Below, piece by piece: positions 1 to 64,000 of a stretch of DNA of 64,000 bases. How positions within the stretch are numbered: the stretch's first letter is position 1; every line of letters starts with the position of its first letter. The position numbers were made by a program, and so were the translations under genes. The stretch is from the NCBI GenBank assembly GCA_022827345.1, contig JAJDTB010000017.1:1-64000 (forward strand), written 5' to 3'. Origin of the DNA: Gemmatimonadota bacterium (GTDB lineage: Bacteria > Gemmatimonadota > Gemmatimonadetes > Longimicrobiales > Gaopeijiaceae). Below the pieces are notes generated by a model. The model worked only from the letters and a program-made list of their open reading frames with translations, was not told the DNA's origin and searched no databases.

Positions 1-390
1 CTCGGCCTCGGTCGGGAGCCACGGCAGGTTCGGATGCTCGATCACGTGTTCGAGCGACAGCAGGCGGCGCAGGAGCACGACCGGGGAGGCGGTCCTGCGG
101 TGGCGGATGTGCTCGGCTCCGAGCGCGCGGTAGAGGCGTCGGGCGTAGATCCGGCAGACTCGGCCGATCCCCCGGACACGCGGAACGGTCTCCTCGGCAG
201 CCAGACCCTGCGCGATCAGGGCATGCACCATGCGCCTCGCCCGCTCGTGGTGCGTCTTCAGGAAGGCCGTCGCCTGCGTGCGGGTGAACACCCCGCTGTG
301 CAGGCACATAAGGGCGATCCACTCGGCCTTGCGGCCCTTCCAGCCGAACGGCTTCAGGGCCTCCGCCCGTTCTTCGAGACGAGCGGTCAT
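1..390 (-). CDS. Winged-helix-like mobile-element protein, C-terminus beyond the window
   Basis: An open frame of 130 codons runs from an ATG at 390 leftward off the window edge, so the C-terminus is missing. The visible part begins MTARLEERAEALKPFGWKGR and continues with a helix-rich, Arg/His-rich stretch (WIALMCLHSGVFTRTQATAF, then HHERARRMVHALIAQGL) that reads like a winged-helix DNA-binding domain. The start overlaps the stop of the upstream XRE/AlpA gene by ATGA, which argues for translational coupling. Proteins of this look are common in integrative and conjugative elements, but I cannot assign a family. Placement next to an AlpA-type regulator supports a mobile-element setting. Function unknown. 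Confidence 0.6.
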   Translation of the reverse strand, partial: MTARLEERAEALKPFGWKGRKAEWIALMCLHSGVFTRTQATAFLKTHHERARRMVHALIAQGLAAEETVPRVRGIGRVCRIYARRLYRALGAEHIRHRRTASPVVLLRRLLSLEHVIEHPNLPWLPTEAE

Positions 391-914
391 CGCTCCGCGA
401 TCCGGTCGCTGAACCACTCGTCCAACTCCGACTCTATCCAGCCCACGGACCGCGCCCCCAGCGGGACCGGCTTGGGGAACCGGCCCTCGGCCACCCTCAC
501 GTAGATCGTGCTCCGCGACAGGCCGGTGCGGGCCATCACCTCGGGCAGCCGCACGAAGCGGACCGCTGGGTTCGTTCTCGGTGCCGTCTGTTGCTTGGTC
601 ATCGCTGTGTTCCTCCTCGTTTTCTTCGCTCTCGGTGCGGGCGTCCGGTACCGGGGGCGGCGGGGCGGATCGCGCGCGCGGTCCGACTCCCGACCGAAGT
701 CGGAGATGAATGCGAGAACACGATCCGCCGAGCGCAGCGTCAGGGACCGGCCACCCTCGATCTGGCGCATCAGGTTCGGGTCGCCAAGCGCCTTCCTGCC
801 GAGCGCCGTCGGGCTCAGTCCCGTGTCGTCGAGGAACGCGCTAACTCGCGTGCTGAAGTACTCTTCCAGCGTCTCCATGTCCGAACGCTGAAAGCCCTCC
901 CGCAAGCCCGTCAA
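387..914 (-). CDS. XRE-like HTH protein read in frame into an AlpA-family regulator
   Basis: One open frame of 175 residues holds two DNA-binding modules. Residues ~13-75 resemble an XRE-type helix-turn-helix (GLSPTALGRKALGDPNLMRQ, then SADRVLAFI). Residues ~78-104 are a basic, proline-rich linker. Residues 105-175 are a typical AlpA/MerR-like excisionase fold (RLPEVMARTGLSRSTIYVRV, then GWIESELDEWF). AlpA proteins activate excision or integrase genes of prophages and islands. A strong Shine-Dalgarno just before Met105 (ATG at 602) suggests that the 71-residue AlpA part is also, or only, made separately. The likely start of the long form is ATG 878 (METLEEYF) or 914. The stop overlaps the next gene by ATGA. 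Whether this is one fused protein or two nested products is open. Confidence 0.65.
   Translation of the reverse strand: MTGLREGFQRSDMETLEEYFSTRVSAFLDDTGLSPTALGRKALGDPNLMRQIEGGRSLTLRSADRVLAFISDFGRESDRARDPPRRPRYRTPAPRAKKTRRNTAMTKQQTAPRTNPAVRFVRLPEVMARTGLSRSTIYVRVAEGRFPKPVPLGARSVGWIESELDEWFSDRIAER
611..617 (-). promoter_or_regulatory. Internal Shine-Dalgarno for a separate AlpA start
   Basis: On the minus strand the bases AGGAGGA lie 8 nt upstream of the in-frame ATG at 602-600. This is close to ideal spacing, and the longer frame lacks a comparable site before its own starts. It decides that AlpA (387-602, 71 aa) is probably initiated independently even though the upstream HTH frame reads through without a stop. 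Confidence 0.6.
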
Positions 915-1235
915 CCTGTCGGAAACGACCTACAGTCCGGGGACGTTTCAGGACGTTCCGCAACGCTTCCGAGCCGTGACACGCCGCCGCCAGCAGGGCG
1001 GGCAAACTCCCCCGTAGTCGCAAGAAACCCCGGTCAGCAGTTGAAGACTCAACGGGCCCGCAGCGGGGCTCGTGTAGAGAGCCCTTGCTCCCGGCGAGCG
1101 CGATCTGAAACCGGAATTCCATTTGCTCCCGACATTCCCGACCGACTCGACCTTGCCCCGGACGGTACGAGCGGCTACCTTTCCGCCGTAGTTGTCCATC
1201 TCCACTCACTCCAATCTCCAAAGGAGACACTGAAG
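915..1235. other. Intergenic region between mobile-element edge and peptide operon
   Basis: About 320 bases without a convincing gene, between two divergent transcription units. It should hold the promoters of both. I see no integrase, att repeat, tRNA or clear hairpin. At its right end an AAAGGAG ribosome-binding site (1220-1226) precedes the ATG at 1236 of the Cys-rich peptide. Confidence 0.5.
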
Positions 1236-1553
1236 ATGCGCCCCACGACCATTCTGCGTGCTGTCCGCCATGCGTCTGGATCCGAGAGGATGCGCGTGAC
1301 GAAGCAACTGCTGTCGGCGTTCGTTGTAGTCGGCTTCCTCGTGGTGGGACTTTTCCAGTTTCGCGCTTCAACGGCTACTGCCCAGCCGCCGCTGGCTTGC
1401 GGGAACTTCTCCGGTGGGCTTTGCGCGATCGAGTGCGAGGAGTCGCCGTGGTGGTGCCTGTGGTGTGGTGAATACCAATGCGATCTGGACTGGTGGATGA
1501 CGCCGGACGACATTCCTGGCGCGCCAGCGTGTGACGCCACCTGTGTCGGCTGA
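1236..1553 (+). CDS. Secreted Cys/Trp-rich small peptide
   Basis: A 105-residue precursor with a basic N-terminus, a hydrophobic segment at ~25-41 (LLSAFVVVGFLVVGLFQF) and a signal-peptidase-like ATAQ at ~47-50. The remaining ~55 residues contain eight cysteines (55, 63, 67, 74, 77, 82, 99, 103) and five tryptophans, including a CxxC around 74-77, so up to four disulfides could form after export. The start is fixed by the AAAGGAG site 9 nt upstream. A longer frame that opens upstream runs antisense to the XRE gene and is not used. It leads an operon with a thioredoxin-like protein and a propeller lipoprotein. No family is recognised; it could be a signalling peptide, toxin or structural partner of the propeller. 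Confidence 0.7.
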   Translation: MRPTTILRAVRHASGSERMRVTKQLLSAFVVVGFLVVGLFQFRASTATAQPPLACGNFSGGLCAIECEESPWWCLWCGEYQCDLDWWMTPDDIPGAPACDATCVG

Positions 1554-1584
1554 CACGGCACCAGATCCTTCAAGCTGGAGGGCC

Positions 1585-2079
1585 ATGCTGGGGCACCGGC
1601 TGCGCTTCCTGCAACAATGGAAGATTGCCGCTTGTTTCGCCGCCTGCTTGCTATTCACACTGGCCGCATTTCAGCAATTCGCAGGTCGGCACGAGTTGGA
1701 CGGACACATTCGTGAAGTGGCCGCCTCGGGCGGTGGCGTGCTGCTGATCATGTCCGAAGCGGATTGCGCTGAAGCGGCTCCCGTGTCCGAAGCTGTTGCG
1801 GCAATCCTAACCAGTGCTGGGGTGCAGATCACCGGTCTGGTGCTCCCATATGGTCTGGGTCGAATGGATGAGTTGCTAGCGGCAGGGAATGATCACTTTC
1901 CGCACTTTGCCGTTTCCAATCGCGTCGGACCATCGCTGGGCCGCATCGGAACTCCGGTGGCAATGGCCATTGGTCCTTCGGGTCGCATCGGGGCAGCTGA
2001 GCGGTACGGGCTAGAGGGACTATCCGGTGCCGAGGGGCTCGCTAAGCGCTTGCTGGCCAGCGTACGGGCTGATCGTTGA
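1585..2079 (+). CDS. Membrane-anchored thioredoxin-like protein with a single active-site-region Cys
   Basis: 164 residues. An N-terminal transmembrane helix (~14-33, IAACFAACLLFTLAAF) is followed by a thioredoxin-like domain. The strand GGGVLLIM is followed by SEADC, where thiol oxidoreductases have CxxC, so only one cysteine (Cys61) remains. A GTP motif before a strand (RIGTPVAMAIGPSGRI) fits the cis-proline loop of TlpA-like proteins. The ATG at 1585 with GGAGG at 1577-1581 is preferred over a GTG at 1531, which lacks a ribosome site and overlaps the peptide gene. The stop overlaps the TTG start of the propeller gene. Likely periplasm-facing. Chemistry is uncertain because a classic redox pair is absent. 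Confidence 0.6.
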   Translation: MLGHRLRFLQQWKIAACFAACLLFTLAAFQQFAGRHELDGHIREVAASGGGVLLIMSEADCAEAAPVSEAVAAILTSAGVQITGLVLPYGLGRMDELLAAGNDHFPHFAVSNRVGPSLGRIGTPVAMAIGPSGRIGAAERYGLEGLSGAEGLAKRLLASVRADR

Positions 2080-3155
2080 ACTCTCGAGCGGCTGTTCGCA
2101 CGGCAATGCTGTTGACCATCGCTGGATGCGGCGTGGACACAGTCCCCTCGACTCCAGTCAACCTCTTCGACCAAGCTGCCGCACCGGTGGTCACGAGACG
2201 CGTGGCCTTCGATACGATGTGGGTATATGGGGGGCCAAGCGACACAGCCATGTTGAACGCCGACCGCGTGGCGGCGTTCCCAGACGGCGAAGCTGCGGTC
2301 CTCGATCTGTTGGGTCGCCGGGTTCATCGGGTGGGAGCCGATGGAGTCGTGTGGTCGTGGGGATCAAGAGGCGAGGGACCTGGGGAGATAGACGAAGTGC
2401 GGGACTTGGACGTGAATTCCCAAGGAGAAGTGGTGCTGGCAGACGCTGGAAACGGCAAGCTGCAATGGCTGTCAGGGGGTGGAGCATGGCTCCGAGAGGC
2501 TGGGCTGCCCGAGGGGACGATCAACGTTGACGCCATCGCATCCTTGGAGGGCGGTCACTACATTTTGTCGTCGCTGATGTATTCCACAGCACTCTCGCCC
2601 TCTGAGTCGATGGCACGGGGTCCGATGACGTCCTACCGTTGGGTCCGGCTGTCCGCAACGGGGGAGATGGAGGGCCTAGTGCCCTTTCCATGGAACGGCT
2701 TCCACTCCATGTCCTTTCTTCAGACGGTTGGCAATATCGCGGGTGCCCGATCGTCATCGGCGGGTGGCCGACAGTGGGTGTTCGGATTCGGCTTAGGTAA
2801 CGGGTTCTTCGTTTTCAATGACAGCGTGGCAGAACCGTACCCCTACGTGCGCCACGCGGACTTCCCCGAGGTTGAGACAGGAAGCTTGGCGGGCGGTAGG
2901 ACCGGCTTCCGGGTCGGCTACAGTGAAGGCCGTCCTGAACGCGTGGCGCGTGATGTGGCGGTTCGGAGCGACACCGTGTTTGTGCTCGCGGGCAATTACT
3001 GGGAAATCGATCGCTATGAGTCAGCTACCGGCCAGTACTTGGATTCGATGCTGTTACCCGTACCGTTGTCCCAGTTCGCTCTGGCAGGCGAGGCGCTAAT
3101 CGGCATCGTTGCCGGGGCGACATACCCGCAAGTAATCGCGCTAAGGGCCAAGTAG
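2076..3155 (+). CDS. Six-bladed beta-propeller lipoprotein
   Basis: 359 residues. The N-terminus MNSRAAVRTAMLLTIAGC is a lipoprotein signal with lipobox IAGC (Cys18). It starts from TTG at 2076, overlapping the previous stop as TTGA; an ATG at 2106 would remove the basic n-region. The body shows repeated propeller strands, with DRVAAFPDGEAAVLDLLGRR, then GSRGEGPGEI, typical of the six-bladed propeller/NHL-like family that is abundant in Bacteroidota and Gemmatimonadota. Probably attached to the outer or inner membrane and exposed to the periplasm or surface. Translational coupling to the thioredoxin-like gene implies a joint function with the Cys-rich peptide. The ligand is unknown. A truncated relative lies at 59597-59983. 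Confidence 0.7.
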   Translation: MNSRAAVRTAMLLTIAGCGVDTVPSTPVNLFDQAAAPVVTRRVAFDTMWVYGGPSDTAMLNADRVAAFPDGEAAVLDLLGRRVHRVGADGVVWSWGSRGEGPGEIDEVRDLDVNSQGEVVLADAGNGKLQWLSGGGAWLREAGLPEGTINVDAIASLEGGHYILSSLMYSTALSPSESMARGPMTSYRWVRLSATGEMEGLVPFPWNGFHSMSFLQTVGNIAGARSSSAGGRQWVFGFGLGNGFFVFNDSVAEPYPYVRHADFPEVETGSLAGGRTGFRVGYSEGRPERVARDVAVRSDTVFVLAGNYWEIDRYESATGQYLDSMLLPVPLSQFALAGEALIGIVAGATYPQVIALRAK

Positions 3156-3473
3156 GAGCCGGGGCGTGTCGGAGCGGAAGACACGGATGGAATCCCTGCT
3201 TCAAAATGGCGGCGGCACGGGACACTGACCGCTGCCCGGATTCCCGCGAATGGTTGCCGGGTATCCCGCTACGAATGTCCTGACCGAGTCGGGTTTGTCT
3301 CCTGGGCAAGAAGGGCAGATCGTGCAGTCCTGTAAGAACTTACGTGACTTCTTGCCGTGATTCGTGATTCCTCAACTCTGCCAGCCCGGCGCCTCGGCAC
3401 TCTCGGTAGCACGCGAACTTCCGGGACGGGACACTGGGAGTCTATCTGTGGCGGGGTGCGCCAGCAAGGAAAG
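3156..3473. other. Intergenic region between convergent units, with nested hairpin
   Basis: About 318 bases between the propeller operon (+) and the carboxypeptidase-regulatory gene (-). No gene is supported. The 10-mer CGGGACACTG occurs twice (near 3215 and 3425). The clearest structure is the nested inverted repeat at 3305-3356, annotated separately, which could end transcription from one or both sides. Confidence 0.4.
3305..3356. repeat. Nested inverted repeat, possible bidirectional terminator
   Basis: Outer arms GGCAAGAAG (3305-3313) and CTTCTTGCC (3348-3356) are perfectly complementary. Inside them GTAAG-AA-CTTAC (3332-3343) forms a second perfect dyad. It sits between convergent genes, where a terminator is expected, but there is no T-run and the outer loop is long, so the role is uncertain. 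Confidence 0.3.
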
Positions 3474-5315
3474 TCAGGGGCCGGAGCCACCCCCGTCATC
3501 GTCGCGAATGTAAAGTAGACTATACATATTGTCGTGTCTTCTTGACATTGTAAACGTTTCCACAACCGCGTCGGCGCCGGAGGGCACGAAGATCGTGGCC
3601 TGCAGGGGGGGATCGTCGCTGCCGGGATTGCCGACGGCGACGCGGAGCCGCGAACCGTGGGGCACGGCGCACATCATGAACAGGCCGCGTTCGTCGGTCG
3701 TGGTCTGCGCGGTGGAGAAGTAGCCATCGCGGCCGGCATCCCAGACGGGGCCCGGGCCGCCGCCGGGGCGAAGCGGCGCGGCGATGGGGGCGGGCGCGAA
3801 TCCGGTCGCGGCGGGCCATGCGACACGGACCTGGAACCCTGCGCGCGCCGATCCGTCGGCGTCGGTGATGCGTCCGAGCAGGGGGGCGGAGGCGTGCGCG
3901 CGGGAGGCCGTGCCGTCCGGGCCGGAAGCCGTGCCGTCCGCGGCGTAGGCCGGGCCGCACGAGGAGGCCAGCGCGTCGGCCATGGTCGGCACCCGCAGGC
4001 GCGCGTACGCCACCTCGCCGATGCTGCCGTCGACCACCGTCTCGGGGGCCGCGATGCCCCAGCGCTCCAGGAGGGGGACCATCAGCCGCAGCACGTGCCG
4101 TCCCGAAGGCAGCCGGGTGAACAGGAATGTGCCGTCCGGATCCGTCACCGCGAAGTCGCGGGTGCCCACTCTCTCCACCCCGACCGGCACGCCGGGGGCC
4201 GCGGTCCCGAGGGAGTCGGTCACCGCGCCGAAGATGCTGGCCGCGCCCGCGTCGAGCACCCTGCGGCCGAGCGCGTCGGTGACCGCCTCGGTGAAGCCGC
4301 CTTCCTCGCGGTAGCCGGTCCGCCGAATGCGCCCCCGGCGGCCCTCGTCGAGGACCGGCATGCGGATGCGCCACAGCCGCACGATCCAGGCGCCGTCCGG
4401 GAGCCGGGTGAAGTACACTTCGCCGCCCGGCTCACCGATCTCGTCCGATCCGAGGAGGTTGGCGTAGCGGTACACCATCCGGTCCAGTTCCGCCGTGGCC
4501 TGGTCCACCCAGAGCACGCCGTAGATCTCGGGCACGCTGCGGCCCTGCACCGGCTCGAAGGTGAGGCCGATCTGGCCGTTGTTCGCCGGGGTCACGCCGA
4601 AGCAGTGGGTGTCGAGGAAGACGTCGGAGAGCAGCGCCTCGGCATCCGGTGCGTAGTAGACCGTCGCGGTATCGCCCTCGGCCTGCACGAACCCCTCGTC
4701 CGCCAGCGTCCCGATCTCGACGGAGTAGAACGCGGCCTCGCGAGCCTCGGCGATGGGCTCGGTGTTCGAGACGACCTGTTCGGCATCGCGGTCCAGGGTG
4801 CGCTCGAAGCGCTGGAGCATGTAGGTGTACAGCGCGGCCTCGCGGGTCCATTCCTCGGCCGCGAGCGCCTTGCGCACCTCGTCCCACACGCGGGCGATCG
4901 CGCGCCCCTCCTCGGGCCTCACCTCGCAGCGCGGCCCGGCTTCGACGGCGAGTCCCCGCAGCGACACCGGCTCGACGGGCACGTCGATGACCATGGGCGG
5001 ATCGTCCGGGGCGGGCTCGAATCGGTCCGTGGTGAGGCTGGCGTACCCGATCCGCTCGACGGTGATGAAGTGCGGTCCGGACCCGGCCACGTCCAGCATG
5101 AACCGTCCGGCGGCGTTGGTGAGGAAGCGGTCGACCCGCTCGCCGCCGTCGTCGAAGAGGAGGACCATCGCGCCCGGGACCGGGAAGCGCGTGCCGCGCT
5201 CGATCACCACGCCCGTAACAACCCGCTGGGCGGTGTCGGGGAGTTGGGCGGCCGGCTCGGCCATGGCGGGGCCGGCGATGCCGATCAGAATCGCGATGGG
5301 AACGAGTGCGCGCAT
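3474..5315 (-). CDS. Secreted carboxypeptidase-regulatory-like domain protein
   Basis: 613 residues from ATG 5315, which gives a clean signal peptide (MRALVPIAILIGIAGPAMA); a longer start at 5351 adds 12 residues before it. After the signal, residues ~35-110 form a carboxypeptidase regulatory-like beta-sandwich (VVTGVVIERGTRFPVPGAMV). A central domain of unknown fold follows, and near 355-435 a second regulatory-like repeat (SIFGAVTDSLGTAAPGVPVG), with a third weaker one near 490-570. Such proteins are frequent in Gemmatimonadota and act in the envelope, with no enzyme activity assigned. The last ~20 residues (after TFTMSRR) are encoded by the 39-bp dyad element at 3509-3547 plus its flank, so the native C-terminus may have been altered. 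Confidence 0.7.
   Translation of the reverse strand: MRALVPIAILIGIAGPAMAEPAAQLPDTAQRVVTGVVIERGTRFPVPGAMVLLFDDGGERVDRFLTNAAGRFMLDVAGSGPHFITVERIGYASLTTDRFEPAPDDPPMVIDVPVEPVSLRGLAVEAGPRCEVRPEEGRAIARVWDEVRKALAAEEWTREAALYTYMLQRFERTLDRDAEQVVSNTEPIAEAREAAFYSVEIGTLADEGFVQAEGDTATVYYAPDAEALLSDVFLDTHCFGVTPANNGQIGLTFEPVQGRSVPEIYGVLWVDQATAELDRMVYRYANLLGSDEIGEPGGEVYFTRLPDGAWIVRLWRIRMPVLDEGRRGRIRRTGYREEGGFTEAVTDALGRRVLDAGAASIFGAVTDSLGTAAPGVPVGVERVGTRDFAVTDPDGTFLFTRLPSGRHVLRLMVPLLERWGIAAPETVVDGSIGEVAYARLRVPTMADALASSCGPAYAADGTASGPDGTASRAHASAPLLGRITDADGSARAGFQVRVAWPAATGFAPAPIAAPLRPGGGPGPVWDAGRDGYFSTAQTTTDERGLFMMCAVPHGSRLRVAVGNPGSDDPPLQATIFVPSGADAVVETFTMSRRHDNMYSLLYIRDDDGGGSGP
3509..3547 (+). repeat. 39-bp double-palindrome element, copy A
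   Basis: Two 18-bp imperfect palindromes, TGTAAAGTAGACTATACA (3509-3526) and TGTCGTGTCTTCTTGACA (3530-3547), separated by TAT. The same arrangement (18+3+18, 21-bp period) recurs at 20251-20289 and 62900-62938. AT-rich against a GC-rich background. This copy lies inside the last codons of the carboxypeptidase-regulatory gene, antisense to it, and the gene's frame stays open through it. Confidence 0.75.
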
Positions 5316-5457
5316 CCGCGCAAGCTGCCGCTGAGCCCGGTCACCAGTCAATTCGCCGCTCCGCCTTTCAAAATGACCGCTTGCTGTACAGATTTCGGGC
5401 CTTGCGAACGAGCCTCATCGCCGCTCGTCCGCCTCAACCGCCCCCAAGGAGCCACCG

Positions 5458-5850
5458 ATGAGCGACGCCCGGGTCCGCCACTACCGTGTAGCCGACCAGC
5501 CCAAAGAGGAGCTGAATCCACTGATCTCACGCAGCCTGATTACGGGCGAGCGGGCGATGCTTGCACATGTCTACCTCAAGAAGGGCGCCGTTGTTCCCAT
5601 GCATTCGCACGACAACGAGCAGATCACCTACGTCATCGACGGCGCGCTCGAATTCAAGATCGGCGACGGCGGACCCGAGGGTCTCGTCGTGCGCTCGGGC
5701 GAGGTCCTCCACCTGCCCAGCAACGTCCCCCACGAGGCCGTGGCGCTCGAGGACACGATCGACGTCGACGTCTTCACGCCTCCGCGCCAGGACTGGCTCG
5801 ACGGGACCGATTCCTATCTGCGCGAGCCCACCCCCGGAAAGGACGGGTAG
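5458..5850 (+). CDS. Cupin-domain protein
   Basis: 130 residues. A small single-domain cupin: the metal-binding first motif is seen as PMHSHDNEQITYVIDG (~45-60, with His/His/Glu) and the second as LPSNVPHEAVALED (~85-100, with a His). Family members bind metal ions and either isomerise or oxygenate small substrates or act as sensors; the substrate cannot be told. AAGGAG at 5447-5452 precedes the ATG at good spacing. It is followed after 4 nt by ilvE, so the two are probably cotranscribed. Confidence 0.8.
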   Translation: MSDARVRHYRVADQPKEELNPLISRSLITGERAMLAHVYLKKGAVVPMHSHDNEQITYVIDGALEFKIGDGGPEGLVVRSGEVLHLPSNVPHEAVALEDTIDVDVFTPPRQDWLDGTDSYLREPTPGKDG

Positions 5851-5854
5851 CGCC

Positions 5855-6784
5855 ATGGCCGGCAAACTGGAGGGGAGTCCGTGGATCTGGAAGGACGGTG
5901 AGTTCATTCGCTGGGAGGACGCCAACGTCCACGTCCTGAGTCTCGCGGTTCAGTTCGGGTCATCTGTCTTCGAGGGCGTGCGGTGCTACGAGACCCCCAG
6001 GGGTCCCGCGGTCTTCCGGCTTCACGACCACTTCCGGCGTCTCGTGTCGTCGAGCCGCACGTACCGCATGCAGCCGTCGTACACCATCGACGAGCTCGTG
6101 GACGCAACGCTCGCGACCATCCGCCGCAACGAACTCGACAGCTGCTATATACGCCCGATGGTTCTGCGCGGTTACGGCGCGGCGGGCATGCACGGGAAGA
6201 GCAGCCCGGTCGAGACCTACATCCCCATGTGGCCGTGGGGAGCGTACCTGGGCGAGGACGCGCTGGCCAAGGGCGTCGACGTGTGCGTGTCGTCGTGGAA
6301 CCGCCCGGCTCCGAACACCATCCCCAGCGGCGCCAAGTCGGCGGGCAACTACATCCTGTCGACCCTGATGGTGATGGAGGCCGAGTCCCACGGATACGCC
6401 GAGGCGATCGGCCTCGGCCCCGGCGGGCTGGTGAGCGAGGGGAGCGGCCAGAACCTCTTCCTGGTGATGGACGGCGAAGTCGTCACACCGATCCTCGACG
6501 GGACTTCGCTGTGGGGGATCACGCGCCACTCCGTGCTGAAGATCGCCGAGGAGCTCGGCCTGACCGTGCGCCAGCAGCTGGTGCCCCGCGAGATGCTGTA
6601 CAGCGCCGACGAGCTCTTCTTCACGGGCACGGCCTCCGAGGTTACGCCGATCCGGTCGGTCGACGGGCTCGAGATCGGCGACGGCCGGCGGGGTGAGATC
6701 ACCACGCGCATTCAGAAGCGGTACCTGGAGCTGGCGAAGGGCGAGGGGCCGGATCCGTGGGGGTGGCTGACCTACCTGGACTGA
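5855..6784 (+). CDS. ilvE: Branched-chain amino acid aminotransferase
   Basis: 309 residues, the normal length of class IV PLP aminotransferases. Catalyses reversible transfer of the amino group between Leu/Ile/Val and 2-oxoglutarate in the cytoplasm. Visible features: SSVFEGVRCY near the N-terminus, RPMVLRGYGA, and GAKSAGNYILS with the PLP-binding Lys161; then SEGSGQNLF and LFFTGTASEVTPI, the phosphate-binding and C-terminal signature regions. Starts 4 nt after the cupin gene. A Leu/Val dehydrogenase is encoded at 46213, so the window carries two routes into branched-chain keto acids. A D-amino-acid aminotransferase is less likely given the motifs. Confidence 0.9.
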   Translation: MAGKLEGSPWIWKDGEFIRWEDANVHVLSLAVQFGSSVFEGVRCYETPRGPAVFRLHDHFRRLVSSSRTYRMQPSYTIDELVDATLATIRRNELDSCYIRPMVLRGYGAAGMHGKSSPVETYIPMWPWGAYLGEDALAKGVDVCVSSWNRPAPNTIPSGAKSAGNYILSTLMVMEAESHGYAEAIGLGPGGLVSEGSGQNLFLVMDGEVVTPILDGTSLWGITRHSVLKIAEELGLTVRQQLVPREMLYSADELFFTGTASEVTPIRSVDGLEIGDGRRGEITTRIQKRYLELAKGEGPDPWGWLTYLD

Positions 6785-6793
6785 AGGAGGGCG

Positions 6794-8167
6794 TCAGTCC
6801 GCAGCGTCCAGCCTCAGCACCGAGTGGAGCAGCACGTTCGCTCCGCGCGTGATGTCGTCGGGCGCCGTGTATTCGTCGGGTGAATGGCTGATGCCGGCGC
6901 GGCTCGGCACGAAGATCATCCCGATGGGGCCGAGTTCGGCCATGCTCTGGGCGTCGTGGCCGGCTCCGGAAGGCATGCGCACGTTCGTGTAGCCCAGGTC
7001 GCTGGCCGCTGCCTCGACGATGTCGCGGAAGCGGGGGTCGGTGGGCGCGGCGAGGCTTTCGTAGAAGTGAACGAGGGCGATGGTGACGCCGCGGGCCTCC
7101 TCGATGGCGCGAGCCCGCCGTTCGATCTCGGCGAAGACGGAAGCGATCTTGCTCATCTCGAGGTCGCGAATCTCGAGCGTGGCGCGCACCTCGCCCGGCA
7201 CGACGTTGGGCGCCCCGGGCACGGCCTCGATCCTGCCGACCGTGGCGACCTGGCGGCCCGGCGTCGTGTTCGCAACCTCGCTGACGTCGCGGATCAGGTC
7301 GGCGGCGGCGACGAGGGCGTCGCGGCGCTGGGGCATGGGGGTCGTCCCGGCGTGGTTCTGCATGCCACGCACCGTGATGTTCCAGCGGCGGATGCCGACG
7401 ATCCCCTCGACGACGCCGATCTGGATGCCGTCGGCCTCGAGGAACGCGCCCTGCTCGATGTGCATCTCGAAGAACCCGGCCACGCTGCCGGGTTCACGCC
7501 GGGCCTCGGCGATGCGCGCGGGGTCGCCGCCGATGCGCGCGGTGCCGTCGCCGATGGTGTAGCCCGAGGCTGTGATGATGTCGAGCTCGAAGGGCAGGAC
7601 CCGGCCGACCAGCGCGCGGCTCCCCGTCTTCCCGCCCTCTTCGTTCGGGAAGATGATGACCTCGAGCGGGTGCCGGAGCGCGATGTCGTGGTCGTGCAGG
7701 GTCAGCGCGACTTCGATGGCGGCCGCCGAGCCCACGTGGCCGTCGTAGCTGCCCCCCGCCGGCACGGTGTCGATGTGCGAGCCGGTGACGATGGGGAGCG
7801 CGGCGGGGTCGGTGCCGGCGCGGCGGCCGATCAGGTTGCCGGCGAGGTCGATGGAGACCTCGAGGCCGGCCTGCTCCATCACGCCGGCGGCGTAGTTGCG
7901 CCCGGCCAGGTCGTCGTCGCTGTAGGCGAGGCGGGTGGTGCCGCCATCGGACCCGCCGCCGAAGCGGCGAAGGTTGGCGAGGATCGCGTTGACGCGGCCG
8001 CCGTCGACCGTGGGGGACTGCCGGGCGCGGGCGCTCACCTCCGGCGATGCGCTCACCAGCGCCGCGGCCACGGCGGGGGAGGCCTTCACGAAGTTCCGGC
8101 GCGAACAGGACGCGATGTCCACTTCGTCCCGCGGCGGTCCTACCCTGAATCCCTGTCGATCGGTCAT
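6794..8167 (-). CDS. M20-family N-carbamoyl-L-amino-acid hydrolase / allantoate amidohydrolase type
   Basis: 457 residues. The N-terminus carries SRRNFVKASPAVAAALVSAS, a twin-arginine-like export signal, so the enzyme probably acts outside the cytoplasm, unlike most relatives. Binuclear zinc motifs of the family are present: GSHIDTVPAGGSYDG (~125-140), FPNEEGGKTGSRAL (~165-178), HIEQG (~230), and HDAQSMA and ISHSPDE near the end. Family members hydrolyse N-carbamoyl amino acids, allantoate or ureidoglycolate; the exact substrate cannot be read from sequence. Convergent with ilvE, 9 nt apart. Fits a nitrogen-scavenging lifestyle. Confidence 0.85.
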   Translation of the reverse strand: MTDRQGFRVGPPRDEVDIASCSRRNFVKASPAVAAALVSASPEVSARARQSPTVDGGRVNAILANLRRFGGGSDGGTTRLAYSDDDLAGRNYAAGVMEQAGLEVSIDLAGNLIGRRAGTDPAALPIVTGSHIDTVPAGGSYDGHVGSAAAIEVALTLHDHDIALRHPLEVIIFPNEEGGKTGSRALVGRVLPFELDIITASGYTIGDGTARIGGDPARIAEARREPGSVAGFFEMHIEQGAFLEADGIQIGVVEGIVGIRRWNITVRGMQNHAGTTPMPQRRDALVAAADLIRDVSEVANTTPGRQVATVGRIEAVPGAPNVVPGEVRATLEIRDLEMSKIASVFAEIERRARAIEEARGVTIALVHFYESLAAPTDPRFRDIVEAAASDLGYTNVRMPSGAGHDAQSMAELGPIGMIFVPSRAGISHSPDEYTAPDDITRGANVLLHSVLRLDAAD

Positions 8168-8275
8168 CTTTCAATCATCTTTTTCAATCCTGAGCCTGGA
8201 CGATTTCCGGGAGCCACGCGGCCGGCCGAGGATACCAGCCGCGGGCCACCCCCAACCTAGAGCGAATTCACGGAA

Positions 8276-8977
8276 TTGCACGAGCAAGCCTTCGACTTCG
8301 ACGGCGACTACGGGGAGGGTTACGAAGCCCTCGCCCGGCGCGTGATCCCCGGTTACGCCACGCTGTTCCCCATGATCGGCGCGCTTATCGACCCCGACCT
8401 GCCGCCGCGGGCCCGCGTGCTCGTTGTCGGGTGCGGCACCGGGATCGAACTCGTCACCTTCAAGCGCATCCGTCCCGATCTCCGGCTGCACGGCGTCGAT
8501 CCCGCCGGCCAGATGCTGGAGCTGGCCACGCGCAGGGTGGCCGACGCGGGCCTCTCGGACGGCATCACCTGCCAGCACGGATACGCCTCCGACGTGCCGC
8601 TCTCGCCGCGCTTCGACGCGGCCACCCTCATCAACGTCCTGCACTTCGTCCCCGACGACGGCGGCAAGGCCGAGCTCATGGCCGACATCGCCGCGCGGCT
8701 CAGGCCCGGCGGCGTCTTCGTCTTCTTCGACCTGCACGGCAATCCCGGCTCGGAGGAACACGAGCGCTACATGCCGGCCTGGCGGCGCTACTGGAAGATC
8801 CGGGGCATGACCGAGGCGGAAAGGTCCGAGTTCGCCGAGCGTATTCGACACGGGATTCACTTCGCCCCCCCCGAGCGGGTCGTGGAGCTGGCTCGCGACG
8901 CCGGCTTCACCCGGCCGCGGCGGTTCTTCCAGAGCCTGTTGTACGGGGGCTGGACCTTTCGGCGGGCTGGCGGGTGA
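8276..8977 (+). CDS. Class I SAM-dependent methyltransferase
   Basis: 233 residues. Rossmann-type SAM-binding motif I is VLVVGCGTGIELV (~48-60), motif II acidic end is LHGVDPAGQMLELA, and motif IV-like is FDAATLINVLHFV (~120-132). The substrate is unknown; the C-terminal part (FFQSLLYGGWTFRRAGG) is not diagnostic. The only usable start in this frame is TTG at 8276, since a stop lies 18 nt upstream and no ATG or GTG occurs between; the ribosome site is weak. Divergent from the M20 hydrolase. Confidence 0.8.
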   Translation: MHEQAFDFDGDYGEGYEALARRVIPGYATLFPMIGALIDPDLPPRARVLVVGCGTGIELVTFKRIRPDLRLHGVDPAGQMLELATRRVADAGLSDGITCQHGYASDVPLSPRFDAATLINVLHFVPDDGGKAELMADIAARLRPGGVFVFFDLHGNPGSEEHERYMPAWRRYWKIRGMTEAERSEFAERIRHGIHFAPPERVVELARDAGFTRPRRFFQSLLYGGWTFRRAGG

Positions 8978-9028
8978 GTTATCCGTAACCGAAACGTCCA
9001 CGCGACAGCCGAGGGGGTGCGGGGGTCG

Positions 9029-10846
9029 ATGAAGATCTCGCAGGGCACGCTGATGACCGCGATGGCGCTCGCCCTTGCGGCCGCCTGCGCCGACCTGGCC
9101 CTCGAGCCCAACCAGATCCCGCATTCGATTGCGATCTCCCCCGAGGACGCGCGTGTGAAGGTCGGGGATGCGGGGGAGTTCACCGTCACGGTCTTCGACG
9201 AGGACGGGCAGGTCATTCCGGGGCCGCCGTCGTGGGCGCCGGCCGATTGGGAAGTCGCCGACCCGTCGATGGTCGAGTTCAGCCCGGGCGGCGCCTTCAC
9301 GGCGCTGGACAACGGCGAGGCGAGGATCGGCGCCCGCTCGGCGGGGCTGCTCGCGCGCACCACGCTCCTGATCAGCCCGGGCAGCGTGCGGCTGACCGCG
9401 CCCGCCATCTACCTCAACCAGGTGGCCCAGCGCCTCGATGGCACCGTCCCGCTGATCGCCGGGCGCGACGCACTCCTGCGGGTGTTCGTTACGGGCGACG
9501 AAGTCAGCTACTACGAACCCCGGGCCTACGCCGATTTCCTGCGCGATGGAGAGGTGATCCACACGGCCGCCATGGGTCCGCCCCATGTGATTCCCGACGC
9601 GGTGACCGAGAAGTGGCGCCTGCAGTCGTTCAACGCCGAGATCCCCGGTGAGGTGATCCAGCCGGGGGTCGAGCTGTTCGTCGAAATGGATCCCGACGGG
9701 GTGGTGCCCCTGAAGCCCGGCAGCCAGCCCAGGATTCCCGCGGAGGGCGCGCTCGAGCTCGACGTGATCGAGCTTCCCGTTCACTTCCAGACGCTGGTGC
9801 CCGTGATCGGCGAGACCGATCCCCGCGAACAGATCCGCATCTGGGCCCAGGACCTGACCCCGGAACACGAGTGGCTCCAGTTTGCCCGCAGCGTGCTCCC
9901 GATCGGAGACATGCACCTCACAGTGCACGATCCCTTCTACACCTCGGTCGACATGGGCACCTTCGAGGGCTGGCTGCAGCTCCTGAGCGACATCAGGACG
10001 CTGCGGGCGATGGAGAACGGCAGAGGCTACTACTACGGCGCCTTCCACCGTGCCAACCTCACCGGGATCGTCGGGCTGGGGTACATCGGCCAGCCCGTCG
10101 GCATAGGGCTGAGCCAGGACGAGACATTCGCCCACGAAGTGGGGCACAACATGAGCCTCCGTCATGCCCCCTGCGGCGGCGCGGGAGGACCGGACCCGAG
10201 ATTCCCTTACAAGGACGGCAGCGCCGGGGTTTGGGGATACAACCCGGCGTCGGGCGGAATCATCGATCCGGATCAGTACAAGGATCTGATGGGGTATTGC
10301 AGTCCGAGCTGGGTCAGCGACTACAGCTTCACGAAGGCGCTCGACTACCGGATTCGGACCGAGATCGGGCGGGGCGGAGCGGACCCGGCGGATGAGCGGC
10401 CTGCCGAGCAGACGCTCCTGCTGCGCGGAAGGGCGGTCAACGGGTCGCTGATGCTCGAGCCCGCCTTCCTGGTCGAGACGCGGCCCGTCCTGCCGGAGGG
10501 GGACGGCGTGTATCGTCTGGAGGGGTTCGGTTCCGGCGGTCGGGTCCTGTTCTCATTCGACTTCACCCCGACTCCGCTGGAGTTCGGCGGCGGGGACTTC
10601 CTCTTCGCCGTGCCCTATGACGCGGGGTCGGACGGTGCGCTGGAGCGGGTGGTCGTGTCGGGACCCGAGGGCGAGTTCACGCTGGGGCCGTCCAGCACCA
10701 GCCCGATGGCGATCATCGTCAACCGTGACAACAGTCAGGTGCGCGCCATTCTGCGGGACTGGAACGGCGGCCTCGGTCGGGTGGATGGGAACACGGAGAT
10801 CCTGGTCAGCGACGGGTTGCCGGGGTTCAGCCCCCCGGCCCCGTGA
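9029..10846 (+). CDS. Lipoprotein metzincin-type metallopeptidase with Ig-like domain
   Basis: 605 residues from ATG 9029 (GTG 9017 is possible). The N-terminus MKISQGTLMTAMALALAAAC resembles a lipoprotein signal, though AAAC is a weak lipobox. Residues ~35-120 look like a bacterial Ig-like domain (SIAISPEDARVKVGDAGEFT). The catalytic zinc site is HEVGHNMSLRH (369-379), the HExxHxxxxxH pattern of metzincins, followed by a Met-turn candidate in DLMGYCSPSWVSDYS. Probably cleaves extracellular protein or peptide. Its last 20 nt overlap the end of the S9 peptidase gene on the other strand. Confidence 0.8.
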   Translation: MKISQGTLMTAMALALAAACADLALEPNQIPHSIAISPEDARVKVGDAGEFTVTVFDEDGQVIPGPPSWAPADWEVADPSMVEFSPGGAFTALDNGEARIGARSAGLLARTTLLISPGSVRLTAPAIYLNQVAQRLDGTVPLIAGRDALLRVFVTGDEVSYYEPRAYADFLRDGEVIHTAAMGPPHVIPDAVTEKWRLQSFNAEIPGEVIQPGVELFVEMDPDGVVPLKPGSQPRIPAEGALELDVIELPVHFQTLVPVIGETDPREQIRIWAQDLTPEHEWLQFARSVLPIGDMHLTVHDPFYTSVDMGTFEGWLQLLSDIRTLRAMENGRGYYYGAFHRANLTGIVGLGYIGQPVGIGLSQDETFAHEVGHNMSLRHAPCGGAGGPDPRFPYKDGSAGVWGYNPASGGIIDPDQYKDLMGYCSPSWVSDYSFTKALDYRIRTEIGRGGADPADERPAEQTLLLRGRAVNGSLMLEPAFLVETRPVLPEGDGVYRLEGFGSGGRVLFSFDFTPTPLEFGGGDFLFAVPYDAGSDGALERVVVSGPEGEFTLGPSSTSPMAIIVNRDNSQVRAILRDWNGGLGRVDGNTEILVSDGLPGFSPPAP

Positions 10847-13208
10847 TCCTGTACTGGTCCGGCGGGATCTCGCCCCGCAGGTGCTCGATGAAGTAGTCCC
10901 AAGTCCGGCGCACGACGTAGGGCTCGCTCGAGTATCCGTGGTTCCGGTTCGGCAGCACGAACATGTCGAAGTCCTTGTTGTGGCGGATGAGCTCGTCGAT
11001 CACCCGGATCGTCATGTTGGGATGCACGTTGTCGTCCAGCGTGCCGTAGTGCAGCAGGAGCTTGCCCTTGAGGTTCGCGGCGATGTTCTGGTTGGCCTGG
11101 CTGTCGAAGCTGTCGGTGCCGTCGGGGTTCTCGACGAGCAGGCCCTGGTATTTCTCGCCCCAGGGGAAGTGGTAGCCGCGGTTGTCGTGGTTGCCGGCGC
11201 CCGAGACCGCAACCTTGAAGAAGTCGGGCCAGCGCAGGATTGCGTCGGTCGACGAGAAGCCGCCGCCCGAGTGGCCGAAGATGCCCACGCGGTCGAGGTC
11301 CATCTGGGGATGGCGCCCCGCCAGTTCCTTGAGCGCAGAGATGTGATCGGGGATGCCGTTGTCGCCCATGTTGCCGTAATAGGCGTCGTGGAAGGCCTTG
11401 GAGCGCAGCGGCGTGCCGAAGGCGTCGACGGCGAAGACGATGAAGCCGAGTTCGGCGAGGGCGCGGCCGTTGCCGCGGCCGGGGGCGGAGAAGTCGTAGC
11501 GGGTGACGGCGCCGACCTGCGGGCCCGGGTAGATGTAGTCGACGACGGGATAGCTCTGCTCGGGGTCGAAGTCGGAGGGGAACCAGAGGAGGCCGTAGAC
11601 GTTGGTGGTGCCGTCGCGCCCCTTGGCCTCGAAGGGGACGGGCGGGATCCAGCCGGCTTCCTCGAGCCGGGAGATGTCGGCGGTCTCGATGGTCTGCACG
11701 ACGCGGCCGTCGCGGCCGCGCACGACGGCTGTGGGCGCCATCTCGGGGGTCGAGTACTGGTCCACGAAGTACTGGCCGGACGGGGTGGGAGTGATCTGGT
11801 GGACGGCGTCCTCCGAGCTCAGGAGCTGCAGGCCGGAGCCGTCCAGCCCGACGCGGTAGAGGTGGAGGTGGTACGGGTGCCGTCCCTCCTCCCGGCCTAC
11901 CGCCGTGAAGTGGACGCTGCGGGAGGCCTCGTCCACCTGCAGGAGCTGCGCGACCAGCCAGGGGCCGGACGTGACCTGGTTCTTCAGGTTGCCGTCGCCG
12001 TCGTAGAGGTAGAGGTGCCCGAAACCGTCCCGCTCGGACCACCAGAGGAACTCGGAGCCGTTGCCGAGCACCTGCCAGGCGGGCGGGAACGAGGTGAAGT
12101 TGTTGAGTTCGACATAGGTCGGCCCGGTCTCTTCCAGGAGCTCGGTCGCGCTGCCGGTGGCGGCGTCCACGCGGTAGAGCCTGTAGCTCTTGAAGTCGCG
12201 GCTCCGGTGGGTGTAGAAGATCTGGCTGCCGTCTGCGGTCCACTGGACGTCCACGTAGCTGGTGTCGCCGCGTGAGAAGTTGCCCGGCTGGGGCTCGATG
12301 TCGGCGCGGACCGAGGTGCCGGCATCGACGTCGATGATCCACAGCTCCGAGGTGGGGACGATCGAGTCGCCCGGGAGCGCATACGCCCACGAGTGGAGGA
12401 CCGGGCGCCCGTCGGCGGCTTCGAGGAGGTGGAAGCGCTCGACCTCGCGCTCGTCGTAGCGGTGGGTGGCGATGCGGCGCGAGTCCGGCGACCACTGCAT
12501 GACCGGCGAGCGCTCGCGGCCGGCGCGCCGGCTGGTGATCTCCTGGCAGCACCCTTCCGGGATCGCGCCGTAACCGAAATCGGTCTCGCCGTCGCGGGTG
12601 AGCTGGGTCTCCGCGCCGCTCGCGGCGTCGCGCACCCACAGGTTCTCGTCGCGGGCGAAGGCGATCCAGCGGCCGTCGGGGGACGGGCGGTCGGCGTCGG
12701 AGGGGGCCGTGGCGGTGGTCGGTCCGGCGCAGGTATAGGCGCCGATGTCGCAGGTCCATTGCACGGAGTCGGCGACCTGGAAGCGGATGGCGCCCGTGCC
12801 GTTCACGAAGTCGAAGGCCTCGAAGGGGAGGTCGCGGCCCTCGTAGGCGGTGTCGGCGGCCAGGGAGAGGGCAGCGGCGAGGCGCGCGTGGTCGAAGGCG
12901 GGGCGGCGGGTGGAGGCGGCCGGGTCGACGACGACGAATTCGTGGCCGGACCCGGTGCGGCTGCGGAACCAGAAGCGGTCGCCATCGAAGAACTCGGGGA
13001 CGACCTGGTCGCCCGAAATCAACCTGGCCGCGTTCCAGGGGAGGAACTGCTCGGCGCGGGCGTAGTCGCTCTCCGCGACCTGCTGGGCGGCGGCCGCGCG
13101 GGTCACCGGGCCGGGCGGGAACGCGGCGGGGGCCGGGAGGTGGGAGGCCGCGGCGAGCAGGGCCAGGGCGGCTGCGGTGCGTGCTGGCGAGCGAAGCAGT
13201 GTCGGCAT
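10827..13208 (-). CDS. S9 family (DPP IV-like) serine peptidase, secreted
   Basis: 793 residues from ATG 13208, chosen because it starts a signal peptide (MPTLLRSPARTAAALALLAA). An N-terminal beta-propeller (~100-500; strands such as SPDGRWIAFARDENLWV and WSPDSRRIATHRYDE) is followed by an alpha/beta-hydrolase with nucleophile GHSGGG (Ser647), acid GTLDDNVH and histidine NRNHGY. Family enzymes remove N-terminal dipeptides, often Xaa-Pro. The nucleophile elbow has Gly where most relatives have Trp/Tyr (GWSYGG). Divergent from the amidohydrolase gene, convergent with the metzincin gene. Confidence 0.87.
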   Translation of the reverse strand: MPTLLRSPARTAAALALLAAASHLPAPAAFPPGPVTRAAAAQQVAESDYARAEQFLPWNAARLISGDQVVPEFFDGDRFWFRSRTGSGHEFVVVDPAASTRRPAFDHARLAAALSLAADTAYEGRDLPFEAFDFVNGTGAIRFQVADSVQWTCDIGAYTCAGPTTATAPSDADRPSPDGRWIAFARDENLWVRDAASGAETQLTRDGETDFGYGAIPEGCCQEITSRRAGRERSPVMQWSPDSRRIATHRYDEREVERFHLLEAADGRPVLHSWAYALPGDSIVPTSELWIIDVDAGTSVRADIEPQPGNFSRGDTSYVDVQWTADGSQIFYTHRSRDFKSYRLYRVDAATGSATELLEETGPTYVELNNFTSFPPAWQVLGNGSEFLWWSERDGFGHLYLYDGDGNLKNQVTSGPWLVAQLLQVDEASRSVHFTAVGREEGRHPYHLHLYRVGLDGSGLQLLSSEDAVHQITPTPSGQYFVDQYSTPEMAPTAVVRGRDGRVVQTIETADISRLEEAGWIPPVPFEAKGRDGTTNVYGLLWFPSDFDPEQSYPVVDYIYPGPQVGAVTRYDFSAPGRGNGRALAELGFIVFAVDAFGTPLRSKAFHDAYYGNMGDNGIPDHISALKELAGRHPQMDLDRVGIFGHSGGGFSSTDAILRWPDFFKVAVSGAGNHDNRGYHFPWGEKYQGLLVENPDGTDSFDSQANQNIAANLKGKLLLHYGTLDDNVHPNMTIRVIDELIRHNKDFDMFVLPNRNHGYSSEPYVVRRTWDYFIEHLRGEIPPDQYRITGPGG

Positions 13209-13374
13209 GGAGACCTCGGGATTGGCTGTGGCAGTGTGGCTGGCGGCGGTGCTTGGGGTGGAAGACCACTCGCGCCGCCCATATACTGGCCCTGTGCGGG
13301 GCCCGCAGCCAGACCCGTCCCGGCGCCGCTGCCGGCCCGCCGCCACGTACCCCTTGATCTGCGAGGCCTTGGTC

Positions 13375-14661
13375 ATGTCCCGATTCAGCAACGCTTCACT
13401 CGCTGCGGCGGGTTGCGCAGCCATTCTCACCGTGTCCGTCCTGCTCGGAGCGTGCGCTCCCGGGGCCGATGCGCCCGGGTCCACGGCCGTCGCCTACGAG
13501 GGCGCGCGGGTGATCGTGGGCGACGGAAGCGTGATCGAGGACGCGGTCTTCGTCGTGGACGGGGGCCGGATCGCCGCGGTCGGCGCGGCGGGCGATATCG
13601 AGGTTCCCGGGGGCGCCGCTCGCATGGACCTGGCCGGCAAGACGGTGATGCCCGCCGTCGTGAACGCGCACCTCCACCTGGTCCCGGAGCGGGACGCGCG
13701 GACCGAACAGCTGCAGCACATGGCGTACTACGGACAGTCCCTGGTGCTGAGCCTCGGGCTCGACGAAGGAGACGCGCCCTTCGAGATGCGCGACGAGGTC
13801 GTGCCGGACGGTGCGCGGTCGCAGATAGCGGGCCGCGGGATCACGTCGCCCGAGCCCGGCCGCAGCGAGGTGCCGCACTGGGTGACGACCGAGGAGGAGG
13901 CGCGCGCGGCGGTGCAGGAGCTGGCCGCCCAGCAGGTCGACATCGTCAAGATCTGGGTGGACGACCGTGGCGGGCAGTACGAGCGGCTGTCGCCCGAGCT
14001 CTACGGCGCCGTCATCGACGAGGCGCACGCCAACGGGCTGCGCGTGGCCGCCCACGTCTTCCGCCTCGAGGACGCCAAGGGGCTGCTCCGGGCCGGTGTC
14101 GACGCCTTCGCCCACGGGATCCGCGACATGGACATCGACGACGAGCTGGTCAAATTGTGGCACGAGCGTCCTGATGTCGTGCTCATCCCGAACCTGCCCG
14201 GCCCCGGCGTGGCCGAGGACTTCGGATGGCTCTCCGGCACCGTGTCCGCGGACCGGATCGCCGAGATGAACGCCGGCTCCACCGACCGCCCCGAGGCGCA
14301 GGAGTTCTTCGGCATCCAGGCGCGCAACATGGTCCGCCTGAGCGAAGAGGGCTTCACGATCTCATTCGGGACCGACGGCGGCTCGCCGTGGGCAGTGCAC
14401 CAGGAGCTGGCTGACATGGTGCGCGCGGGGATGTCGCCCGGGGACGTGATCGTCGCGGCCACCGGGACTTCGGCGGAGTTCATGGGCGCCGACGACCTGG
14501 GCACGATCGAGGCGGGCAAGAGCGCCGACTTCATCGTGCTGGACGCGAACCCGCTCGACGACATCACCAACACGCGGGCGATCAGCGCGGTGTACCTGCG
14601 CGGCGCGGCCGTGGATCGCGATGGATTCGGGGCGCGGCTGCTGGGGGCCGCGGGTCAGTAG
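13375..14661 (+). CDS. Amidohydrolase-family lipoprotein
   Basis: 428 residues. Start ATG 13375 gives a lipoprotein signal ending LLGAC (Cys27); a longer frame from 13177 runs antisense to the S9 gene and is rejected. TIM-barrel amidohydrolase motifs: NAHLHL (HxH, ~102-106), DIVKIWVDD with the probable carboxylated Lys, AAHVFR and AHGIRD with metal His residues, and FGTDGG with the catalytic Asp. Resembles imidazolonepropionase- and prolidase-like periplasmic amidohydrolases that often sit beside S9 peptidases. The substrate is probably a dipeptide or other amide. The next S9 gene begins 1 nt after its stop, so they form an operon. Confidence 0.85.
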   Translation: MSRFSNASLAAAGCAAILTVSVLLGACAPGADAPGSTAVAYEGARVIVGDGSVIEDAVFVVDGGRIAAVGAAGDIEVPGGAARMDLAGKTVMPAVVNAHLHLVPERDARTEQLQHMAYYGQSLVLSLGLDEGDAPFEMRDEVVPDGARSQIAGRGITSPEPGRSEVPHWVTTEEEARAAVQELAAQQVDIVKIWVDDRGGQYERLSPELYGAVIDEAHANGLRVAAHVFRLEDAKGLLRAGVDAFAHGIRDMDIDDELVKLWHERPDVVLIPNLPGPGVAEDFGWLSGTVSADRIAEMNAGSTDRPEAQEFFGIQARNMVRLSEEGFTISFGTDGGSPWAVHQELADMVRAGMSPGDVIVAATGTSAEFMGADDLGTIEAGKSADFIVLDANPLDDITNTRAISAVYLRGAAVDRDGFGARLLGAAGQ

Positions 14662-14662
14662 G

Positions 14663-17038
14663 ATGGCCGGCTCCCTCTTCACTCGCGCCGGGGCCGATTT
14701 GTCTCCGCCGCGGGCGGCGATGCAAGCCGGGGCCGCGAACGCCGCCCTGCTTTCACTCCTCCTCATCTGCGCAACCGCAACTGCCGACGCCCAGGAGTCG
14801 CTCGATCCGGAGCGGGATGCGATGTACGCCCGCTACATGGCGCTCCCGACGCTGATCAAGGGGGGCACGATCTGTGCGGATGCGGGGGCGCTCGGCGGAG
14901 CGGCGTGCTCCCTCAACTGGATGGCGGACGGGCAGAGTTTCTGGTTCGCCGAGGGACAGCCCGACCAGACCGTGATCTACCGGGCGGATCCGGCGGCCGG
15001 GACCACCGAGCCGCTCTTCGACACCGGGCGCGTGCGGGAAGCGCTCACGGCGGCGCTGGGCCACGAGCCTCCGTACGGCGGGCTGCCGTTCGACAGCTTC
15101 ACGTTTGCGGGCGAGGGCGAGCGGGTCGTGCGCTTTTCGGTCGGGGAGCGGGGCTTCGAGTTGGACCTCGAGAGCTACACGGTGACCGCCCGGGCGGCGA
15201 GTGCGGTCGAGGCAGCCCAGCGGGCGCGTCCCCGGGTCGTGCGCGAGGGGTTTACGAGCGGTGCGCCGGCGGTGATGGAGGTGCCGTCGCCGGACGGACG
15301 CTGGCTGCTGACCGAGAAGGACGACGGCCTGTGGCTGCGCGCCACCTTCGACGGACGCGAACAGGCGGTGCTGGAGGACGGCGAGGAGGACTTCGCCTGG
15401 AGCGTCGAGGGGGCGATGTGGGCACCGGACGGCGCGCGCGTCGCCGCGATGAAGGTCGACAACCGCGCGATGGAGCGGGTGCCGATCGTGCACTGGCTGA
15501 AGCAGACCGAAGAGGTGGAGTGGGCGCCGTACGCGAAGGCCGGAAATCCGCTGCCGCGGCAGGAGCTTCACATCGTGGACGTGCCCGCGCGGCGGGCGGT
15601 GGCGGTCGATGTTGGCGACGCGGAGCAGATTCTGAGCCCGGTCGGGTGGCTCCCCGACGGCTCGGAGTACCTGTTCCTGCGGATGCTGAGGACCTACCGG
15701 ACGCTGCACCTGGTCGCGGCCGATCCGGCCACCGGCGAGACGCGCGTCGTTCTGGAGGAGACGCAGCCCACCTTCATCAAGGGGATCGGGACGACGCCTT
15801 CGTGGCGGGCGCTGGCGCGGCCGCTGTCCGATGGCGAGCGCTTCCTGTGGATCAGCGAGCGCGACGGCTGGGACCATATCTACCTGTACGGCATGGACGG
15901 CCGCCTGATCCGGCGACTGACGGAGGGCGAGTGGCCGGTCACGGGGATCGTGCACGTCGACGAGGCGGCGGGGACCGTCTACTTCAACGGCCACCGCGAG
16001 GAGCGCCCGTACGACACCCACCTGTACAGCGTGCCTCTCGATGGCGGCGAGGTCCGGCGGCTCACCGAGGGGGACGGCCAGCACAGCACCGCGATCTCGC
16101 CCAACGGCGCCTACCTGGTGGACACGCATTCGAGCACGAGCCGGCCGCCCCGCACGGAGATGCGCACCACGTCCGGCGAGCTGGTGTACGTGGTGAGCGA
16201 AGCCGACGTGAGCGCGCTCGACGAACTGGGGTGGACGCCGCCCGAGGAATTCGTCGTGAAGGCGGCCGATGGAGAGACCGACCTCTACGGGCTGATCTAC
16301 AAGCCGCACGATTTCGACTCGGCCCGGAAGTACCCGGTCATCGACTACATCTACAACGGTCCCTTCATCAGCTGGGTGCCGAAGACCTTCACCGACGGGC
16401 GCGGGCTCAGCCAGGCGGCCCTGGCCCAGCTGGGGTTCGTGGTGTTCATGGTGGACGGACGCGGCACCACCGAGCGCGGCAAGGCCTTCCAGGACGTGGC
16501 GTACCGGAACTTCGGACGCAATGAGATCCCGGATCACCGCGCTGCGATGGAGAACGCGGCCGCAACGCGCCCCTGGATGGACCTGGACCGGGTCGGCATC
16601 CACGGGGGCTCGTGGGGCGGATACATGACCGTGCGCGCGCTCGTCCTCGAACCCGACTTCTACGACGTCGGCGTCGCGACCAACGGCGTCTACGACATCC
16701 ACGACCAGAACGCCTGGGCGATCGAGCCCTACATGGACCGGCCGTGGGAGAACCCCGAGGGTTACGAGTACGGGTCGAGCCTGCGCCTGGCCGAGAATCT
16801 CAAGGGACAGCTGCTGCTGATCCACGGGACCAGCGACGTAAACGCCACCTTTTCAGCCACGATGAAGCTGGTCGAGGCGCTGATCCGGGCGGGAAGGCCG
16901 CACGACCTGATCGTGGTGCCCGAGCAGCCGCACTGGTTCACGGGGCAGAGCGCGGCGTTCACTGGGGCGGCGAGCCGGCGGTATTTCCAGGAGCACCTGC
17001 TGGGGCTGACGGGGAGGGAGAGGGAGGTGATCCCGTAG
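14663..17038 (+). CDS. S9 family prolyl oligopeptidase/DPP IV-like peptidase, secreted
   Basis: 791 residues from ATG 14663, one base after the amidohydrolase stop; ATG 14720 (MQAGAANAALLSLLLICATA) would give a shorter, cleaner signal peptide. The propeller half (~90-500) includes SPDGRWLLTEKDDGLWL and WAPDGARVAAMKVD. The hydrolase half has GIHGGSWGGYM (Ser650), acid GTSDVNATF and histidine EQPHWF. Acts in the periplasm or outside on proline-containing peptides. A fragment of a second copy of this gene lies at 18959-19117, so the gene was once duplicated here. Confidence 0.88.
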   Translation: MAGSLFTRAGADLSPPRAAMQAGAANAALLSLLLICATATADAQESLDPERDAMYARYMALPTLIKGGTICADAGALGGAACSLNWMADGQSFWFAEGQPDQTVIYRADPAAGTTEPLFDTGRVREALTAALGHEPPYGGLPFDSFTFAGEGERVVRFSVGERGFELDLESYTVTARAASAVEAAQRARPRVVREGFTSGAPAVMEVPSPDGRWLLTEKDDGLWLRATFDGREQAVLEDGEEDFAWSVEGAMWAPDGARVAAMKVDNRAMERVPIVHWLKQTEEVEWAPYAKAGNPLPRQELHIVDVPARRAVAVDVGDAEQILSPVGWLPDGSEYLFLRMLRTYRTLHLVAADPATGETRVVLEETQPTFIKGIGTTPSWRALARPLSDGERFLWISERDGWDHIYLYGMDGRLIRRLTEGEWPVTGIVHVDEAAGTVYFNGHREERPYDTHLYSVPLDGGEVRRLTEGDGQHSTAISPNGAYLVDTHSSTSRPPRTEMRTTSGELVYVVSEADVSALDELGWTPPEEFVVKAADGETDLYGLIYKPHDFDSARKYPVIDYIYNGPFISWVPKTFTDGRGLSQAALAQLGFVVFMVDGRGTTERGKAFQDVAYRNFGRNEIPDHRAAMENAAATRPWMDLDRVGIHGGSWGGYMTVRALVLEPDFYDVGVATNGVYDIHDQNAWAIEPYMDRPWENPEGYEYGSSLRLAENLKGQLLLIHGTSDVNATFSATMKLVEALIRAGRPHDLIVVPEQPHWFTGQSAAFTGAASRRYFQEHLLGLTGREREVIP

Positions 17039-17157
17039 GGTCGGCGGGGCGGCAGTGAGGTTGCAGCTGAACCGTGTGAGCGATGCCGCTGTTGGGCCCT
17101 GTATTTGTTTGATTGAAAACCTGAGATTTCGATCCGAAGGTGTGCAAGACGTTGCAG

Positions 17158-17163
17158 TATAAT
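17158..17163 (+). promoter_or_regulatory. Possible -10 box upstream of the Schlafen-type gene
   Basis: TATAAT lies about 90 nt before the ATG at 17250 in an AT-rich stretch, with TTGCAG immediately before it but no convincing -35 at normal spacing. Weak evidence; recorded because perfect TATAAT is rare in this GC-rich window. Confidence 0.3.
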
Positions 17164-17170
17164 GATTTAG

Positions 17171-17192
17171 TTGCTTGACTGTTGCTTGACTG
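17171..17192 (+). repeat. Tandem 11-bp repeat; its GCTTGACTG core recurs beyond the next gene
   Basis: TTGCTTGACTG occurs twice head to tail. The 9-mer GCTTGACTG of the second copy (17184-17192) is found again at 18948-18956, just past the frameshifted ATPase gene and right before the S9 fragment. The two copies therefore bracket the 1.75-kb ATPase module. Confidence 0.5.
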
Positions 17193-17249
17193 CGGATTAG
17201 TGTTCAAGATGCCCGAGCACAATCCGCTCCGTCAGTAGAACACCCGCCC

Positions 17250-18726
17250 ATGACGATCACACAGCCTCCGTCTCGGTACCATGAGGACCTCGTGCGGGAG
17301 CTGTGCGCGCTCCCTCACGAGACCGAGTGGGTGGAGTTCAAGGAGAACTACAAGAATCCGGAGCAGGTCGGTCAGTACATTTCCGCATTGGCGAACGCGG
17401 CCGCCGCGCGGGGTCAGTCGTCGGGGTACGTTCTGTGGGGAGTGAGGAACGGAACCCACGAGCTAGTCGGAACGACCTTCACACCCGGGACCACTCGGAA
17501 AGGAAACGAACTCCTCGAGCCTTGGCTGGCGAAGCGGCTGGAGCCACAAATCCATTTCCGTTTCGTGGATGTGGAGTTGGACGGCAAGAGGATGCTCATA
17601 CTCGAGGTCCCGCCCGCAACGAACCAGCCCATCGCCTTCATGGGCACCGAGTTCATTCGCATTGGGAGTTCCACGAGAAAGCTCCGGGACCACCCGGCCC
17701 TACAGCAACAGCTTTGGCAACATCTTCTCGCCGCCTCTTTTGAAGAGGGCATCGCAGCAGAGCACCTCACTGGCGAGGAGGTTCTACGAGCCTTGGACTA
17801 CCCCGCCTATTTCGACCTCTTGCGCGTGCCTCCCGCTGACGGACGGGACGCCATCCTGCAAGCGTTGGCCGACGATCGGCTTGTTCAACGGAATCCGGCG
17901 GGCGGCTACAGTGTCACCAACCTTGGAGCCGTCCTCTTCGCACGTCGTCTGGCCGACTTTCCACGCCTTGAGCGGAAAGCGGTCAGGGTGATTCTCTACC
18001 GCGGTTCCGGACGGTCGGAAACGGTACGCGAAGTGCAGGGCGGCAAGGGCTACGCGAGCGGCTTCAGCGGCCTGGTCAACCACATCCGGTCCTGGACTCC
18101 GTCGAACGAAGTGCTGGGGCCGGTATTCCGCCGGGAAGTGCCGATGTTTCCGGCGGTGGCCATCCGCGAACTGGTCGCCAACGCGCTGATCCACCAGGAT
18201 TTCACGGTCACCAGGGGCCGGACCGATGGTCGAAATCTTTGACCGCCGCCTGGAGATCAGCAACCCCGGTGAGCCACTAATCGATACGCAGCGGTTTCTC
18301 GACACCCAACCCCGTTCGCGAAACGAGAAGCTCGCTTCGCTGATGCGGCGTCTGAACATCTGCGAGGAGAGGGGAAGTGGAATCGGCAAGGTGGTCGGCG
18401 CTGTCGAGTTGCACGCTCTGCCCGCACCCGTTTTTGAGCGGCCACCTGGGTCCACACGCGCCATGCTCTTTGCGCACAAGCCGCTAAGAGACATGGACCG
18501 CGGAGAGAGACTCCATGCTTGCTATATGCACGCATGCTTGCGCTACGTGACCCACCAGCCAATGACGAATGCGTCCCTGCGCAAGCGATTCGGGATCGCC
18601 GAGAAGAACGCTGCGGTGGCATCCCGGATTCTTTCCGACGCCGTACGGGACGGCCTGATCGCGGTGGCCAACCCGGAAGCAGGCACGCGTGCGCGGCGCT
18701 ACATGCCCTTCTGGGCCCAGTCTTGA
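17250..18726 (+). pseudogene. AlbA_2/Schlafen-type ATP-binding transcriptional regulator, frameshifted
   Basis: The first frame (17250-18242) encodes an AlbA_2/Schlafen N-terminal domain (ETEWVEFKENYKNPEQVGQY, then FMGTEFIRIGSSTRKL) and runs to HQDFTVT, the end of the GHKL ATP-binding core (REVPMFPAVAIRELVANALIHQ). The family normally continues TGxGPMVEIFDxRLEISNPG; here that continuation (MVEIFDRRLEISNPGEP, ERGSGIGKVV) is in the next frame, 18226-18726. Reading past one extra base near 18213 restores a continuous protein of about 490 residues with a winged-helix-like C-terminus. So either a recent single-base insertion inactivated the gene or there is a sequence error. Relatives occur near mobile and defence genes. 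The module sits between an S9 gene and a decayed S9 copy. Confidence 0.8.
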
Positions 18727-18958
18727 TACCCCGATTCGGCTCCGGGGAACCGGATTTTGTTTGATCGGGAGCCCACGGAATCGGCAGTGATTCCCATAAA
18801 TCATTGGCGTACAACGTTTTATTTCTTTGACAGGTATTTGATCGATACTAAATATGTTTGTTTACCAAGTTGAAGCCTTTTGGCCTGATCCGTCGAATCG
18901 GATTGGCGGGATTGACGTTTCAGCTGAAGCACTTTGCCTGCGAAGACGCTTGACTGAA
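18727..18958. other. AT-rich spacer after the ATPase pseudogene
   Basis: About 230 bases of unusually AT-rich DNA (for example around 18800-18870) with no supported gene. It ends with the GCTTGACTG repeat at 18948-18956. The composition differs from neighbours and fits imported or decaying DNA. Confidence 0.4.
18948..18956 (+). repeat. Second GCTTGACTG copy flanking the ATPase module
   Basis: Direct repeat of the core of the tandem repeat at 17171-17192. Together they bracket the frameshifted ATPase gene. It could be the trace of an insertion or recombination; a 9-bp match can also be chance. Confidence 0.35.
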
Positions 18959-19117
18959 CATGGACGCGGTACCACCGAGCGCGGCAAGGCGCACCAGGAC
19001 GTGGCCTACTGAAACTTCGGACGCAACGAGATACCCGATCACCGTGCGGCCATGGAGAACGCCGCCGCCACTCGGCCTTGGACGGAGGTGTTCTCCCGTC
19101 GCGGGGCGGCAGTGAGG
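18959..19117 (+). pseudogene. Decayed fragment of a duplicated S9 peptidase gene
   Basis: The stretch 18962 to ~19083 closely matches 16457-16579 inside the S9 peptidase gene. It translates GRGTTERGKAHQDVAY, stop, NFGRNEIPDHRAAMENAAAT, against GRGTTERGKAFQDVAYRNFG in the intact gene. The stop is TGA at 19010-19012. Right after PWT, sequence matching the 3' end and downstream flank of the same gene follows (GGAGGTG, then GGGGCGGCAGTGAGG at 19103-19117, compare 17046-17060), so the intervening ~450 bp were deleted. Non-functional relic of a tandem duplicate. Confidence 0.85.
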
Positions 19118-19118
19118 C

Positions 19119-20285
19119 TCAGCCGCCCGCGCGGCGGAGTATCGCGGCCGCCTCTGCGCTGCCGTTGAGCTCTGCGAGGTCCAGAGGCGTGTGGCCAGTG
19201 TAGTCACGGACCGACACATCGGCGCCGGCCTCGATCAGGAAGTGCAGGACGTCCGTGTTGTCCGCATCCGCCGCCCAATGCAAGGGTGTCTCACCTCTTG
19301 CGCTCCTCGCGTTCAGGTCGGCCCCGGCCCGAATGAGCGCCCTGGCCACTTCGAGGCCACCGCTGAAGGACGCCGCGCGGTGCAGGGGTGTTGCGGACGT
19401 TGCCAACTCCCGGGCGTCCACGTCCGCCCCGGCTTCGATGAGGGCGAGAGCCACTTCGGGGTTCTCGTTGGCGTACAACGCCCTCAGGAGAGGCGTATCT
19501 CCATGCCCGTTCTCGACGTTTATGTCGGATCCCGCGTTTACAAGAGCCAACGCTACTTCGGGGTTCTCGTTGTTTGCCGCCGCCAGGTGGAGCGGTGCCT
19601 CGCTTTGTTGGCCCGCGCGAGCGTCGAGATCGGCTCCGGCCCGCACAAGAGCCAGGACCATCTCGGGGTTCCTGTTGGCTCGCGCCGCGAGGGAAAGGGC
19701 TGTCGGTCCTCCGGGATTCGTGGCGTTCACGTCCACTCCGGCGCGGACGAAGGTCAAGGCCATCTCCGGATTCGCGTTGGATATTGCCGCGCCGAGCAGG
19801 TGTCGGGGTTCGGCGCGTGCACCGGCCCTGAGAAGGACGAGAGCCACTTCGGAATTCGCGTTGTACCGCGCAGCCATGTCCAGGGGTGCCCGGCGCATGG
19901 CGCTTGTGCCGAAATAGTCGTCCAGGGCATGGATGTCTGCCCCGGCCCGGATCAGGGTCAGGGCCACTTCCGGGTTCTCGTTCCACGCCGCCGCCAGGTG
20001 CAGGGGAGTCAGATCGGTAGAATCCCGGGCCGACACATCCGCCCCCGCTTGCAGGCAGGTCCTCGTATCGCCGGGAGTTGCCAGCTCGAAAAAGGCTTCA
20101 GTATTCCATGTTGCACAGTCGGGGGACTCGCAGGTCGTCAGCAGGAAAGCTGTCAGGAGCAGACTGGCGATTCGCAACGTGGAGGCGTTCCGGAGATGCG
20201 GGAGGAGATGTTCGCCATCGTGGCCAAGAGACACGAGGAAAATCGCGGCAAGTAAAGAGAACATGACAATATGTAATGTTGACAT
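19119..20285 (-). CDS. Ankyrin-repeat protein, probable lipoprotein
   Basis: 388 residues from ATG 20285. Residues ~80-385 are about nine ankyrin repeats (for example TPLHLAAAWNENPEVALTLI, RAGADIHALDD), many with an unusual NxNPEVALxLI helix. Ankyrin proteins mediate protein binding; in symbionts some act on host proteins, but that is inference. The first 12 residues (MSTLHIVMFSLL) are encoded by the 39-bp dyad element copy B. An alternative TTG at 20177 gives MRIASLLLTAFLLTTC, a good lipoprotein signal with lipobox LTTC, and may be the original start, the upstream 36 codons being element-derived. Follows soxG directly. Confidence 0.75.
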   Translation of the reverse strand: MSTLHIVMFSLLAAIFLVSLGHDGEHLLPHLRNASTLRIASLLLTAFLLTTCESPDCATWNTEAFFELATPGDTRTCLQAGADVSARDSTDLTPLHLAAAWNENPEVALTLIRAGADIHALDDYFGTSAMRRAPLDMAARYNANSEVALVLLRAGARAEPRHLLGAAISNANPEMALTFVRAGVDVNATNPGGPTALSLAARANRNPEMVLALVRAGADLDARAGQQSEAPLHLAAANNENPEVALALVNAGSDINVENGHGDTPLLRALYANENPEVALALIEAGADVDARELATSATPLHRAASFSGGLEVARALIRAGADLNARSARGETPLHWAADADNTDVLHFLIEAGADVSVRDYTGHTPLDLAELNGSAEAAAILRRAGG

Positions 20286-20289
20286 TACA
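20251..20289 (-). repeat. 39-bp double-palindrome element, copy B
   Basis: On the minus strand: TGTAATGTCAACATTACA (20289-20272), spacer TAT, TGTCATGTTCTCTTTACT (20268-20251). The first palindrome is perfect except for its 2-bp centre. It supplies both the TAA stop of soxG and the ATG start of the ankyrin gene (TAATG). Compare copies at 3509 and 62900. Confidence 0.75.
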
Positions 20290-20947
20290 GAAACAACGCC
20301 TCCGTGAACACCTGGCGGAAGATCTCTTCGCCGCCGGGCCGGAGTCCTGAGATTTCGCCGGAATCGAGCGTTGCCCTGGCAAATGTCTCGCCGTAGCCGC
20401 GGGCGCAGGTCATCACGACGAGGTCGTCGGCGAAGGTGACGATCTGGCAGGGGACGTGGAGGACCGGTCCCTGGGTGAGGAAGGGCCGGGGGCGGGCCGG
20501 GTCGAAGAGGTCGAGGGGGGTGAGGTGTTCGAGCACGTCAGGGACGCCGGCGCCCGCAAGGGCGAGCATGCAGTGGCCGTCGGTGGTCTCCGTGAAGCCG
20601 GGGTCGGGGGGCGCGGGGGGCGGTGCGGCGGCGCCGAGGTGCCAGATCGCGACCTGGGTGCGGTTCATGCGGTTGATGACGAGGGGGCCGTGGACGCCGA
20701 CCTGGCCGAAGCGCTCCGGGACGGGCAGGTCCATGGGCCGATGGGTCGCGACCTGGTCGTGCTGGTAGTCCCAGCGGCGCCGGTGGGAGAGGTCGACGAG
20801 GAACGGGCCCGGGTGGTCGTCCTCGCCCTGGTAGCGCAGGACGACGGTCCAGCCGTCGCGTGATTCGGTGGCCGCGGGGGTGGCGCCGAAAGAGACCGGG
20901 GAGCGGCGGTGCGCGGGTCGATGCCGGGCGGGGGCGTCGGTCATCAT
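20285..20947 (-). CDS. soxG: Sarcosine oxidase gamma subunit
   Basis: 220 residues from ATG 20947, overlapping the soxA stop (ATGA); a longer frame to 21070 is antisense-like padding. Fits the small gamma subunit of heterotetrameric sarcosine oxidase by position and by motifs such as WDYQHDQVATHR and VGVHGPLVINRMNRTQVAIWHL. SoxG is structurally related to the folate-binding (GcvT) fold and helps assemble the enzyme. The C-terminus ends EALFL at a stop that lies inside dyad element B, so it may be shortened relative to other members. Sequence divergence in this subunit is normal. Named mainly from gene order. Confidence 0.75.
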   Translation of the reverse strand: MMTDAPARHRPAHRRSPVSFGATPAATESRDGWTVVLRYQGEDDHPGPFLVDLSHRRRWDYQHDQVATHRPMDLPVPERFGQVGVHGPLVINRMNRTQVAIWHLGAAAPPPAPPDPGFTETTDGHCMLALAGAGVPDVLEHLTPLDLFDPARPRPFLTQGPVLHVPCQIVTFADDLVVMTCARGYGETFARATLDSGEISGLRPGGEEIFRQVFTEALFL

Positions 20948-23940
20948 GCACGCAACCTTGTGCCCCTGGGGTCGTAGAAGTGCGGCGATGTCACCGTGGC
21001 GGAGAAGGTCGCCCTCTTCCCCGGCTTCTCCTCTTGCTGGAGCTGGATGGTGCCACCCTTCGCGGCGCACTCATCGCGCACGAGCGCCATCCCGTACTGC
21101 CACCCGAGCGTGTCGCTGCGGCGGGTCGTGCACACGTAGCCGACGATTTCGCCGTTGGCGATCACGACCGCACCGTCGCAAAGCGGGGGCGCGTCGGCCG
21201 GAGACCCCTGCCCTGCGGCGACCCGGAACCCCACCAGCTTCATGCGGCCCGGCTGCTGCTCGCAGGCCCGCAGCGCGGGGGCGCCGACCTTCTTCGAGGC
21301 GGTGTCGTCGCGGTCCCACATCCACCCCATGCCGATGTCGGTCAGGGTGACGCGCTGCTCCGACTCCGCCCCGATGATGACGTGGCCCTTCTCGGCGCGG
21401 AGACAGTACTGCGCTTCGAGGCCGAACGGGGCGATGCCGAGGTCGGCGCCCGCCTCCATTAGAAGGTCCCACAGGTAGCGGCTGTAGCTCGCCGGGGCGT
21501 GCAGTTCGTACGACAGTTCGCCCACGAAGCCCAGGCGGAGGCAGCGGGCCTCGACGCCGTCCCCGACAGTGATGCGGCGGCAGGCCATGTACGGGAACGC
21601 GTCGTTCGAGACGTCGTCGGTCGTCACCCGCTCTAGCACGCGGCGTGCGTTGGGGCCGGCGATGTTGAGCGATCCCAGCACGTCGGTGAGGTTGACCAGG
21701 TTGTAGTCCCAGTTGTCGTAGCGGGTGTGGAAGCGGAACCACTCCACCGTCGTGCCGGCGCGGCCGGAGCTGGTGGTGAAGTAGTAGTCGCCGTCGCCCT
21801 CCCTGACGACGACGCCGTCGTCCATGAGCTGGCCCATGTCGTTGCACATCGCCGAGTACTTGCAGCGGCCGGGGCGGGCGGTGCTCATGTCGGAGATGTA
21901 GACGCGCTGGAGTGCTTTGAGGGCGTCGGGACCGTGGATGCGGAACTTGCCGAGGGGGGAGCTGTCGAGGATGCCGACGTTTTTGCGGACGTTTAGGATC
22001 TCGTCGCGGCAGGCGGGGTCGGCGCTGAATTGGCGGGCGCGCTGCCAGGGGCCGGCCCAGCGGAAGACGGCGCCGCGGGCAGCCTGCTCGTGGTGGAGGG
22101 GCGTCCGTTTGTGCACGTCGTGGCCGGGACCGGCGAGGGTGGCGAGGCTGGGGGCGACGAGAGGCGGGCGGACGGTGGTGGGGGTGGCGGCTTCGGGGGG
22201 GTCGCCGCGGAGGTCGGCCATGATCATGGCGAGGTTCTGGCCGGTGACGCGGTACTGGCCCGGGCCGAGCCCGAATCCGCCGAAGCGCTTGGCGAGTTCC
22301 GGGACGTCGAAGCCCTGGGCGGCGGATTCCTTGACGTTCTTGTACGTGCCGTCCTCGTCGAGGTCGACGAAGGCCTTGGCGCCGCGGCCGATGGCGGGGC
22401 CGTGGCGGATGCCGCAGCCGGAGAGCGCGCCGGGGAGGGATGCGAGTTCGCGGCGGGCGGCTTCGACCGGGCCAGTCGGATCTGCCGGACGCCCCACCGA
22501 CCGACCCGCGCACAGAGCCGCCGCCCGGTATCCCTCCATCCGCCCCGACGCTTCGATCGCGCGCGGATCGCGCAGGCCGTTCATGCTTCCAGCTGCGAAG
22601 ACGCCCGGCGGCAGTTTTGCGGGCCGGTAGCTGTGCGTGTGGGTGCAGTAGGCCAGCTTCGCCTTCGCGGTGGCGAGCACCCCGATGCGGGACTGCATCC
22701 CGGCGTTGGCGACGAGCAGGTCACAGGGGACATGACTCGTGCCGGCACCGGTCAGAGGGCGCAGTTCGCAGCCCTTCAACCGCCTGCCGCCCATCGCCCG
22801 CGAGGCGGCCCACCCCGGCAGGAACGGGATGCCCCGCTCTTCGATCGCCGCGACCAGCGCGGGGTCCTGCCGCCCCTCCCCGCGAGCATCGGCCACGGCC
22901 TGAATCGCAATGCCCAGGTCGGAGAGGTCGACCGCGGCCTCCAGACTCAGGTCGTCTCCCACGCTGAACACCGCCGCCTCGCCCGGCCTCACCCCGTAGG
23001 TGCGGGCCAGCCGCCAGGCCGCACCCGCCTGCATCACGCCCGGACGGTCGTTGTGGTTGAAGACGAGCGGCCGGTCCATGCACCCGGCGGCCACGACCAC
23101 CGTCTTGGCGCGGCACTCCCAGTGACACTCCCGGAAAGGGTCGTCCTCGCCGCCAACAGTGAACCCCGTCACCAGGTTTTCGCCCCACACGCCGGTCACC
23201 GGCGAGCTTGTGAAGACTTTCACATTCTCCGCGGACTGCAGGCGCGCGGCCAGCGCCTCGCCCCGCCGATGCAGCGCCTCGCCCTCGTACTCGCGCACGC
23301 GCCAAGCCAGGTGACCGCCCAGCCGGGGCCGCCGTTCGAACAGGCACACCCGCAGGCCGCTCTCCGCCGCCGCCAGCGCGGCCGACATTCCCGCCGGACC
23401 GCCCCCCACCACTGCGACATCCGCGTTCAGGTACCGTTCCGCCCGCGTCCCGGAGGCATAGTCGCCGCGCGGGTCCAGCACTCCCGTCCCCGCCATCCGC
23501 CGCAGCCCGTTCTGGAAGAGCGGCCAGAGGCGGTAGGGTCGGTGGAAGAGCTTGTAGTAGAACCCCGCCGGCATCAGCCAGTCGAAGGGGTTGATGATGC
23601 CGAACCGGTCCGTCCTCGGGTTCCCGCGGACATTCTGGGCGTGCACGGACATGCCCGGCCCCAGTGCCGTCGTCTCGGCACACTCGTTCGGCACGCCGTC
23701 GATCGCCATGAAGGTGTTGGACGACTCGCCGTCGATGCTGTAGAGGCCGCGCGGGCGGTGGTACTTGAGGCTGCGCCCGAAGATTCGCACGCCGGCGGCG
23801 TACATGGCGGAGGCCACGGTGTCGCCGGCGAACCCGGTCAGCGCCCGTCCGAGGCAGGTGAACTCGATGGGGCGGGAGAAGTCGACCCGGCAGGTGGGTC
23901 CGGGGGGGAGGCGGCCGGGGGGCAGGCGGTCAACCGGCAT
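20944..23940 (-). CDS. soxA: Sarcosine oxidase alpha subunit
   Basis: 998 residues, usual for the family. Start ATG 23940 is preferred over 23949 because GGAGG lies 9 nt upstream of it but touches the other. Order of domains: N-terminal 2Fe-2S-ferredoxin-like fold that binds the DNA-like small ligand region (GFAGDTVASAMYAAGVRIFG, then KYHRPRG), NAD-binding Rossmann motif ADVAVVGGGPAGMSAALAAA (~173-192), then a C-terminal aminomethyltransferase (GcvT) domain (~600-990; GILDSSPLGKFRIHGPDAL, then APFGLEAQYCLRAEKGHVI). The complex demethylates sarcosine to glycine, giving H2O2 and 5,10-methylene-tetrahydrofolate. Overlaps soxD and soxG. Confidence 0.93.
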   Translation of the reverse strand: MPVDRLPPGRLPPGPTCRVDFSRPIEFTCLGRALTGFAGDTVASAMYAAGVRIFGRSLKYHRPRGLYSIDGESSNTFMAIDGVPNECAETTALGPGMSVHAQNVRGNPRTDRFGIINPFDWLMPAGFYYKLFHRPYRLWPLFQNGLRRMAGTGVLDPRGDYASGTRAERYLNADVAVVGGGPAGMSAALAAAESGLRVCLFERRPRLGGHLAWRVREYEGEALHRRGEALAARLQSAENVKVFTSSPVTGVWGENLVTGFTVGGEDDPFRECHWECRAKTVVVAAGCMDRPLVFNHNDRPGVMQAGAAWRLARTYGVRPGEAAVFSVGDDLSLEAAVDLSDLGIAIQAVADARGEGRQDPALVAAIEERGIPFLPGWAASRAMGGRRLKGCELRPLTGAGTSHVPCDLLVANAGMQSRIGVLATAKAKLAYCTHTHSYRPAKLPPGVFAAGSMNGLRDPRAIEASGRMEGYRAAALCAGRSVGRPADPTGPVEAARRELASLPGALSGCGIRHGPAIGRGAKAFVDLDEDGTYKNVKESAAQGFDVPELAKRFGGFGLGPGQYRVTGQNLAMIMADLRGDPPEAATPTTVRPPLVAPSLATLAGPGHDVHKRTPLHHEQAARGAVFRWAGPWQRARQFSADPACRDEILNVRKNVGILDSSPLGKFRIHGPDALKALQRVYISDMSTARPGRCKYSAMCNDMGQLMDDGVVVREGDGDYYFTTSSGRAGTTVEWFRFHTRYDNWDYNLVNLTDVLGSLNIAGPNARRVLERVTTDDVSNDAFPYMACRRITVGDGVEARCLRLGFVGELSYELHAPASYSRYLWDLLMEAGADLGIAPFGLEAQYCLRAEKGHVIIGAESEQRVTLTDIGMGWMWDRDDTASKKVGAPALRACEQQPGRMKLVGFRVAAGQGSPADAPPLCDGAVVIANGEIVGYVCTTRRSDTLGWQYGMALVRDECAAKGGTIQLQQEEKPGKRATFSATVTSPHFYDPRGTRLRA

Positions 23941-24202
23941 CGCCGCCATCCTCCACCTCGCGGTTCGTACTTGGGTCCCGCGTCGCCCGGAACCACACGC
24001 CGCACCCCTGGCCGTGGTACCACCACTCCTGTTGCGGTGCCGCGTCCGCCCCGCCCGGAATCATCCGGTATTGCGTCCAGCGGAAGTGTTCCTCGGAGGT
24101 CAGCCCCTCCTGGGTCGGGCGCGGGCCGCGCTCCTGGCCCCCGAAGGTGAACTCGTACACGTCGCGCTTGCCGCAGACGGGGCAGGTCAGCCGGAAGGTC
24201 AT
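23930..24202 (-). CDS. soxD: Sarcosine oxidase delta subunit
   Basis: 90 residues. The zinc ligands of this small subunit are all visible: CPVC (Cys7, Cys10), His63 and Cys67 in WWYHGQGCGVWF. It stabilises the heterotetramer. Longer than some homologues through an insert around residues 25-40. It begins 13 nt after soxB and overlaps the start of soxA by 11 nt, typical operon order B-D-A-G. Confidence 0.92.
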   Translation of the reverse strand: MTFRLTCPVCGKRDVYEFTFGGQERGPRPTQEGLTSEEHFRWTQYRMIPGGADAAPQQEWWYHGQGCGVWFRATRDPSTNREVEDGGDAG

Positions 24203-24215
24203 GCCGTCCCGCCCA

Positions 24216-25436
24216 TCAGTCCCAATGCCCGTATTTCATGACCGCAGCCGTCTCGCCCGAGTAGCGGCCCTCCAGGAAACGTTTCAGCTGAAACGCCTTG
24301 AGCATCTCGGGCCGCTCGCCCGTGGCCATGTAGTCCGCCATGTACTTCCCCGCCACGGGCCCGGACTTGAAGCCGAAGTACCCCCAGCCGGCGTCGAGGT
24401 AGAGCCCGTCGTAGCCCAGGTTGCCCTCCATGATCGGCGCCATGTCGGGCGTCATGTCGGCGAGGCCGGCCCAGATGCGCATGAAGCGCACGCCGCGCAG
24501 TGCGGGGATGAGCTCGACCAGCGCCTCGGCCTGGTGCTTCAGGTAGTACGCGGTGGCGTCGTTGGTGTAGTTGACCTGCGGGTCCATATGGGCGCCGGTC
24601 GCGATCTCGCCCTTGAGCGTCTGGTTGGCATAGACGTGGTACGCGCCCGAGCTGAAGACGTGGTGCAGGAAGGGCTTGAGCGGCGGGGTGACCATCGCCT
24701 GGATGGTGAGGGGGTGGATGGGCAGCTCGATTCCCAACATTGCGGCCACGGCGGCGCCGTAGCCCCCCGCCATGATCCCGAGGCGGTTGCAGCCGATGGC
24801 GCCCTGGCTCGTGCGAACGCCGGTGACGCGCCCGCCACCCGTGTCGATCCCCTGCACCTCGCACCCCTGGTGGATGTGCACGCCGCGCGCGCTCGCTCCC
24901 TTGGCAAGCCCCCAGACCACCGCGTCGTGCCGCACGATCCCGCCCGGCGGGTGGTAGTGGCCCCCGTGGATCGGGAAGGTCGGGCGGTCGGAGACGTCGA
25001 GTCCGGGGATGAGTTCCCCGCACTGCTGCGCGTCGAGCATCTCCGACCTGACGCCCAGGTGGTTGTGGGTGCTGGCCAGCATGCGGAAGCCGTTCATCGC
25101 CGCCTCGCTGTGAGCCAGCATGAGGGTGCCGCAGTTGAAGAACATGAGGTTGAAGTCGAGCTCGTCGGTGAGAATGCGCCACAGCTTCAGCCCCTCCTCG
25201 TAGAGGCGCACGTTCTCGGGGGTGCGCTGGTTGGCGCGCACGATCGCGGTGTTGCGCCCCGACCCGCCGAAACCGATGTAGTGCGACTCGAGGACCGCGA
25301 CGTCGCGGATTCCGTGGGTGCGCGCGAGGTAGTAGGCGGTGGCGAGGCCGTGGATGCCGCCGCCGATGATGACGACGTCGTAATGGCGCTTGAGGGGCGC
25401 GGGACGCCAGAGGCGGCGGAGGCGGAACGGCCTCAC
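24216..25436 (-). CDS. soxB: Sarcosine oxidase beta subunit
   Basis: 406 residues from GTG 25436, overlapping the ATPase gene stop as GTGA; an upstream extension to 25649 is antisense to nothing real and lacks family similarity. FAD-binding motif HYDVVIIGGGIHGLATAYYL (~18-37), then GSGRNTAIVRANQRT. It carries the FAD/FMN sites where sarcosine is oxidised. C-terminal DAGWGYFGFKSGPVAGKYMA matches the DAO fold. First of the four contiguous sarcosine oxidase subunit genes, but preceded in the same transcriptional direction by an unrelated ATPase gene. Confidence 0.92.
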   Translation of the reverse strand: MRPFRLRRLWRPAPLKRHYDVVIIGGGIHGLATAYYLARTHGIRDVAVLESHYIGFGGSGRNTAIVRANQRTPENVRLYEEGLKLWRILTDELDFNLMFFNCGTLMLAHSEAAMNGFRMLASTHNHLGVRSEMLDAQQCGELIPGLDVSDRPTFPIHGGHYHPPGGIVRHDAVVWGLAKGASARGVHIHQGCEVQGIDTGGGRVTGVRTSQGAIGCNRLGIMAGGYGAAVAAMLGIELPIHPLTIQAMVTPPLKPFLHHVFSSGAYHVYANQTLKGEIATGAHMDPQVNYTNDATAYYLKHQAEALVELIPALRGVRFMRIWAGLADMTPDMAPIMEGNLGYDGLYLDAGWGYFGFKSGPVAGKYMADYMATGERPEMLKAFQLKRFLEGRYSGETAAVMKYGHWD

Positions 25437-27019
25437 GCCCCCCACACCGTGATGCTCGTGCCCAGCCAGTCCCGTTCTTCGCGGCTGATTCTGTCGGCCC
25501 AGCTGCGTCCGGTGCGTGCGTCGAAGACGACCAGGTGGCCCGCGTCGGCGCGGCTCAAGTCCATGTAGGCGGCGGTCTGCTCCAGCCCCTCCTCGACGGC
25601 GCGGGTATGCGATCGTCCGTCCTTGACCAGCTTGCACTCCACGACGCACCGGCTCTCGCGCCCTTCGCGGTCAGGCCAGACGACCAGCAGGTCGACCCGG
25701 CGGCTCCCCAGCGCGTACTCCCGCTCGATGCGGCCCCTGGCGTTCACCACGCGGTGTAAAAACGCCTGCAGCACCAGATGCGGTCCAGCCTCCCTGTAGC
25801 GCGCCCGCTCGATCCAGTGCTCGGAGTTCTGCCGGAAGAAGTCCTGGAAGTCTTCCAGCAGCCTGTCCATATCCAGGTGTCCGTCCGCATCGACGTACGC
25901 CGCCCGGCTCTCCGGGATACTGTGCTGAAGGACCCACGTGAGTTCCCGGGGCAGCACCTCGCCGTAGATCGGGTTGGCCACGCGCAGTGTCGGGTCCGCG
26001 ACCACCAGCCCCAGATCGCGCACATACTCGAAGTCCCTGTCCGTGTACTCGCCGTCGCCGCCGCTGAGCAGCGGTTCGATCACTCGGCGCACACGCGGCT
26101 CGCGCAGCTTGTCGGTCAGCTGGTCGATGTGGGTGTCGCGCCGCAGGATCAGCGCCTCGCGCGCCTCGAAGACGTCCCGCTGGGAGATCGGTCGGTCGCG
26201 CAGACGAAGCTGTTGGTTCTCGAAGCAGAGCTGCTTGCCCAGCGCGTTGACCAGCCACGGCTGTCCCAGCGTCTGTTCCCACACCGCCGCCACCGCCTCG
26301 GGCAGGAACTCCTGCCCGGTCTCCTGTGTGTGTTGCCCCAGCAGCGATTCAACCTCGGCCCGGGTAAAGTCGCCGAGGCGCAACGATTCGGCCTTTATGT
26401 TGAAGGCGCTGCCACCGGTGATCACCTCCTTCTCGGAACTGGCGTGGATCCGGTAGTCGCGCACATCGCGAACGCCGCAGAGGACGACGCTCTGGGGAAA
26501 CCCGGCCGGACGACGAGCATAGCCCGCGCGCAACTGCCGTAGCACCGAGATGAGGGAATCGCCGACGAGTGCGTCGATCTCGTCAATCAGCACAACCAGC
26601 GGGGAGTCGGCGGCCCTCGCCCAGGAGTTCAGCAGCGTGCTGAGCGCGGCATCGGGACGGAGCGTCGTGTCCAGTCGCTCCGCCGCCTCGGCGGTGGCCG
26701 TGTCGCCCAGCGTGTGCCTGGCCTCGATGGCGATTTCCGAGGCGATAGCCCCCATCGCCCGCCCCACGTCTTCGCGTGCGGTCTGGGCCGGCTCGACGTT
26801 AAGGTACGCGCACCGGTACTCACCGGCCATTCCGTCGTTAAGCAGGTCACGCAGAGCCAGCAACGCGGATGTCTTTCCCGTCTGCCGGGGTGCGTGCATT
26901 ACGAAGTATCGCTGGACGCGGATGAGGGTCAGGACCTCGGAGAGGTTCACCCGGTCGAGCGGAGGGATGCAGTAATGGCTGTCGGCGCGGACCGGACCGG
27001 CGGTGTTGAAGTCTCGCAT
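25433..27019 (-). CDS. AAA-like ATPase with C-terminal PD-(D/E)XK-type nuclease domain
   Basis: 528 residues. N-terminal AAA_35-like ATPase: HYCIPPLDRVNLSEVLTLIR, Walker A APRQTGKTSA (~43-52), Walker B LVVLIDEIDAL (~138-148). Middle winged-helix-like region. C-terminal (~425-500) restriction-like fold: EYALGSRRVDLLVVWP then RCVVECKLVK, the D...ExK pattern. Such stand-alone ATPases are widespread, often horizontally moved, with no established role; a nucleic-acid or defence job is inference. Oddly placed: inside the minus-strand block between a DAO-type oxidase gene and soxB, and its TGA overlaps the soxB GTG. Confidence 0.8.
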   Translation of the reverse strand: MRDFNTAGPVRADSHYCIPPLDRVNLSEVLTLIRVQRYFVMHAPRQTGKTSALLALRDLLNDGMAGEYRCAYLNVEPAQTAREDVGRAMGAIASEIAIEARHTLGDTATAEAAERLDTTLRPDAALSTLLNSWARAADSPLVVLIDEIDALVGDSLISVLRQLRAGYARRPAGFPQSVVLCGVRDVRDYRIHASSEKEVITGGSAFNIKAESLRLGDFTRAEVESLLGQHTQETGQEFLPEAVAAVWEQTLGQPWLVNALGKQLCFENQQLRLRDRPISQRDVFEAREALILRRDTHIDQLTDKLREPRVRRVIEPLLSGGDGEYTDRDFEYVRDLGLVVADPTLRVANPIYGEVLPRELTWVLQHSIPESRAAYVDADGHLDMDRLLEDFQDFFRQNSEHWIERARYREAGPHLVLQAFLHRVVNARGRIEREYALGSRRVDLLVVWPDREGRESRCVVECKLVKDGRSHTRAVEEGLEQTAAYMDLSRADAGHLVVFDARTGRSWADRISREERDWLGTSITVWGA

Positions 27020-27110
27020 GGCGAAAACGTGGCCCGACCAACGCGGCGACGCAATCAGCGTCGAGCCAGGATCAGGCGCAGGTGGGCGGCGTGGCCGTGA
27101 CGCCTGCCCC

Positions 27111-28418
27111 TCAACCGATCACCGAGTACGACGAGTCGGGGTTGAGCGTCCGGCGGCGGCTGAAGAAGCCGATGTCGCAGCTCCGGCGGGTGTACTTGAG
27201 CGGCATCGAGACCGGGTCGGCGTCGTGGTCGCGTCCGCCCTCCACCGCGTCGATCAGCGTGGCCATGAGCTTGCCCGCCACCGGCGCGTTCTTGAACTGG
27301 TTGCCCGAGGTGCCGACGGCCATGTAGAAGCCGGGCAGGTCGGACTTGTCGTAGATCGGGATCCAGTCGTCGGACACGTCGTAGAGATCGACGAGGCCGC
27401 CCGTCTGGCCCGGGATGCCCAGGTCCTTCAGGCGCTGGGCCTCGCGCATCACCTGGGTCTCCCACTGGTGGGTGAAATTGGTGTTGTAGTCGTCGGGGTC
27501 GTCGACCCACTCGAGAATGTCGCAGGGCGGGTCCTCGGAGCCGATGAGGATGTGGTTGCCGGTGGTGGGCCGGGAGTAGCAGCCGATGTCGCCGTCCGAG
27601 ATGAGGGGCGCGAGCTGGTGGTAGTCCATGCCGGCGGGGGCCGGGACGTAGCACACCTCCTGCTTGAGGGCGCGGGTGGTGATGTTCATGCCGTCGAGAA
27701 CGCCGGCCATTCCGTTGATGATCGCCGAGTGGGGTCCGCCCACATTCACCACGACCGGTGCGTGGATGCGGGAGCCGTCGGATAGCCGAACTCCAGCGAC
27801 GCGGCCGTCGCTCTTCAAAACCTCTACAACTTCGGCATTGAAACGATACTCGCCGCCATGCGCCTCGTTCGCACGCTGCAGGTTGTGGCAAGCCAGGGTG
27901 GGATCGTCGATGTAGCCCGACTCGGGGATGTAGACGGCACCGCGGATGTGTCCGCCGGAGGGCTCGCCGAAGCGGTCGTCGTCGGTGGTGACGGGAGGGC
28001 CGTAGGTGCGGGTGTCGATCCAGGGGAAGCGCCTGGCGACCCCCTCCGCCGTGAGGTCCTCGTAGGCGACATGCAGCTCGTCGAGGGCGGCCATGACGTT
28101 GACGAGATTTTTGTTGCGGTCGTTCTTGATGACGAGGCAGCCGGTGTTGACGTACTGGGCGAGCCCCATCTCGTCGGCCGTGCCCAGGTAGCGGCCCCAG
28201 TCAAGCCAGTAGAAGTAGCTCTCGCGGGCCATCGCGCAGCCGTCGGGCGTGGAGTAGTGCAGGCGGATGATCGCGCAGGTGTTGCAGGTGGAGCCGGAGC
28301 CGGCGGTCGGCTGCTTGTCCACGTTGAGGGTGCGGTAGCCACGCTTGGCCAGCTCGAAGCCGGTGGCGGTGCCGATGACGCCCGCGCCGATGATGATCGC
28401 GTCGTAGTCCTGGTTCAT
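27111..28418 (-). CDS. FAD-dependent oxidoreductase of the DAO family (sarcosine/glycine oxidase-like)
   Basis: 435 residues. N-terminal FAD motif DAIIIGAGVIGTATGFELAK (~6-25). C-terminal GFYMAVGTSGNQFKNAPVAG is the second FAD-contact region of DAO-fold amine oxidases. Probably oxidises a methylated amine or amino acid such as dimethylglycine or sarcosine; the substrate is not readable. It lies upstream of the sarcosine oxidase genes, separated by the ATPase gene, so a demethylation series toward glycine is plausible. Divergent from the sialidase-like gene. Confidence 0.8.
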   Translation of the reverse strand: MNQDYDAIIIGAGVIGTATGFELAKRGYRTLNVDKQPTAGSGSTCNTCAIIRLHYSTPDGCAMARESYFYWLDWGRYLGTADEMGLAQYVNTGCLVIKNDRNKNLVNVMAALDELHVAYEDLTAEGVARRFPWIDTRTYGPPVTTDDDRFGEPSGGHIRGAVYIPESGYIDDPTLACHNLQRANEAHGGEYRFNAEVVEVLKSDGRVAGVRLSDGSRIHAPVVVNVGGPHSAIINGMAGVLDGMNITTRALKQEVCYVPAPAGMDYHQLAPLISDGDIGCYSRPTTGNHILIGSEDPPCDILEWVDDPDDYNTNFTHQWETQVMREAQRLKDLGIPGQTGGLVDLYDVSDDWIPIYDKSDLPGFYMAVGTSGNQFKNAPVAGKLMATLIDAVEGGRDHDADPVSMPLKYTRRSCDIGFFSRRRTLNPDSSYSVIG

Positions 28419-28524
28419 GCTCCCCGTGCCTGGTTGTCGATCTTGTTGCGGACAGCCCCGCCCGCCATGGTGAATGGGAGATGCCTTGAAAGCAAGCTAA
28501 ATCCAGGTCAGGGGGCGGGCGACC

Positions 28525-30504
28525 ATGAATGTGAAGAGAACCTCCAACGCGGTGCAGGGCGTTCTGCTCGCCAGTGTCCTCACCGCGGTCTCCGGCGCTC
28601 CGGATCTGGCGATGTCGGGTACTCGGCTGATGACTATCTCCCTCGCCGCCCAGACCCCCGCGGTCGTCGTCGGCCCCAACCTGCGCGTCGGGCCCGGCCA
28701 GTTCAACGAGCCATGGATCGCGGCCAGTCCGGACAATCCCGACTTCCTGATCGCGGTGACCCAGACCGGCGGCATGAGTTTTCCCGATCCGACGATGGCG
28801 CTAACCCTGTCCACGCGCAGCAACGCTGCATTCGTGAGCCGCAACGGCGGTGTCTCCTGGGAGCCCATCGCGCTCCCCGGCGACGAACCCGGCGCCTTCG
28901 ACCCCATGGTGGTGCCCGGCCCCGACGGACGGATGTGGATCCTGTACTGCTATGTCGGCGCCAACACGATGGGCGGCCTGCTGCCCGACCAGCCGGTGCG
29001 CAGCAACGGCACCATCATGGTGTGGTCGACGGACGACGAGGGCGCGACCTGGGAGGGCCCGGCACGGCTCCGCAGCCCCGTGCCCCCCGACCACGCCCGC
29101 ATCGCCGCGGACTGGAGCGACGGCCCCCACCGCGGCCGCCTCTACGTCGTCTGGAACGATGTGCGCGACTCGTTCATCCGGGACGATTTCCAGCTCTTCC
29201 TGCATACGCTCGACGACGGCGGCAACACGGTGAGCGAGCCGAAACTCCTGGCAACCATCCCGGGCGGCAAGCTCGTGGCCACCGAGCCCGTCGTCCTCTC
29301 CGACGGCGCCCTGCTCGTCACCTTCTACCAGTACTTCTTCCCCCTGACCGACGAGAAGAACGCCCGGATGCCCTTCTTTACCATGCGGTCGGAGGACGGC
29401 GGAGAGACTTTCACCGAGCCGGAGGTCGCGTTCCGGGTCGGCAACCACTCGTGGCCCTACGCCCAGACCGAGATGACCAGCGCGTTCACCCTGCCGATCG
29501 TCGCCTGGGACCGGACGGGTGGGGAGCATGGCGACAACATCTACATCGTCTGGGACCAGGTCAGCGGCGGCACCTCCGACATCTGGTTCCGGCGCTCCAC
29601 CGACGGCGGGCGGAGCTGGTCGGGCCAGATGCGGCTCAATGACAATGACCCGCCGGCGCCCGGCGCACCGCTGGACGACCGCATGATACCGGTCGTCGAA
29701 GTCAACCGGGACGGCGTGGTGGGCGTGGCGTGGTACGACCGGCGCCGCGACAAGACGCGCCGGTGCTGGGAGCTGTACTTCACCTCGTCGTCGGACGGGG
29801 GGGAGACGTTTGCCGCGAACGTCCCGGTGGCGAGCGCACCGTCCTGCCCGCCGCCCACGCACGCTCCCGTGGCGCGCGTTCACAATGTCGCGGCCGACCC
29901 CGACGTGAAGGACCTGACCGAGGAAGAGATCGCGAAGATGGACCTGGTGCAGCGCATGACGATCCAGATGGCGGAGCAGAGCCGCAATGCCAGGGCGCAG
30001 TACTTCGGGGATCTGGGCCACGCCCGCCTGGAGGTCTCCTTCGACAACGCGCGCGGCAACCAGCCCGGCCATTATCTGGGTCTTGCCGGCGACGCGAACG
30101 GCGCCTTCCATCCCCTCTGGATCAGCCGCCGGAACGGAATCGACGAGCTGTTTGCGACCACGGTGGAGATCGCCACGGAACCGCCCGCGGCTCCTGCCGG
30201 CGAGGAGACGGACATTACCGGCGAACTGCTTGTGGTGGCGGGCCCAGTCGTCTACGACGCGGCCGGTGGCACGGCAACGGTGGACGTGCAGCTGAGGAAC
30301 GTGTCGGACGCGGTGGTGCACGGGCCCGTGCGGCTGCGCGCGGTGGGCGGCGCAGGCGGCGAGTGGTCGTTCGAGGGCAGGATGGGTTCGCATGACCGCC
30401 TGCCGCCGGGCGGCCTGAGCGAGCCGGTCAAGGTCGAACTGGAGACAGGCCCCGGGACGGACGCGACGCTGGACTTCCGGATCTACGGGCGGGTTGGCCC
30501 ATAG
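28525..30504 (+). CDS. Secreted sialidase/BNR-repeat protein
   Basis: 659 residues with a signal-like N-terminus (MNVKRTSNAVQGVLLASVLT). Repeated Asp-box motifs (SxDxGxxW/F) mark a six-bladed sialidase-type propeller: STDDEGATW, SEDGGETF, STDGGRSW, SSDGGETF. Each blade has conserved IVW or IAW strands (IYIVWDQVSGG). The Arg triad typical of true sialidases is not obvious to me, so the protein may be a non-enzymatic BNR propeller or act on another glycan. C-terminal ~100 residues form a beta-sandwich-like region. Divergent from the DAO gene. Confidence 0.75.
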   Translation: MNVKRTSNAVQGVLLASVLTAVSGAPDLAMSGTRLMTISLAAQTPAVVVGPNLRVGPGQFNEPWIAASPDNPDFLIAVTQTGGMSFPDPTMALTLSTRSNAAFVSRNGGVSWEPIALPGDEPGAFDPMVVPGPDGRMWILYCYVGANTMGGLLPDQPVRSNGTIMVWSTDDEGATWEGPARLRSPVPPDHARIAADWSDGPHRGRLYVVWNDVRDSFIRDDFQLFLHTLDDGGNTVSEPKLLATIPGGKLVATEPVVLSDGALLVTFYQYFFPLTDEKNARMPFFTMRSEDGGETFTEPEVAFRVGNHSWPYAQTEMTSAFTLPIVAWDRTGGEHGDNIYIVWDQVSGGTSDIWFRRSTDGGRSWSGQMRLNDNDPPAPGAPLDDRMIPVVEVNRDGVVGVAWYDRRRDKTRRCWELYFTSSSDGGETFAANVPVASAPSCPPPTHAPVARVHNVAADPDVKDLTEEEIAKMDLVQRMTIQMAEQSRNARAQYFGDLGHARLEVSFDNARGNQPGHYLGLAGDANGAFHPLWISRRNGIDELFATTVEIATEPPAAPAGEETDITGELLVVAGPVVYDAAGGTATVDVQLRNVSDAVVHGPVRLRAVGGAGGEWSFEGRMGSHDRLPPGGLSEPVKVELETGPGTDATLDFRIYGRVGP

Positions 30505-30514
30505 GGGATCGGCC

Positions 30515-30543
30515 TACTCATATACTCATATACTCATACTCAC
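30515..30543. repeat. Short tandem repeat of TCATATAC
   Basis: Two full copies and one partial copy of an 8-bp unit between convergent genes. Microsatellite-like, AT-rich. No coding role seen. Confidence 0.6.
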
Positions 30544-30570
30544 TCGGCTTTGGGCCGCCAGAACCTTGCA

Positions 30571-30593
30571 GATTGTCAATCCGAATGACAATC
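30571..30593. terminator. Inverted repeat between convergent genes
   Basis: GATTGTCA (30571-30578) and TGACAATC (30586-30593) pair perfectly around a 7-nt loop. Placed between the sialidase and CocE genes, which converge, so a terminator is likely by position. There is no T-run, and a protein-binding operator is also possible. Confidence 0.35.
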
Positions 30594-30610
30594 GGTAAGG
30601 GATTGCCCCC

Positions 30611-32422
30611 CTACGACACCGGCCGCCGCCTCACCGGCACCGTGAGCCGGCTCTGGTACTCGCCCCCGTGGTGGAAGGTGATCGTCGCCGCGCGCGCGTC
30701 CGCGCCCGACTCGTGCGTCACCCGGCCGCCGCTGTTGTAGTTCTTCTGCAGCCACACCGAATTCGGTGAATTGAGGATCAGGCGCAGGCGGCTGCCCCTG
30801 GCGATCTGGCGCGCGAAGAACTGGAAGCCGTTGAAGCGGTAGAGGTTGACCTCGCCGGGGTTCACCAGCTCCTCGACTGTGCGCGAGTTGCGGTAGCGCG
30901 CGCGCATGATGTCGCCGGTGAGAAAGACGCTCGAGCCATCGGGGCGGATCTCGTAGACGGTGACCATGAAGTCGGTGTCGGGCACGTCGAGGGTCATCCA
31001 GGCGTCAAACTCCATGAACCCGGCGAGGTCGGTCTCGGTCTCGAAGGGCTCGGTGTGGTAGACGAGGCCATTGCCGAAGAGATTCACGGCGAAGTGCTCG
31101 TTGAGCGGCTGTTCGCCCCAGAAGAAGTGGGAGAGGTTGTTGCCCGACTCTACGTCCTCGAACTCGCCGGGCCGGGTGTCGAGCGGGTCGTAGACGTAGG
31201 TGTCGGACGGGGTGTTGCCGGTGGGCTCCGGCGCCAGGATGCCTGAGTGGAAGATGTCGTTGGGACGACCGTCGGCGGAGTCGAAATGGTAGGTGAGCTG
31301 GTCGTTTGAGATTTCTTCCAGCGCGTCGGCGTACTCCCAGGCGTCGCGGCCGGCGATGTAGACCGCCACGCGCTTTTCGAGGAACCAGGGGCGCCGGCCG
31401 TCCTTCAGCGTCCAGTCGTACCACGCCTTGCGCAACGAGTCCTGCGGGACGAGGGCGCCCGGGCCGAATTCGAGGCCGCCGACCTGATCCACCGACGTAC
31501 CGACGCCGCCGTGGTTCCAGGGGCCGATGACCAGGTAGTGCTTCGCCTTGGCCGCCTCGTTGCCGTGGCGCATGTGCATGCGGTAGTGCTGGAGCGCGCC
31601 GCGCTGGTCGCCGTCGTAGTGGCCCGTGATGGTGAGGATGGGGATGTCCATCGCCGCGAGCTGTTCGGGGGAGGGGGCCGAGGCCAGCCAGTACTCGTCG
31701 GGTGTGGGATGCTCCATCCAGGTCTGGAAGCGCGTGGTGAGGTTGCCGACGATCCGGTCGAGCTCGGCGAAGGGGCGGTGGTTGAAGTAGCGCTCCGCGA
31801 AGGCGTCGTACCACAGCTCCGAGTCGGCGAAGATCGTGCTCTGCGCCGCGTTTCCGCTGGTGAAGGTCAGCCAGGTCATGTTGTAGGGGACGAAAACGTT
31901 GTGCACGAAGGGGAAATCCGTGCCCAGGTACGCAGCCGCGGCGGGCACGATGGACTCGAGGCTGGGGGGCAGCTCCTTCGCGGTCGTCCACTGGTCCCAC
32001 CCGCCGTAGGACGCCCCGTACATGGCCACCTTGCCGTTCGACCACGGCTGCACCGCAAGCCACTCGACGACGTCGTGACCGTCCTTGTCCGCGTCGTGGA
32101 AGGGCTCGAATTCGCCCCCGGAGTTGCCGCGTCCGCGTACGTCCACGGCAGCGAAGACGTATCCCCGCTTCGCGTAGTAGCGGGCCTTGCCGTGGTAGAC
32201 GTCGCTGATGTACGGGGTGAAGCCCAGGATGACGGGGAGCGGCTCCATCTGGTCCGCCGGACGGTAGATGGTGCCGTGGAGATTGGTGCCGTCGCGGACG
32301 GGGATCGTGACGCCCCACTCCATCTGCACATCCGAGAGCTGGGCGGTGGCGGGGGCCGGAACGGACGCCGTGAAACCTGCCATGAGGGCCGTGACACGGA
32401 CACCGAGTTTCTTGGACCACAT
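30611..32422 (-). CDS. CocE/NonD-family X-Pro-type hydrolase, secreted
   Basis: 603 residues from ATG 32422, which begins a signal peptide (MWSKKLGVRVTALMAGFTAS) ending near ATAQ. Alpha/beta hydrolase with nucleophile GASYGG (Ser138), acid GHYDGDQ and histidine GPWNHGG, followed by a C-terminal jelly-roll (~370-600). The family contains cocaine esterase, X-Pro dipeptidyl-peptidase and glutaryl acylases; in a peptidase-rich genome a peptide or ester substrate outside the cell is plausible. Convergent with the sialidase-like gene. Confidence 0.85.
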   Translation of the reverse strand: MWSKKLGVRVTALMAGFTASVPAPATAQLSDVQMEWGVTIPVRDGTNLHGTIYRPADQMEPLPVILGFTPYISDVYHGKARYYAKRGYVFAAVDVRGRGNSGGEFEPFHDADKDGHDVVEWLAVQPWSNGKVAMYGASYGGWDQWTTAKELPPSLESIVPAAAAYLGTDFPFVHNVFVPYNMTWLTFTSGNAAQSTIFADSELWYDAFAERYFNHRPFAELDRIVGNLTTRFQTWMEHPTPDEYWLASAPSPEQLAAMDIPILTITGHYDGDQRGALQHYRMHMRHGNEAAKAKHYLVIGPWNHGGVGTSVDQVGGLEFGPGALVPQDSLRKAWYDWTLKDGRRPWFLEKRVAVYIAGRDAWEYADALEEISNDQLTYHFDSADGRPNDIFHSGILAPEPTGNTPSDTYVYDPLDTRPGEFEDVESGNNLSHFFWGEQPLNEHFAVNLFGNGLVYHTEPFETETDLAGFMEFDAWMTLDVPDTDFMVTVYEIRPDGSSVFLTGDIMRARYRNSRTVEELVNPGEVNLYRFNGFQFFARQIARGSRLRLILNSPNSVWLQKNYNSGGRVTHESGADARAATITFHHGGEYQSRLTVPVRRRPVS

Positions 32423-32521
32423 GCGAGCCTCGCGATAACCGGGGAATCGGATTGCACTGGCAAGTTTGAAGCCAGCAGCGGGCACGGCAATGGCAGGCCT
32501 CAGCCCGACCTCGCCGAGTCC

Positions 32522-33673
32522 CTAGTCACGGCGAGACGAAGGGATGCCATTCAACCACAACACCTTCCGCACCAGGTCCGCTTGCCGCGAAACGCCCTGT
32601 TTGCGAAAGATCTGCTTCAGGTGCCAGCGGACGGTGCCCTCCGCGCGTGCCGTTGCCGCGGCGATTTCCTGGACCGTCAGGCCCTCGGTCAGCATGGTTG
32701 CCAGTTGGCCTTCGGTGGGAGTCAGACGCAAGGACTTCGCCACCAGCGCGGCGTCCAACCGCGGCTTGGCTTCCGGATTGACGATCAGCGCCAACGCGGC
32801 AACCGACTGTGCGTCCAGGTCCCACACGCCCCCGGCGACGGGAGTAACGTGCACGACCAGCCGGGTCCGGGCGGCGGGGTGTCCGATCGTCAACGAACCG
32901 GCCGACGGGAGGACACCGAGCGGCGGTACCGCACGGGCCACCAATCCCCTGATTTCGTCGTTCTCCCTGACCATAGCGGCACCCAGGAAACCACCTCGGT
33001 CGGACAATCCACCGTCTTGCGCCAGCATGCCACGTGCCCGGTCGTTTGCGGACAGGATGCGGCCGCGCCGGTCGAGTTGAATGACACCGAAGTGGCCGTT
33101 TTCGAGCAATTCCTCAAACGAACTGCGCACTGCCCCGGCATTGGCCAGCGCCTCACGCACACGCGCGAAATGCTGAACATGGGGCAGCAATCGCCGGATC
33201 ATCTCGGTCTGAGTGTGACTCCAGCCTCCAGCCGGTGCGGTGGAGTCCGCAAGGGCCCACACGATGTGCGACCCGTCCCCGCTGTCCAGGCGCACGTGGA
33301 AGCCGTTCTTGCTATTCCGCCACCTCTTGTTGTACGCCGCGGAGCTTCCTTTCTCCCTCTCGGTGTACAACTGATCAGTCGGAGTAAGCAGACCGTCGGG
33401 CAAACTCAGGAGACGAGGGACGCGTTCGTCGTGAGGATAGATCTGCGTCAGGTAGCGCTTCTCGAAGTCGTTACGGCGTTCGTCGCCGTAACAGATCTGG
33501 AAGAAGGACAACCCCAGATCGGCTCGCGAGTGCCCCCGCGCGATCACCAGGGTGTTACCGTCCATCCGGATGAGTTCATTGAACATGCAAGCCGGCTCGG
33601 TCCATGCTACATCACCCAGGGCGGCCTGGTGCAGTTTCCTGACAACGCGCTCGAACTCGTCGTATTCGGCCAT
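32522..33673 (-). CDS. LuxR-type transcriptional regulator with PAS-like sensor
   Basis: 383 residues. Start ATG 33673 has AAGGAG 6 nt upstream; the frame continues far beyond it but without family sense. A variable N-terminal half (~1-190), a PAS-like segment (FEELLENGHFGVIQLDRRGR, ~197-216), then a C-terminal LuxR helix-turn-helix (LTPTEGQLATMLTEGLTVQE, ~320-375). Probably a ligand- or redox-responsive activator. Divergent from the HTTM-asnB pair, so likely controls it. Confidence 0.82.
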   Translation of the reverse strand: MAEYDEFERVVRKLHQAALGDVAWTEPACMFNELIRMDGNTLVIARGHSRADLGLSFFQICYGDERRNDFEKRYLTQIYPHDERVPRLLSLPDGLLTPTDQLYTEREKGSSAAYNKRWRNSKNGFHVRLDSGDGSHIVWALADSTAPAGGWSHTQTEMIRRLLPHVQHFARVREALANAGAVRSSFEELLENGHFGVIQLDRRGRILSANDRARGMLAQDGGLSDRGGFLGAAMVRENDEIRGLVARAVPPLGVLPSAGSLTIGHPAARTRLVVHVTPVAGGVWDLDAQSVAALALIVNPEAKPRLDAALVAKSLRLTPTEGQLATMLTEGLTVQEIAAATARAEGTVRWHLKQIFRKQGVSRQADLVRKVLWLNGIPSSRRD

Positions 33674-33943
33674 GATTCTCCTTTGGTGTGCGGAAGCTGA
33701 AACTGCCACCAGGCAAATCGTACACTCGGCAAAATGTGGGGGGTCCACTCCTGCATTGAGAACTCCCAAATTGGGGGGGGTACCTTGCAGTGCCGTCGCC
33801 AGCGGTGCTTCCGGGAATGCACCCGCCCGATCATGCATTGGGTCTCTGAGCGCCGAACACTGGACGAAACGGGTCGATTGGGCCTCTTTGTTCGAAGGTT
33901 GATCCAAATCGTTCTGGACTCTTGGCCTCCCGTGATCCCGGAA

Positions 33944-35404
33944 ATGCTCGCCGCCCCCACCCTCGCCATCCCGCTGGACCTCGTCCGCGTCCTGGCGGGC
34001 GCGGTGCTCTTCGTCTACTTCCTCAATGCCCTGCGGCAGGCGGGCGACTTCAGCGATCCCGACGGTCTGATCGACCATCGGCTGTGCGTCCGGCTCCTCC
34101 CCCCGACGCGCATCGGCCTGTTCCAGCCGGGGATGCCCGGATGGATCTTCCGCGCCGTGTATCTCACCGCATGCCTCGCGGCTATGTGCGTGATCGTCGG
34201 CTATCATCCCCGTGCCGCGGCCGCCTTCCTCTTCCTGGCAGCCGTGTCCACCTATCGCTGGAACGTCCTCGCCGCGTACCTCGACGACTGCGTCGTTCAC
34301 CTCTTCTGCCTGTGGCTCCTGCTCCTGCCCGTCGGCAACACCCTGAACCTGCCGGACCTGCTGGTCGCAGGGATCGCCCCTGGCGCGTGGTCCGCCGCAC
34401 TCGCCGACTGGTCCACCCAATCCGTCCCCGGCACCGCACCGCGCGCCTTCATGGCCAACCTGGCGCTTGTCTACCTGGTGGCCGGCGCGTACAAGTTCTC
34501 CAGCCCCATGTGGCGGGGCGGGTCGGCGATGCACGCCGCGCTCAGGATGCCCATCGCGCGCACGCCGGATTTTTGGACGATGCGTCACAGGCGTGTCCTC
34601 CGCCTGGCAACCCTGGCCGCCCTTATCCTGGAGCCGCTGTTCGTCCTGATCTTCGTGCTGCCGGCCGGCTCGGCGGCGAAGTGGGCGCTCGTGGCGGCCG
34701 CCGTGGTCTTCCACCTCGGGATCATCGCCACGCTCAAGATCCCCTACTCCAACGCCCTGATGCTGGCCGCGCTGGCGCTTCCCCTCGCCCCGGAAATCAT
34801 GGGGTCGGGCCTGGGCCTCCCACCCGCCACCCCGACGCCCGCCGCCGGCAATGGCCCTGCGGAAGTCGCCGCCGTCACCCTGGTCGTGCTCCTGGCGATC
34901 ATGAGCGTCTGGCAGGCGGCGAGGGCCTGGCTGCAGCTCCCCAAACCGGGCCAGCCGTACTCGAACAGCGGCTGGGCCAACCCCGTGCGCTCGCTCCTGT
35001 GGCTCTTCGGGCTATTCCAGAGCTACCGGCTCTTCGACTGGGTCGATGCGCGCAACTATCATGTCCGCTACGAGGTGCGCAGGCTCCACGCGGGCCGCAA
35101 CAATCCGGTCGAGCCGCGCGAACTCTTCCCCGACAGCATGCGCCACCTTCTCCTCCAGTCCTACTTCTTCGGAAACATCTGGCTCCAGATGGAGCCCGAG
35201 AAGCTCGATGCGGTCCGGAAGTCGCTCCTCACCCGGCACGCCCGGAGATTCGCGCGCGCACATCCCGACGCGGGCGAGATCGAAGCGTCCGCCATCGTGC
35301 AGCGGATCACCGCGGACAACCTCGATCTGAATCGGGGCGAGAGGCTCCCGCTGATGCGGTTCACCTGCCGCGGCGGCGAGGCCGTGGTGCACTTCCCCGA
35401 CTGA
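33944..35404 (+). CDS. HTTM-family (vitamin-K carboxylase-like) integral membrane protein
   Basis: 486 residues from ATG 33944; upstream in-frame starts (for example 33833) are possible, and none has a good ribosome site. Many hydrophobic helices (LDLVRVLAGAVLFVYFLNAL, AAAAFLFLAAVSTYRWNVLA, then DDCVVHLFCLWLLLLPVG) follow the horizontally transferred transmembrane (HTTM) pattern related to vitamin-K-dependent gamma-carboxylase. The C-terminal ~110 residues are soluble. The catalytic role of bacterial members is mostly unknown. Tightly followed by asparagine synthetase (10 nt), divergent from a LuxR regulator. Confidence 0.7.
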   Translation: MLAAPTLAIPLDLVRVLAGAVLFVYFLNALRQAGDFSDPDGLIDHRLCVRLLPPTRIGLFQPGMPGWIFRAVYLTACLAAMCVIVGYHPRAAAAFLFLAAVSTYRWNVLAAYLDDCVVHLFCLWLLLLPVGNTLNLPDLLVAGIAPGAWSAALADWSTQSVPGTAPRAFMANLALVYLVAGAYKFSSPMWRGGSAMHAALRMPIARTPDFWTMRHRRVLRLATLAALILEPLFVLIFVLPAGSAAKWALVAAAVVFHLGIIATLKIPYSNALMLAALALPLAPEIMGSGLGLPPATPTPAAGNGPAEVAAVTLVVLLAIMSVWQAARAWLQLPKPGQPYSNSGWANPVRSLLWLFGLFQSYRLFDWVDARNYHVRYEVRRLHAGRNNPVEPRELFPDSMRHLLLQSYFFGNIWLQMEPEKLDAVRKSLLTRHARRFARAHPDAGEIEASAIVQRITADNLDLNRGERLPLMRFTCRGGEAVVHFPD

Positions 35405-35414
35405 GGCCGGGACC

Positions 35415-37358
35415 ATGTGTGGCATCTCCGCGATCCTGTCCCACAACGGACCCGTGCCCGAACGGGCTTTGCAGCGCGCGACCGTCGCCCTCCGTCATCG
35501 CGGCCCCGACGGCGAAGGCACCTGGATCTCACCGTCGGGCCGCGCCGGGCTGGCCCACACCCTCCTCGCGATCACCGACCCCGAGGGGCACCAGCCGATC
35601 ACCAGCGAGGACGGACGCCTGCACATCATCCACAACGGCCAGTTCTACGACTACCGGCGCATTCGCGCATCGCTCGAGCAGAAGGGCCATCGCTTCCGCA
35701 CCCGCTCCGACAGCGAGATCGCGCTCCACCTGTACGAGGACCTGGGCCCCGCGTGCCTGAAGCACCTTCGCGGCCAGTTCGCGTTTGTGATTTGGAATGA
35801 AGAGAGCGGCGTCCTCTTCGCGGCGCGCGACCGCTTCGGACTGAAGCCGCTCCACTACGCCACGAAGGATGACCGCCTCTACCTCGCGTCCGAGGCCAAG
35901 GCCCTGTTGGCTGCCGGTGTCGCGCCGGGATGGGACATGCGGGCCGTCTACCACGCGCTCCACGCCTGCCCCGACGAGAGGATCTCGCTCTTCGCGGGGA
36001 TCTCGCAGCTGCCGCCGGGACACCTGTTGCACGCGAGCGCGGCGGGCGTGCGGGTTGAGCGCTACTGGGACCTGCCGGCACCGTCACGGCGTGCAAACCG
36101 GCGGGCCGCGCAGCCCGTGCGCTCGGCCATCACCCGCAAGGCTCCCTCACCGGATCTTGCGGAAGCAATCGAGCGAATCCGTGAACTGACAGAGGAGTCG
36201 ATCCGGCTGCGCATGGTCGCTTCCGTGCCCGTGGGGTGTCTGCTCAGCGGCGGACTCGACTCCTCGGCGGTGCTGGGTGTGGCGGCCTCGTGCACGGACG
36301 ATCCCGTGGCCGCCTTCACGGTCGGCTTCGAGCGCCGGGACTTCGACGAGAGCGTGGGCGCGAGCGAGGCCGCGGCCGCGGCGGGCGCCGAACACCATTT
36401 GGTAACCCTGAGCGATGCCGAGTTGGCCGATAGCTTCGCCGACGCCGTGTGGCACGCCGAGACAATGCAGTACAACACGCACGGCGCCGCGCGCTACCTG
36501 CTCAGCCGCGGGGTGCGCGATGCCGGGTACAAGTCGATGCTCGCTGGCGAAGGGGCCGACGAGGCGTTCTTCGGCTACGAATTCCTGCGGGCAACCGCGG
36601 GCTCCGGCCGCCGCCCTGGTCCCGGCAAGCTGCTCCGCATCCTGTCAGGACTACTGCGCTCCCCCTCCCGCCACTACCCCGGCCTGGCCGCCGCTTCTCC
36701 CTGGCTCGCGCGCCTCGCCCTCATGCTCCCCGCAGCGCCATCGCTCTTCACCCGACTCGCCCGCGGACTCGGGCACATCCACTCCGTGTTCTCTGCCGAC
36801 TTCCGCGAAGACTTCGCCGGATACGACCTCTACCGCGCCTATTACCGCCGCTGCGGGCGAACCGCCGACCTGTCACGGCGCGAGCCGTCCCGGCGACTCC
36901 TCTACCTCTGGCTGCACTCGCTCTTCGTCAACTACCACCTCGCCGCCGACCGGCTCGACATGGCGCACGGCGTCGAAGTCCGCCTCCCCTTCCTCGACCA
37001 CCACCTCTTCGAATACACGAACAGCCTCCCCGTCCCCCTCCTCGCCAACCATCTCCGCGAGAAACACCTTCTCCGCGAAGCGATGCGGTCCTACATCCCC
37101 GACCCCGTCTACGACCGCGTCAAGCGCCCGTTCTGGGGCCCCACCGCGGTGCGCGCCCAAGGCGGCCCTCTTCACGAGTTCCTGCAGGATACGCTGCGCG
37201 GCGACGCCTGCCGCTCAGTGCCCTTCCTCGACCACGCGGCTGTGGTGGACCTGCTGGACGGACTCCCCTCCCTGCCCGAGGAAGACCGCCCTTCCCTCGA
37301 CTCGCTGCTGCTCATGCTCGCGTCGGTAGCGGTGCTGCAGGAGCGGTATCGGCTTTGA
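35415..37358 (+). CDS. asnB: Asparagine synthetase B, glutamine-hydrolysing
   Basis: 647 residues. MCGISAIL gives the N-terminal nucleophile Cys of the class II glutaminase; RHRGPDGEG and HNGQFYDYRRIR complete that domain. The synthetase domain begins with the PP-loop LLSGGLDSSAVLG (~276-288), followed by AGEGADEAFFGYE. Makes asparagine from aspartate, glutamine and ATP, or in secondary metabolism amidates or cyclises other carboxylates. Operon with the HTTM protein and a divergent LuxR regulator rather than with amino-acid genes, which leaves room for a specialised substrate. No lasso precursor seen nearby. Confidence 0.9.
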   Translation: MCGISAILSHNGPVPERALQRATVALRHRGPDGEGTWISPSGRAGLAHTLLAITDPEGHQPITSEDGRLHIIHNGQFYDYRRIRASLEQKGHRFRTRSDSEIALHLYEDLGPACLKHLRGQFAFVIWNEESGVLFAARDRFGLKPLHYATKDDRLYLASEAKALLAAGVAPGWDMRAVYHALHACPDERISLFAGISQLPPGHLLHASAAGVRVERYWDLPAPSRRANRRAAQPVRSAITRKAPSPDLAEAIERIRELTEESIRLRMVASVPVGCLLSGGLDSSAVLGVAASCTDDPVAAFTVGFERRDFDESVGASEAAAAAGAEHHLVTLSDAELADSFADAVWHAETMQYNTHGAARYLLSRGVRDAGYKSMLAGEGADEAFFGYEFLRATAGSGRRPGPGKLLRILSGLLRSPSRHYPGLAAASPWLARLALMLPAAPSLFTRLARGLGHIHSVFSADFREDFAGYDLYRAYYRRCGRTADLSRREPSRRLLYLWLHSLFVNYHLAADRLDMAHGVEVRLPFLDHHLFEYTNSLPVPLLANHLREKHLLREAMRSYIPDPVYDRVKRPFWGPTAVRAQGGPLHEFLQDTLRGDACRSVPFLDHAAVVDLLDGLPSLPEEDRPSLDSLLLMLASVAVLQERYRL

Positions 37359-37415
37359 CTCAGTACGACCAAGCCGACCGGACCCGCCACGCTGGAAAAC
37401 CGAACGTAAGCAGCT

Positions 37416-37424
37416 TATGATAAT
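37416..37424 (+). promoter_or_regulatory. TATGATAAT promoter-like box, AbiE-type module 1
   Basis: TATGATAAT ends 3 nt before the ATG at 37428. If it is the -10 box, transcription would start at the ATG and the mRNA would be leaderless; indeed no ribosome site is present. The identical 9-mer precedes the other AbiE module (51557-51549, minus). Confidence 0.45.
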
Positions 37425-37427
37425 TTC

Positions 37428-37694
37428 ATGGACAACACAATCCACAAGTACTTGGCGGAAATCGGCCGGAGGGGAGGCAGGAAGAGCCGTCGCTCACTTG
37501 ATCCCGAGACGGCCAGGGCAATGGTACGGGTCCGCGAGGCCCGACGTGCGTTTCGCGAGTTCCACGCCACGTGCTTCTGGTCCTACCGCAAGGATCTTGT
37601 AATCGGCCCTGCCGATGTGGAATGGGTCGCCGAGACGCTGAAAAAAAACGGTGACATGCGGGCGTGGCGGATGGCGGGGCGACTGTGCCGCTAA
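37428..37694 (+). CDS. Small protein paired with AbiEii-type toxin, probable antitoxin
   Basis: 88 residues, basic (KYLAEIGRRGGRKSRRSLDP), then a helical part ending VAETLKKNGDMRAWRMAGRL. Not an AbiEi by sequence, but it holds the antitoxin position: its last codons overlap the start of the nucleotidyltransferase gene, so translation is coupled. It may bind its own promoter, which lies immediately upstream. Family not recognised with certainty. Confidence 0.6.
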   Translation: MDNTIHKYLAEIGRRGGRKSRRSLDPETARAMVRVREARRAFREFHATCFWSYRKDLVIGPADVEWVAETLKKNGDMRAWRMAGRLCR

Positions 37695-38485
37695 CAGACT
37701 TTCAACAAGAGGTGTTGGCGTTACTGGCGCGCTCGAAGGGTTCGGCAAGCTACCTGGCCGGGGGAACAGCACTCCACTTCGCTCGGACATCACACCGGTT
37801 CAGCGAAGATCTCGATTTCTTTCACGACTCCATCGAGGCAGTCGCGGAGTCGTTCGCACGGGACAGCTCGGCGCTGGAGGAGGCTGGCTACCGTGTTGAA
37901 CTCCTTCTCAGCCAGCCCGGCTTCATTCGGGCACTCGTTGCGGCCGGAGACCGGGCCACACGCATCGATTGGGCCCACGACTCGGCATGGCGTTTCATGC
38001 CGCTGGTGAGAGACGAGACCGGCGGCCTCGTGCTGCACGAGGTGGATCTGGCGATCAACAAGGTGCTGACCCTCGCGGGTCGCGACGAGGCGCGCGACTT
38101 CGTGGACACCCTCTACGCCCACGACCATGTCCTTCCTCTTGGCGCAATGGTCTGGGCCGCCGTCGGGAAGGACCCGGGGTTCACTCCGGCCTCGCTTCTC
38201 GAGCAACTGAAGCGGCGAGGACGATGCCGGCCCGAGGACATCGAGCGACTTGCGCTCGCCACACCCTTCGATCTCGCCGAAGCGAAGGAGGCCTGGAGGG
38301 CGGCTCTTTCAGCCACGGACGAGTTCATCCGCTCGAGACCACACCGGGAGGTCGGCTGCCTGTACTACTCGCCTGGTCGCGATTGTTTCGTGGTGCCGGC
38401 ACGCGGCCTCTCGCTACAGGAACAGGGCCTTGTGACCCACTTCGGCCAAACCGGGGGCATCCTGCCCAGGGTCGCAGACTATTAG
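37664..38485 (+). CDS. AbiEii/AbiGii-type nucleotidyltransferase toxin
   Basis: 273 residues. Nucleotidyltransferase core YLAGGTALHFARTSHRFSED then LDFF gives the GG...DxD pattern of the AbiEii family (~31-55); IDWAHDSAWRFMPL and VDLAINKVLTLAGRDEARDF follow. In type IV toxin-antitoxin systems these enzymes block growth by modifying tRNA or other targets, aiding phage resistance. Start GTG 37664, or GTG 37685 with 10 nt overlap with the upstream gene. Convergent with the TPR gene, 4 nt away. Confidence 0.82.
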   Translation: MADGGATVPLTDFQQEVLALLARSKGSASYLAGGTALHFARTSHRFSEDLDFFHDSIEAVAESFARDSSALEEAGYRVELLLSQPGFIRALVAAGDRATRIDWAHDSAWRFMPLVRDETGGLVLHEVDLAINKVLTLAGRDEARDFVDTLYAHDHVLPLGAMVWAAVGKDPGFTPASLLEQLKRRGRCRPEDIERLALATPFDLAEAKEAWRAALSATDEFIRSRPHREVGCLYYSPGRDCFVVPARGLSLQEQGLVTHFGQTGGILPRVADY

Positions 38486-38489
38486 GTGA

Positions 38490-40832
38490 TCAGCCACGTG
38501 ATTCCAGCTCCGCCAACTTCGCCCGCGCCTCCCGCGCGGGCTCGAAGTCGTCGTCGGCGTTCTCCCACACGGTCAGCGCACTCGTGAGGTGGTCCACCGC
38601 CGCCCCGATGTCCCCCCGCACATCCATCAACAGCGCCATCTCCAGAAGCGTGTGCGGATCGGCCGGAACCAGACGCAACGCTTCCCGTAGATCAGCCTCC
38701 GCTTCGTCCAGAAGACCCAAACTGCGTAGCGCGCGTCCCGCTCCACGGTAGAATGAACCCTCCGGCGACAGCGCAATCGCTGCCCGGAAACTCTCGGCCG
38801 CCCCGGCGTGGTCCCCCGCGCGGTCCCGAATCAACCCCAGATTCCCCAAAAGGGTGGGCCGGGTTCCCTCCAGGCCCCTGGTCTCCAACACCTCCGAAGC
38901 GTGCCCGTATGCCGTCAATGCGGCATCCACACCCTCCGCCGCCAGAGTGACGCGCACAGCCAAATGTGAGAGCCAGATAGGCGGCGACGCCTGGAACACC
39001 ACCCGCCATTCCTCCAGGAGGGCGACCGCATCGTCTATGCGGCCAGCGTCAAGGTAGACGAAGACGTCAATGATGCGTCCCGAAGAGATCTCGCGCGGTG
39101 TCCGGAAGCCTGCTTCCTCCTGCAGCCTTGCCTCGATCGCGCCGATCGCTTCGGCCATCTCCCCGCGGCGGCGGTGATACCGTGTGAGCCCCCGAAGTGC
39201 CTCCGTCCTCTGGTTGGGCGTACGGGCCTGCGCCAGTAAGCGCTCGTACCCGGCGCGGGCTTCGTCCAATCGCCCATTGTCAAGATCGAGGTCCGCCAAT
39301 TCCATCACCAAGTCGGGTGCCAACGGTTCCAGGACGATGGCCCGCTCCAGCGCTGTGCGTGCGTCGTCATACCGGCCGCGCCGCCGATGGAAGTCGGCCA
39401 GCTGCGAGTAGCCGAACGCGTCGCCCGGGAACCGCTCCACATACTCGGTCAGCAGCGACAAAGCCTGGTCATGGTTGCCCGACTGCGCCTGCGCCTGCGC
39501 CGTCAGCAGGATCAAGCTACCGTCCAGGGGATCAACGCGACGAATCGCTGCGAGGGTCGAGAGGACACCGTCCCAATCACGCTGCGCGACCTGCATCTCT
39601 ACCTGGTTCTGCAGCGCGTTGAGGTCGTTGGGATACAGTTCGACCCACATCTCCATCAGGGCTTCTGCTCTGTCCATCTCCCCGGTGAGCCTGTAGTAGT
39701 CCCCCTTCACCTGGAAGCCGTAGCGCTCGGGCATCCGGTACAGGTTGTCCATAGCCAATGTCAGCGGGACTACGGCCACGGCCTCACCTTGGCCAGACGC
39801 CTGCAACACCCGAAACAACGTGTGTTGGGCAACCGCAAAACTGGGATCGAGTGTTGTGGCGGTGCTCAGGTATCCGATGGCCGCCTCGGTATCGCGGTTG
39901 GTGAAGTTGTGGAAGAAACCCTTGAAGAACGCCGTCACCGCCATGGCGTTACCGGAGAGCCGTTCACGCACGGGCAGATCCTCTATGCCCTCTCGGCGCG
40001 GAATCTGCAGCGCAGCCTTCACCGGTCCCGACATCTCGTCGACGAGTGCGAGGAAGTCGGTTCCCTCGTGGACGGTTTCCCCTGCCAGCGATCCGTTGCC
40101 CACCCTGTACAGTCTGAGGGTGACACGGAGTATGTCGTCCATCCGATCGATCTCGCCGACAGCCATGAACTCCGTGTACAACTCCTGCGCCAGTGCGCGC
40201 TTGAGGGAAAGCGGAGCTGCCGTGAAACTGTCGAATCCCCGCTCTCTCGCGTAGGACTCGTACCCGAACGTGCGGGTCGGCACGAAGAAGTCGTCGGCCA
40301 TGAGATCGAGCGCCAGCGCCTCGGGAACTGCGTAGGAGATCCATGACTCGTCCTCTGGGATCCCGGGACCGAGATCGAGCGGGAACAGCGTCGTGGTCTT
40401 TCTGAACTCGGTCTTGGGAACCTCCCGCTCGACGGTCCCCCCTTCCTCGGTCTCCACCGTGATCGAGGTCGTCGCCGAGCCCAGGTCATCTTCTCCGAAG
40501 AGTGCCAACAACACGACCGCGCACAACGCCAGGTTGGCGGGGATACCGATCTTCTCCGTACGTGCCGGCGAGTCCCTGTCCCGGCCCGGTCTTCCGTGAT
40601 ACCAGGCAAGCATGAACACACTCGGCAGCATCATGAACAGCGTGAGCAGCACGATGCGCGTCCAATGTGGCGAGAGCAGGAACTCGTCCGCGGCGAAAGC
40701 CGTGAACTCGACCAGACCCCAGGACGCGCCGGCGTAGATGGCCAGGATGTGGGGGACGCGCCGATCTATCAGGTCACGGGTCAGGCTCACCGATGGCGGC
40801 GGCGACGTGGGAAGATCGTCCGGCGTCTCCAT
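38490..40832 (-). CDS. Membrane-anchored TPR-repeat protein
   Basis: 780 residues. Two transmembrane helices in the first ~110 residues (HILAIYAGASWGLVEFTAFA; IVLLTLFMMLPSVFMLAWYH) and a third near 100-115. Residues ~170-290 form an adenylate-cyclase/TolB-like region seen in similar proteins. From ~300 to the end about 12 tetratricopeptide repeats (for example GDAFGYSQLADFHRRRGRYD). No kinase or cyclase domain is present, though this family often carries one in Gemmatimonadota. Probably a scaffold. Confidence 0.75.
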   Translation of the reverse strand: METPDDLPTSPPPSVSLTRDLIDRRVPHILAIYAGASWGLVEFTAFAADEFLLSPHWTRIVLLTLFMMLPSVFMLAWYHGRPGRDRDSPARTEKIGIPANLALCAVVLLALFGEDDLGSATTSITVETEEGGTVEREVPKTEFRKTTTLFPLDLGPGIPEDESWISYAVPEALALDLMADDFFVPTRTFGYESYARERGFDSFTAAPLSLKRALAQELYTEFMAVGEIDRMDDILRVTLRLYRVGNGSLAGETVHEGTDFLALVDEMSGPVKAALQIPRREGIEDLPVRERLSGNAMAVTAFFKGFFHNFTNRDTEAAIGYLSTATTLDPSFAVAQHTLFRVLQASGQGEAVAVVPLTLAMDNLYRMPERYGFQVKGDYYRLTGEMDRAEALMEMWVELYPNDLNALQNQVEMQVAQRDWDGVLSTLAAIRRVDPLDGSLILLTAQAQAQSGNHDQALSLLTEYVERFPGDAFGYSQLADFHRRRGRYDDARTALERAIVLEPLAPDLVMELADLDLDNGRLDEARAGYERLLAQARTPNQRTEALRGLTRYHRRRGEMAEAIGAIEARLQEEAGFRTPREISSGRIIDVFVYLDAGRIDDAVALLEEWRVVFQASPPIWLSHLAVRVTLAAEGVDAALTAYGHASEVLETRGLEGTRPTLLGNLGLIRDRAGDHAGAAESFRAAIALSPEGSFYRGAGRALRSLGLLDEAEADLREALRLVPADPHTLLEMALLMDVRGDIGAAVDHLTSALTVWENADDDFEPAREARAKLAELESRG

Positions 40833-40904
40833 TCGGACAGGCTATCCCAGTCGACGAACTGTAGCAAGCTGCTGTCTCGTCCAGTGCATGCGCGCCTCCC
40901 GAAG

Positions 40905-41870
40905 CTAGCTCGCCGCCGGCCTCACCACGACCGTGACCTCCACATCCGAGAACAGTCCGCCGTCGTCCGCGCGGCCACGCAGCAGATACGTTCCCGGGCG
41001 GTCGAAGGTGACGTTCACCGTCCAGCGCCCGTCCTCGGGCAACTCAGGCGGGATCCATCGCGGCGCCCACGGTGAGTTCGCCCCGGTGCGCGTGTCCTCC
41101 CACACCTTGATCTGCGGCGGGTCGAACTCGGCCTCGCCGTCGCCGCGGTACAGGAACCAGGACATGAACAGCCCGTTCACCTTTTGCACGGTGATCCGCG
41201 ACGGCGGCGTGAGCTGCCTGCGGCTGAAGGTCGGCGGCGCGTTCCAGATGGAATCCGCGCGGGCCGAGTCCTCGGCGGTCTCGGGCGGCGAGGGCGGCGG
41301 CGGGCGGCGTGACCTCAACAGGTCGTCGTCCTCGACCAGCACCGTGATGCCGACCGGCACGCCCACCGTTGCTTCGCGCGCCTCCGAGCCCTCCAGCGTG
41401 ATCGTCGGGGGCTGGTTGGCCCGCATCTGCGCGTTGCTCGAGCCCGCCCCGAGCGCGCCCGTCTCGGACATGATCACCACGTTGTCCACGACGTAGTCGG
41501 GACGAAGCGTCGCATAGGCGTGCTCGGTCACGCCGTTGCTGGTCAGGGTCCACACGAGCTCCCGGTCGCCCCAGTCGGCGGGTACCCGGACCTTGAAGAC
41601 GAAGCGGTTGCGGCGCGGGAGGAAGTGGGTCGGCTGCCCGCGGTCGGCGGGACCGGGCGAGAAGCTGTTGAGTTCGCCGATCGGCACGTCGACCTCTTCG
41701 AGCCAGTTCCGGTTCATGTAGCCGAAGAGGAAGTTGTACGAGCCGTCGTCGTTGCGCTCCCATCCCTCGAAGGCCGGCGCCACGTTCTGGCCGCGCTGGT
41801 AGGTCTGGGCGGTGGTGTCGGTCGCGATGACGGCGGCAGCAACCGCCACCGCCAGCAGTCCCCTCGTCAC
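40905..41870 (-). CDS. Secreted beta-sandwich partner protein of cytochrome/Cu monooxygenase
   Basis: 321 residues from GTG 41870, 2 nt after the stop of the upstream gene. Signal peptide ending near ATDTTAQ. No catalytic motif recognised; mixed beta structure with an Ig-like C-terminal region (DRPGTYLLRGRADDGGLFSD). Its coupling to the cytochrome/monooxygenase gene implies a shared periplasmic complex or substrate. Family not named. Confidence 0.65.
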   Translation of the reverse strand: MTRGLLAVAVAAAVIATDTTAQTYQRGQNVAPAFEGWERNDDGSYNFLFGYMNRNWLEEVDVPIGELNSFSPGPADRGQPTHFLPRRNRFVFKVRVPADWGDRELVWTLTSNGVTEHAYATLRPDYVVDNVVIMSETGALGAGSSNAQMRANQPPTITLEGSEAREATVGVPVGITVLVEDDDLLRSRRPPPPSPPETAEDSARADSIWNAPPTFSRRQLTPPSRITVQKVNGLFMSWFLYRGDGEAEFDPPQIKVWEDTRTGANSPWAPRWIPPELPEDGRWTVNVTFDRPGTYLLRGRADDGGLFSDVEVTVVVRPAAS

Positions 41871-41872
41871 CG

Positions 41873-43432
41873 CTACCGGTTCCCGCGGCCGCGGGCAGCA
41901 TCCGACGAATTGCCGCTCTGGCCGCTCTGGCCTCCGGCCCCACCCCCATCCTCCGCAAAGTAGCGCGGATTCCCGTTCGCGGGGATCACCATGCAGAGCG
42001 GACACCCGATCACATGGTCGTTGGGACCGAGGGCGTGGCGTTCGCGGCGGAGCGCCATCTCCTCGACGAACTGCTCGTCGGTGAGCGCGACGCGCATGCC
42101 GAGGTCGATGAACATGTTGGCCACCGAGCGGTTGCCCGAGCCCTGCCAGTTGCGGGTGTCGGGCACGTTGCGGTTGGCCTCGGAGGTGTCCATGTAGCCG
42201 ATGATGTGCAGAACCGTTCCACGGGGAAGCAGCGGCTGGTGATCCTGCTCGTAGGTGTAGCCGCGGACCCAGTTGTGGTCGTAGCCGACGCAGTTGATGG
42301 TCTCGACGTTGAAGCCCCAGATCGCCTCGAGGCACATGCGCATGCCGGGCGCGTGCAGGTGGGGCTCGAAGGTGACGATCTTGGTGTGCTGGTCGAGGAC
42401 CTGGTAGGCGTGCAGCTCCTGGCCCGCCTCGCCGGCGCGGATGTCGATGTCGCTGCCGTTGCCGAGGCCGAAGAAGGCGCGGCGGTACTTCGGCTCGTAG
42501 TCGGGGGGGTGGAAGCGGAAGCCGATTTCGAGGTGGGCGCGGGTGTCGCGGCCGTTGGAGTGCAGGTGCAGCGAGTTGGAGACGACGGAGGAGCCGGCGC
42601 GGAGGAGGCGGCCGGCGTCGTTGTCGAAGATGTCGGGTTCGCGGCCGACTTCGTGGACGGGCCAGCTTGTGGTTCTGGGGCCGTCGCCCGCTTCCTCGGC
42701 GGAGACGCGCGTGCTCCAGATCATATGGTGGACGACGAAGCGGCCGCCGACGGTGTGACGGCCCTCGTGGCCGCCGTCTTCGGTTCGGCCGACGTCGTTG
42801 ACCTCGCGGATCTCGACGGACTTGACGTAGCGGTCTTCGGTGAGGCCGGTCGGGATGGGCTCGATGTCGCCCCACCAGTCGGGGACGTCGCCTTCGACCA
42901 GCACCTCGGGCAGCTTGACGATCAGGTCGGGCTCGCCGGCGACCCACACCACGTCGTCGTCGAACTCGAGCGGCGGCGGGAGGTCGGCCGGGTCGCCTTC
43001 CGGCGCGCCGGCGCGCCACCACTGTTCGATGGCGTCGATCTCGGCGTCGTCGAGCGACATGTCGTCCTTGAAGTGCTGGATGCCGATGTCCTTCTCGACG
43101 TACCAGGGGGGCATGGCGCCCGCGCGGTCGCGGATCCCGGTGCGGCGCACGATGCGGGGGGCGTATTCGCGCACCTCATCGAAGCTGGTGAGCGCCATCG
43201 GACCGACGCCGTTGTCGCGGTGGCAGCGCACGCAGGCGCGCTGCATGATGGGCGCGATGTCCCTGCTGTAGGTGACATCGTCGGGGGCGGCAGCTGGCGT
43301 GGGAGTGGACGTGCTCGCGCCCGGCTCCGTCTGGGCGGCGAGCGGTTGCGGCGCGAGGGTTGTGGCGACGAGTGCCGCCGACGCCAGGGGCCCCGCCACC
43401 AGGGTGGTTTTGGTCGACTTCCTGATCGCCAT
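41873..43432 (-). CDS. Cytochrome c domain fused to Cu type II ascorbate-dependent monooxygenase-like domain
   Basis: 519 residues with a signal peptide (MAIRKSTKTTLVAGPLASAA). Residues ~50-130 hold a c-type heme site CVRCH (67-71) with Met ligand candidates in AGAMPPWY. Residues ~200-480 resemble the PHM/DBH copper monooxygenase fold: VHHMIWS, SLHLHSNGRD and EPHLHAPGMRM give paired His ligands. Such fusions may pass electrons from heme to copper for hydroxylation of an organic substrate. The final ~25 residues are Gly/Ser-rich. Transcribed with the downstream partner gene. Confidence 0.78.
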   Translation of the reverse strand: MAIRKSTKTTLVAGPLASAALVATTLAPQPLAAQTEPGASTSTPTPAAAPDDVTYSRDIAPIMQRACVRCHRDNGVGPMALTSFDEVREYAPRIVRRTGIRDRAGAMPPWYVEKDIGIQHFKDDMSLDDAEIDAIEQWWRAGAPEGDPADLPPPLEFDDDVVWVAGEPDLIVKLPEVLVEGDVPDWWGDIEPIPTGLTEDRYVKSVEIREVNDVGRTEDGGHEGRHTVGGRFVVHHMIWSTRVSAEEAGDGPRTTSWPVHEVGREPDIFDNDAGRLLRAGSSVVSNSLHLHSNGRDTRAHLEIGFRFHPPDYEPKYRRAFFGLGNGSDIDIRAGEAGQELHAYQVLDQHTKIVTFEPHLHAPGMRMCLEAIWGFNVETINCVGYDHNWVRGYTYEQDHQPLLPRGTVLHIIGYMDTSEANRNVPDTRNWQGSGNRSVANMFIDLGMRVALTDEQFVEEMALRRERHALGPNDHVIGCPLCMVIPANGNPRYFAEDGGGAGGQSGQSGNSSDAARGRGNR

Positions 43433-43617
43433 CGGCGCTCCTCGTTCCGTCGCAGCTGTCGGGTTTGGGCTACGCTTCGAAGTCTACGCAGCCCGTGCGC
43501 GCCAGGCAAAACGCTGAATGACCAGGCGGTTCTCCCTCTGGACCACCGTTGACCGGGCCATCCCGGGGCTCAACCTTGTCTCCCACACCCCCGCCCCCCT
43601 CCAGCCGTCACCTGCCC

Positions 43618-44598
43618 ATGCGCTGCAAACTCCCTGCCACATTCGCCTTCCTCGCCCCCTTGTTCATCGCGTGCGGTCCGGCCGACACCGGTTCCGGCGA
43701 CGATCCCCCGGCCGCCGCCGAAGCCGCCGAGGTCGCACTGCCCGAGGGCGCCCAGGCCATCTCCCTGCTCGGCGAGCCGCTGTACCCCACGCCGGCCTCG
43801 GCCGAGGTCGCGGCCCGGCAGGCCGAGGACGAAAGCGCCGCGCGGGCCGACTACGAAGCCAGCCCCGACGACGCGGACGCGATCATCTGGCTCGGCCGCC
43901 GCATCGGCTACACGGGCCGCTACCGGGAGGCGATCGAGGTCTTCTCGGAGGGGGCGGAGAAGCACCCCGGGGACGCGCGCATGTACCGCCACCGGGGCCA
44001 CCGGTGGATCAGCGTCCGCGAGTTCGACCGGGCGATCGAGGATCTGTCCCGCGCCGCGTCGCTCGTCGAGGGCCAGCCGGACGAGGTGGAGCCGGACGGC
44101 CAGCCGAACGAGCGCGGGATCCCGACGAGCACGCTGCAGTCGAACATCCACTACCACCTCGCCCTCGCCCACTACCTGAAGGGCGACTTCGAGGCCGCGG
44201 TGCCGTCGTACGAAGCCTACTTCGCCGTGACGACCAACCCCGACCAGCTCGTCGCGATTTCACACTGGTGGTACATGGCGCTGCGCCGCCTGGGCCGCGA
44301 CGAGGAGGCGGCGGCGGTGCTGGAGCGGATATCGGCGGACATGGACGTGATCGAAAATACGTCCTACCACCAGCTCCTCCTGATGTACAAGGGCGAGATC
44401 GCCGCCGAAGAGCTTTGGGACCCCGAGAGCGAGGACCCCTCGGGCGTGGCCATCGCCTACGGCGTCGCGGCGTGGCACCTCTACAACGGGCGCGCGGAGC
44501 AGGCCGAGGAGATGTTCCGCCGCATCCTGGAAGGCTCCGGCTGGGCGGGCTTCGGCTACATCGCGGCGGAGGCGGAGATCGCCCGCCTGGGCGGCTGA
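43618..44598 (+). CDS. TPR-repeat lipoprotein
   Basis: 326 residues from ATG 43618, which begins a lipoprotein signal MRCKLPATFAFLAPLFIAC (lipobox FIAC, Cys19); an earlier start at 43549 is less likely. Three or more TPR-like helix pairs (DADAIIWLGRRIGYTGRYRE, GDARMYRHRGHRWISVREFD, SNIHYHLALAHYLKGDFEAA). Probably an envelope assembly or binding factor. Convergent with the M28 peptidase gene, 4 nt apart. Confidence 0.78.
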   Translation: MRCKLPATFAFLAPLFIACGPADTGSGDDPPAAAEAAEVALPEGAQAISLLGEPLYPTPASAEVAARQAEDESAARADYEASPDDADAIIWLGRRIGYTGRYREAIEVFSEGAEKHPGDARMYRHRGHRWISVREFDRAIEDLSRAASLVEGQPDEVEPDGQPNERGIPTSTLQSNIHYHLALAHYLKGDFEAAVPSYEAYFAVTTNPDQLVAISHWWYMALRRLGRDEEAAAVLERISADMDVIENTSYHQLLLMYKGEIAAEELWDPESEDPSGVAIAYGVAAWHLYNGRAEQAEEMFRRILEGSGWAGFGYIAAEAEIARLGG

Positions 44599-44602
44599 CC
44601 CC

Positions 44603-45901
44603 CTAAGGCACCACCTCCGCCCCGGTCAACTGCGCGATCGCGGCAAGCGTCGTCTGCGCCGCGTTCAGCCCGAGCCGGAAATCGTCGTCCGTGTACGTCG
44701 TCCACACATCCGTGGGCTGATGCCAATTCGGGTTCCACCCGGCACCCACATGCGCACCGCGCTCGTTCTCCCGCAGGCTGATTGCGGCAACGAGGTTCAT
44801 GAAGGGGGTGGAATCGGTGTTGGTCATGTGCGGACCGACCGTAGCCGGGTAGTCGGTGGCGTAATCCGCATTCGCGAACTTGAAGAAGAACGCCAGATCC
44901 ATGGACTCCCTGCGCATGTCGGAGTTCCACTGGAATTCGATGTTGACGTCGGCCTCCGGCCGCTGGTTGCGGCTTACCCGGCCATCCGGGCCCGGCGCTC
45001 CGTGGTCCCAGAGCATCATGTCGTGCTGGATCATCCCCAGCCACCTGGGCTCGGGATACCGGCCGGAGCCCGGCGGATCCTCTTGTCCCTGCAGCTCCTG
45101 GCGCTGCTCGACGTACGCCCGTGCGCCGTTCAGCCCCGTTTCCTCGTTGTTCCACAGGACGAAGCGGATCGAGCGTTCGGTCTGCACGTCCGGCGAACTG
45201 AAGATGCGGGCAAGCTCCATGACCAGCGCCGTGCCGGAGCCGTCGTCGTCCACCGCCTCGTTCACGCCATGCCCGTCCATGTGCGCGCCGAGGATGTACA
45301 TCTCGTCGGGGCGGGTGGTGCCGACCTTGGTGCAGTAGACCTGTGAGCGGTCGCCGTCGACCGGCTCCTCGCGGTTGAGCTCGCGGATCCGCTCGTCGGG
45401 CTGCGCCATGAGGCCGCGGTTGACCCCCGTGCGGCCCCGGTAGCCGAAGATGGTGCTGCCGCCGGAGCCGCCTCCGCGGCGTCCCACGAGGCCTCCCGTC
45501 GCTGTGGTCAGGTCTTCGTCCTGCTGGCGGGCACGGCGGGCGGCGGCCTGGGCCGGCGTCTGTGTGCGGCGCGGCGGGTCGGCGAACCGCTGCGGCGCAT
45601 ACACGTAGTGAACGCGCTCGGTGTTGGTGCAGCCGGAGTCCTGAAGCCAGGCCTCGATCCAGTCCACAGCGTCGCGGTTGCGCTGCGTGCCCTGGCGGCG
45701 GTCGCCGAACTGCGTCAGCCCCTTCAGCGTGGCCTTGTACTCGTCGAGGGTGAGGCGGGCGACGAGGGTCGCGACCGGATCTTCCGTTTCCTGGGCCAGC
45801 GAGCGGCTGGCGAGCAGTGGCGAGGTACCCGCCGCCGCGGCAAGTACCAGGAGGGGCAACCGAAACACCCGGGCTGGTTTGGCGTGATTGCGTCCGAGCA
45901 T
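44603..45901 (-). CDS. M28-family zinc aminopeptidase, secreted
   Basis: 432 residues. Start ATG 45901 has GGAGGT 5 nt upstream and begins the export signal (LPLLVLAAAAGTSPLL); a longer frame to 46030 is ignored. Metal and catalytic motifs: GAHMDGHG, VDDDGSGTALVMELA, WNNEETGLNGA, then NTDSTPFMNL and WHQPTDVWTTY. Binds two zinc ions and removes N-terminal residues from peptides. Unusual Gly/Arg-rich insertion near residue 150-175. Divergent from the amino-acid dehydrogenase gene. Confidence 0.87.
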   Translation of the reverse strand: MLGRNHAKPARVFRLPLLVLAAAAGTSPLLASRSLAQETEDPVATLVARLTLDEYKATLKGLTQFGDRRQGTQRNRDAVDWIEAWLQDSGCTNTERVHYVYAPQRFADPPRRTQTPAQAAARRARQQDEDLTTATGGLVGRRGGGSGGSTIFGYRGRTGVNRGLMAQPDERIRELNREEPVDGDRSQVYCTKVGTTRPDEMYILGAHMDGHGVNEAVDDDGSGTALVMELARIFSSPDVQTERSIRFVLWNNEETGLNGARAYVEQRQELQGQEDPPGSGRYPEPRWLGMIQHDMMLWDHGAPGPDGRVSRNQRPEADVNIEFQWNSDMRRESMDLAFFFKFANADYATDYPATVGPHMTNTDSTPFMNLVAAISLRENERGAHVGAGWNPNWHQPTDVWTTYTDDDFRLGLNAAQTTLAAIAQLTGAEVVP

Positions 45902-46212
45902 GAAAAACCTCCAGGTGTTGGTCAGGGCGGCAACCCCGCGGCGCTCGAGTGCCAGGGCGGGTTGTACATGTTCTGTTTGCCTTCCCGGTCTGCGTGCCGA
46001 CTTCATGGTCGGACCGTAGGCACGAAACACCGCAATCGCAAGCGCTCGCGTCCCCGAGACCGGCGTTGCTGCCCGGTGCCGACGGTCGCATGCCCGAAGT
46101 TGGGCTGACCAACCGACGCTCGGGACACCACTCGCGCGATGCGCTTATCTTTAGGGCATTGCCGGACCGGAAAACGCCAATACCGAATGAGAAACAGGAG
46201 TTCGCTCAGCAT
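45902..46212. other. Divergent promoter region, M28 peptidase / Leu dehydrogenase
   Basis: About 310 bases with no supported gene. It should contain both promoters. AGGAG at 46196-46200 serves the dehydrogenase start at 46213. I see no clear operator or hairpin. Confidence 0.45.
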
Positions 46213-47265
46213 ATGCAGGTCTTCCAGCGACTTGGAGAACACAACTACGAGAAGGTGGTCTTCTGTAACGACAACGAGGCGGGGCTGAAGGCGATCATCG
46301 CGATCCACAGCACGCGGCTGGGCCCGGCACTGGGCGGCATCCGCATGCTGCCCTACCCCCACGAGGACGAGGCGCTGGACGACGTGCTGCGCCTCGCGCG
46401 TGGAATGACCTACAAGGCCGCGGTCAGCGGCGTGAATCTGGGCGGCGGCAAGGCCGTGATCATCGGCGATGCCCGCACGCCGCAGAAGAACCCGGCCCTG
46501 CTTCGCGCCATGGGCAGGTTCATCGACGGTCTGGGCGGTCAGTACATCGCCGGGCAGGACATCGGCACCAATTCGCACGACATGGCGGTCATCCGCGGGG
46601 CCACCCGCCACGTCGCCTGCGTGAACGAGTCCGCGGGCGGGGCGGGCGATCCGTCGCGAACGACCGCGTACGGCGTGACGTGCGGGATTCGGGCCGTGCT
46701 GAAGGCGACCACCGGCAGTGACGCCTTCGGAGGCCGGCACATCGCCGTCCAGGGGCTCGGCAACGTGGGATACGAGGTCGCGAAGTTCTGCCACGAGGCG
46801 GGCGCGCGGCTTACCGTGACCGATATCGTCGAACCGGTTCTGGCGAAGGCCGCCAGTGAATTGCGGGCCGAAGTGGTGGGTCCGGACGAGATCTACGATG
46901 TCGAATGCGACGTGTTCTCCCCCAATTCGATCGGCGCGATCATCAACGACGACACGATCCCGCGGCTGCGCTGCCCCGCGATCGCAGGCGGAGCCAACAA
47001 CGCCCTGGCCGAGCCGCGCCACGCCGACGAGCTGACCGAGCGGGGCATCGTCTACGGGCCGGACTTCCTGGTGAACTCCGGCGGGCTGATCCGGTGCCAG
47101 GAAGAGGTCCTGGGCAAGCCAACCGAGGACTTCACGGTCTACGCGAAGGTGGCCAACATCTACGAGCAGACCCTCGAGGTCATCAGCCGGGCCCGGGAAC
47201 TGGGGATCAGCACTGCCGCGGCGGCCGAATGGCTGGCCGAGGAGCGGATCGCGGGGGGGAAGTAG
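46213..47265 (+). CDS. Leucine/valine-type amino acid dehydrogenase
   Basis: 350 residues. NAD-dependent oxidative deamination of branched-chain amino acids (Glu/Leu/Phe/Val dehydrogenase family). Catalytic lysine in GVNLGGGKAVIIGDA (~75-89), GQDIGTNSHDMAVIRG, and Rossmann motif IAVQGLGNVGYEVAKF (~178-193). The length matches leucine and valine dehydrogenases rather than the longer glutamate enzyme. Cytoplasmic; with IlvE it links amino acids to keto acids. Start ATG 46213 has AGGAG 12 nt upstream. Confidence 0.88.
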   Translation: MQVFQRLGEHNYEKVVFCNDNEAGLKAIIAIHSTRLGPALGGIRMLPYPHEDEALDDVLRLARGMTYKAAVSGVNLGGGKAVIIGDARTPQKNPALLRAMGRFIDGLGGQYIAGQDIGTNSHDMAVIRGATRHVACVNESAGGAGDPSRTTAYGVTCGIRAVLKATTGSDAFGGRHIAVQGLGNVGYEVAKFCHEAGARLTVTDIVEPVLAKAASELRAEVVGPDEIYDVECDVFSPNSIGAIINDDTIPRLRCPAIAGGANNALAEPRHADELTERGIVYGPDFLVNSGGLIRCQEEVLGKPTEDFTVYAKVANIYEQTLEVISRARELGISTAAAAEWLAEERIAGGK

Positions 47266-47283
47266 GCCTGCGAGCCCGCCTGA

Positions 47284-48141
47284 CTACACCTTGTGCACGT
47301 GCTCCGGTCCGGGGTACTCGCCGCCACGCACCTCTTCCGCGTAGCGCTCAACCGCCGAGCGCACCTCCGCGCCCAGCTCCGCGTACCGCTTCAGAAAGCG
47401 GGGATTGAACGACTCGTTCATGCCCAGCATGTCGTGGAGCACGAGGACCTGACCGCTGCAGTGCGGCCCCGCCCCGATCCCGATGGTGGGGATGGACAGC
47501 ACGTGCGTGACCTTTTCGGCGATGCGTTCCGGCATCAGCTCGAGCACGATCGAAAACGCGCCCGCGTTTTCCAGCGCCCGGGCGTCGCGGATCAGCTTCT
47601 CCAGGGCTCCCGCGGCGCGGCCCTGGACCCGGTGACCGCCGAGCGCGTGCACGGACTGCGGCGTGAAGCCGAGGTGGCCCATCACCGGGATGCCGGCTTT
47701 CGTCAGCGCCTCGACCGCCGGGGCATATTCCGCGCCGCCCTCCAGCTTCACCGCACCCGCGCCCGTCTCCTTCAGAATGCGGCCGCCGTTTCGGACCGCG
47801 TCCTCGGGCGAGACCTGGTAGCTCATGAAGGGCATGTCCACCACGACCAGCGCGCGCTTCGCCCCCCGGCGCACCATGCGCCCGTGGTAGATCATCTGGT
47901 CGACCGTGGCGGACAGGGTGGTCTCCTCGCCGCACAGCACCGAGACGACCGAATCGCCGACCAGGATCGCATCCACCCCGGCGGCGTCGATGAGCGATGC
48001 GAAGAGCGCGTCGTATCCGGTGATCATCACGATCGGCTCGCCGGCCTTCTTGCGGCGGGCGAAGTCGAGGACGGTGACCGGGCGGGCGGGCTCGTCGGCC
48101 CGCTGCTCGCCGCCGGCGCTGGAAATGGTCGAATAGGCCAT
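47284..48141 (-). CDS. panB: 3-methyl-2-oxobutanoate hydroxymethyltransferase
   Basis: 285 residues from ATG 48141. First step of pantothenate synthesis: adds a hydroxymethyl group from methylene-THF to alpha-ketoisovalerate. Motifs: MITGYDALFASLIDAAGVD, ILVGDSVV, VKLEGG, PVMGHLGFTPQSVHALGG and IGIGAGPHCSGQVLVLHDML, matching PanB throughout. Its substrates are the keto acid from Val (IlvE/dehydrogenase) and the C1-folate that sarcosine oxidase makes. Lies 7 nt downstream of the ferredoxin gene, in an operon with P450. Confidence 0.95.
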   Translation of the reverse strand: MAYSTISSAGGEQRADEPARPVTVLDFARRKKAGEPIVMITGYDALFASLIDAAGVDAILVGDSVVSVLCGEETTLSATVDQMIYHGRMVRRGAKRALVVVDMPFMSYQVSPEDAVRNGGRILKETGAGAVKLEGGAEYAPAVEALTKAGIPVMGHLGFTPQSVHALGGHRVQGRAAGALEKLIRDARALENAGAFSIVLELMPERIAEKVTHVLSIPTIGIGAGPHCSGQVLVLHDMLGMNESFNPRFLKRYAELGAEVRSAVERYAEEVRGGEYPGPEHVHKV

Positions 48142-48148
48142 TGGCTGC

Positions 48149-48388
48149 CTACGGAAAGAGGGTCTCGCCGGTGACGGCGTCCGTGACGGTGATCGCCGAG
48201 GTGGGACAGTTCTCCGCCGCCTCGATGATCGCTTCCGGGGTGCCGCCCTCCGAGTCCACCACCTCGGACTGTCGCTGATCGTTGTGCGCAAAGACGCCCG
48301 GCGCGATCGTCACGCACATCGCGTTGCTCACGCAGCGCATGTGGTCGACTTCGGCGCGCACCCGCCGGGGCCCGCGCGTGCCGCTCAT
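48149..48388 (-). CDS. 3Fe-4S-type ferredoxin for cytochrome P450
   Basis: 79 residues from ATG 48388, overlapping the P450 stop as ATGA. Three cluster cysteines only: Cys19 and Cys25 in CVSNAMC, and Cys61 in NCP, as in [3Fe-4S] P450 ferredoxins. The variable fourth-ligand position holds Asn (Asn22), which can change cluster type and potential. Passes electrons to the coupled P450. No ferredoxin reductase is encoded nearby. Confidence 0.88.
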   Translation of the reverse strand: MSGTRGPRRVRAEVDHMRCVSNAMCVTIAPGVFAHNDQRQSEVVDSEGGTPEAIIEAAENCPTSAITVTDAVTGETLFP

Positions 48389-49614
48389 ACCGCCCACCTC
48401 ACCGGCAGCGACTTCACCGACCGGAACTGCAGGCTCGGCTGATACTCGACCGGCCCGCCCGCAAGCTCGAAGTGCTCGAAGCGCTCGGCGAGCCCCCGCA
48501 GCACCTCCTGGCCCTCGACCCGCGCCAGCGTAGCCCCCAGGCAGTAGTGAATCCCCGACCCGAATGAGATGTGCGGGTTCGGCTGCCGCCCGATGTCGAA
48601 TACGTCGGGATCGGAGAACACCCGCGGATCCCGGTTCGCGGCCGCCATGATCCACCGCAGCCGGTCCCCCTTGCGAATGGTCTGCCCGGCGATCTCGACA
48701 TCAGCCGCCGCAATCCGCTGGGTGGACTTCACGGGTGGGTCGTACCGCAGGCACTCCTCGGTAGCCAGCCGCGCCATCCCGTCGGGGTCGGCGCGCAGCC
48801 GCTCCCACTGCTCCGGGTGCCGGATGAAGGCCAGCAGGCCGTTGCAGATCAGGTTCATCGTCGTCTCGTGGCCGGCGAAGAGGAGGAGGCCGGTGTTGAC
48901 CAGCACCTGGTGCCGCGTGAAGACGCCGCGCTCCTCCCCCCCGGCCAACACGGAAATGAAGTCGCTGCCGCCGCCCCCGATCCGCTCGTCGACCAGGGGT
49001 GCCGCGTAGTCCACGATACCGCGCACCGCCTCGATCAGCGGCTGGAACCGCCACGGCTCGCCGCGGTTGATGAAGAGGATCCCGTCGGCCATCTCGCGCA
49101 GGCGGTCCCGGTCCTCGTACGGGACACCCATCATCTCGGCGATGATGCGCACGGGAAGCGGCGCGGCCAGCTCCGTCAGCACATCCATCGCGCCGTTCGG
49201 CCGCACACTGTCAAGCAGCTCGTCCACGGCCGCCCGCACGAACGGCCGCCACCGCTCCATCGCCTTGGGCGTGAAGTACCCGTGCACAACCCCGCGCTGG
49301 TCCAGATGCTCGGGCCGGTCCTTCTCGACCAGCTGGTCGGCGCGGAAGTCCCGAATCTCGTCGAAGAGCGGCACGTCGTCCGGGTCGACCGGGGGATACG
49401 GCGGCGCCTCCGCGTCCTTGATCACCGCCGAGGAAAACAGCTCGTTGTGGCGCAGGATCCACACGAGTTCGTCGTACCCCGTCACGAGCCACAGCTTGAA
49501 GCGCTCGTTCCAGTGCACCGGTCCGATCTCGCGCATGTGCCCGAAGTAGGTATACGGGTCCGCGATGACGTCGGGGGCGAAGAGGTCGTCGGTGAGGGTG
49601 GCGGTCGTGGGCAC
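48385..49614 (-). CDS. Cytochrome P450
   Basis: 409 residues from GTG 49614. I-helix AGHETTMNL (oxygen activation), K-helix EECLR (ExxR), and heme-ligand loop FGSGIHYCLGA with the thiolate Cys. Soluble class I bacterial P450 resembling CYP107/CYP125-like broad groups; the substrate is unknown. Translationally coupled to its ferredoxin and followed by panB. Confidence 0.92.
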   Translation of the reverse strand: MPTTATLTDDLFAPDVIADPYTYFGHMREIGPVHWNERFKLWLVTGYDELVWILRHNELFSSAVIKDAEAPPYPPVDPDDVPLFDEIRDFRADQLVEKDRPEHLDQRGVVHGYFTPKAMERWRPFVRAAVDELLDSVRPNGAMDVLTELAAPLPVRIIAEMMGVPYEDRDRLREMADGILFINRGEPWRFQPLIEAVRGIVDYAAPLVDERIGGGGSDFISVLAGGEERGVFTRHQVLVNTGLLLFAGHETTMNLICNGLLAFIRHPEQWERLRADPDGMARLATEECLRYDPPVKSTQRIAAADVEIAGQTIRKGDRLRWIMAAANRDPRVFSDPDVFDIGRQPNPHISFGSGIHYCLGATLARVEGQEVLRGLAERFEHFELAGGPVEYQPSLQFRSVKSLPVRWAV

Positions 49615-49714
49615 TGTGGGCCTGGTATGCGAGAGGGCCGGTCGCGATGCCGCGGCACGCGGGAATCAGCAGCAAGGTTTCGGGTTCAGGCGGGGGCGCG
49701 TCAAGCCCGGCAAG

Positions 49715-50707
49715 TCAATCCACGTCACGGGGGAGCGGGTCGAGCCCCCTGTGGCGCCGGACATTGAGGGCTTTCCATTTCAGAAGCGGTTGATTGCGGA
49801 TCCGGTCCTGCAGTCCCTCGTCGGCGGTCAACAGGGCCGGAACCAATTCGCCCTTGTCGAGAACGCGGTCCAGGAACGCACGCTCGTTGTCGGTGAACGG
49901 AAGCACCGCCGACAGTCCCTTCCGACACGCACTGACAAGCCTGTCCCCATACTCGTCGGCTTCGCCGGATCCGCCCACAACCCCGCGGCGCAAGGCGGGC
50001 AGCAGCTGCCTGCGGAGTTCCGAGCGATCAAACGCCACATCGTCCATGGAGACCTCACGCCAATCCCGGCGCTGCATCGCACCGTAGGCAACAAAGGCGA
50101 TCCTGAGTCGACCGCGATCGAGCCCTTCCATCGACAGCAGTTGCTCGACGTCGAAGAGATCCCTCGCCCGACGACGCGACAGCAGCGCGCAGAGCTTTCC
50201 CGCCACGAGTTCGTGCAGATCCAGCACGGGTATCCGCCTGGCTTGCCAGCCGCCCAGCCGCCGGGAGTCCATGGCGTTCACGGGCCACAGCGGCACCCGG
50301 TACATGTAGTTGACGTCCACCTCCAGCGCGCCACCTCGTCCGCCAGCCCCAATGTACCGAAGCAACCACTTCCCGCCGGCGTGCTCCGTGGGAATGCGGC
50401 GGACCAGCAGATCCTTGCGGCCGAACACAGCCTGCAGCGCACGCTCGATATCCGGCCGCTCCGCCATCATCCCCCGCCGACCCGCAGACCCCGTGTAGTT
50501 CAGATCGATGTCGACCGACAGCCTGGGCACATCGAAGACGAAGAGATTGAGAGCCGTGCCGCCCTTGAGAGCAAGCCTGCCCTTCAGGAAGGGGTGGTCG
50601 CGCACACCCTCCAGAACACCCAGCAGCCGAACGACCTTTTCCAGCATGTCTACCCTGAATCCGGTCGCCTCGGCTTCGGCCTCGAGCCTTTCGATCGAAG
50701 GGTTCAC
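49715..50707 (-). CDS. abiEii: AbiEii-family nucleotidyltransferase toxin
   Basis: 330 residues from GTG 50707, whose GTGA overlaps the antitoxin stop. Core KGGTALNLFVFDVPRLSVDI then DLNYTG carries the GG and DxD of the family (~48-75); later VLDLHELVAGKLCALLSRRR and RDLFDVEQLL are family-typical. Type IV toxin: arrests growth unless repressed by AbiEi. Full-length with no break. Confidence 0.88.
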   Translation of the reverse strand: MNPSIERLEAEAEATGFRVDMLEKVVRLLGVLEGVRDHPFLKGRLALKGGTALNLFVFDVPRLSVDIDLNYTGSAGRRGMMAERPDIERALQAVFGRKDLLVRRIPTEHAGGKWLLRYIGAGGRGGALEVDVNYMYRVPLWPVNAMDSRRLGGWQARRIPVLDLHELVAGKLCALLSRRRARDLFDVEQLLSMEGLDRGRLRIAFVAYGAMQRRDWREVSMDDVAFDRSELRRQLLPALRRGVVGGSGEADEYGDRLVSACRKGLSAVLPFTDNERAFLDRVLDKGELVPALLTADEGLQDRIRNQPLLKWKALNVRRHRGLDPLPRDVD

Positions 50708-51510
50708 ACAGTTTCCTCCCAGCTTCGCGCGAGCACGTCGTCGGGTACGATGAGGTTCCAATCCCTGACCAGACGCCCGGGTTGGCTCCGACGGGGGTCC
50801 ATGTAGTGGGGTTGTTCAGGGCGGCGATCCCGGAGCGGTTGCAGATGGCTGTCAGTGACCATCAGCGGTTCCTGATGCTGCTCGAGGAAGAAGCCGACCC
50901 TGGCCGCCGTGGTGGCGTTCCCCAACAGGAGGACGTACTCGACAACCGCGTCCAGATCGAAGAACTCGACCGATTCCAGTGATCGCCACACCTCCTCCCA
51001 TCCCCCTGCCAGGTCCGGCCGGTGCAGCACATCCACTAGCGTCCGCTCGAGACTCGTCACGCGGATCGTCAGGCCCTTCTGCTCCGATTCGACCACTCCA
51101 AGGTGCTGTGCCCCGGCGCGCAGCAGGGCCGCGGGGAACCGCGCGCCGCTGAAGAGCCGGGACTGAAAGGTGACCGGCTTTGCCGGCCGCGCCGCCGAGT
51201 AGATGAAGTGCTGCCACACGGAATGCGCGCGTCCGTGGTATTCGAGGGCGGTGTGGTGCGACAGGATCGCGTCGGCGGTCAGCCTGGCGGCGATCAGGTA
51301 TGGGCTGACGGGATGGTAAAGCGAATCAGCGCCGGGGGGCAGTGCGGCGTAGAGTCCACGGCGAATCCGGACGACCCGTCCGGTTCGGGTGTAGTAGGCC
51401 AGAAATGCCTCGGCGGTCCTCGGGCCAGCTCCACCGCGCGCGGCGAGATGCGCGGCCAGTTCCTCCCCGGTGAAGACCGGGTGCCGGTGCAGGAATGTTC
51501 GGTGCTGCAT
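50704..51510 (-). CDS. abiEi: AbiEi-family antitoxin/transcriptional repressor
   Basis: 268 residues. N-terminal winged helix (FTGEELAAHLAARGGAGPRT, then GRVVRIRRGLYAALPPGAD), followed by the AbiEi antitoxin region (ILSHHTALEYHGRAHSVW, TSLERTLVDVLHRPDLAGGW). Neutralises AbiEii and usually represses its own promoter by binding inverted repeats upstream. Start ATG 51510 lacks a clear ribosome site. First gene of the module. Confidence 0.88.
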   Translation of the reverse strand: MQHRTFLHRHPVFTGEELAAHLAARGGAGPRTAEAFLAYYTRTGRVVRIRRGLYAALPPGADSLYHPVSPYLIAARLTADAILSHHTALEYHGRAHSVWQHFIYSAARPAKPVTFQSRLFSGARFPAALLRAGAQHLGVVESEQKGLTIRVTSLERTLVDVLHRPDLAGGWEEVWRSLESVEFFDLDAVVEYVLLLGNATTAARVGFFLEQHQEPLMVTDSHLQPLRDRRPEQPHYMDPRRSQPGRLVRDWNLIVPDDVLARSWEETV

Positions 51511-51664
51511 CTGTCGGAAGGATTTGATGACTATAAGCGATACCCATAATTATCATACGTGTTCAGACATGTTTACTCAAATGCGATCAAGCGGCGAACC
51601 TGAGGTCGACACGCAATACCCATAGGCCATAGATGGGATCAGAGTTCGGAAATCAAATCCCGCT
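51511..51664 (-). promoter_or_regulatory. AbiE module 2 promoter region with paired repeats
   Basis: AT-rich. TATGATAAT (minus, 51557-51549) is a -10-like box identical to the one at module 1. The 9-mer ATACCCATA occurs at 51540-51548 and again at 51616-51624, and ACGTGT-TCAG-ACATGT (51556-51571) is a near-palindrome. Any of these could be AbiEi operators; none is proven. Confidence 0.4.
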
Positions 51665-53149
51665 TCACCCCTCGACGCGCGTGAATCGCAGGTTGCGGAC
51701 CCGTCCCGCGTCCACCATCAGCCCCTGGTAGCGGCCGTCTGCCAGCGCCGAGAACCGGAAGGTCATCCCGCGCTCGCTGGTGAGCACGCCGCCGGATTCG
51801 GCGAGGAGGGTGGCCGGGTCGAGGCGCCCCGCGTGGAGAGTGAGCCCGGTGCCGCCCTCCTCCAGAATCCGGTAGGTGGTATTCAACTCGGGGCTGTAGA
51901 AGGATCCGGCGTAGCGCGTGCGGTCGGGGATGTCGCGGGATGGCGCATCCTGCGAAGCATCATCCTCATCCGCTGCCTCGGCCGGCGCCCCGGATTCGGC
52001 GGACTCCGCGGGCGGGTCCATGCGGTCCGCCAGGTAGATCTCGGCGGTGCTCGCGATGAGCGCCATCGGGTCGATCCGGGAGCGGTTGCAGAGGGCCACG
52101 AACGAATGGCCGGTCTCGGGATAGCGCGACATGCCCGCCCGGTAGCCCACCCAGGCGCCCCCGTGGCCGACCGTCGCCAGGCCGCGGTGCTCGCCGTGCG
52201 TGATGCCGAAGGCGTAGGGGATCTCCTCGCCCGAATTGAGGACGCCGCGCGTGTGCATGAGCTCCACCCAGGCGTCGCCGCCGACCGTGCCGTCGCCGAG
52301 ATTGCGGTCCCACGCGAGCCACTCCTCGACCGAGGTGAAGATGCCGCCGTCGCCGACCATGTCGAGGGTGGTGACGTTGATGCGGAAGCCGTCGTCGGTG
52401 GGCGCGTAGCCGATCGCGCGGCCGGGCACGATCTCGTTGTGATCGTCGTGGAAGTGCGTTTGCGGCATGCCGAGCGGCTCGAAGAAGTTGGCGCGGGCGA
52501 ATTCGCGCAGGCTGCTGCCCGAGATGCGCGCGACGATCTCGCCGAGCAGGAAGTAGCCGGAGTTGCTGTAGAGGTAGTCGTCGCCGGGAGCGAAGTTGAG
52601 CTCGCGCTGCCGGTTGATCGCGTCCAGAACCTCCTGGTTGGTGAAGAAGTCCTCGGAGCGATTGCCGGCCAGGGACATGAGGACGATGTAATCGCGCACG
52701 CCCGAGGTGTGGTGGACGAGGTGCCTGACGGTCGGAGGGTCGGGGTAGTCGGGGAACTCGGCGATGTAGCGCTGGACGGGGGCGTCGAGGTCGAGTTCGC
52801 CCCGGACGGCCAGGAGGGCGATCGCGGCGGCGGTGAACTGCTTGGAGACCGAGCCGATGCGGAAGATGGTCGCCGGGCCGTTGGGGATGCCGTGGTCGAG
52901 GTTGGCGGTGCCGTAGCCGGTGGCGTGGATGAGGCGGCCGTCCTGGATGACGCCGAGGGAGCAGCCGGGGCCGGTGGGGCTGGCGTAGTCGGCGAAGACG
53001 GCGTCGACCTGGGCGAGGATGGCGGGGTCGGCGGTGGACGGGGTGGCGTCGTCGCCGGCGGGGGCGCAGGCGGTGAGGGCGGCGGTGGCGAGGACGGCTG
53101 CGAGGGCAGCGGCGTGCGCCGCGCGGACCGGGGATGTGCTTACTTTCAT
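51665..53149 (-). CDS. Beta-lactamase-related serine hydrolase, lipoprotein
   Basis: 494 residues from ATG 53149, giving lipobox LTAC (Cys28). Class C beta-lactamase/PBP fold: SxxK nucleophile SVSK (100-103), YxN as YSNSGYFLLGE, and HGG for the third motif. Acts as an esterase or D-aminopeptidase rather than a drug-resistance enzyme in most relatives. Residues ~375-405 are an Ala/Glu/Asp-rich linker, followed by a small C-terminal beta domain. The start lies 2 nt from the divergent MutS-like gene start. Confidence 0.85.
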   Translation of the reverse strand: MKVSTSPVRAAHAAALAAVLATAALTACAPAGDDATPSTADPAILAQVDAVFADYASPTGPGCSLGVIQDGRLIHATGYGTANLDHGIPNGPATIFRIGSVSKQFTAAAIALLAVRGELDLDAPVQRYIAEFPDYPDPPTVRHLVHHTSGVRDYIVLMSLAGNRSEDFFTNQEVLDAINRQRELNFAPGDDYLYSNSGYFLLGEIVARISGSSLREFARANFFEPLGMPQTHFHDDHNEIVPGRAIGYAPTDDGFRINVTTLDMVGDGGIFTSVEEWLAWDRNLGDGTVGGDAWVELMHTRGVLNSGEEIPYAFGITHGEHRGLATVGHGGAWVGYRAGMSRYPETGHSFVALCNRSRIDPMALIASTAEIYLADRMDPPAESAESGAPAEAADEDDASQDAPSRDIPDRTRYAGSFYSPELNTTYRILEEGGTGLTLHAGRLDPATLLAESGGVLTSERGMTFRFSALADGRYQGLMVDAGRVRNLRFTRVEG

Positions 53150-53151
53150 CC

Positions 53152-55131
53152 ATGGAACATCATGGTCGCCGCGAGGACGCCGCAAGCCCGTCACTCGCCG
53201 CTGTATACGCCGAGCGCGCCGAGCGTTTCGACCGGGAGGCCGCGGTGAAGCTGCGGATCGCGCGTCTGTTCGGGCGACTCCGCCTCGCCCTCTTCACGGC
53301 TGCCATCGTCGGCGCCTGGTGGCTCTTCGCCGCGGGGCGAGGCACCGCGGCCTGGCTGCTCCTGGCGGCCGCTGCCGCTGCCTTCGCGATCCTCGTCGCG
53401 CGGCAACGCGGGGCCCGGCGCCGAATGCGGCGCGCCGAACTCATGGCCGAGTTCAACCGCGAAGGCGTCGCCCGCCTCGATCGCCACTGGCCGGGCCTGC
53501 GACCCGCACCCGCCCGCGCGGCTCCGGGGGACCACGACTACGCGGCGGACCTCGACCTCTTCGGCACGGCCTCGCTCCTGCACCTGATCGGCGTTTGCGG
53601 CACGGCTCCCGGCTGGCGGACGCTGCGTGCATGGCTGCTCGGCCGCGCCGATCCCGACACGGTGGCCTTGCGCCAGGCGGCGGTGTCCGAGATGGCCGGC
53701 GCCCTGGACTTCCGGGACCGGCTCGCAGCGGAGGCCCGGTTGCTGGACGTACCCACCGCATCCGCCCCGGGTCGTCCATCACCCCTTCGTGCCCTGGGCC
53801 TGCCACCCGCTCCCGGCAACCCGGATCCACCGGCGGCCCCGGACTCTCCAACACCGGCCGACGATCCCGCCGCCGCCTTCCTCCGCTGGGCGGAAGGCGA
53901 CCCGTGGCTGCTGAATCACCTCTGGCTCCGCATCGCCAGCTATCTCCTCCCGGCGGCGAACATCACCGCCATCGTCCTCTATTCCTACGGCGTCGTTCCC
54001 ATCCCGGTGCTGGGCTGGCCCGTCGTCATCTCGATCCTGGTCCTCGCGGCGAAATCGAGAGCCATCCACCAGGTCTTCACCGACGCCGACGACGGCGAAT
54101 CGGGCGTGCGGCAATACGGCCCCCTCCTCGCCCACCTCGCCGCCGCTCCGCTCGACTCACCGTACGCGGCCGCCCTCCGTCAGCGCGTCGGCACGGGTCC
54201 GCGCTCCGCCCCCGACGAGATCGCCACCCTGCGCCGCCTCCTCGACATGGCCGACGCCAGGCGGTCGCCGCTCCTGCACTACCCGCTCGCGGTGATCCTG
54301 CACTGGGATGTCCACGTCCTGGCGGGGCTCGAGCGCTGGAAGGCGCGGTCGGGGTCGCGTGTGCGGGACTGGCTGGACGCGGTCGGCGAGGCCGAGGCGC
54401 TGGCATCGCTCGCCGCGCTGCAAGCCGATCACCCCGACTGGACGATGCCCACCCTCGACCGCAACGCCCGCACCGTCCAGGCCAGGGCACTCGGCCACCC
54501 CCTCCTCGCGCCCGACATCTGCGTCCGCAACGACATCGAGATCGGCCCCGCCGGCTGCTTCCACCTCGTGACCGGCTCCAACATGTCCGGCAAGTCGACG
54601 CTGCTTCGCGCCGTCGGGCTGAACGCGGTGCTGGCGCAGGCGGGCGGGCCGGTGTGCGCGGCGTCACTGCGAATGCCGCCGCTCCGCGTGATGACCAGCA
54701 TCCTCGTCGAAGATTCCCTCGCGGACGGCATCTCGTACTTCATGGCGGGGCTGCAGCGGCTGAAGAGGATCGTGGACGCGGCCCAAACGAGCATCCCGGC
54801 GCCCGATCCCCAACCGCCCGCCACCCTCTACCTCCTCGACGAGATCCTGCAGGGCACCAACAGCGCCGAACGCCGGATCGCGGCCCGCACGGTCCTGCGC
54901 CAGCTCCTCGAGACCGGCGCGATCGGGGCCGTGACCACCCACGACCTCTCCCTCGCCGACGCCGACGACCTGACCGCGCGGGCCGTAGCCGTGCACTTGA
55001 CCGAGTCGGTGGACGATGGCGCCGACGCGCTCACCTTCGACTACCGGCTACGGGACGGCATCGCCACCTCGACCAACGCGCTGAAGCTGCTGGCGATGGT
55101 GGGGCTGGGGTGTACTGGCTCTCGGATGTAA
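53152..55131 (+). CDS. MutS-like ATPase with membrane helices
   Basis: 659 residues. Hydrophobic helices near 45-90 (LALFTAAIVGAWWLFA; AWLLLAAAAAAFAILVA) and 255-305 are followed by a MutS core and ABC-type ATPase: Walker A GSNMSGKSTLLR (~480-491), Walker B with ABC-like LYLLDEILQGTNSAER. These membrane-bound MutS relatives lack the mismatch-recognition domain and have no known role in repair. Start ATG 53152 is 2 nt from the oppositely directed serine hydrolase start. Confidence 0.83.
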   Translation: MEHHGRREDAASPSLAAVYAERAERFDREAAVKLRIARLFGRLRLALFTAAIVGAWWLFAAGRGTAAWLLLAAAAAAFAILVARQRGARRRMRRAELMAEFNREGVARLDRHWPGLRPAPARAAPGDHDYAADLDLFGTASLLHLIGVCGTAPGWRTLRAWLLGRADPDTVALRQAAVSEMAGALDFRDRLAAEARLLDVPTASAPGRPSPLRALGLPPAPGNPDPPAAPDSPTPADDPAAAFLRWAEGDPWLLNHLWLRIASYLLPAANITAIVLYSYGVVPIPVLGWPVVISILVLAAKSRAIHQVFTDADDGESGVRQYGPLLAHLAAAPLDSPYAAALRQRVGTGPRSAPDEIATLRRLLDMADARRSPLLHYPLAVILHWDVHVLAGLERWKARSGSRVRDWLDAVGEAEALASLAALQADHPDWTMPTLDRNARTVQARALGHPLLAPDICVRNDIEIGPAGCFHLVTGSNMSGKSTLLRAVGLNAVLAQAGGPVCAASLRMPPLRVMTSILVEDSLADGISYFMAGLQRLKRIVDAAQTSIPAPDPQPPATLYLLDEILQGTNSAERRIAARTVLRQLLETGAIGAVTTHDLSLADADDLTARAVAVHLTESVDDGADALTFDYRLRDGIATSTNALKLLAMVGLGCTGSRM

Positions 55132-55176
55132 AATGCGAAATCCACCCAATCTCGGCCAGCTTGGTTCGCCCCTCGT

Positions 55177-55845
55177 TCAGAGCGGCACGGTCACATGAAT
55201 AACCCGCCGCTCTTCTGGATGAATCGACTCTCCAAAGGAGGCCGTATCGGCGGGCAGCGCGTCTGCATTCCGGTGCATTTTCGTATCGTAGAAATTGCGT
55301 AGGACAAAGTCCATGAAGTGTGCGGGAGTCACGGGCGCGGATACCGGAATCCGACACTCAGGGAATTGACCCAAAGTGAGGTGGCATTTCGGATGTACGA
55401 CCTGTTGGTGTCTTTCTTCGCTCTCATCGTAGTCAAACCGGAAAGGAAACGACACGGTGGTTCTCCCCACAACATCCGCAAGAAGTTCGTCGTCAAGGTA
55501 GACATCCGGAGTCTTTTGGAATTCGTCGAGACGTGCACTCGGGAAATACGCCAGCCGGTGTCTCGTCACCTCTCGGCCCACGAATGTATAGGTCATCTGC
55601 ACAAGTGCACCGTCTGCCATCTTGGCATTGAAAGCTCGCGCCTCCATGAGCTGGTCATAGGTTGTCACGTATGCCCGTTTCCGAAGCGCGACCGACACCG
55701 CTTCGGCTCCTTCAAACGCAATCTCTTCGGCTCCGCCACCCAACGGCCTCCGAAAGGCGAAGTTCTGATCGTCGGCTAGCCCGCATTCTACCAGGTGCCG
55801 GAGGATCTGATTGATGCCTGCCATGGCCTCGTTAGGAGTCGTCAC
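55177..55845 (-). CDS. DUF2290-domain protein
   Basis: 222 residues from GTG 55845 (ATG 55824 also possible). Matches the DUF2290 pattern: FPSARLDEFQKTPDVYLDDE, FPFRFDYDESEERHQQVVHP and HLTLGQFPECRIPVSAPVTP, ending HFMDFVLRNFYDTK. The function of this family is unknown. Its start overlaps the end of the helicase gene by 14 nt, so they act as a pair; such pairing is suggestive of a defence or DNA-processing system. Confidence 0.75.
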   Translation of the reverse strand: MTTPNEAMAGINQILRHLVECGLADDQNFAFRRPLGGGAEEIAFEGAEAVSVALRKRAYVTTYDQLMEARAFNAKMADGALVQMTYTFVGREVTRHRLAYFPSARLDEFQKTPDVYLDDELLADVVGRTTVSFPFRFDYDESEERHQQVVHPKCHLTLGQFPECRIPVSAPVTPAHFMDFVLRNFYDTKMHRNADALPADTASFGESIHPEERRVIHVTVPL

Positions 55846-57991
55846 TGCCCCTCTTGCCCTCCCTAACCATCAATAGAATACGGAGCTTCTCTGCGACATC
55901 TTCGCCGATGTCTTCCGCATAGAGATTACCCGCCTCCAAATCTGCGATCAGCTTGGACACATTAGTCTTGTGTCCACTTACGAGTCTTCCCTCCGCTGCG
56001 GTTAAGTCGCGATGGACAATGCGCATCTTGGCCAGTTCCTGGTCGGTTGGGTATTCGAAGCGGAGGTGGTAATCGGACTGAGCCAGCAGCCGATACTCCT
56101 CACTTAGCGCCGCCATCCCGTCGCCGACTCCACACACCCTCACCCACGCCTTACTCCGAGTTATTGCCGTAAACAGGCGGTTCCGGATAGTTGCCAGGTT
56201 GATGGGCGACGACCAACAGTCCTGAGCATTCACGACATAGACCATCGGAACCTCGTTGCCCTTAGCCCGGTGAATGCCGGTGAAGGTGACCGAACCGCGT
56301 TGGAAAAACACGTCTCGATGTGTGTGTACGCCCGCGAGGTGCGCCTGTATACCGGCATCGAGCAGTCGGCGACGAATCGGACCCAACTTGTTACGGGTCG
56401 AAATCGGATTCATATGAACGACCATGATGTCCTCTGGGGACAATTGGTCCTGTTCAATGTTCTCCTTAATCTTCTGGACGAGCCATTGGCTTTGGTGCTT
56501 TTCGTTGTCGAAACGTTCAAACCGGACCAGATCATGGACTGGGGAATGCTCTTCCAGGAAAGGTGGGCTCGTCTCGCTCGTTCTCCGGAGAGAGACCTGC
56601 GATCCGCCAACAAGGCTTCCTGAAGTTACTCGATACCCTACTTCATCCCATAGCTTGGGATCGTCGAACATCTGTACCAGCCCGCTGCTCCGACCTGCTT
56701 CGGGACTGCGATATACGCCAAATCCCAGTGCGTGCGCCGTCGTCAAGACCGGACGGGAGTTCCTGTAGCATTTCTCGAGTATTATGTCCCGCCTACTAGC
56801 CTCGCCATCCCACCGAGCGCCCTCACCAAAGATCGTGATTGGTGATGGCAACGGCTCGCTCGAGAGGTTCTGCAATTCATCGTACGCATAAACGATACGC
56901 TTGTTCTCCTTCAGCAGCGAATAGCAGACACGCAAGAATGCCGGCGGCAGATCCTGTGCCTCGTCGACAAGGATGGCATCGTAAGGCTGATCGGAGTGCC
57001 GATTATGTTGCAGAGCATGGTCACATGCACCCTCAAATTCGCGGCCGCGGCCAAACCTGCTCCTGGCGGCAAGGAAATCGAAGTAGCGCGATCCATTTGT
57101 TTCGCAGAACTCGTGATAGATTCCGTCCTGTTCTCCTCCACCGGGCGCTCCCCAAGCATTCAGCACACGCAGGGTATCCCAATCAGGACTCTCATTCGTC
57201 TGCGCTACGCAAAACTCTCCTATCAGTCTTCGAAAGTACTCCTTGAGAGAGCGTGTCTGGAAAGTCACGGCCATTCGCCAGTCCGGGTGCTGCGCATGGA
57301 GGTAAGCAGCTTTCAGGGCAAGCACGATGGTCTTGCCTGAGCCCGCCAGTCCTCGAATGCGTTGGATGCCATCCACAGTCTCGATGACAGCCCGGCTCTG
57401 CATCGTATCTAGTGTTGCGACCGAATCTTCTAGGGCTCGGAGCTTCGCACCACGTGTATTGTCGCCCGCTTCTGGGCGCCTAACGCGCGTCTTTCGAATC
57501 GTGGTAATGTGCTCGAGCGCCGAGAGCGCTCTCTGAAATGCTCTTTCGTCTCTGTCAGGCCATTCAAAAGCACGGATAGTCGCTACAAGGCTCTCCCTGT
57601 TTGCAACGGCATAGTCATCATCCGGTAGCGAGCCTAGCATCGCAGGCGTTGCTGATGGAGCGAATGACACCGTGTGTATCTTTACCAGGAGTTGCCTTCT
57701 GTGGGTGAGGTCGCTATGGGTCCTCAGTTTGGCGTCTACTAGATTGGCTGCGTCGTCTTGACGTTTCTCGAACCCTTCGAGCTCGTTCCCTTCGATCAGA
57801 TCGAAGACTATGAGACCCCGCTCAGCGGAAACCAACAGGGCGTCGATGCGGTGGGGGCCGTGCGTCGTACCGACGATTGGGTATCCAATGAACAACTTTC
57901 CTGACCAGCCGCTCCACCCAGCAGCCAGCTCTGCCAGGCTCCGACTCGCCACGGGCTTATCGTTAGTACCATGGATTACTGAAATGCTCAT
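55832..57991 (-). CDS. SF1/UvrD-like helicase with degenerate N-terminal nuclease-like domain
   Basis: 719 residues. An N-terminal NERD-like fold (GPHRIDALLVSAERGLIVFD, ~46-65) lacks the ExK pair, so it is probably inactive. Walker A GLAGSGKTIVLAL (214-226), Walker B ILVDEAQDLPPAF (340-352), and C-terminal motifs FTGIHRAKGNEVPMVYVVNA and RNRLFTAITRSKAWVRVCG typical of UvrD_C_2 helicases. Likely unwinds or translocates on DNA or RNA. Paired with the overlapping DUF2290 gene. Lower GC than neighbours, consistent with transfer. Confidence 0.82.
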   Translation of the reverse strand: MSISVIHGTNDKPVASRSLAELAAGWSGWSGKLFIGYPIVGTTHGPHRIDALLVSAERGLIVFDLIEGNELEGFEKRQDDAANLVDAKLRTHSDLTHRRQLLVKIHTVSFAPSATPAMLGSLPDDDYAVANRESLVATIRAFEWPDRDERAFQRALSALEHITTIRKTRVRRPEAGDNTRGAKLRALEDSVATLDTMQSRAVIETVDGIQRIRGLAGSGKTIVLALKAAYLHAQHPDWRMAVTFQTRSLKEYFRRLIGEFCVAQTNESPDWDTLRVLNAWGAPGGGEQDGIYHEFCETNGSRYFDFLAARSRFGRGREFEGACDHALQHNRHSDQPYDAILVDEAQDLPPAFLRVCYSLLKENKRIVYAYDELQNLSSEPLPSPITIFGEGARWDGEASRRDIILEKCYRNSRPVLTTAHALGFGVYRSPEAGRSSGLVQMFDDPKLWDEVGYRVTSGSLVGGSQVSLRRTSETSPPFLEEHSPVHDLVRFERFDNEKHQSQWLVQKIKENIEQDQLSPEDIMVVHMNPISTRNKLGPIRRRLLDAGIQAHLAGVHTHRDVFFQRGSVTFTGIHRAKGNEVPMVYVVNAQDCWSSPINLATIRNRLFTAITRSKAWVRVCGVGDGMAALSEEYRLLAQSDYHLRFEYPTDQELAKMRIVHRDLTAAEGRLVSGHKTNVSKLIADLEAGNLYAEDIGEDVAEKLRILLMVREGKRGSDDS

Positions 57992-58285
57992 TCCTCTTCT
58001 CCAGACTTGATCTCCGAGAGCCAGACCCCAGGATCATGGTGCGTTGCCGGTCGGTCAAGAGCACACCGCGTCACGGCGGCTAATCGCTCGGTCCTTAGCG
58101 TAAGACTGACGTGCCGTGTCAGCGAACCGTCATTGCCCAGCCTTCCCGCCCGCCCGTGAGCATTTCTGTACCGTGCTCGGGACCGCCATCCGCAGCCGCT
58201 CCGACGCGGTCCCACCTCGACCAATGGACTCGGCCCCAAATGTGGGGCACACCTCGACCTCGTAGTTGTTTCTTCTTTCTCATCC
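57992..58285. other. Spacer between two accessory ATPase genes
   Basis: About 294 bases with no supported gene between the helicase start and the ATPase stop; it holds the helicase promoter. No repeats or att-like sequence recognised. Confidence 0.4.
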
Positions 58286-59464
58286 CTAACACCACCGCCC
58301 CAGCTCCCCCACCAACTCCCGCAACCCGATCACTTCAACCCCCTCTGCGACCGCATACCGATCGTCTCCCGCCCCCACGATGAACGTGCGGCCCGGCTTC
58401 AGATCAGCTCGCGCATGATGAAGTCCCCGGCTGGGCTTCGGCGCCAGCCCGAGCTTGACCTCGATCGCCCACGGGGCCGTGCGGCCCGGCAGGTGAAGGA
58501 CCAGATCGATCTCGGCGCCTGCCTGAGTGCGATAGAAACCAGCCCGCGTCCCCGGAGGCGCCACGGCGAGCAGGTTCTCGATGACGAAGCCCTCCCAGCT
58601 CGCACCGGCAACGGGATGACCGGCAAGGGCATTGTAGTCGCGAATACCGAGGAGTGCGTGGACCAGCCCGCTGTCGCGCACATACACCTTGGGCGTCCTG
58701 GTCAGGCGCTTGCCGACATTGACGCGGACCGGGGTCAATCGGCGCACCAACAGGAGATCGACGAGCAGGGCCACGTAGCGGGTCACCGTGGAAGAACTGA
58801 CCCCCAGACTCCCGGCCAGCTTTGAGGAGTTGAGAGGGCTGCCCTGGCTGTGGGCCAGCATCTGCCACAGCCGTTCGATCGTTTCGGCGGGGAGCCGGAC
58901 ACCGGCCAGGTCCGTGATGTCGCGGTGCAGATAGGTCTGGATGAAGTTCCGGCGAAATGCAGAGCTGTCCGAATCCGTCGCGGCGAGCAGGCTGTCGGGA
59001 AATCCCCCGCGGACCCACAGCGAAAGGACCGGCATAGGCTCGTCCTGGATCTCCGCCACGCTGAGGGGATTGAGGCGGACGAATTCGATCCTTCCGGCGA
59101 GTGACTCGGCTGACTGCCTGAGAAGGTCTATCGAAGCGGAACCGAGGATCAGGAACCTCCCGGTCCGACGACCCCGCCGGCGGCCCCGGTCGATCAGACC
59201 GCGCAGGTCGCGGAACAGTTGGGGCACCCGGTGAATCTCGTCGAGCACGACGAGTCGGTCCTCGAACTGGCCAAGGAACAGGTTGGGATTGTCCAGCTTC
59301 GCGCGATCCGTGCTGGATTCGAGGTCCAGGTAAAGCGCATCGCGGCGATCCGCAATCTCAAGGGCCAACGTGGTCTTGCCAACTTGTCTGGGTCCGATCA
59401 GACCGACTGCAGCCTGACGATCCAGCGCCGTGGTCACTGCCGAGAGTGCGTTTCGCGGTATCAT
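58286..59464 (-). CDS. AAA_14 / DUF4143 ATP-binding protein
   Basis: 392 residues from ATG 59464 (ATG 59512 is an alternative). AAA_14 domain: VGLIGPRQVGKTTLALEIAD with Walker A (~16-27), RLVVLDEIHRVPQLFRDLRG (Walker B, ~78-95), GSASIDLLRQSAESLAGR. The C-terminal DUF4143 (~200-380) ends in a restriction-endonuclease-like strand pattern YRTQAGAEIDLVLHLPGR, WAIEVKLG. A widespread stand-alone ATPase with no firm function, often gained by transfer. The start region is AT-rich. Confidence 0.82.
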   Translation of the reverse strand: MIPRNALSAVTTALDRQAAVGLIGPRQVGKTTLALEIADRRDALYLDLESSTDRAKLDNPNLFLGQFEDRLVVLDEIHRVPQLFRDLRGLIDRGRRRGRRTGRFLILGSASIDLLRQSAESLAGRIEFVRLNPLSVAEIQDEPMPVLSLWVRGGFPDSLLAATDSDSSAFRRNFIQTYLHRDITDLAGVRLPAETIERLWQMLAHSQGSPLNSSKLAGSLGVSSSTVTRYVALLVDLLLVRRLTPVRVNVGKRLTRTPKVYVRDSGLVHALLGIRDYNALAGHPVAGASWEGFVIENLLAVAPPGTRAGFYRTQAGAEIDLVLHLPGRTAPWAIEVKLGLAPKPSRGLHHARADLKPGRTFIVGAGDDRYAVAEGVEVIGLRELVGELGRWC

Positions 59465-59596
59465 CCTAGTAAATTTAGTATGCGGTGCGGAATTCACAGG
59501 GTTATTTTCCATCTTGGTCGTCACAACGATCATCGCAAGCCTACGCAACCGATGGCCACCAAAGCCTGAGCGCGACGGCGACCGCTGGCCAGGATC

Positions 59597-59983
59597 GTGC
59601 GCCGGGACGTGGAGCTCGACCGTCCTTCCCGGGCCGTCCTGGACGAGTACTACGCCAGCCGCTACGCCAACCTGCCCGACGAGGAGCGAACCGCGGCCCT
59701 CAACCAGGTTAGGGGGATGCCTATGGTGGATTCCTACCCTGCCTTCGCCGGAATCATGTCGGACCGTGCCGGCTACCTCTGGGTGCGGGAGTATTGGGTG
59801 CCGGAAGCGGAGGGCCCGGTGTGGAGCGTGTTCGATCCGGAAGGACGGGTTCAGGGACTGGTCGAAACGCCGCCGGGCCTCCGCCTGTTCGAGATCGGGG
59901 AGGACTACCTGCTCGGCTGGAGGAACGACGAGCTGGGTGTGGAGCACGTGGAGGTGTGGGCGGTGTCACGGACGCCGACATGA
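59597..59983 (+). pseudogene. C-terminal fragment of a six-bladed propeller gene
   Basis: 128 residues from GTG 59597, without a signal peptide. It matches only the last third of the propeller family (GYLWVREYWVPEAEGPVWSV, then FEIGEDYLLGWRNDELGVEH, ending VEVWAVSR), where the family's final blade and closing strand sit. The first ~250 residues are absent, and upstream lies the ATPase gene's promoter. Probably a truncated relic of a propeller gene like the one at 2076, cut by insertion of the accessory genes. Short expression as a peptide cannot be excluded. Confidence 0.65.
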
Positions 59984-59994
59984 TGGTCTAGCAA

Positions 59995-62385
59995 CTACCG
60001 GGAGTGTTCCCGGGCCGCCGCCGGATCTCCCAGGTGACGCCGGTAGAACTCCACCATGCGCCGGGCCGCGTCGATCGCGCTTTCCCTGTGCCAGGAGGAG
60101 ATGACGTGGCCCTGGTCCAGGTAGGAGGCCAGCTGCGCGGGCTTGCCCAGCCGCCGGAGCGCTGTGAACAGCTTGCCCGCGTCGTGATAGGCCATGTCCG
60201 CGGTGCCGTGCACGATCAGGACGGGGGTCGTGATCTTGTCCGCGTTGTAGTACGGGGAATTGTCGAGGTAGCGGCGCACGTCGGCCCATGGATGGCTGCC
60301 CATGCGTGCCTGCCCGCCCTCGCTCCAGGCGAGGAAGAAGCCGCCGCCGTCGACGTCGATGTGTCCGTAGCTGCCGAACAGGTCGAAGATGCCCGAGATG
60401 GGGACCGCCGCGCGGAAGACATTCGTGCGCGTGATGATCGAGCCGGTGCCGTAGCCGCCGTAGGATTGACCGGTGATCGCGAGGCGATTCAGATCGACGT
60501 AGCCGAGTTCGGCGGCGCGGTAGACCTGGGGCAGGAGCACGTCGACCATGTCCCGGATCGGATTGCCGGCCTGCTCGTTCGGGCCCAGGGTCAGCTCGCA
60601 CAGCACCACCGCGTAGCCCCGGCTGGTGAAGACCAGGTTCGGCACCGTGAAGACGCTCCCGCCAGCGAACTCGGCGGCCCGGCGGGTGATGTCGCTGCCC
60701 GGGTACATTGTGACGACGGCGGGCAGGCGGTCGCCGCGCTCGGCTCCGGGGGGCAGCAGCACCGCGGTCTTGACGGTGGCGAGCGTGCCGTCGTGAAGTG
60801 GCACTGTAGTCTCGAAGGTCTCGGCGGTTCCCACCTGGACGCGGTCCAGGCGCGGATCGATGTGCGAGATGCGCTCGCGGCCCGAGAAGTCGGCGTCGAA
60901 CCGGAAGATGTCGGAGGGCGTGCGCATGTCTTCGTACTGGCCCACGATGAAGTCGTGGCTGCCTCCCGACGTGAGGTTGACCAGCCTCGCCCGGGCCTTC
61001 CACAGCACGCGCGTGCTGCCCGAGGCGGGATCGTGGCGGAGGATCGCCTTGTCGCCGGTCGAGCGCTCGGTGACCAGGACCGAGATGGATGCGCCGTCCG
61101 GCTGCCACGCCGTCCGCTCGTCGGCCTTGAGGAGTTGATCGTAGGTCCAGCGCTCGTCGTCGATGGCGAAGGTGCTCGGCGGGCCGCCGTCCAGTGGAAC
61201 GACGGCCATCGCGCGCGGGCGCGGGTCGCCGTAGCCCTGGTCGTCGACGACATCGACACCCATGACCGCGGCCTCGCCGTCGCGCGTGAAGGCGAAGACG
61301 GTCGGAGCGACGTCTCCCAGTTCGTGGGCAAGCGGCACGGGGGCGGCGGGCGACCCGGAGCGCAGATCGAGCAGGTGCATGCGCTTGCCGTCGAGGTACA
61401 TCAAACGGTCGTCCGACGGGTGCCACACGTAGCTGACGCCGAAGTAGTCGTACCGCGTGAGCGGGACACTCCTCACCACCGGGATGGCGTCTCCCCCCGC
61501 TGTGGGCACGACCGCGACATCCATTACCGTGGACTGGGTGGTGTCGCTTTCCGGCCGGAAGGTCGACAGGTATCCGAGCCATCTGCCGGAGGCCGATCGG
61601 CGCAAAGTGCCCGCAGGAAACTCCGCGTCCCGCGCCACGAGCAAGCGCGTCGCTCCGCTGCGGACATCGATCGCCTTGATCGCCACCAGGTGCTCGCGCG
61701 CGTAGTGGTCTGTCATCGGCGTCGGCGGGGGTGACTCCGCGTCCGGGGCCGCGGCCGCCTCGCTCCCGCTGCGCAGAACGACGACTCCCGCCGGGTTCTC
61801 CGGCCGCACCTCAGCCGGGCGAACCGGGTTGCGGAACGGCCCCTCGGGAGCGAAGCCGGCGTACAGCGTCGAGCCGTCCGGACTCCAGCGAGGCTCGTCC
61901 CCGTGCCAGAGCTTCGGCTTGACCGGCTCGTCGGAGAGCTTGCGCGACGCCCCCGCCGCGATGTCGTAAACCCAGAGCTGCGGCAGACCGTCGGCATCCG
62001 AGAAGAATGCGATCGACGAGCCGTCGGGGGACCACATCGGTCTCCAGCAGGATCCACCCGGGCAGAGTTCGACGGTCTGCCCGTTGACCATGTCCGTGTA
62101 TCGGATGGTCGCACCCATCACCGAACTGGGCGTCCCGTTGGGCTGGTAGCGCTCGTCCAGGTTGACCGTCGTGTCCGAAGGAGGGACCCTCACCGCGTAG
62201 GCGACGAAGCGCCCGTCGGCCGAGACCGCGAACTGCGTATCCCAGATGAAGGAAGCCATCGAGAAGGCGAGGTCGTAGGGGAGCGCTCCGGGAGGATCGG
62301 ACGGCGGAGGCTGCTGGGGCAAGCCGCTGGCAGCGGTCGGGAGAACCGTTGCAGCCACGAAAGCGAGGCTGACGATAGTATTCAT
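59995..62385 (-). CDS. S9 family prolyl oligopeptidase-type peptidase, secreted
   Basis: 796 residues with a signal peptide (MNTIVSLAFVAATVLPTAAS). AGGAGAAG lies upstream of the ATG. Long propeller half (~40-530; WSPDGSSIAFFSDADGLPQL, WSPDGSTLYAGFAPE), then an alpha/beta hydrolase with GQSYGGYGTG (Ser641), acid GTADMAYHDAG and histidine DQGHVISSWH. Third S9 enzyme of the window, only distantly like the other two. Divergent from the nucleotidyltransferase gene. Confidence 0.87.
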   Translation of the reverse strand: MNTIVSLAFVAATVLPTAASGLPQQPPPSDPPGALPYDLAFSMASFIWDTQFAVSADGRFVAYAVRVPPSDTTVNLDERYQPNGTPSSVMGATIRYTDMVNGQTVELCPGGSCWRPMWSPDGSSIAFFSDADGLPQLWVYDIAAGASRKLSDEPVKPKLWHGDEPRWSPDGSTLYAGFAPEGPFRNPVRPAEVRPENPAGVVVLRSGSEAAAAPDAESPPPTPMTDHYAREHLVAIKAIDVRSGATRLLVARDAEFPAGTLRRSASGRWLGYLSTFRPESDTTQSTVMDVAVVPTAGGDAIPVVRSVPLTRYDYFGVSYVWHPSDDRLMYLDGKRMHLLDLRSGSPAAPVPLAHELGDVAPTVFAFTRDGEAAVMGVDVVDDQGYGDPRPRAMAVVPLDGGPPSTFAIDDERWTYDQLLKADERTAWQPDGASISVLVTERSTGDKAILRHDPASGSTRVLWKARARLVNLTSGGSHDFIVGQYEDMRTPSDIFRFDADFSGRERISHIDPRLDRVQVGTAETFETTVPLHDGTLATVKTAVLLPPGAERGDRLPAVVTMYPGSDITRRAAEFAGGSVFTVPNLVFTSRGYAVVLCELTLGPNEQAGNPIRDMVDVLLPQVYRAAELGYVDLNRLAITGQSYGGYGTGSIITRTNVFRAAVPISGIFDLFGSYGHIDVDGGGFFLAWSEGGQARMGSHPWADVRRYLDNSPYYNADKITTPVLIVHGTADMAYHDAGKLFTALRRLGKPAQLASYLDQGHVISSWHRESAIDAARRMVEFYRRHLGDPAAAREHSR

Positions 62386-62440
62386 CGGGACTTCTTCTCC
62401 TTCTCAGAGGGCCCGTGGACGCTAACCCAGACCGAAACCT

Positions 62441-63430
62441 ATGGTGGCGGACTTGAATCCACCCCTCACCCTCGTCATCCTCGCCGCCGGCCGCGCCACC
62501 CGTTTCGGCCGCCTCAAGCAGCTCGTCCCGATCGGCCCCGGCGGCGAGGCGCTGCTCGACTACGCCCTCTACGACGGCGCACTCGCGGGTTTTTCGCGCT
62601 TCGTGCTCGTGATTCAGGAGGCCCTCCGCGAAGACTTCGATGCACACCTGGCGCCCGCCCGCGCCGCCGGCCTCGACATCCGCTACGCCTGCCAGCGCCT
62701 GGCGCACCCCGGGCTCGTGGACACTCCGCCCCCGGGCCGCACCCGCCCCTGGGGCACCGGCCACGCCGTGCTCACTGCGGGCGAACACATCGACGGCCCC
62801 TTCGCCGTCTGCAACGCCGACGACTTCTACGGACGGGGCGCCTACGCCGCGCTGGCCGAGGCGATGCGCGGCGCGAGCGGGCACGCGCGCAACTCGCATT
62901 GTAAAGTAGACATTACATACTGTAATGCAGACATGACATGCACCATCGCCTACCCCCTCGAAGTCACCCTCTCCGGCAGCGGCGGCGTCTCCCGGGGCAT
63001 CTGCGAAGTCGGCGAGGCGGGCGCCCTCCAGCGCCTGACCGAGGGCCTGGAACTCCGCCGCGACGGCGACCGCGTGCGCGGCCGCGACGTCGCCGGAAGG
63101 CCGGTTGACGTCGCCTTGCAAACTCCTGTCTGCATGAACCTCTGGGGCTTCCCGCCGCAGATCCTCCCCGCCATGCGCGACCTCTTTACCGCATACCTCG
63201 CCGACGGACCCGGCTCAGACCGCGAATTCTTCCTCTCCGAAGCGATCAGCGACCTCATCGCGGCCGGACGCGCCCGCTGCACCGTGCTGCCCACCCGCGA
63301 GCGCTGGCTCGGCGTCACGTTCCCGGAAGACCACCCCGCAGTGGCCGGATCCCTCCGTGGACTGGTAGACTCCGGGGTCTATCCCATGCGCCTTTGGGAC
63401 ACTCCGCCGACCCCTTCCTCCCGCGACTGA
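62441..63430 (+). CDS. Nucleotidyltransferase carrying an in-frame dyad element
   Basis: 329 residues. Nucleotidyltransferase fold: LTLVILAAGRATRFGRLKQL (~8-27) is the nucleotide-binding signature, NADDFYG (~127) the metal-binding acidic loop. Related sugar- or amino-alcohol-phosphate transferases use CTP or UTP. Residues ~153-167 (HCKVDITYCNADMTC) come from the 39-bp element copy C and interrupt the expected run from the helix after NADDFYG into YPLEVTLSGSGGVSRGICEV. The frame is kept and the rest is intact. Whether the enzyme still works is unknown. Followed 6 nt later by a symporter gene. Confidence 0.83.
   Translation: MVADLNPPLTLVILAAGRATRFGRLKQLVPIGPGGEALLDYALYDGALAGFSRFVLVIQEALREDFDAHLAPARAAGLDIRYACQRLAHPGLVDTPPPGRTRPWGTGHAVLTAGEHIDGPFAVCNADDFYGRGAYAALAEAMRGASGHARNSHCKVDITYCNADMTCTIAYPLEVTLSGSGGVSRGICEVGEAGALQRLTEGLELRRDGDRVRGRDVAGRPVDVALQTPVCMNLWGFPPQILPAMRDLFTAYLADGPGSDREFFLSEAISDLIAAGRARCTVLPTRERWLGVTFPEDHPAVAGSLRGLVDSGVYPMRLWDTPPTPSSRD
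62900..62938 (+). repeat. 39-bp double-palindrome element, copy C, inside a gene
   Basis: TGTAAAGTAGACATTACA (62900-62917), spacer TAC, TGTAATGCAGACATGACA (62921-62938). The centre CATTACA-TAC-TGTAATG is itself a perfect dyad. 39 nt is a multiple of three, and the frame used has no stop, so it is translated as part of the nucleotidyltransferase. Confidence 0.8.
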
Positions 63431-63436
63431 AGCCGA

Positions 63437-64000
63437 ATGCAACTCACCACACTCGACTGGATCGTCATCGCGCTGTACGGCCTCACGGCCCTCGCCATCG
63501 GCCTCCGCTTCGCGCGGCGCGCGGGTTCGGGGGCGGACGAGTTCTTCCTGTCGGGGCGGAAGCTGCCGTGGTGGCTGCTCGGCACGTCGATGGTCGCGAC
63601 CACCTTCTCCACCGACACGCCGAACCTGATTGCCGACTTCGTGCGCACCGGCGGGGTCGCGCAGAACTGGTCTTGGTGGGCGTTCCTGATCACCGGAATG
63701 TGCACGGTCTTCTTCTACGCCAGGCTGTGGCGCAGGTCGGGCGCGCTCACCGACATCGAGTTCTACGAGCTGCGCTATTCGGGGCGGCCGGCGGCCTTCC
63801 TGCGGGGGTTCCGCGCGCTCTACCTCGGCGTCTTCTACAACGTGATGATCATCGCCACGGTGACCCTCGCGGCGACCAAGATCGGCGGCGTGCTCCTCGG
63901 CCTCGACCCGCTCACCACCGTGCTGATCGCGGGGTCTGTGACGGTGATCTACTCGGCCACGTCCGGGCTCTGGGGCGTTGTCGTGACCGACCTCATCCTA
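63437..64000 (+). CDS. Sodium:solute symporter family transporter, C-terminus beyond the window
   Basis: The frame is open from ATG 63437 to the window end (188 residues seen). N-terminal helix DWIVIALYGLTALAIGLRFA, then FFLSGRKLPWWLLGTSMVAT, the SSS-family signature (GRKxPWW), followed by TFSTDTPNLIADFVRTGGVA and further helices. A sodium-driven importer; substrate unknown. It starts 6 nt after the nucleotidyltransferase stop, so the two form an operon. Confidence 0.9.
   Translation, partial: MQLTTLDWIVIALYGLTALAIGLRFARRAGSGADEFFLSGRKLPWWLLGTSMVATTFSTDTPNLIADFVRTGGVAQNWSWWAFLITGMCTVFFYARLWRRSGALTDIEFYELRYSGRPAAFLRGFRALYLGVFYNVMIIATVTLAATKIGGVLLGLDPLTTVLIAGSVTVIYSATSGLWGVVVTDLIL

Follow-up and report, generated by a model that had tools for sequence, protein, structure and literature searches.

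A genus-restricted, high-copy repeat of paired dyads in Gemmatimonadota resembles a protein-binding site and is translated in a nucleotidyltransferase loop

Several described classes of short bacterial DNA elements resemble, in one respect or another, the repeat analyzed here. REP sequences and BIMEs are 20 to 40 bp long and high in copy number, are biased toward the 3′ ends of genes and toward convergent intervals, and in some cases lie within genes (PMC3733652). RPEs are dispersed palindromic stem-loops of 105 to 146 bp that also occur in frame in conserved protein genes, where they are apparently tolerated (PMC2229807). Among protein-binding sites, the canonical ArgR operator pairs two 18-bp semi-palindromes across a 3-bp gap (PMC6640053), and the TyrR box, TGTAAA-N6-TTTACA, carries an invariant G and an invariant C that lie 14 bp apart (PMC4374768). 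A search of the open literature on Gemmatimonadota extragenic palindromic repeats and on Palauibacter yielded no title or abstract describing a repeat of the kind reported below.

The window, as we call the whole 64,000-nucleotide stretch of DNA that was analyzed, belongs to a genome of 4.79 Mb in 75 contigs from a Palauibacter-like, sponge-associated member of the Gemmatimonadota (G000). A preliminary description had proposed that a copy of a dispersed element is inserted in frame in a nucleotidyltransferase at positions 62895 to 62945, and the open reading frame together with repeat matches throughout the genome bears this out. The location is also right, except that the interval is about five bases too wide on each side. 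The repeat proper, hereafter called element A, is the 39-bp AT-rich sequence TGTAAAGTAGACATTACA TAC TGTAATGCAGACATGACA at 62900 to 62938 of the plus strand. The features of the window that concern us are as follows.

3509 to 3547, minus strand: third window copy of element A, more diverged, within the final codons of an ORF with a carboxypeptidase-regulatory domain; also present in G009, the nearest relative
20251 to 20289, plus strand: element A, second copy in the window, situated where a gene ends; G009 has a copy at the orthologous place
62441 to 63430, plus strand: host gene, sugar-1-phosphate nucleotidyltransferase-like (PF12804/PF00483), 329 amino acids, homolog of PDB 3PNN
62891 to 62935, plus strand: 45-nt segment missing from G009 by pairwise alignment, its ends ambiguous by a few bases
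62898 to 62940, plus strand: element A plus edges of weak conservation, encoding residues 153 to 167; the profile of 58 genomic copies is conserved from about −1 to 41
62900 to 62917, plus strand: dyad unit 1, TGTAAAGTAGACATTACA, two facing half-sites
62918 to 62920, plus strand: 3-bp spacer TAC, which sets the unit spacing at 21 bp, or two helical turns
62921 to 62938, plus strand: dyad unit 2, TGTAATGCAGACATGACA
63437 to 64000, plus strand, continuing past the window: downstream sodium:solute symporter gene

Other features of the window were noted in passing. A 60-nt repeat occurs eight times at 19207 to 19983, for the most part at intervals of 99 to 105 nt, and is suggestive of ankyrin-type protein repeats. 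A 125-nt direct repeat (85% identical) occupies 16457 to 16581 and 18962 to 19086. The region from 55001 to 58000 has a GC content of about 56%, compared with about 68% elsewhere, and is possibly an acquired segment. The syntenic match to G009 is broken between 55110 and 58295.

Element A is composed of two 18-bp dyads with 3 bp between them, as described by the pattern TGTAAWGTnnACWTTACA-nnn-TGTAATGTnnACATTACA. Its four alternating half-sites, TGTMAWGT, lie one helical turn apart. The consensus derived from 58 oriented copies of G000 is AATGTAAAGTAAACATTACATAATGTAATGTnnACATTACATT, wherein G2, C17, G23, and C38 are invariant (58/58) and the neighboring specified positions vary; in these copies, the fourth base of the half-site is mainly A or C and the sixth mainly A or T. 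The same profile gives a conserved length of 39 to 43 bp. A larger repeat surrounding element A was considered and rejected, as conservation stops at about 43 bp in all but a minority of copies, those nested in a MITE. The two units are spaced by 21 bp in 58 of 60 paired G000 copies and by 20 bp in the other two. Species have their own variants of the consensus, with a TGTATAC arm frequent in G021 and a TGTCATG arm in G020, at a constant spacing of 21 bp.

The unit pattern has no match in 100 shuffles of the window. In G000 it is matched 176/167 times, compared with 5/5 for a reversed-pattern control. Paired elements number 120 in G000 (0 in the reversed control), 106 in G009, 249 in G020, 171 in the 2.8 Mb of G010, and 85 on the one contig of G021, where the positions, among the matches listed, appear spread along its length and so suggest no macrodomain or ori/ter bias; G008 has none. 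Among 118 relatives searched, the unit is high in copy number only within the genus and is near control level outside it. Unit matches number about 50 to 230 per strand in 17 of 23 genus members and 1 to 25 in the remaining six. In 1.14 Mb of G000, many stretches of which were picked around known copies, so that density is biased whereas placement within a stretch is still informative, we located 68 elements (2 in the reversed sequence), comprising 58 with units at 21 bp, 2 at 20 bp, and 8 single units.

Although 90% of this sampled DNA is coding according to a home-made gene caller, 62 of the 68 copies are noncoding or overlap the end of a gene. The first TGTAA of element A provides the stop codon of the adjoining gene in several copies, and the copy at L177:14954 gives a stop codon to both convergent genes. 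When the expectation is taken as uniform over noncoding positions, convergent intervals are enriched (19 of 53, versus 16.5% expected; p = 0.0006) and divergent intervals are depleted (6 of 53, versus 30% expected; p = 0.0016). Two individual copies are of separate interest. At L182:5199–5237 (G000 C26), element A is in frame in a loop of an AMP-binding ligase beside a (GPD)n run, where its other open frame is used and reads VKSTLHIDNQTL. At L171:9515–9553 (G000 C9), it stands immediately after the ATG in an ORF for a trypsin/PDZ (DegP-like) lipoprotein, and its translation would form the beginning of the signal peptide.

Each unit is itself a dyad, so an 18-bp hairpin between the units could also form. 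In the 58 copies, Watson–Crick pairing of the arms is near the expectation for independent columns at every pair, and arm complementarity is not above that of shuffled arms in G000 (734 versus 742.7), G020 (383 versus 397.0), or G021 (609 versus 625.6). The inner half-sites are rarely both C/G variants (0 versus 3.6, 3 versus 7.9, and 2 versus 5.2 expected in three species), as would be expected if a cooperative site tolerates one weak half-site. In 10 orthologous copies of G000 and G009, a small sample in which core positions were defined on consensus-search copies, 9 of 180 half-site core positions have changed, compared with 28 of 171 at the element's other positions (p = 0.0008); in the flanks of the same copies, 140 of 1131 positions have changed. 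The slower change of the cores supports continuing constraint on resident copies, and such conservation as a DNA site is unexpected for a merely mobile sequence. Judged from these sequence comparisons, element A appears more like a protein-binding site than a hairpin or a decaying transposon.

We consider it somewhat better than an even bet that element A serves as a DNA recognition site, present in many copies and confined to the genus, and that the copy in the enzyme is tolerated in a variable loop. The binder would most likely be a multimeric protein that occupies the four half-sites, presented as two dyads at 21-bp spacing, in a cooperative manner. Because the copies lie mostly between genes, prefer convergent intervals, and avoid divergent promoters, a function in chromosome organization, insulation, or transcript ends would be more likely than promoter regulation. 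With no stop in two of the element's frames, a disordered loop of variable length would carry its translation harmlessly, in which case the added residues would be tolerated rather than useful. Some observations count against a binding site. A range of 0 to 249 copies within the genus would be odd for an essential site, and an apparent recent gain at L177:9401 together with MITE-borne copies (see below) points to mobile DNA for part of the spread. A more far-reaching proposal, which we advance only tentatively, is that element A is the target of an undescribed protein which, in this one symbiont genus, organizes or insulates DNA genome-wide, and that selection keeps the site even within genes, where the requirements of the DNA and not those of the enzyme would shape the protein loop.

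A different explanation, which strikes us as unlikely but which accounts for some of the same facts, is that element A is a nonautonomous mobile palindrome of the REP or RPE kind. Selection would then only purge it from promoters and genes, and the enzyme copy would be a tolerated in-frame insertion as in RPEs. Its high copy number and REP-like bias toward 3′ ends and convergent intervals (PMC3733652) fit such an origin, as do RPE-like in-frame intragenic copies (PMC2229807), with that of the AMP-ligase loop (L182:5199) as a second case, and the probable gain at L177:9401. However, arm complementarity is no better than composition in the three species, and in resident copies the cores change more slowly than the flanks. 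Moreover, a Y1/RAYT transposase (PF01797), found in five control genomes, has no match in G000, and the REP tag GTAG/CGTC is missing from the 58-copy consensus.

Mobility can also be judged at orthologous places, for which about 1.2 Mb of G009 was set against the 1.14 Mb of G000. About 10 copies are common to the two genomes, and four are found in G000 only: L165:8335, L176:1244, L177:9401, and the enzyme copy. The right flank and element of L165:8335 are present in G013 and G015, which indicates that G009 lost this copy. The L176:1244 copy sits within a 227-bp MITE with the TIR AGTGTCCYGTCCCGGAA and flanking TA. Neither G009 nor eight further species have the L177:9401 copy, which lies between convergent genes and was thus probably gained recently; it belongs to a stretch of about 80 bp whose flanks are unique in the genome. 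The segments that G009 lacks measure 45, ~80, ~100, and 227 nt and have no fixed length or constant target duplication, which speaks against a mobile palindrome, and none of the compared sites showed element A by itself as the unit of transposition. Copies come and go, in part by hitch-hiking on mobile DNA.

The MITE itself occurs in forms of 227 to 248 bp (L176:1165–1391 and L173:10484–10731), with the same TIR and flanking TA and with element A at offset 79. TIR-like matches are present in the window at 967, 3210, and 3419, and a right-hand end adjoins the copy at 3509. TIRs or a constant target duplication were not found around element A itself, the only such copies being those nested in the 227- to 248-bp MITE.

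That the two units are the arms of an RNA or single-strand DNA hairpin, serving as a bidirectional terminator or an mRNA stabilizer, is improbable. Arms of 18 bp, a loop of 3 nt, and a location at gene 3′ ends and in convergent intervals would suit this role, but compensatory changes are absent, complementarity does not exceed that of shuffled arms in G000, G020, and G021, and the AT-rich stem is without a T-run. We give slightly less credence still to a widely spread arginine-repressor operator of the genus. The geometry is identical (18-3-18, occasionally with a 2-bp spacer; PMC6640053), but ArgR is found in 22 of 23 genus species whatever their copy number, including G008 with 0 sites; in G010, with 171 sites, no ArgR was found. 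ArgR was rejected as the binder, as its presence does not track site number.

The gene that carries the enzyme copy encodes a MobA/NTP-transferase-like protein with a solved homolog (3PNN, E 7e-63), and its ORF is open in all relatives. The symporter gene and, after it, a GHMP/galactokinase-type kinase gene (contig 65206 to 66612) make a role in sugar activation likely. In G106, G112, and G115 (L045 to L047), the nucleotidyltransferase ORF runs on into GHMP-kinase-like sequence as one long ORF.

Element A reads through without a stop in two frames and is translated in the enzyme as 13 amino acids, CKVDITYCNADMT; residues 153 to 167 are HCKVDITYCNADMTC, as the preliminary description had written them. 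The contrast in composition with the host protein that it had pointed out is real. Only 4 of the 13 element codons end in G or C, versus 87% for the gene's other codons and 86.7% across sampled genes, where ATT accounts for 10% of Ile codons and ACA for 5% of Thr codons. Modeling had been suggested as a way to see whether the insert loops out at the surface. In an AlphaFold2 model of the host protein (mean pLDDT 88.5, pTM 0.89), the insert lies in an unstructured loop (residues 148–164) between a helix (132–147) and a strand (165–172), with pLDDT below 50 at 153 to 162, and it is predicted to be a disordered surface loop.

This loop is hypervariable among relatives, ranging from short to very long. 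Its length is not conserved, so there is no fixed link between helix and strand for the insert to break, as had been supposed. The possibility that homologs have an equally long, unrelated insert here had been named as grounds for doubt and is partly realized, in that G014, G018, G008, G021, and L081 have unrelated GC-rich loops of equal or greater length. Nevertheless, an ordinary expansion of a variable AT-rich loop with no element involved, which the short to very long and unrelated loops of relatives might suggest, is scarcely credible, being refuted by about 120 genomic recurrences against 0 reversed-control matches and by the presence of the element in the same loop of seven other species.

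A second loop of the nucleotidyltransferase (loop 2, after LWGFP) contains in frame a different AT-rich palindrome, element B (GACAGATTC-N6-GAATCTGTC), in G017, G003, G021, G010, G006, G019, G016, G004, G014, and G018 (L033, L034, L037, L040 to L044, L048, and L051). These carriers are without element A in loop 1. Element B is largely genus-restricted and reaches at most 32 copies in a genome, frequently paired at a distance of 84 bp.

Loop 1 carries element A in G000, G013, G015, G002, G011, G007, G020, and L080, in the same frame and open in 8/8. The right-hand junction is identical in the first six of these, and the element lies elsewhere in the loop in G020 and L080; the number of acquisitions may be anywhere from one to three or four. 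All eight species retain ATT ACA at the center. Synonymous identity between G000 and G011, G007, G020, and L080 is 18/20 in element codons, versus 55 to 63% elsewhere in the gene. The AT-ending codons of the element are thus kept over deep divergence, which fits a recognition site but could also reflect independent insertions of one consensus.

The G009 protein is 94% identical to that of G000, and its gene is 45 nt shorter exactly at element A. G009 is sister to G000 in the protein tree, and the pair stands next to G013, G015, and G002. This position among carriers and the ACAT that G009 retains at the join favor a loss, and G009 probably lost the enzyme copy; by counting alone, two separate gains are possible instead. 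The enzyme copy is inherited among relatives and was probably lost at least once. It had been put forward as the clearest evidence that the element moves, a claim that is not supported, given that the element fills the same loop in seven other species, five of them with the same right junction, and given the probable loss in G009. The L177:9401 copy is better evidence of a gain.

If element A is indeed a recognition site, its ~100 sites per genome would mark the target of an abundant, undescribed DNA-binding protein in uncultured sponge symbionts, and the spread from 0 to 249 sites among related species would amount to a natural experiment on repeat function. The enzyme copy would then illustrate how the loop of a protein can be shaped by a site in the DNA, and that a translated repeat need not be mobile.

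Element A qualifies as none of the four known systems, although it shares something with each. Like REPs and BIMEs, it is extragenic and biased toward gene 3′ ends and convergent intervals, with a similar size and copy number, but it is AT-rich and has neither the tag nor RAYT, and its arms are not kept complementary as those of a REP hairpin are. Like RPEs, it occurs in frame in protein genes, here the nucleotidyltransferase and the AMP-ligase; unlike them, it is 39 bp long, mostly extragenic, without covarying arms, and constrained as a DNA site. It has the two 18-bp dyads of an ArgR operator at a spacing of 3 bp, occasionally 2, yet the half-site sequence differs and there are more than 100 sites with no promoter bias. 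Its unit matches the TyrR box, G2/C17 and G23/C38 being invariant in 58/58 copies, a likeness of site sequence only, whereas element A has two boxes at a fixed 21 bp, lies at gene 3′ ends, avoids divergent promoter regions, and belongs to a different phylum. As a recognition site, element A would be placed like a REP or BIME and maintained like an operator.
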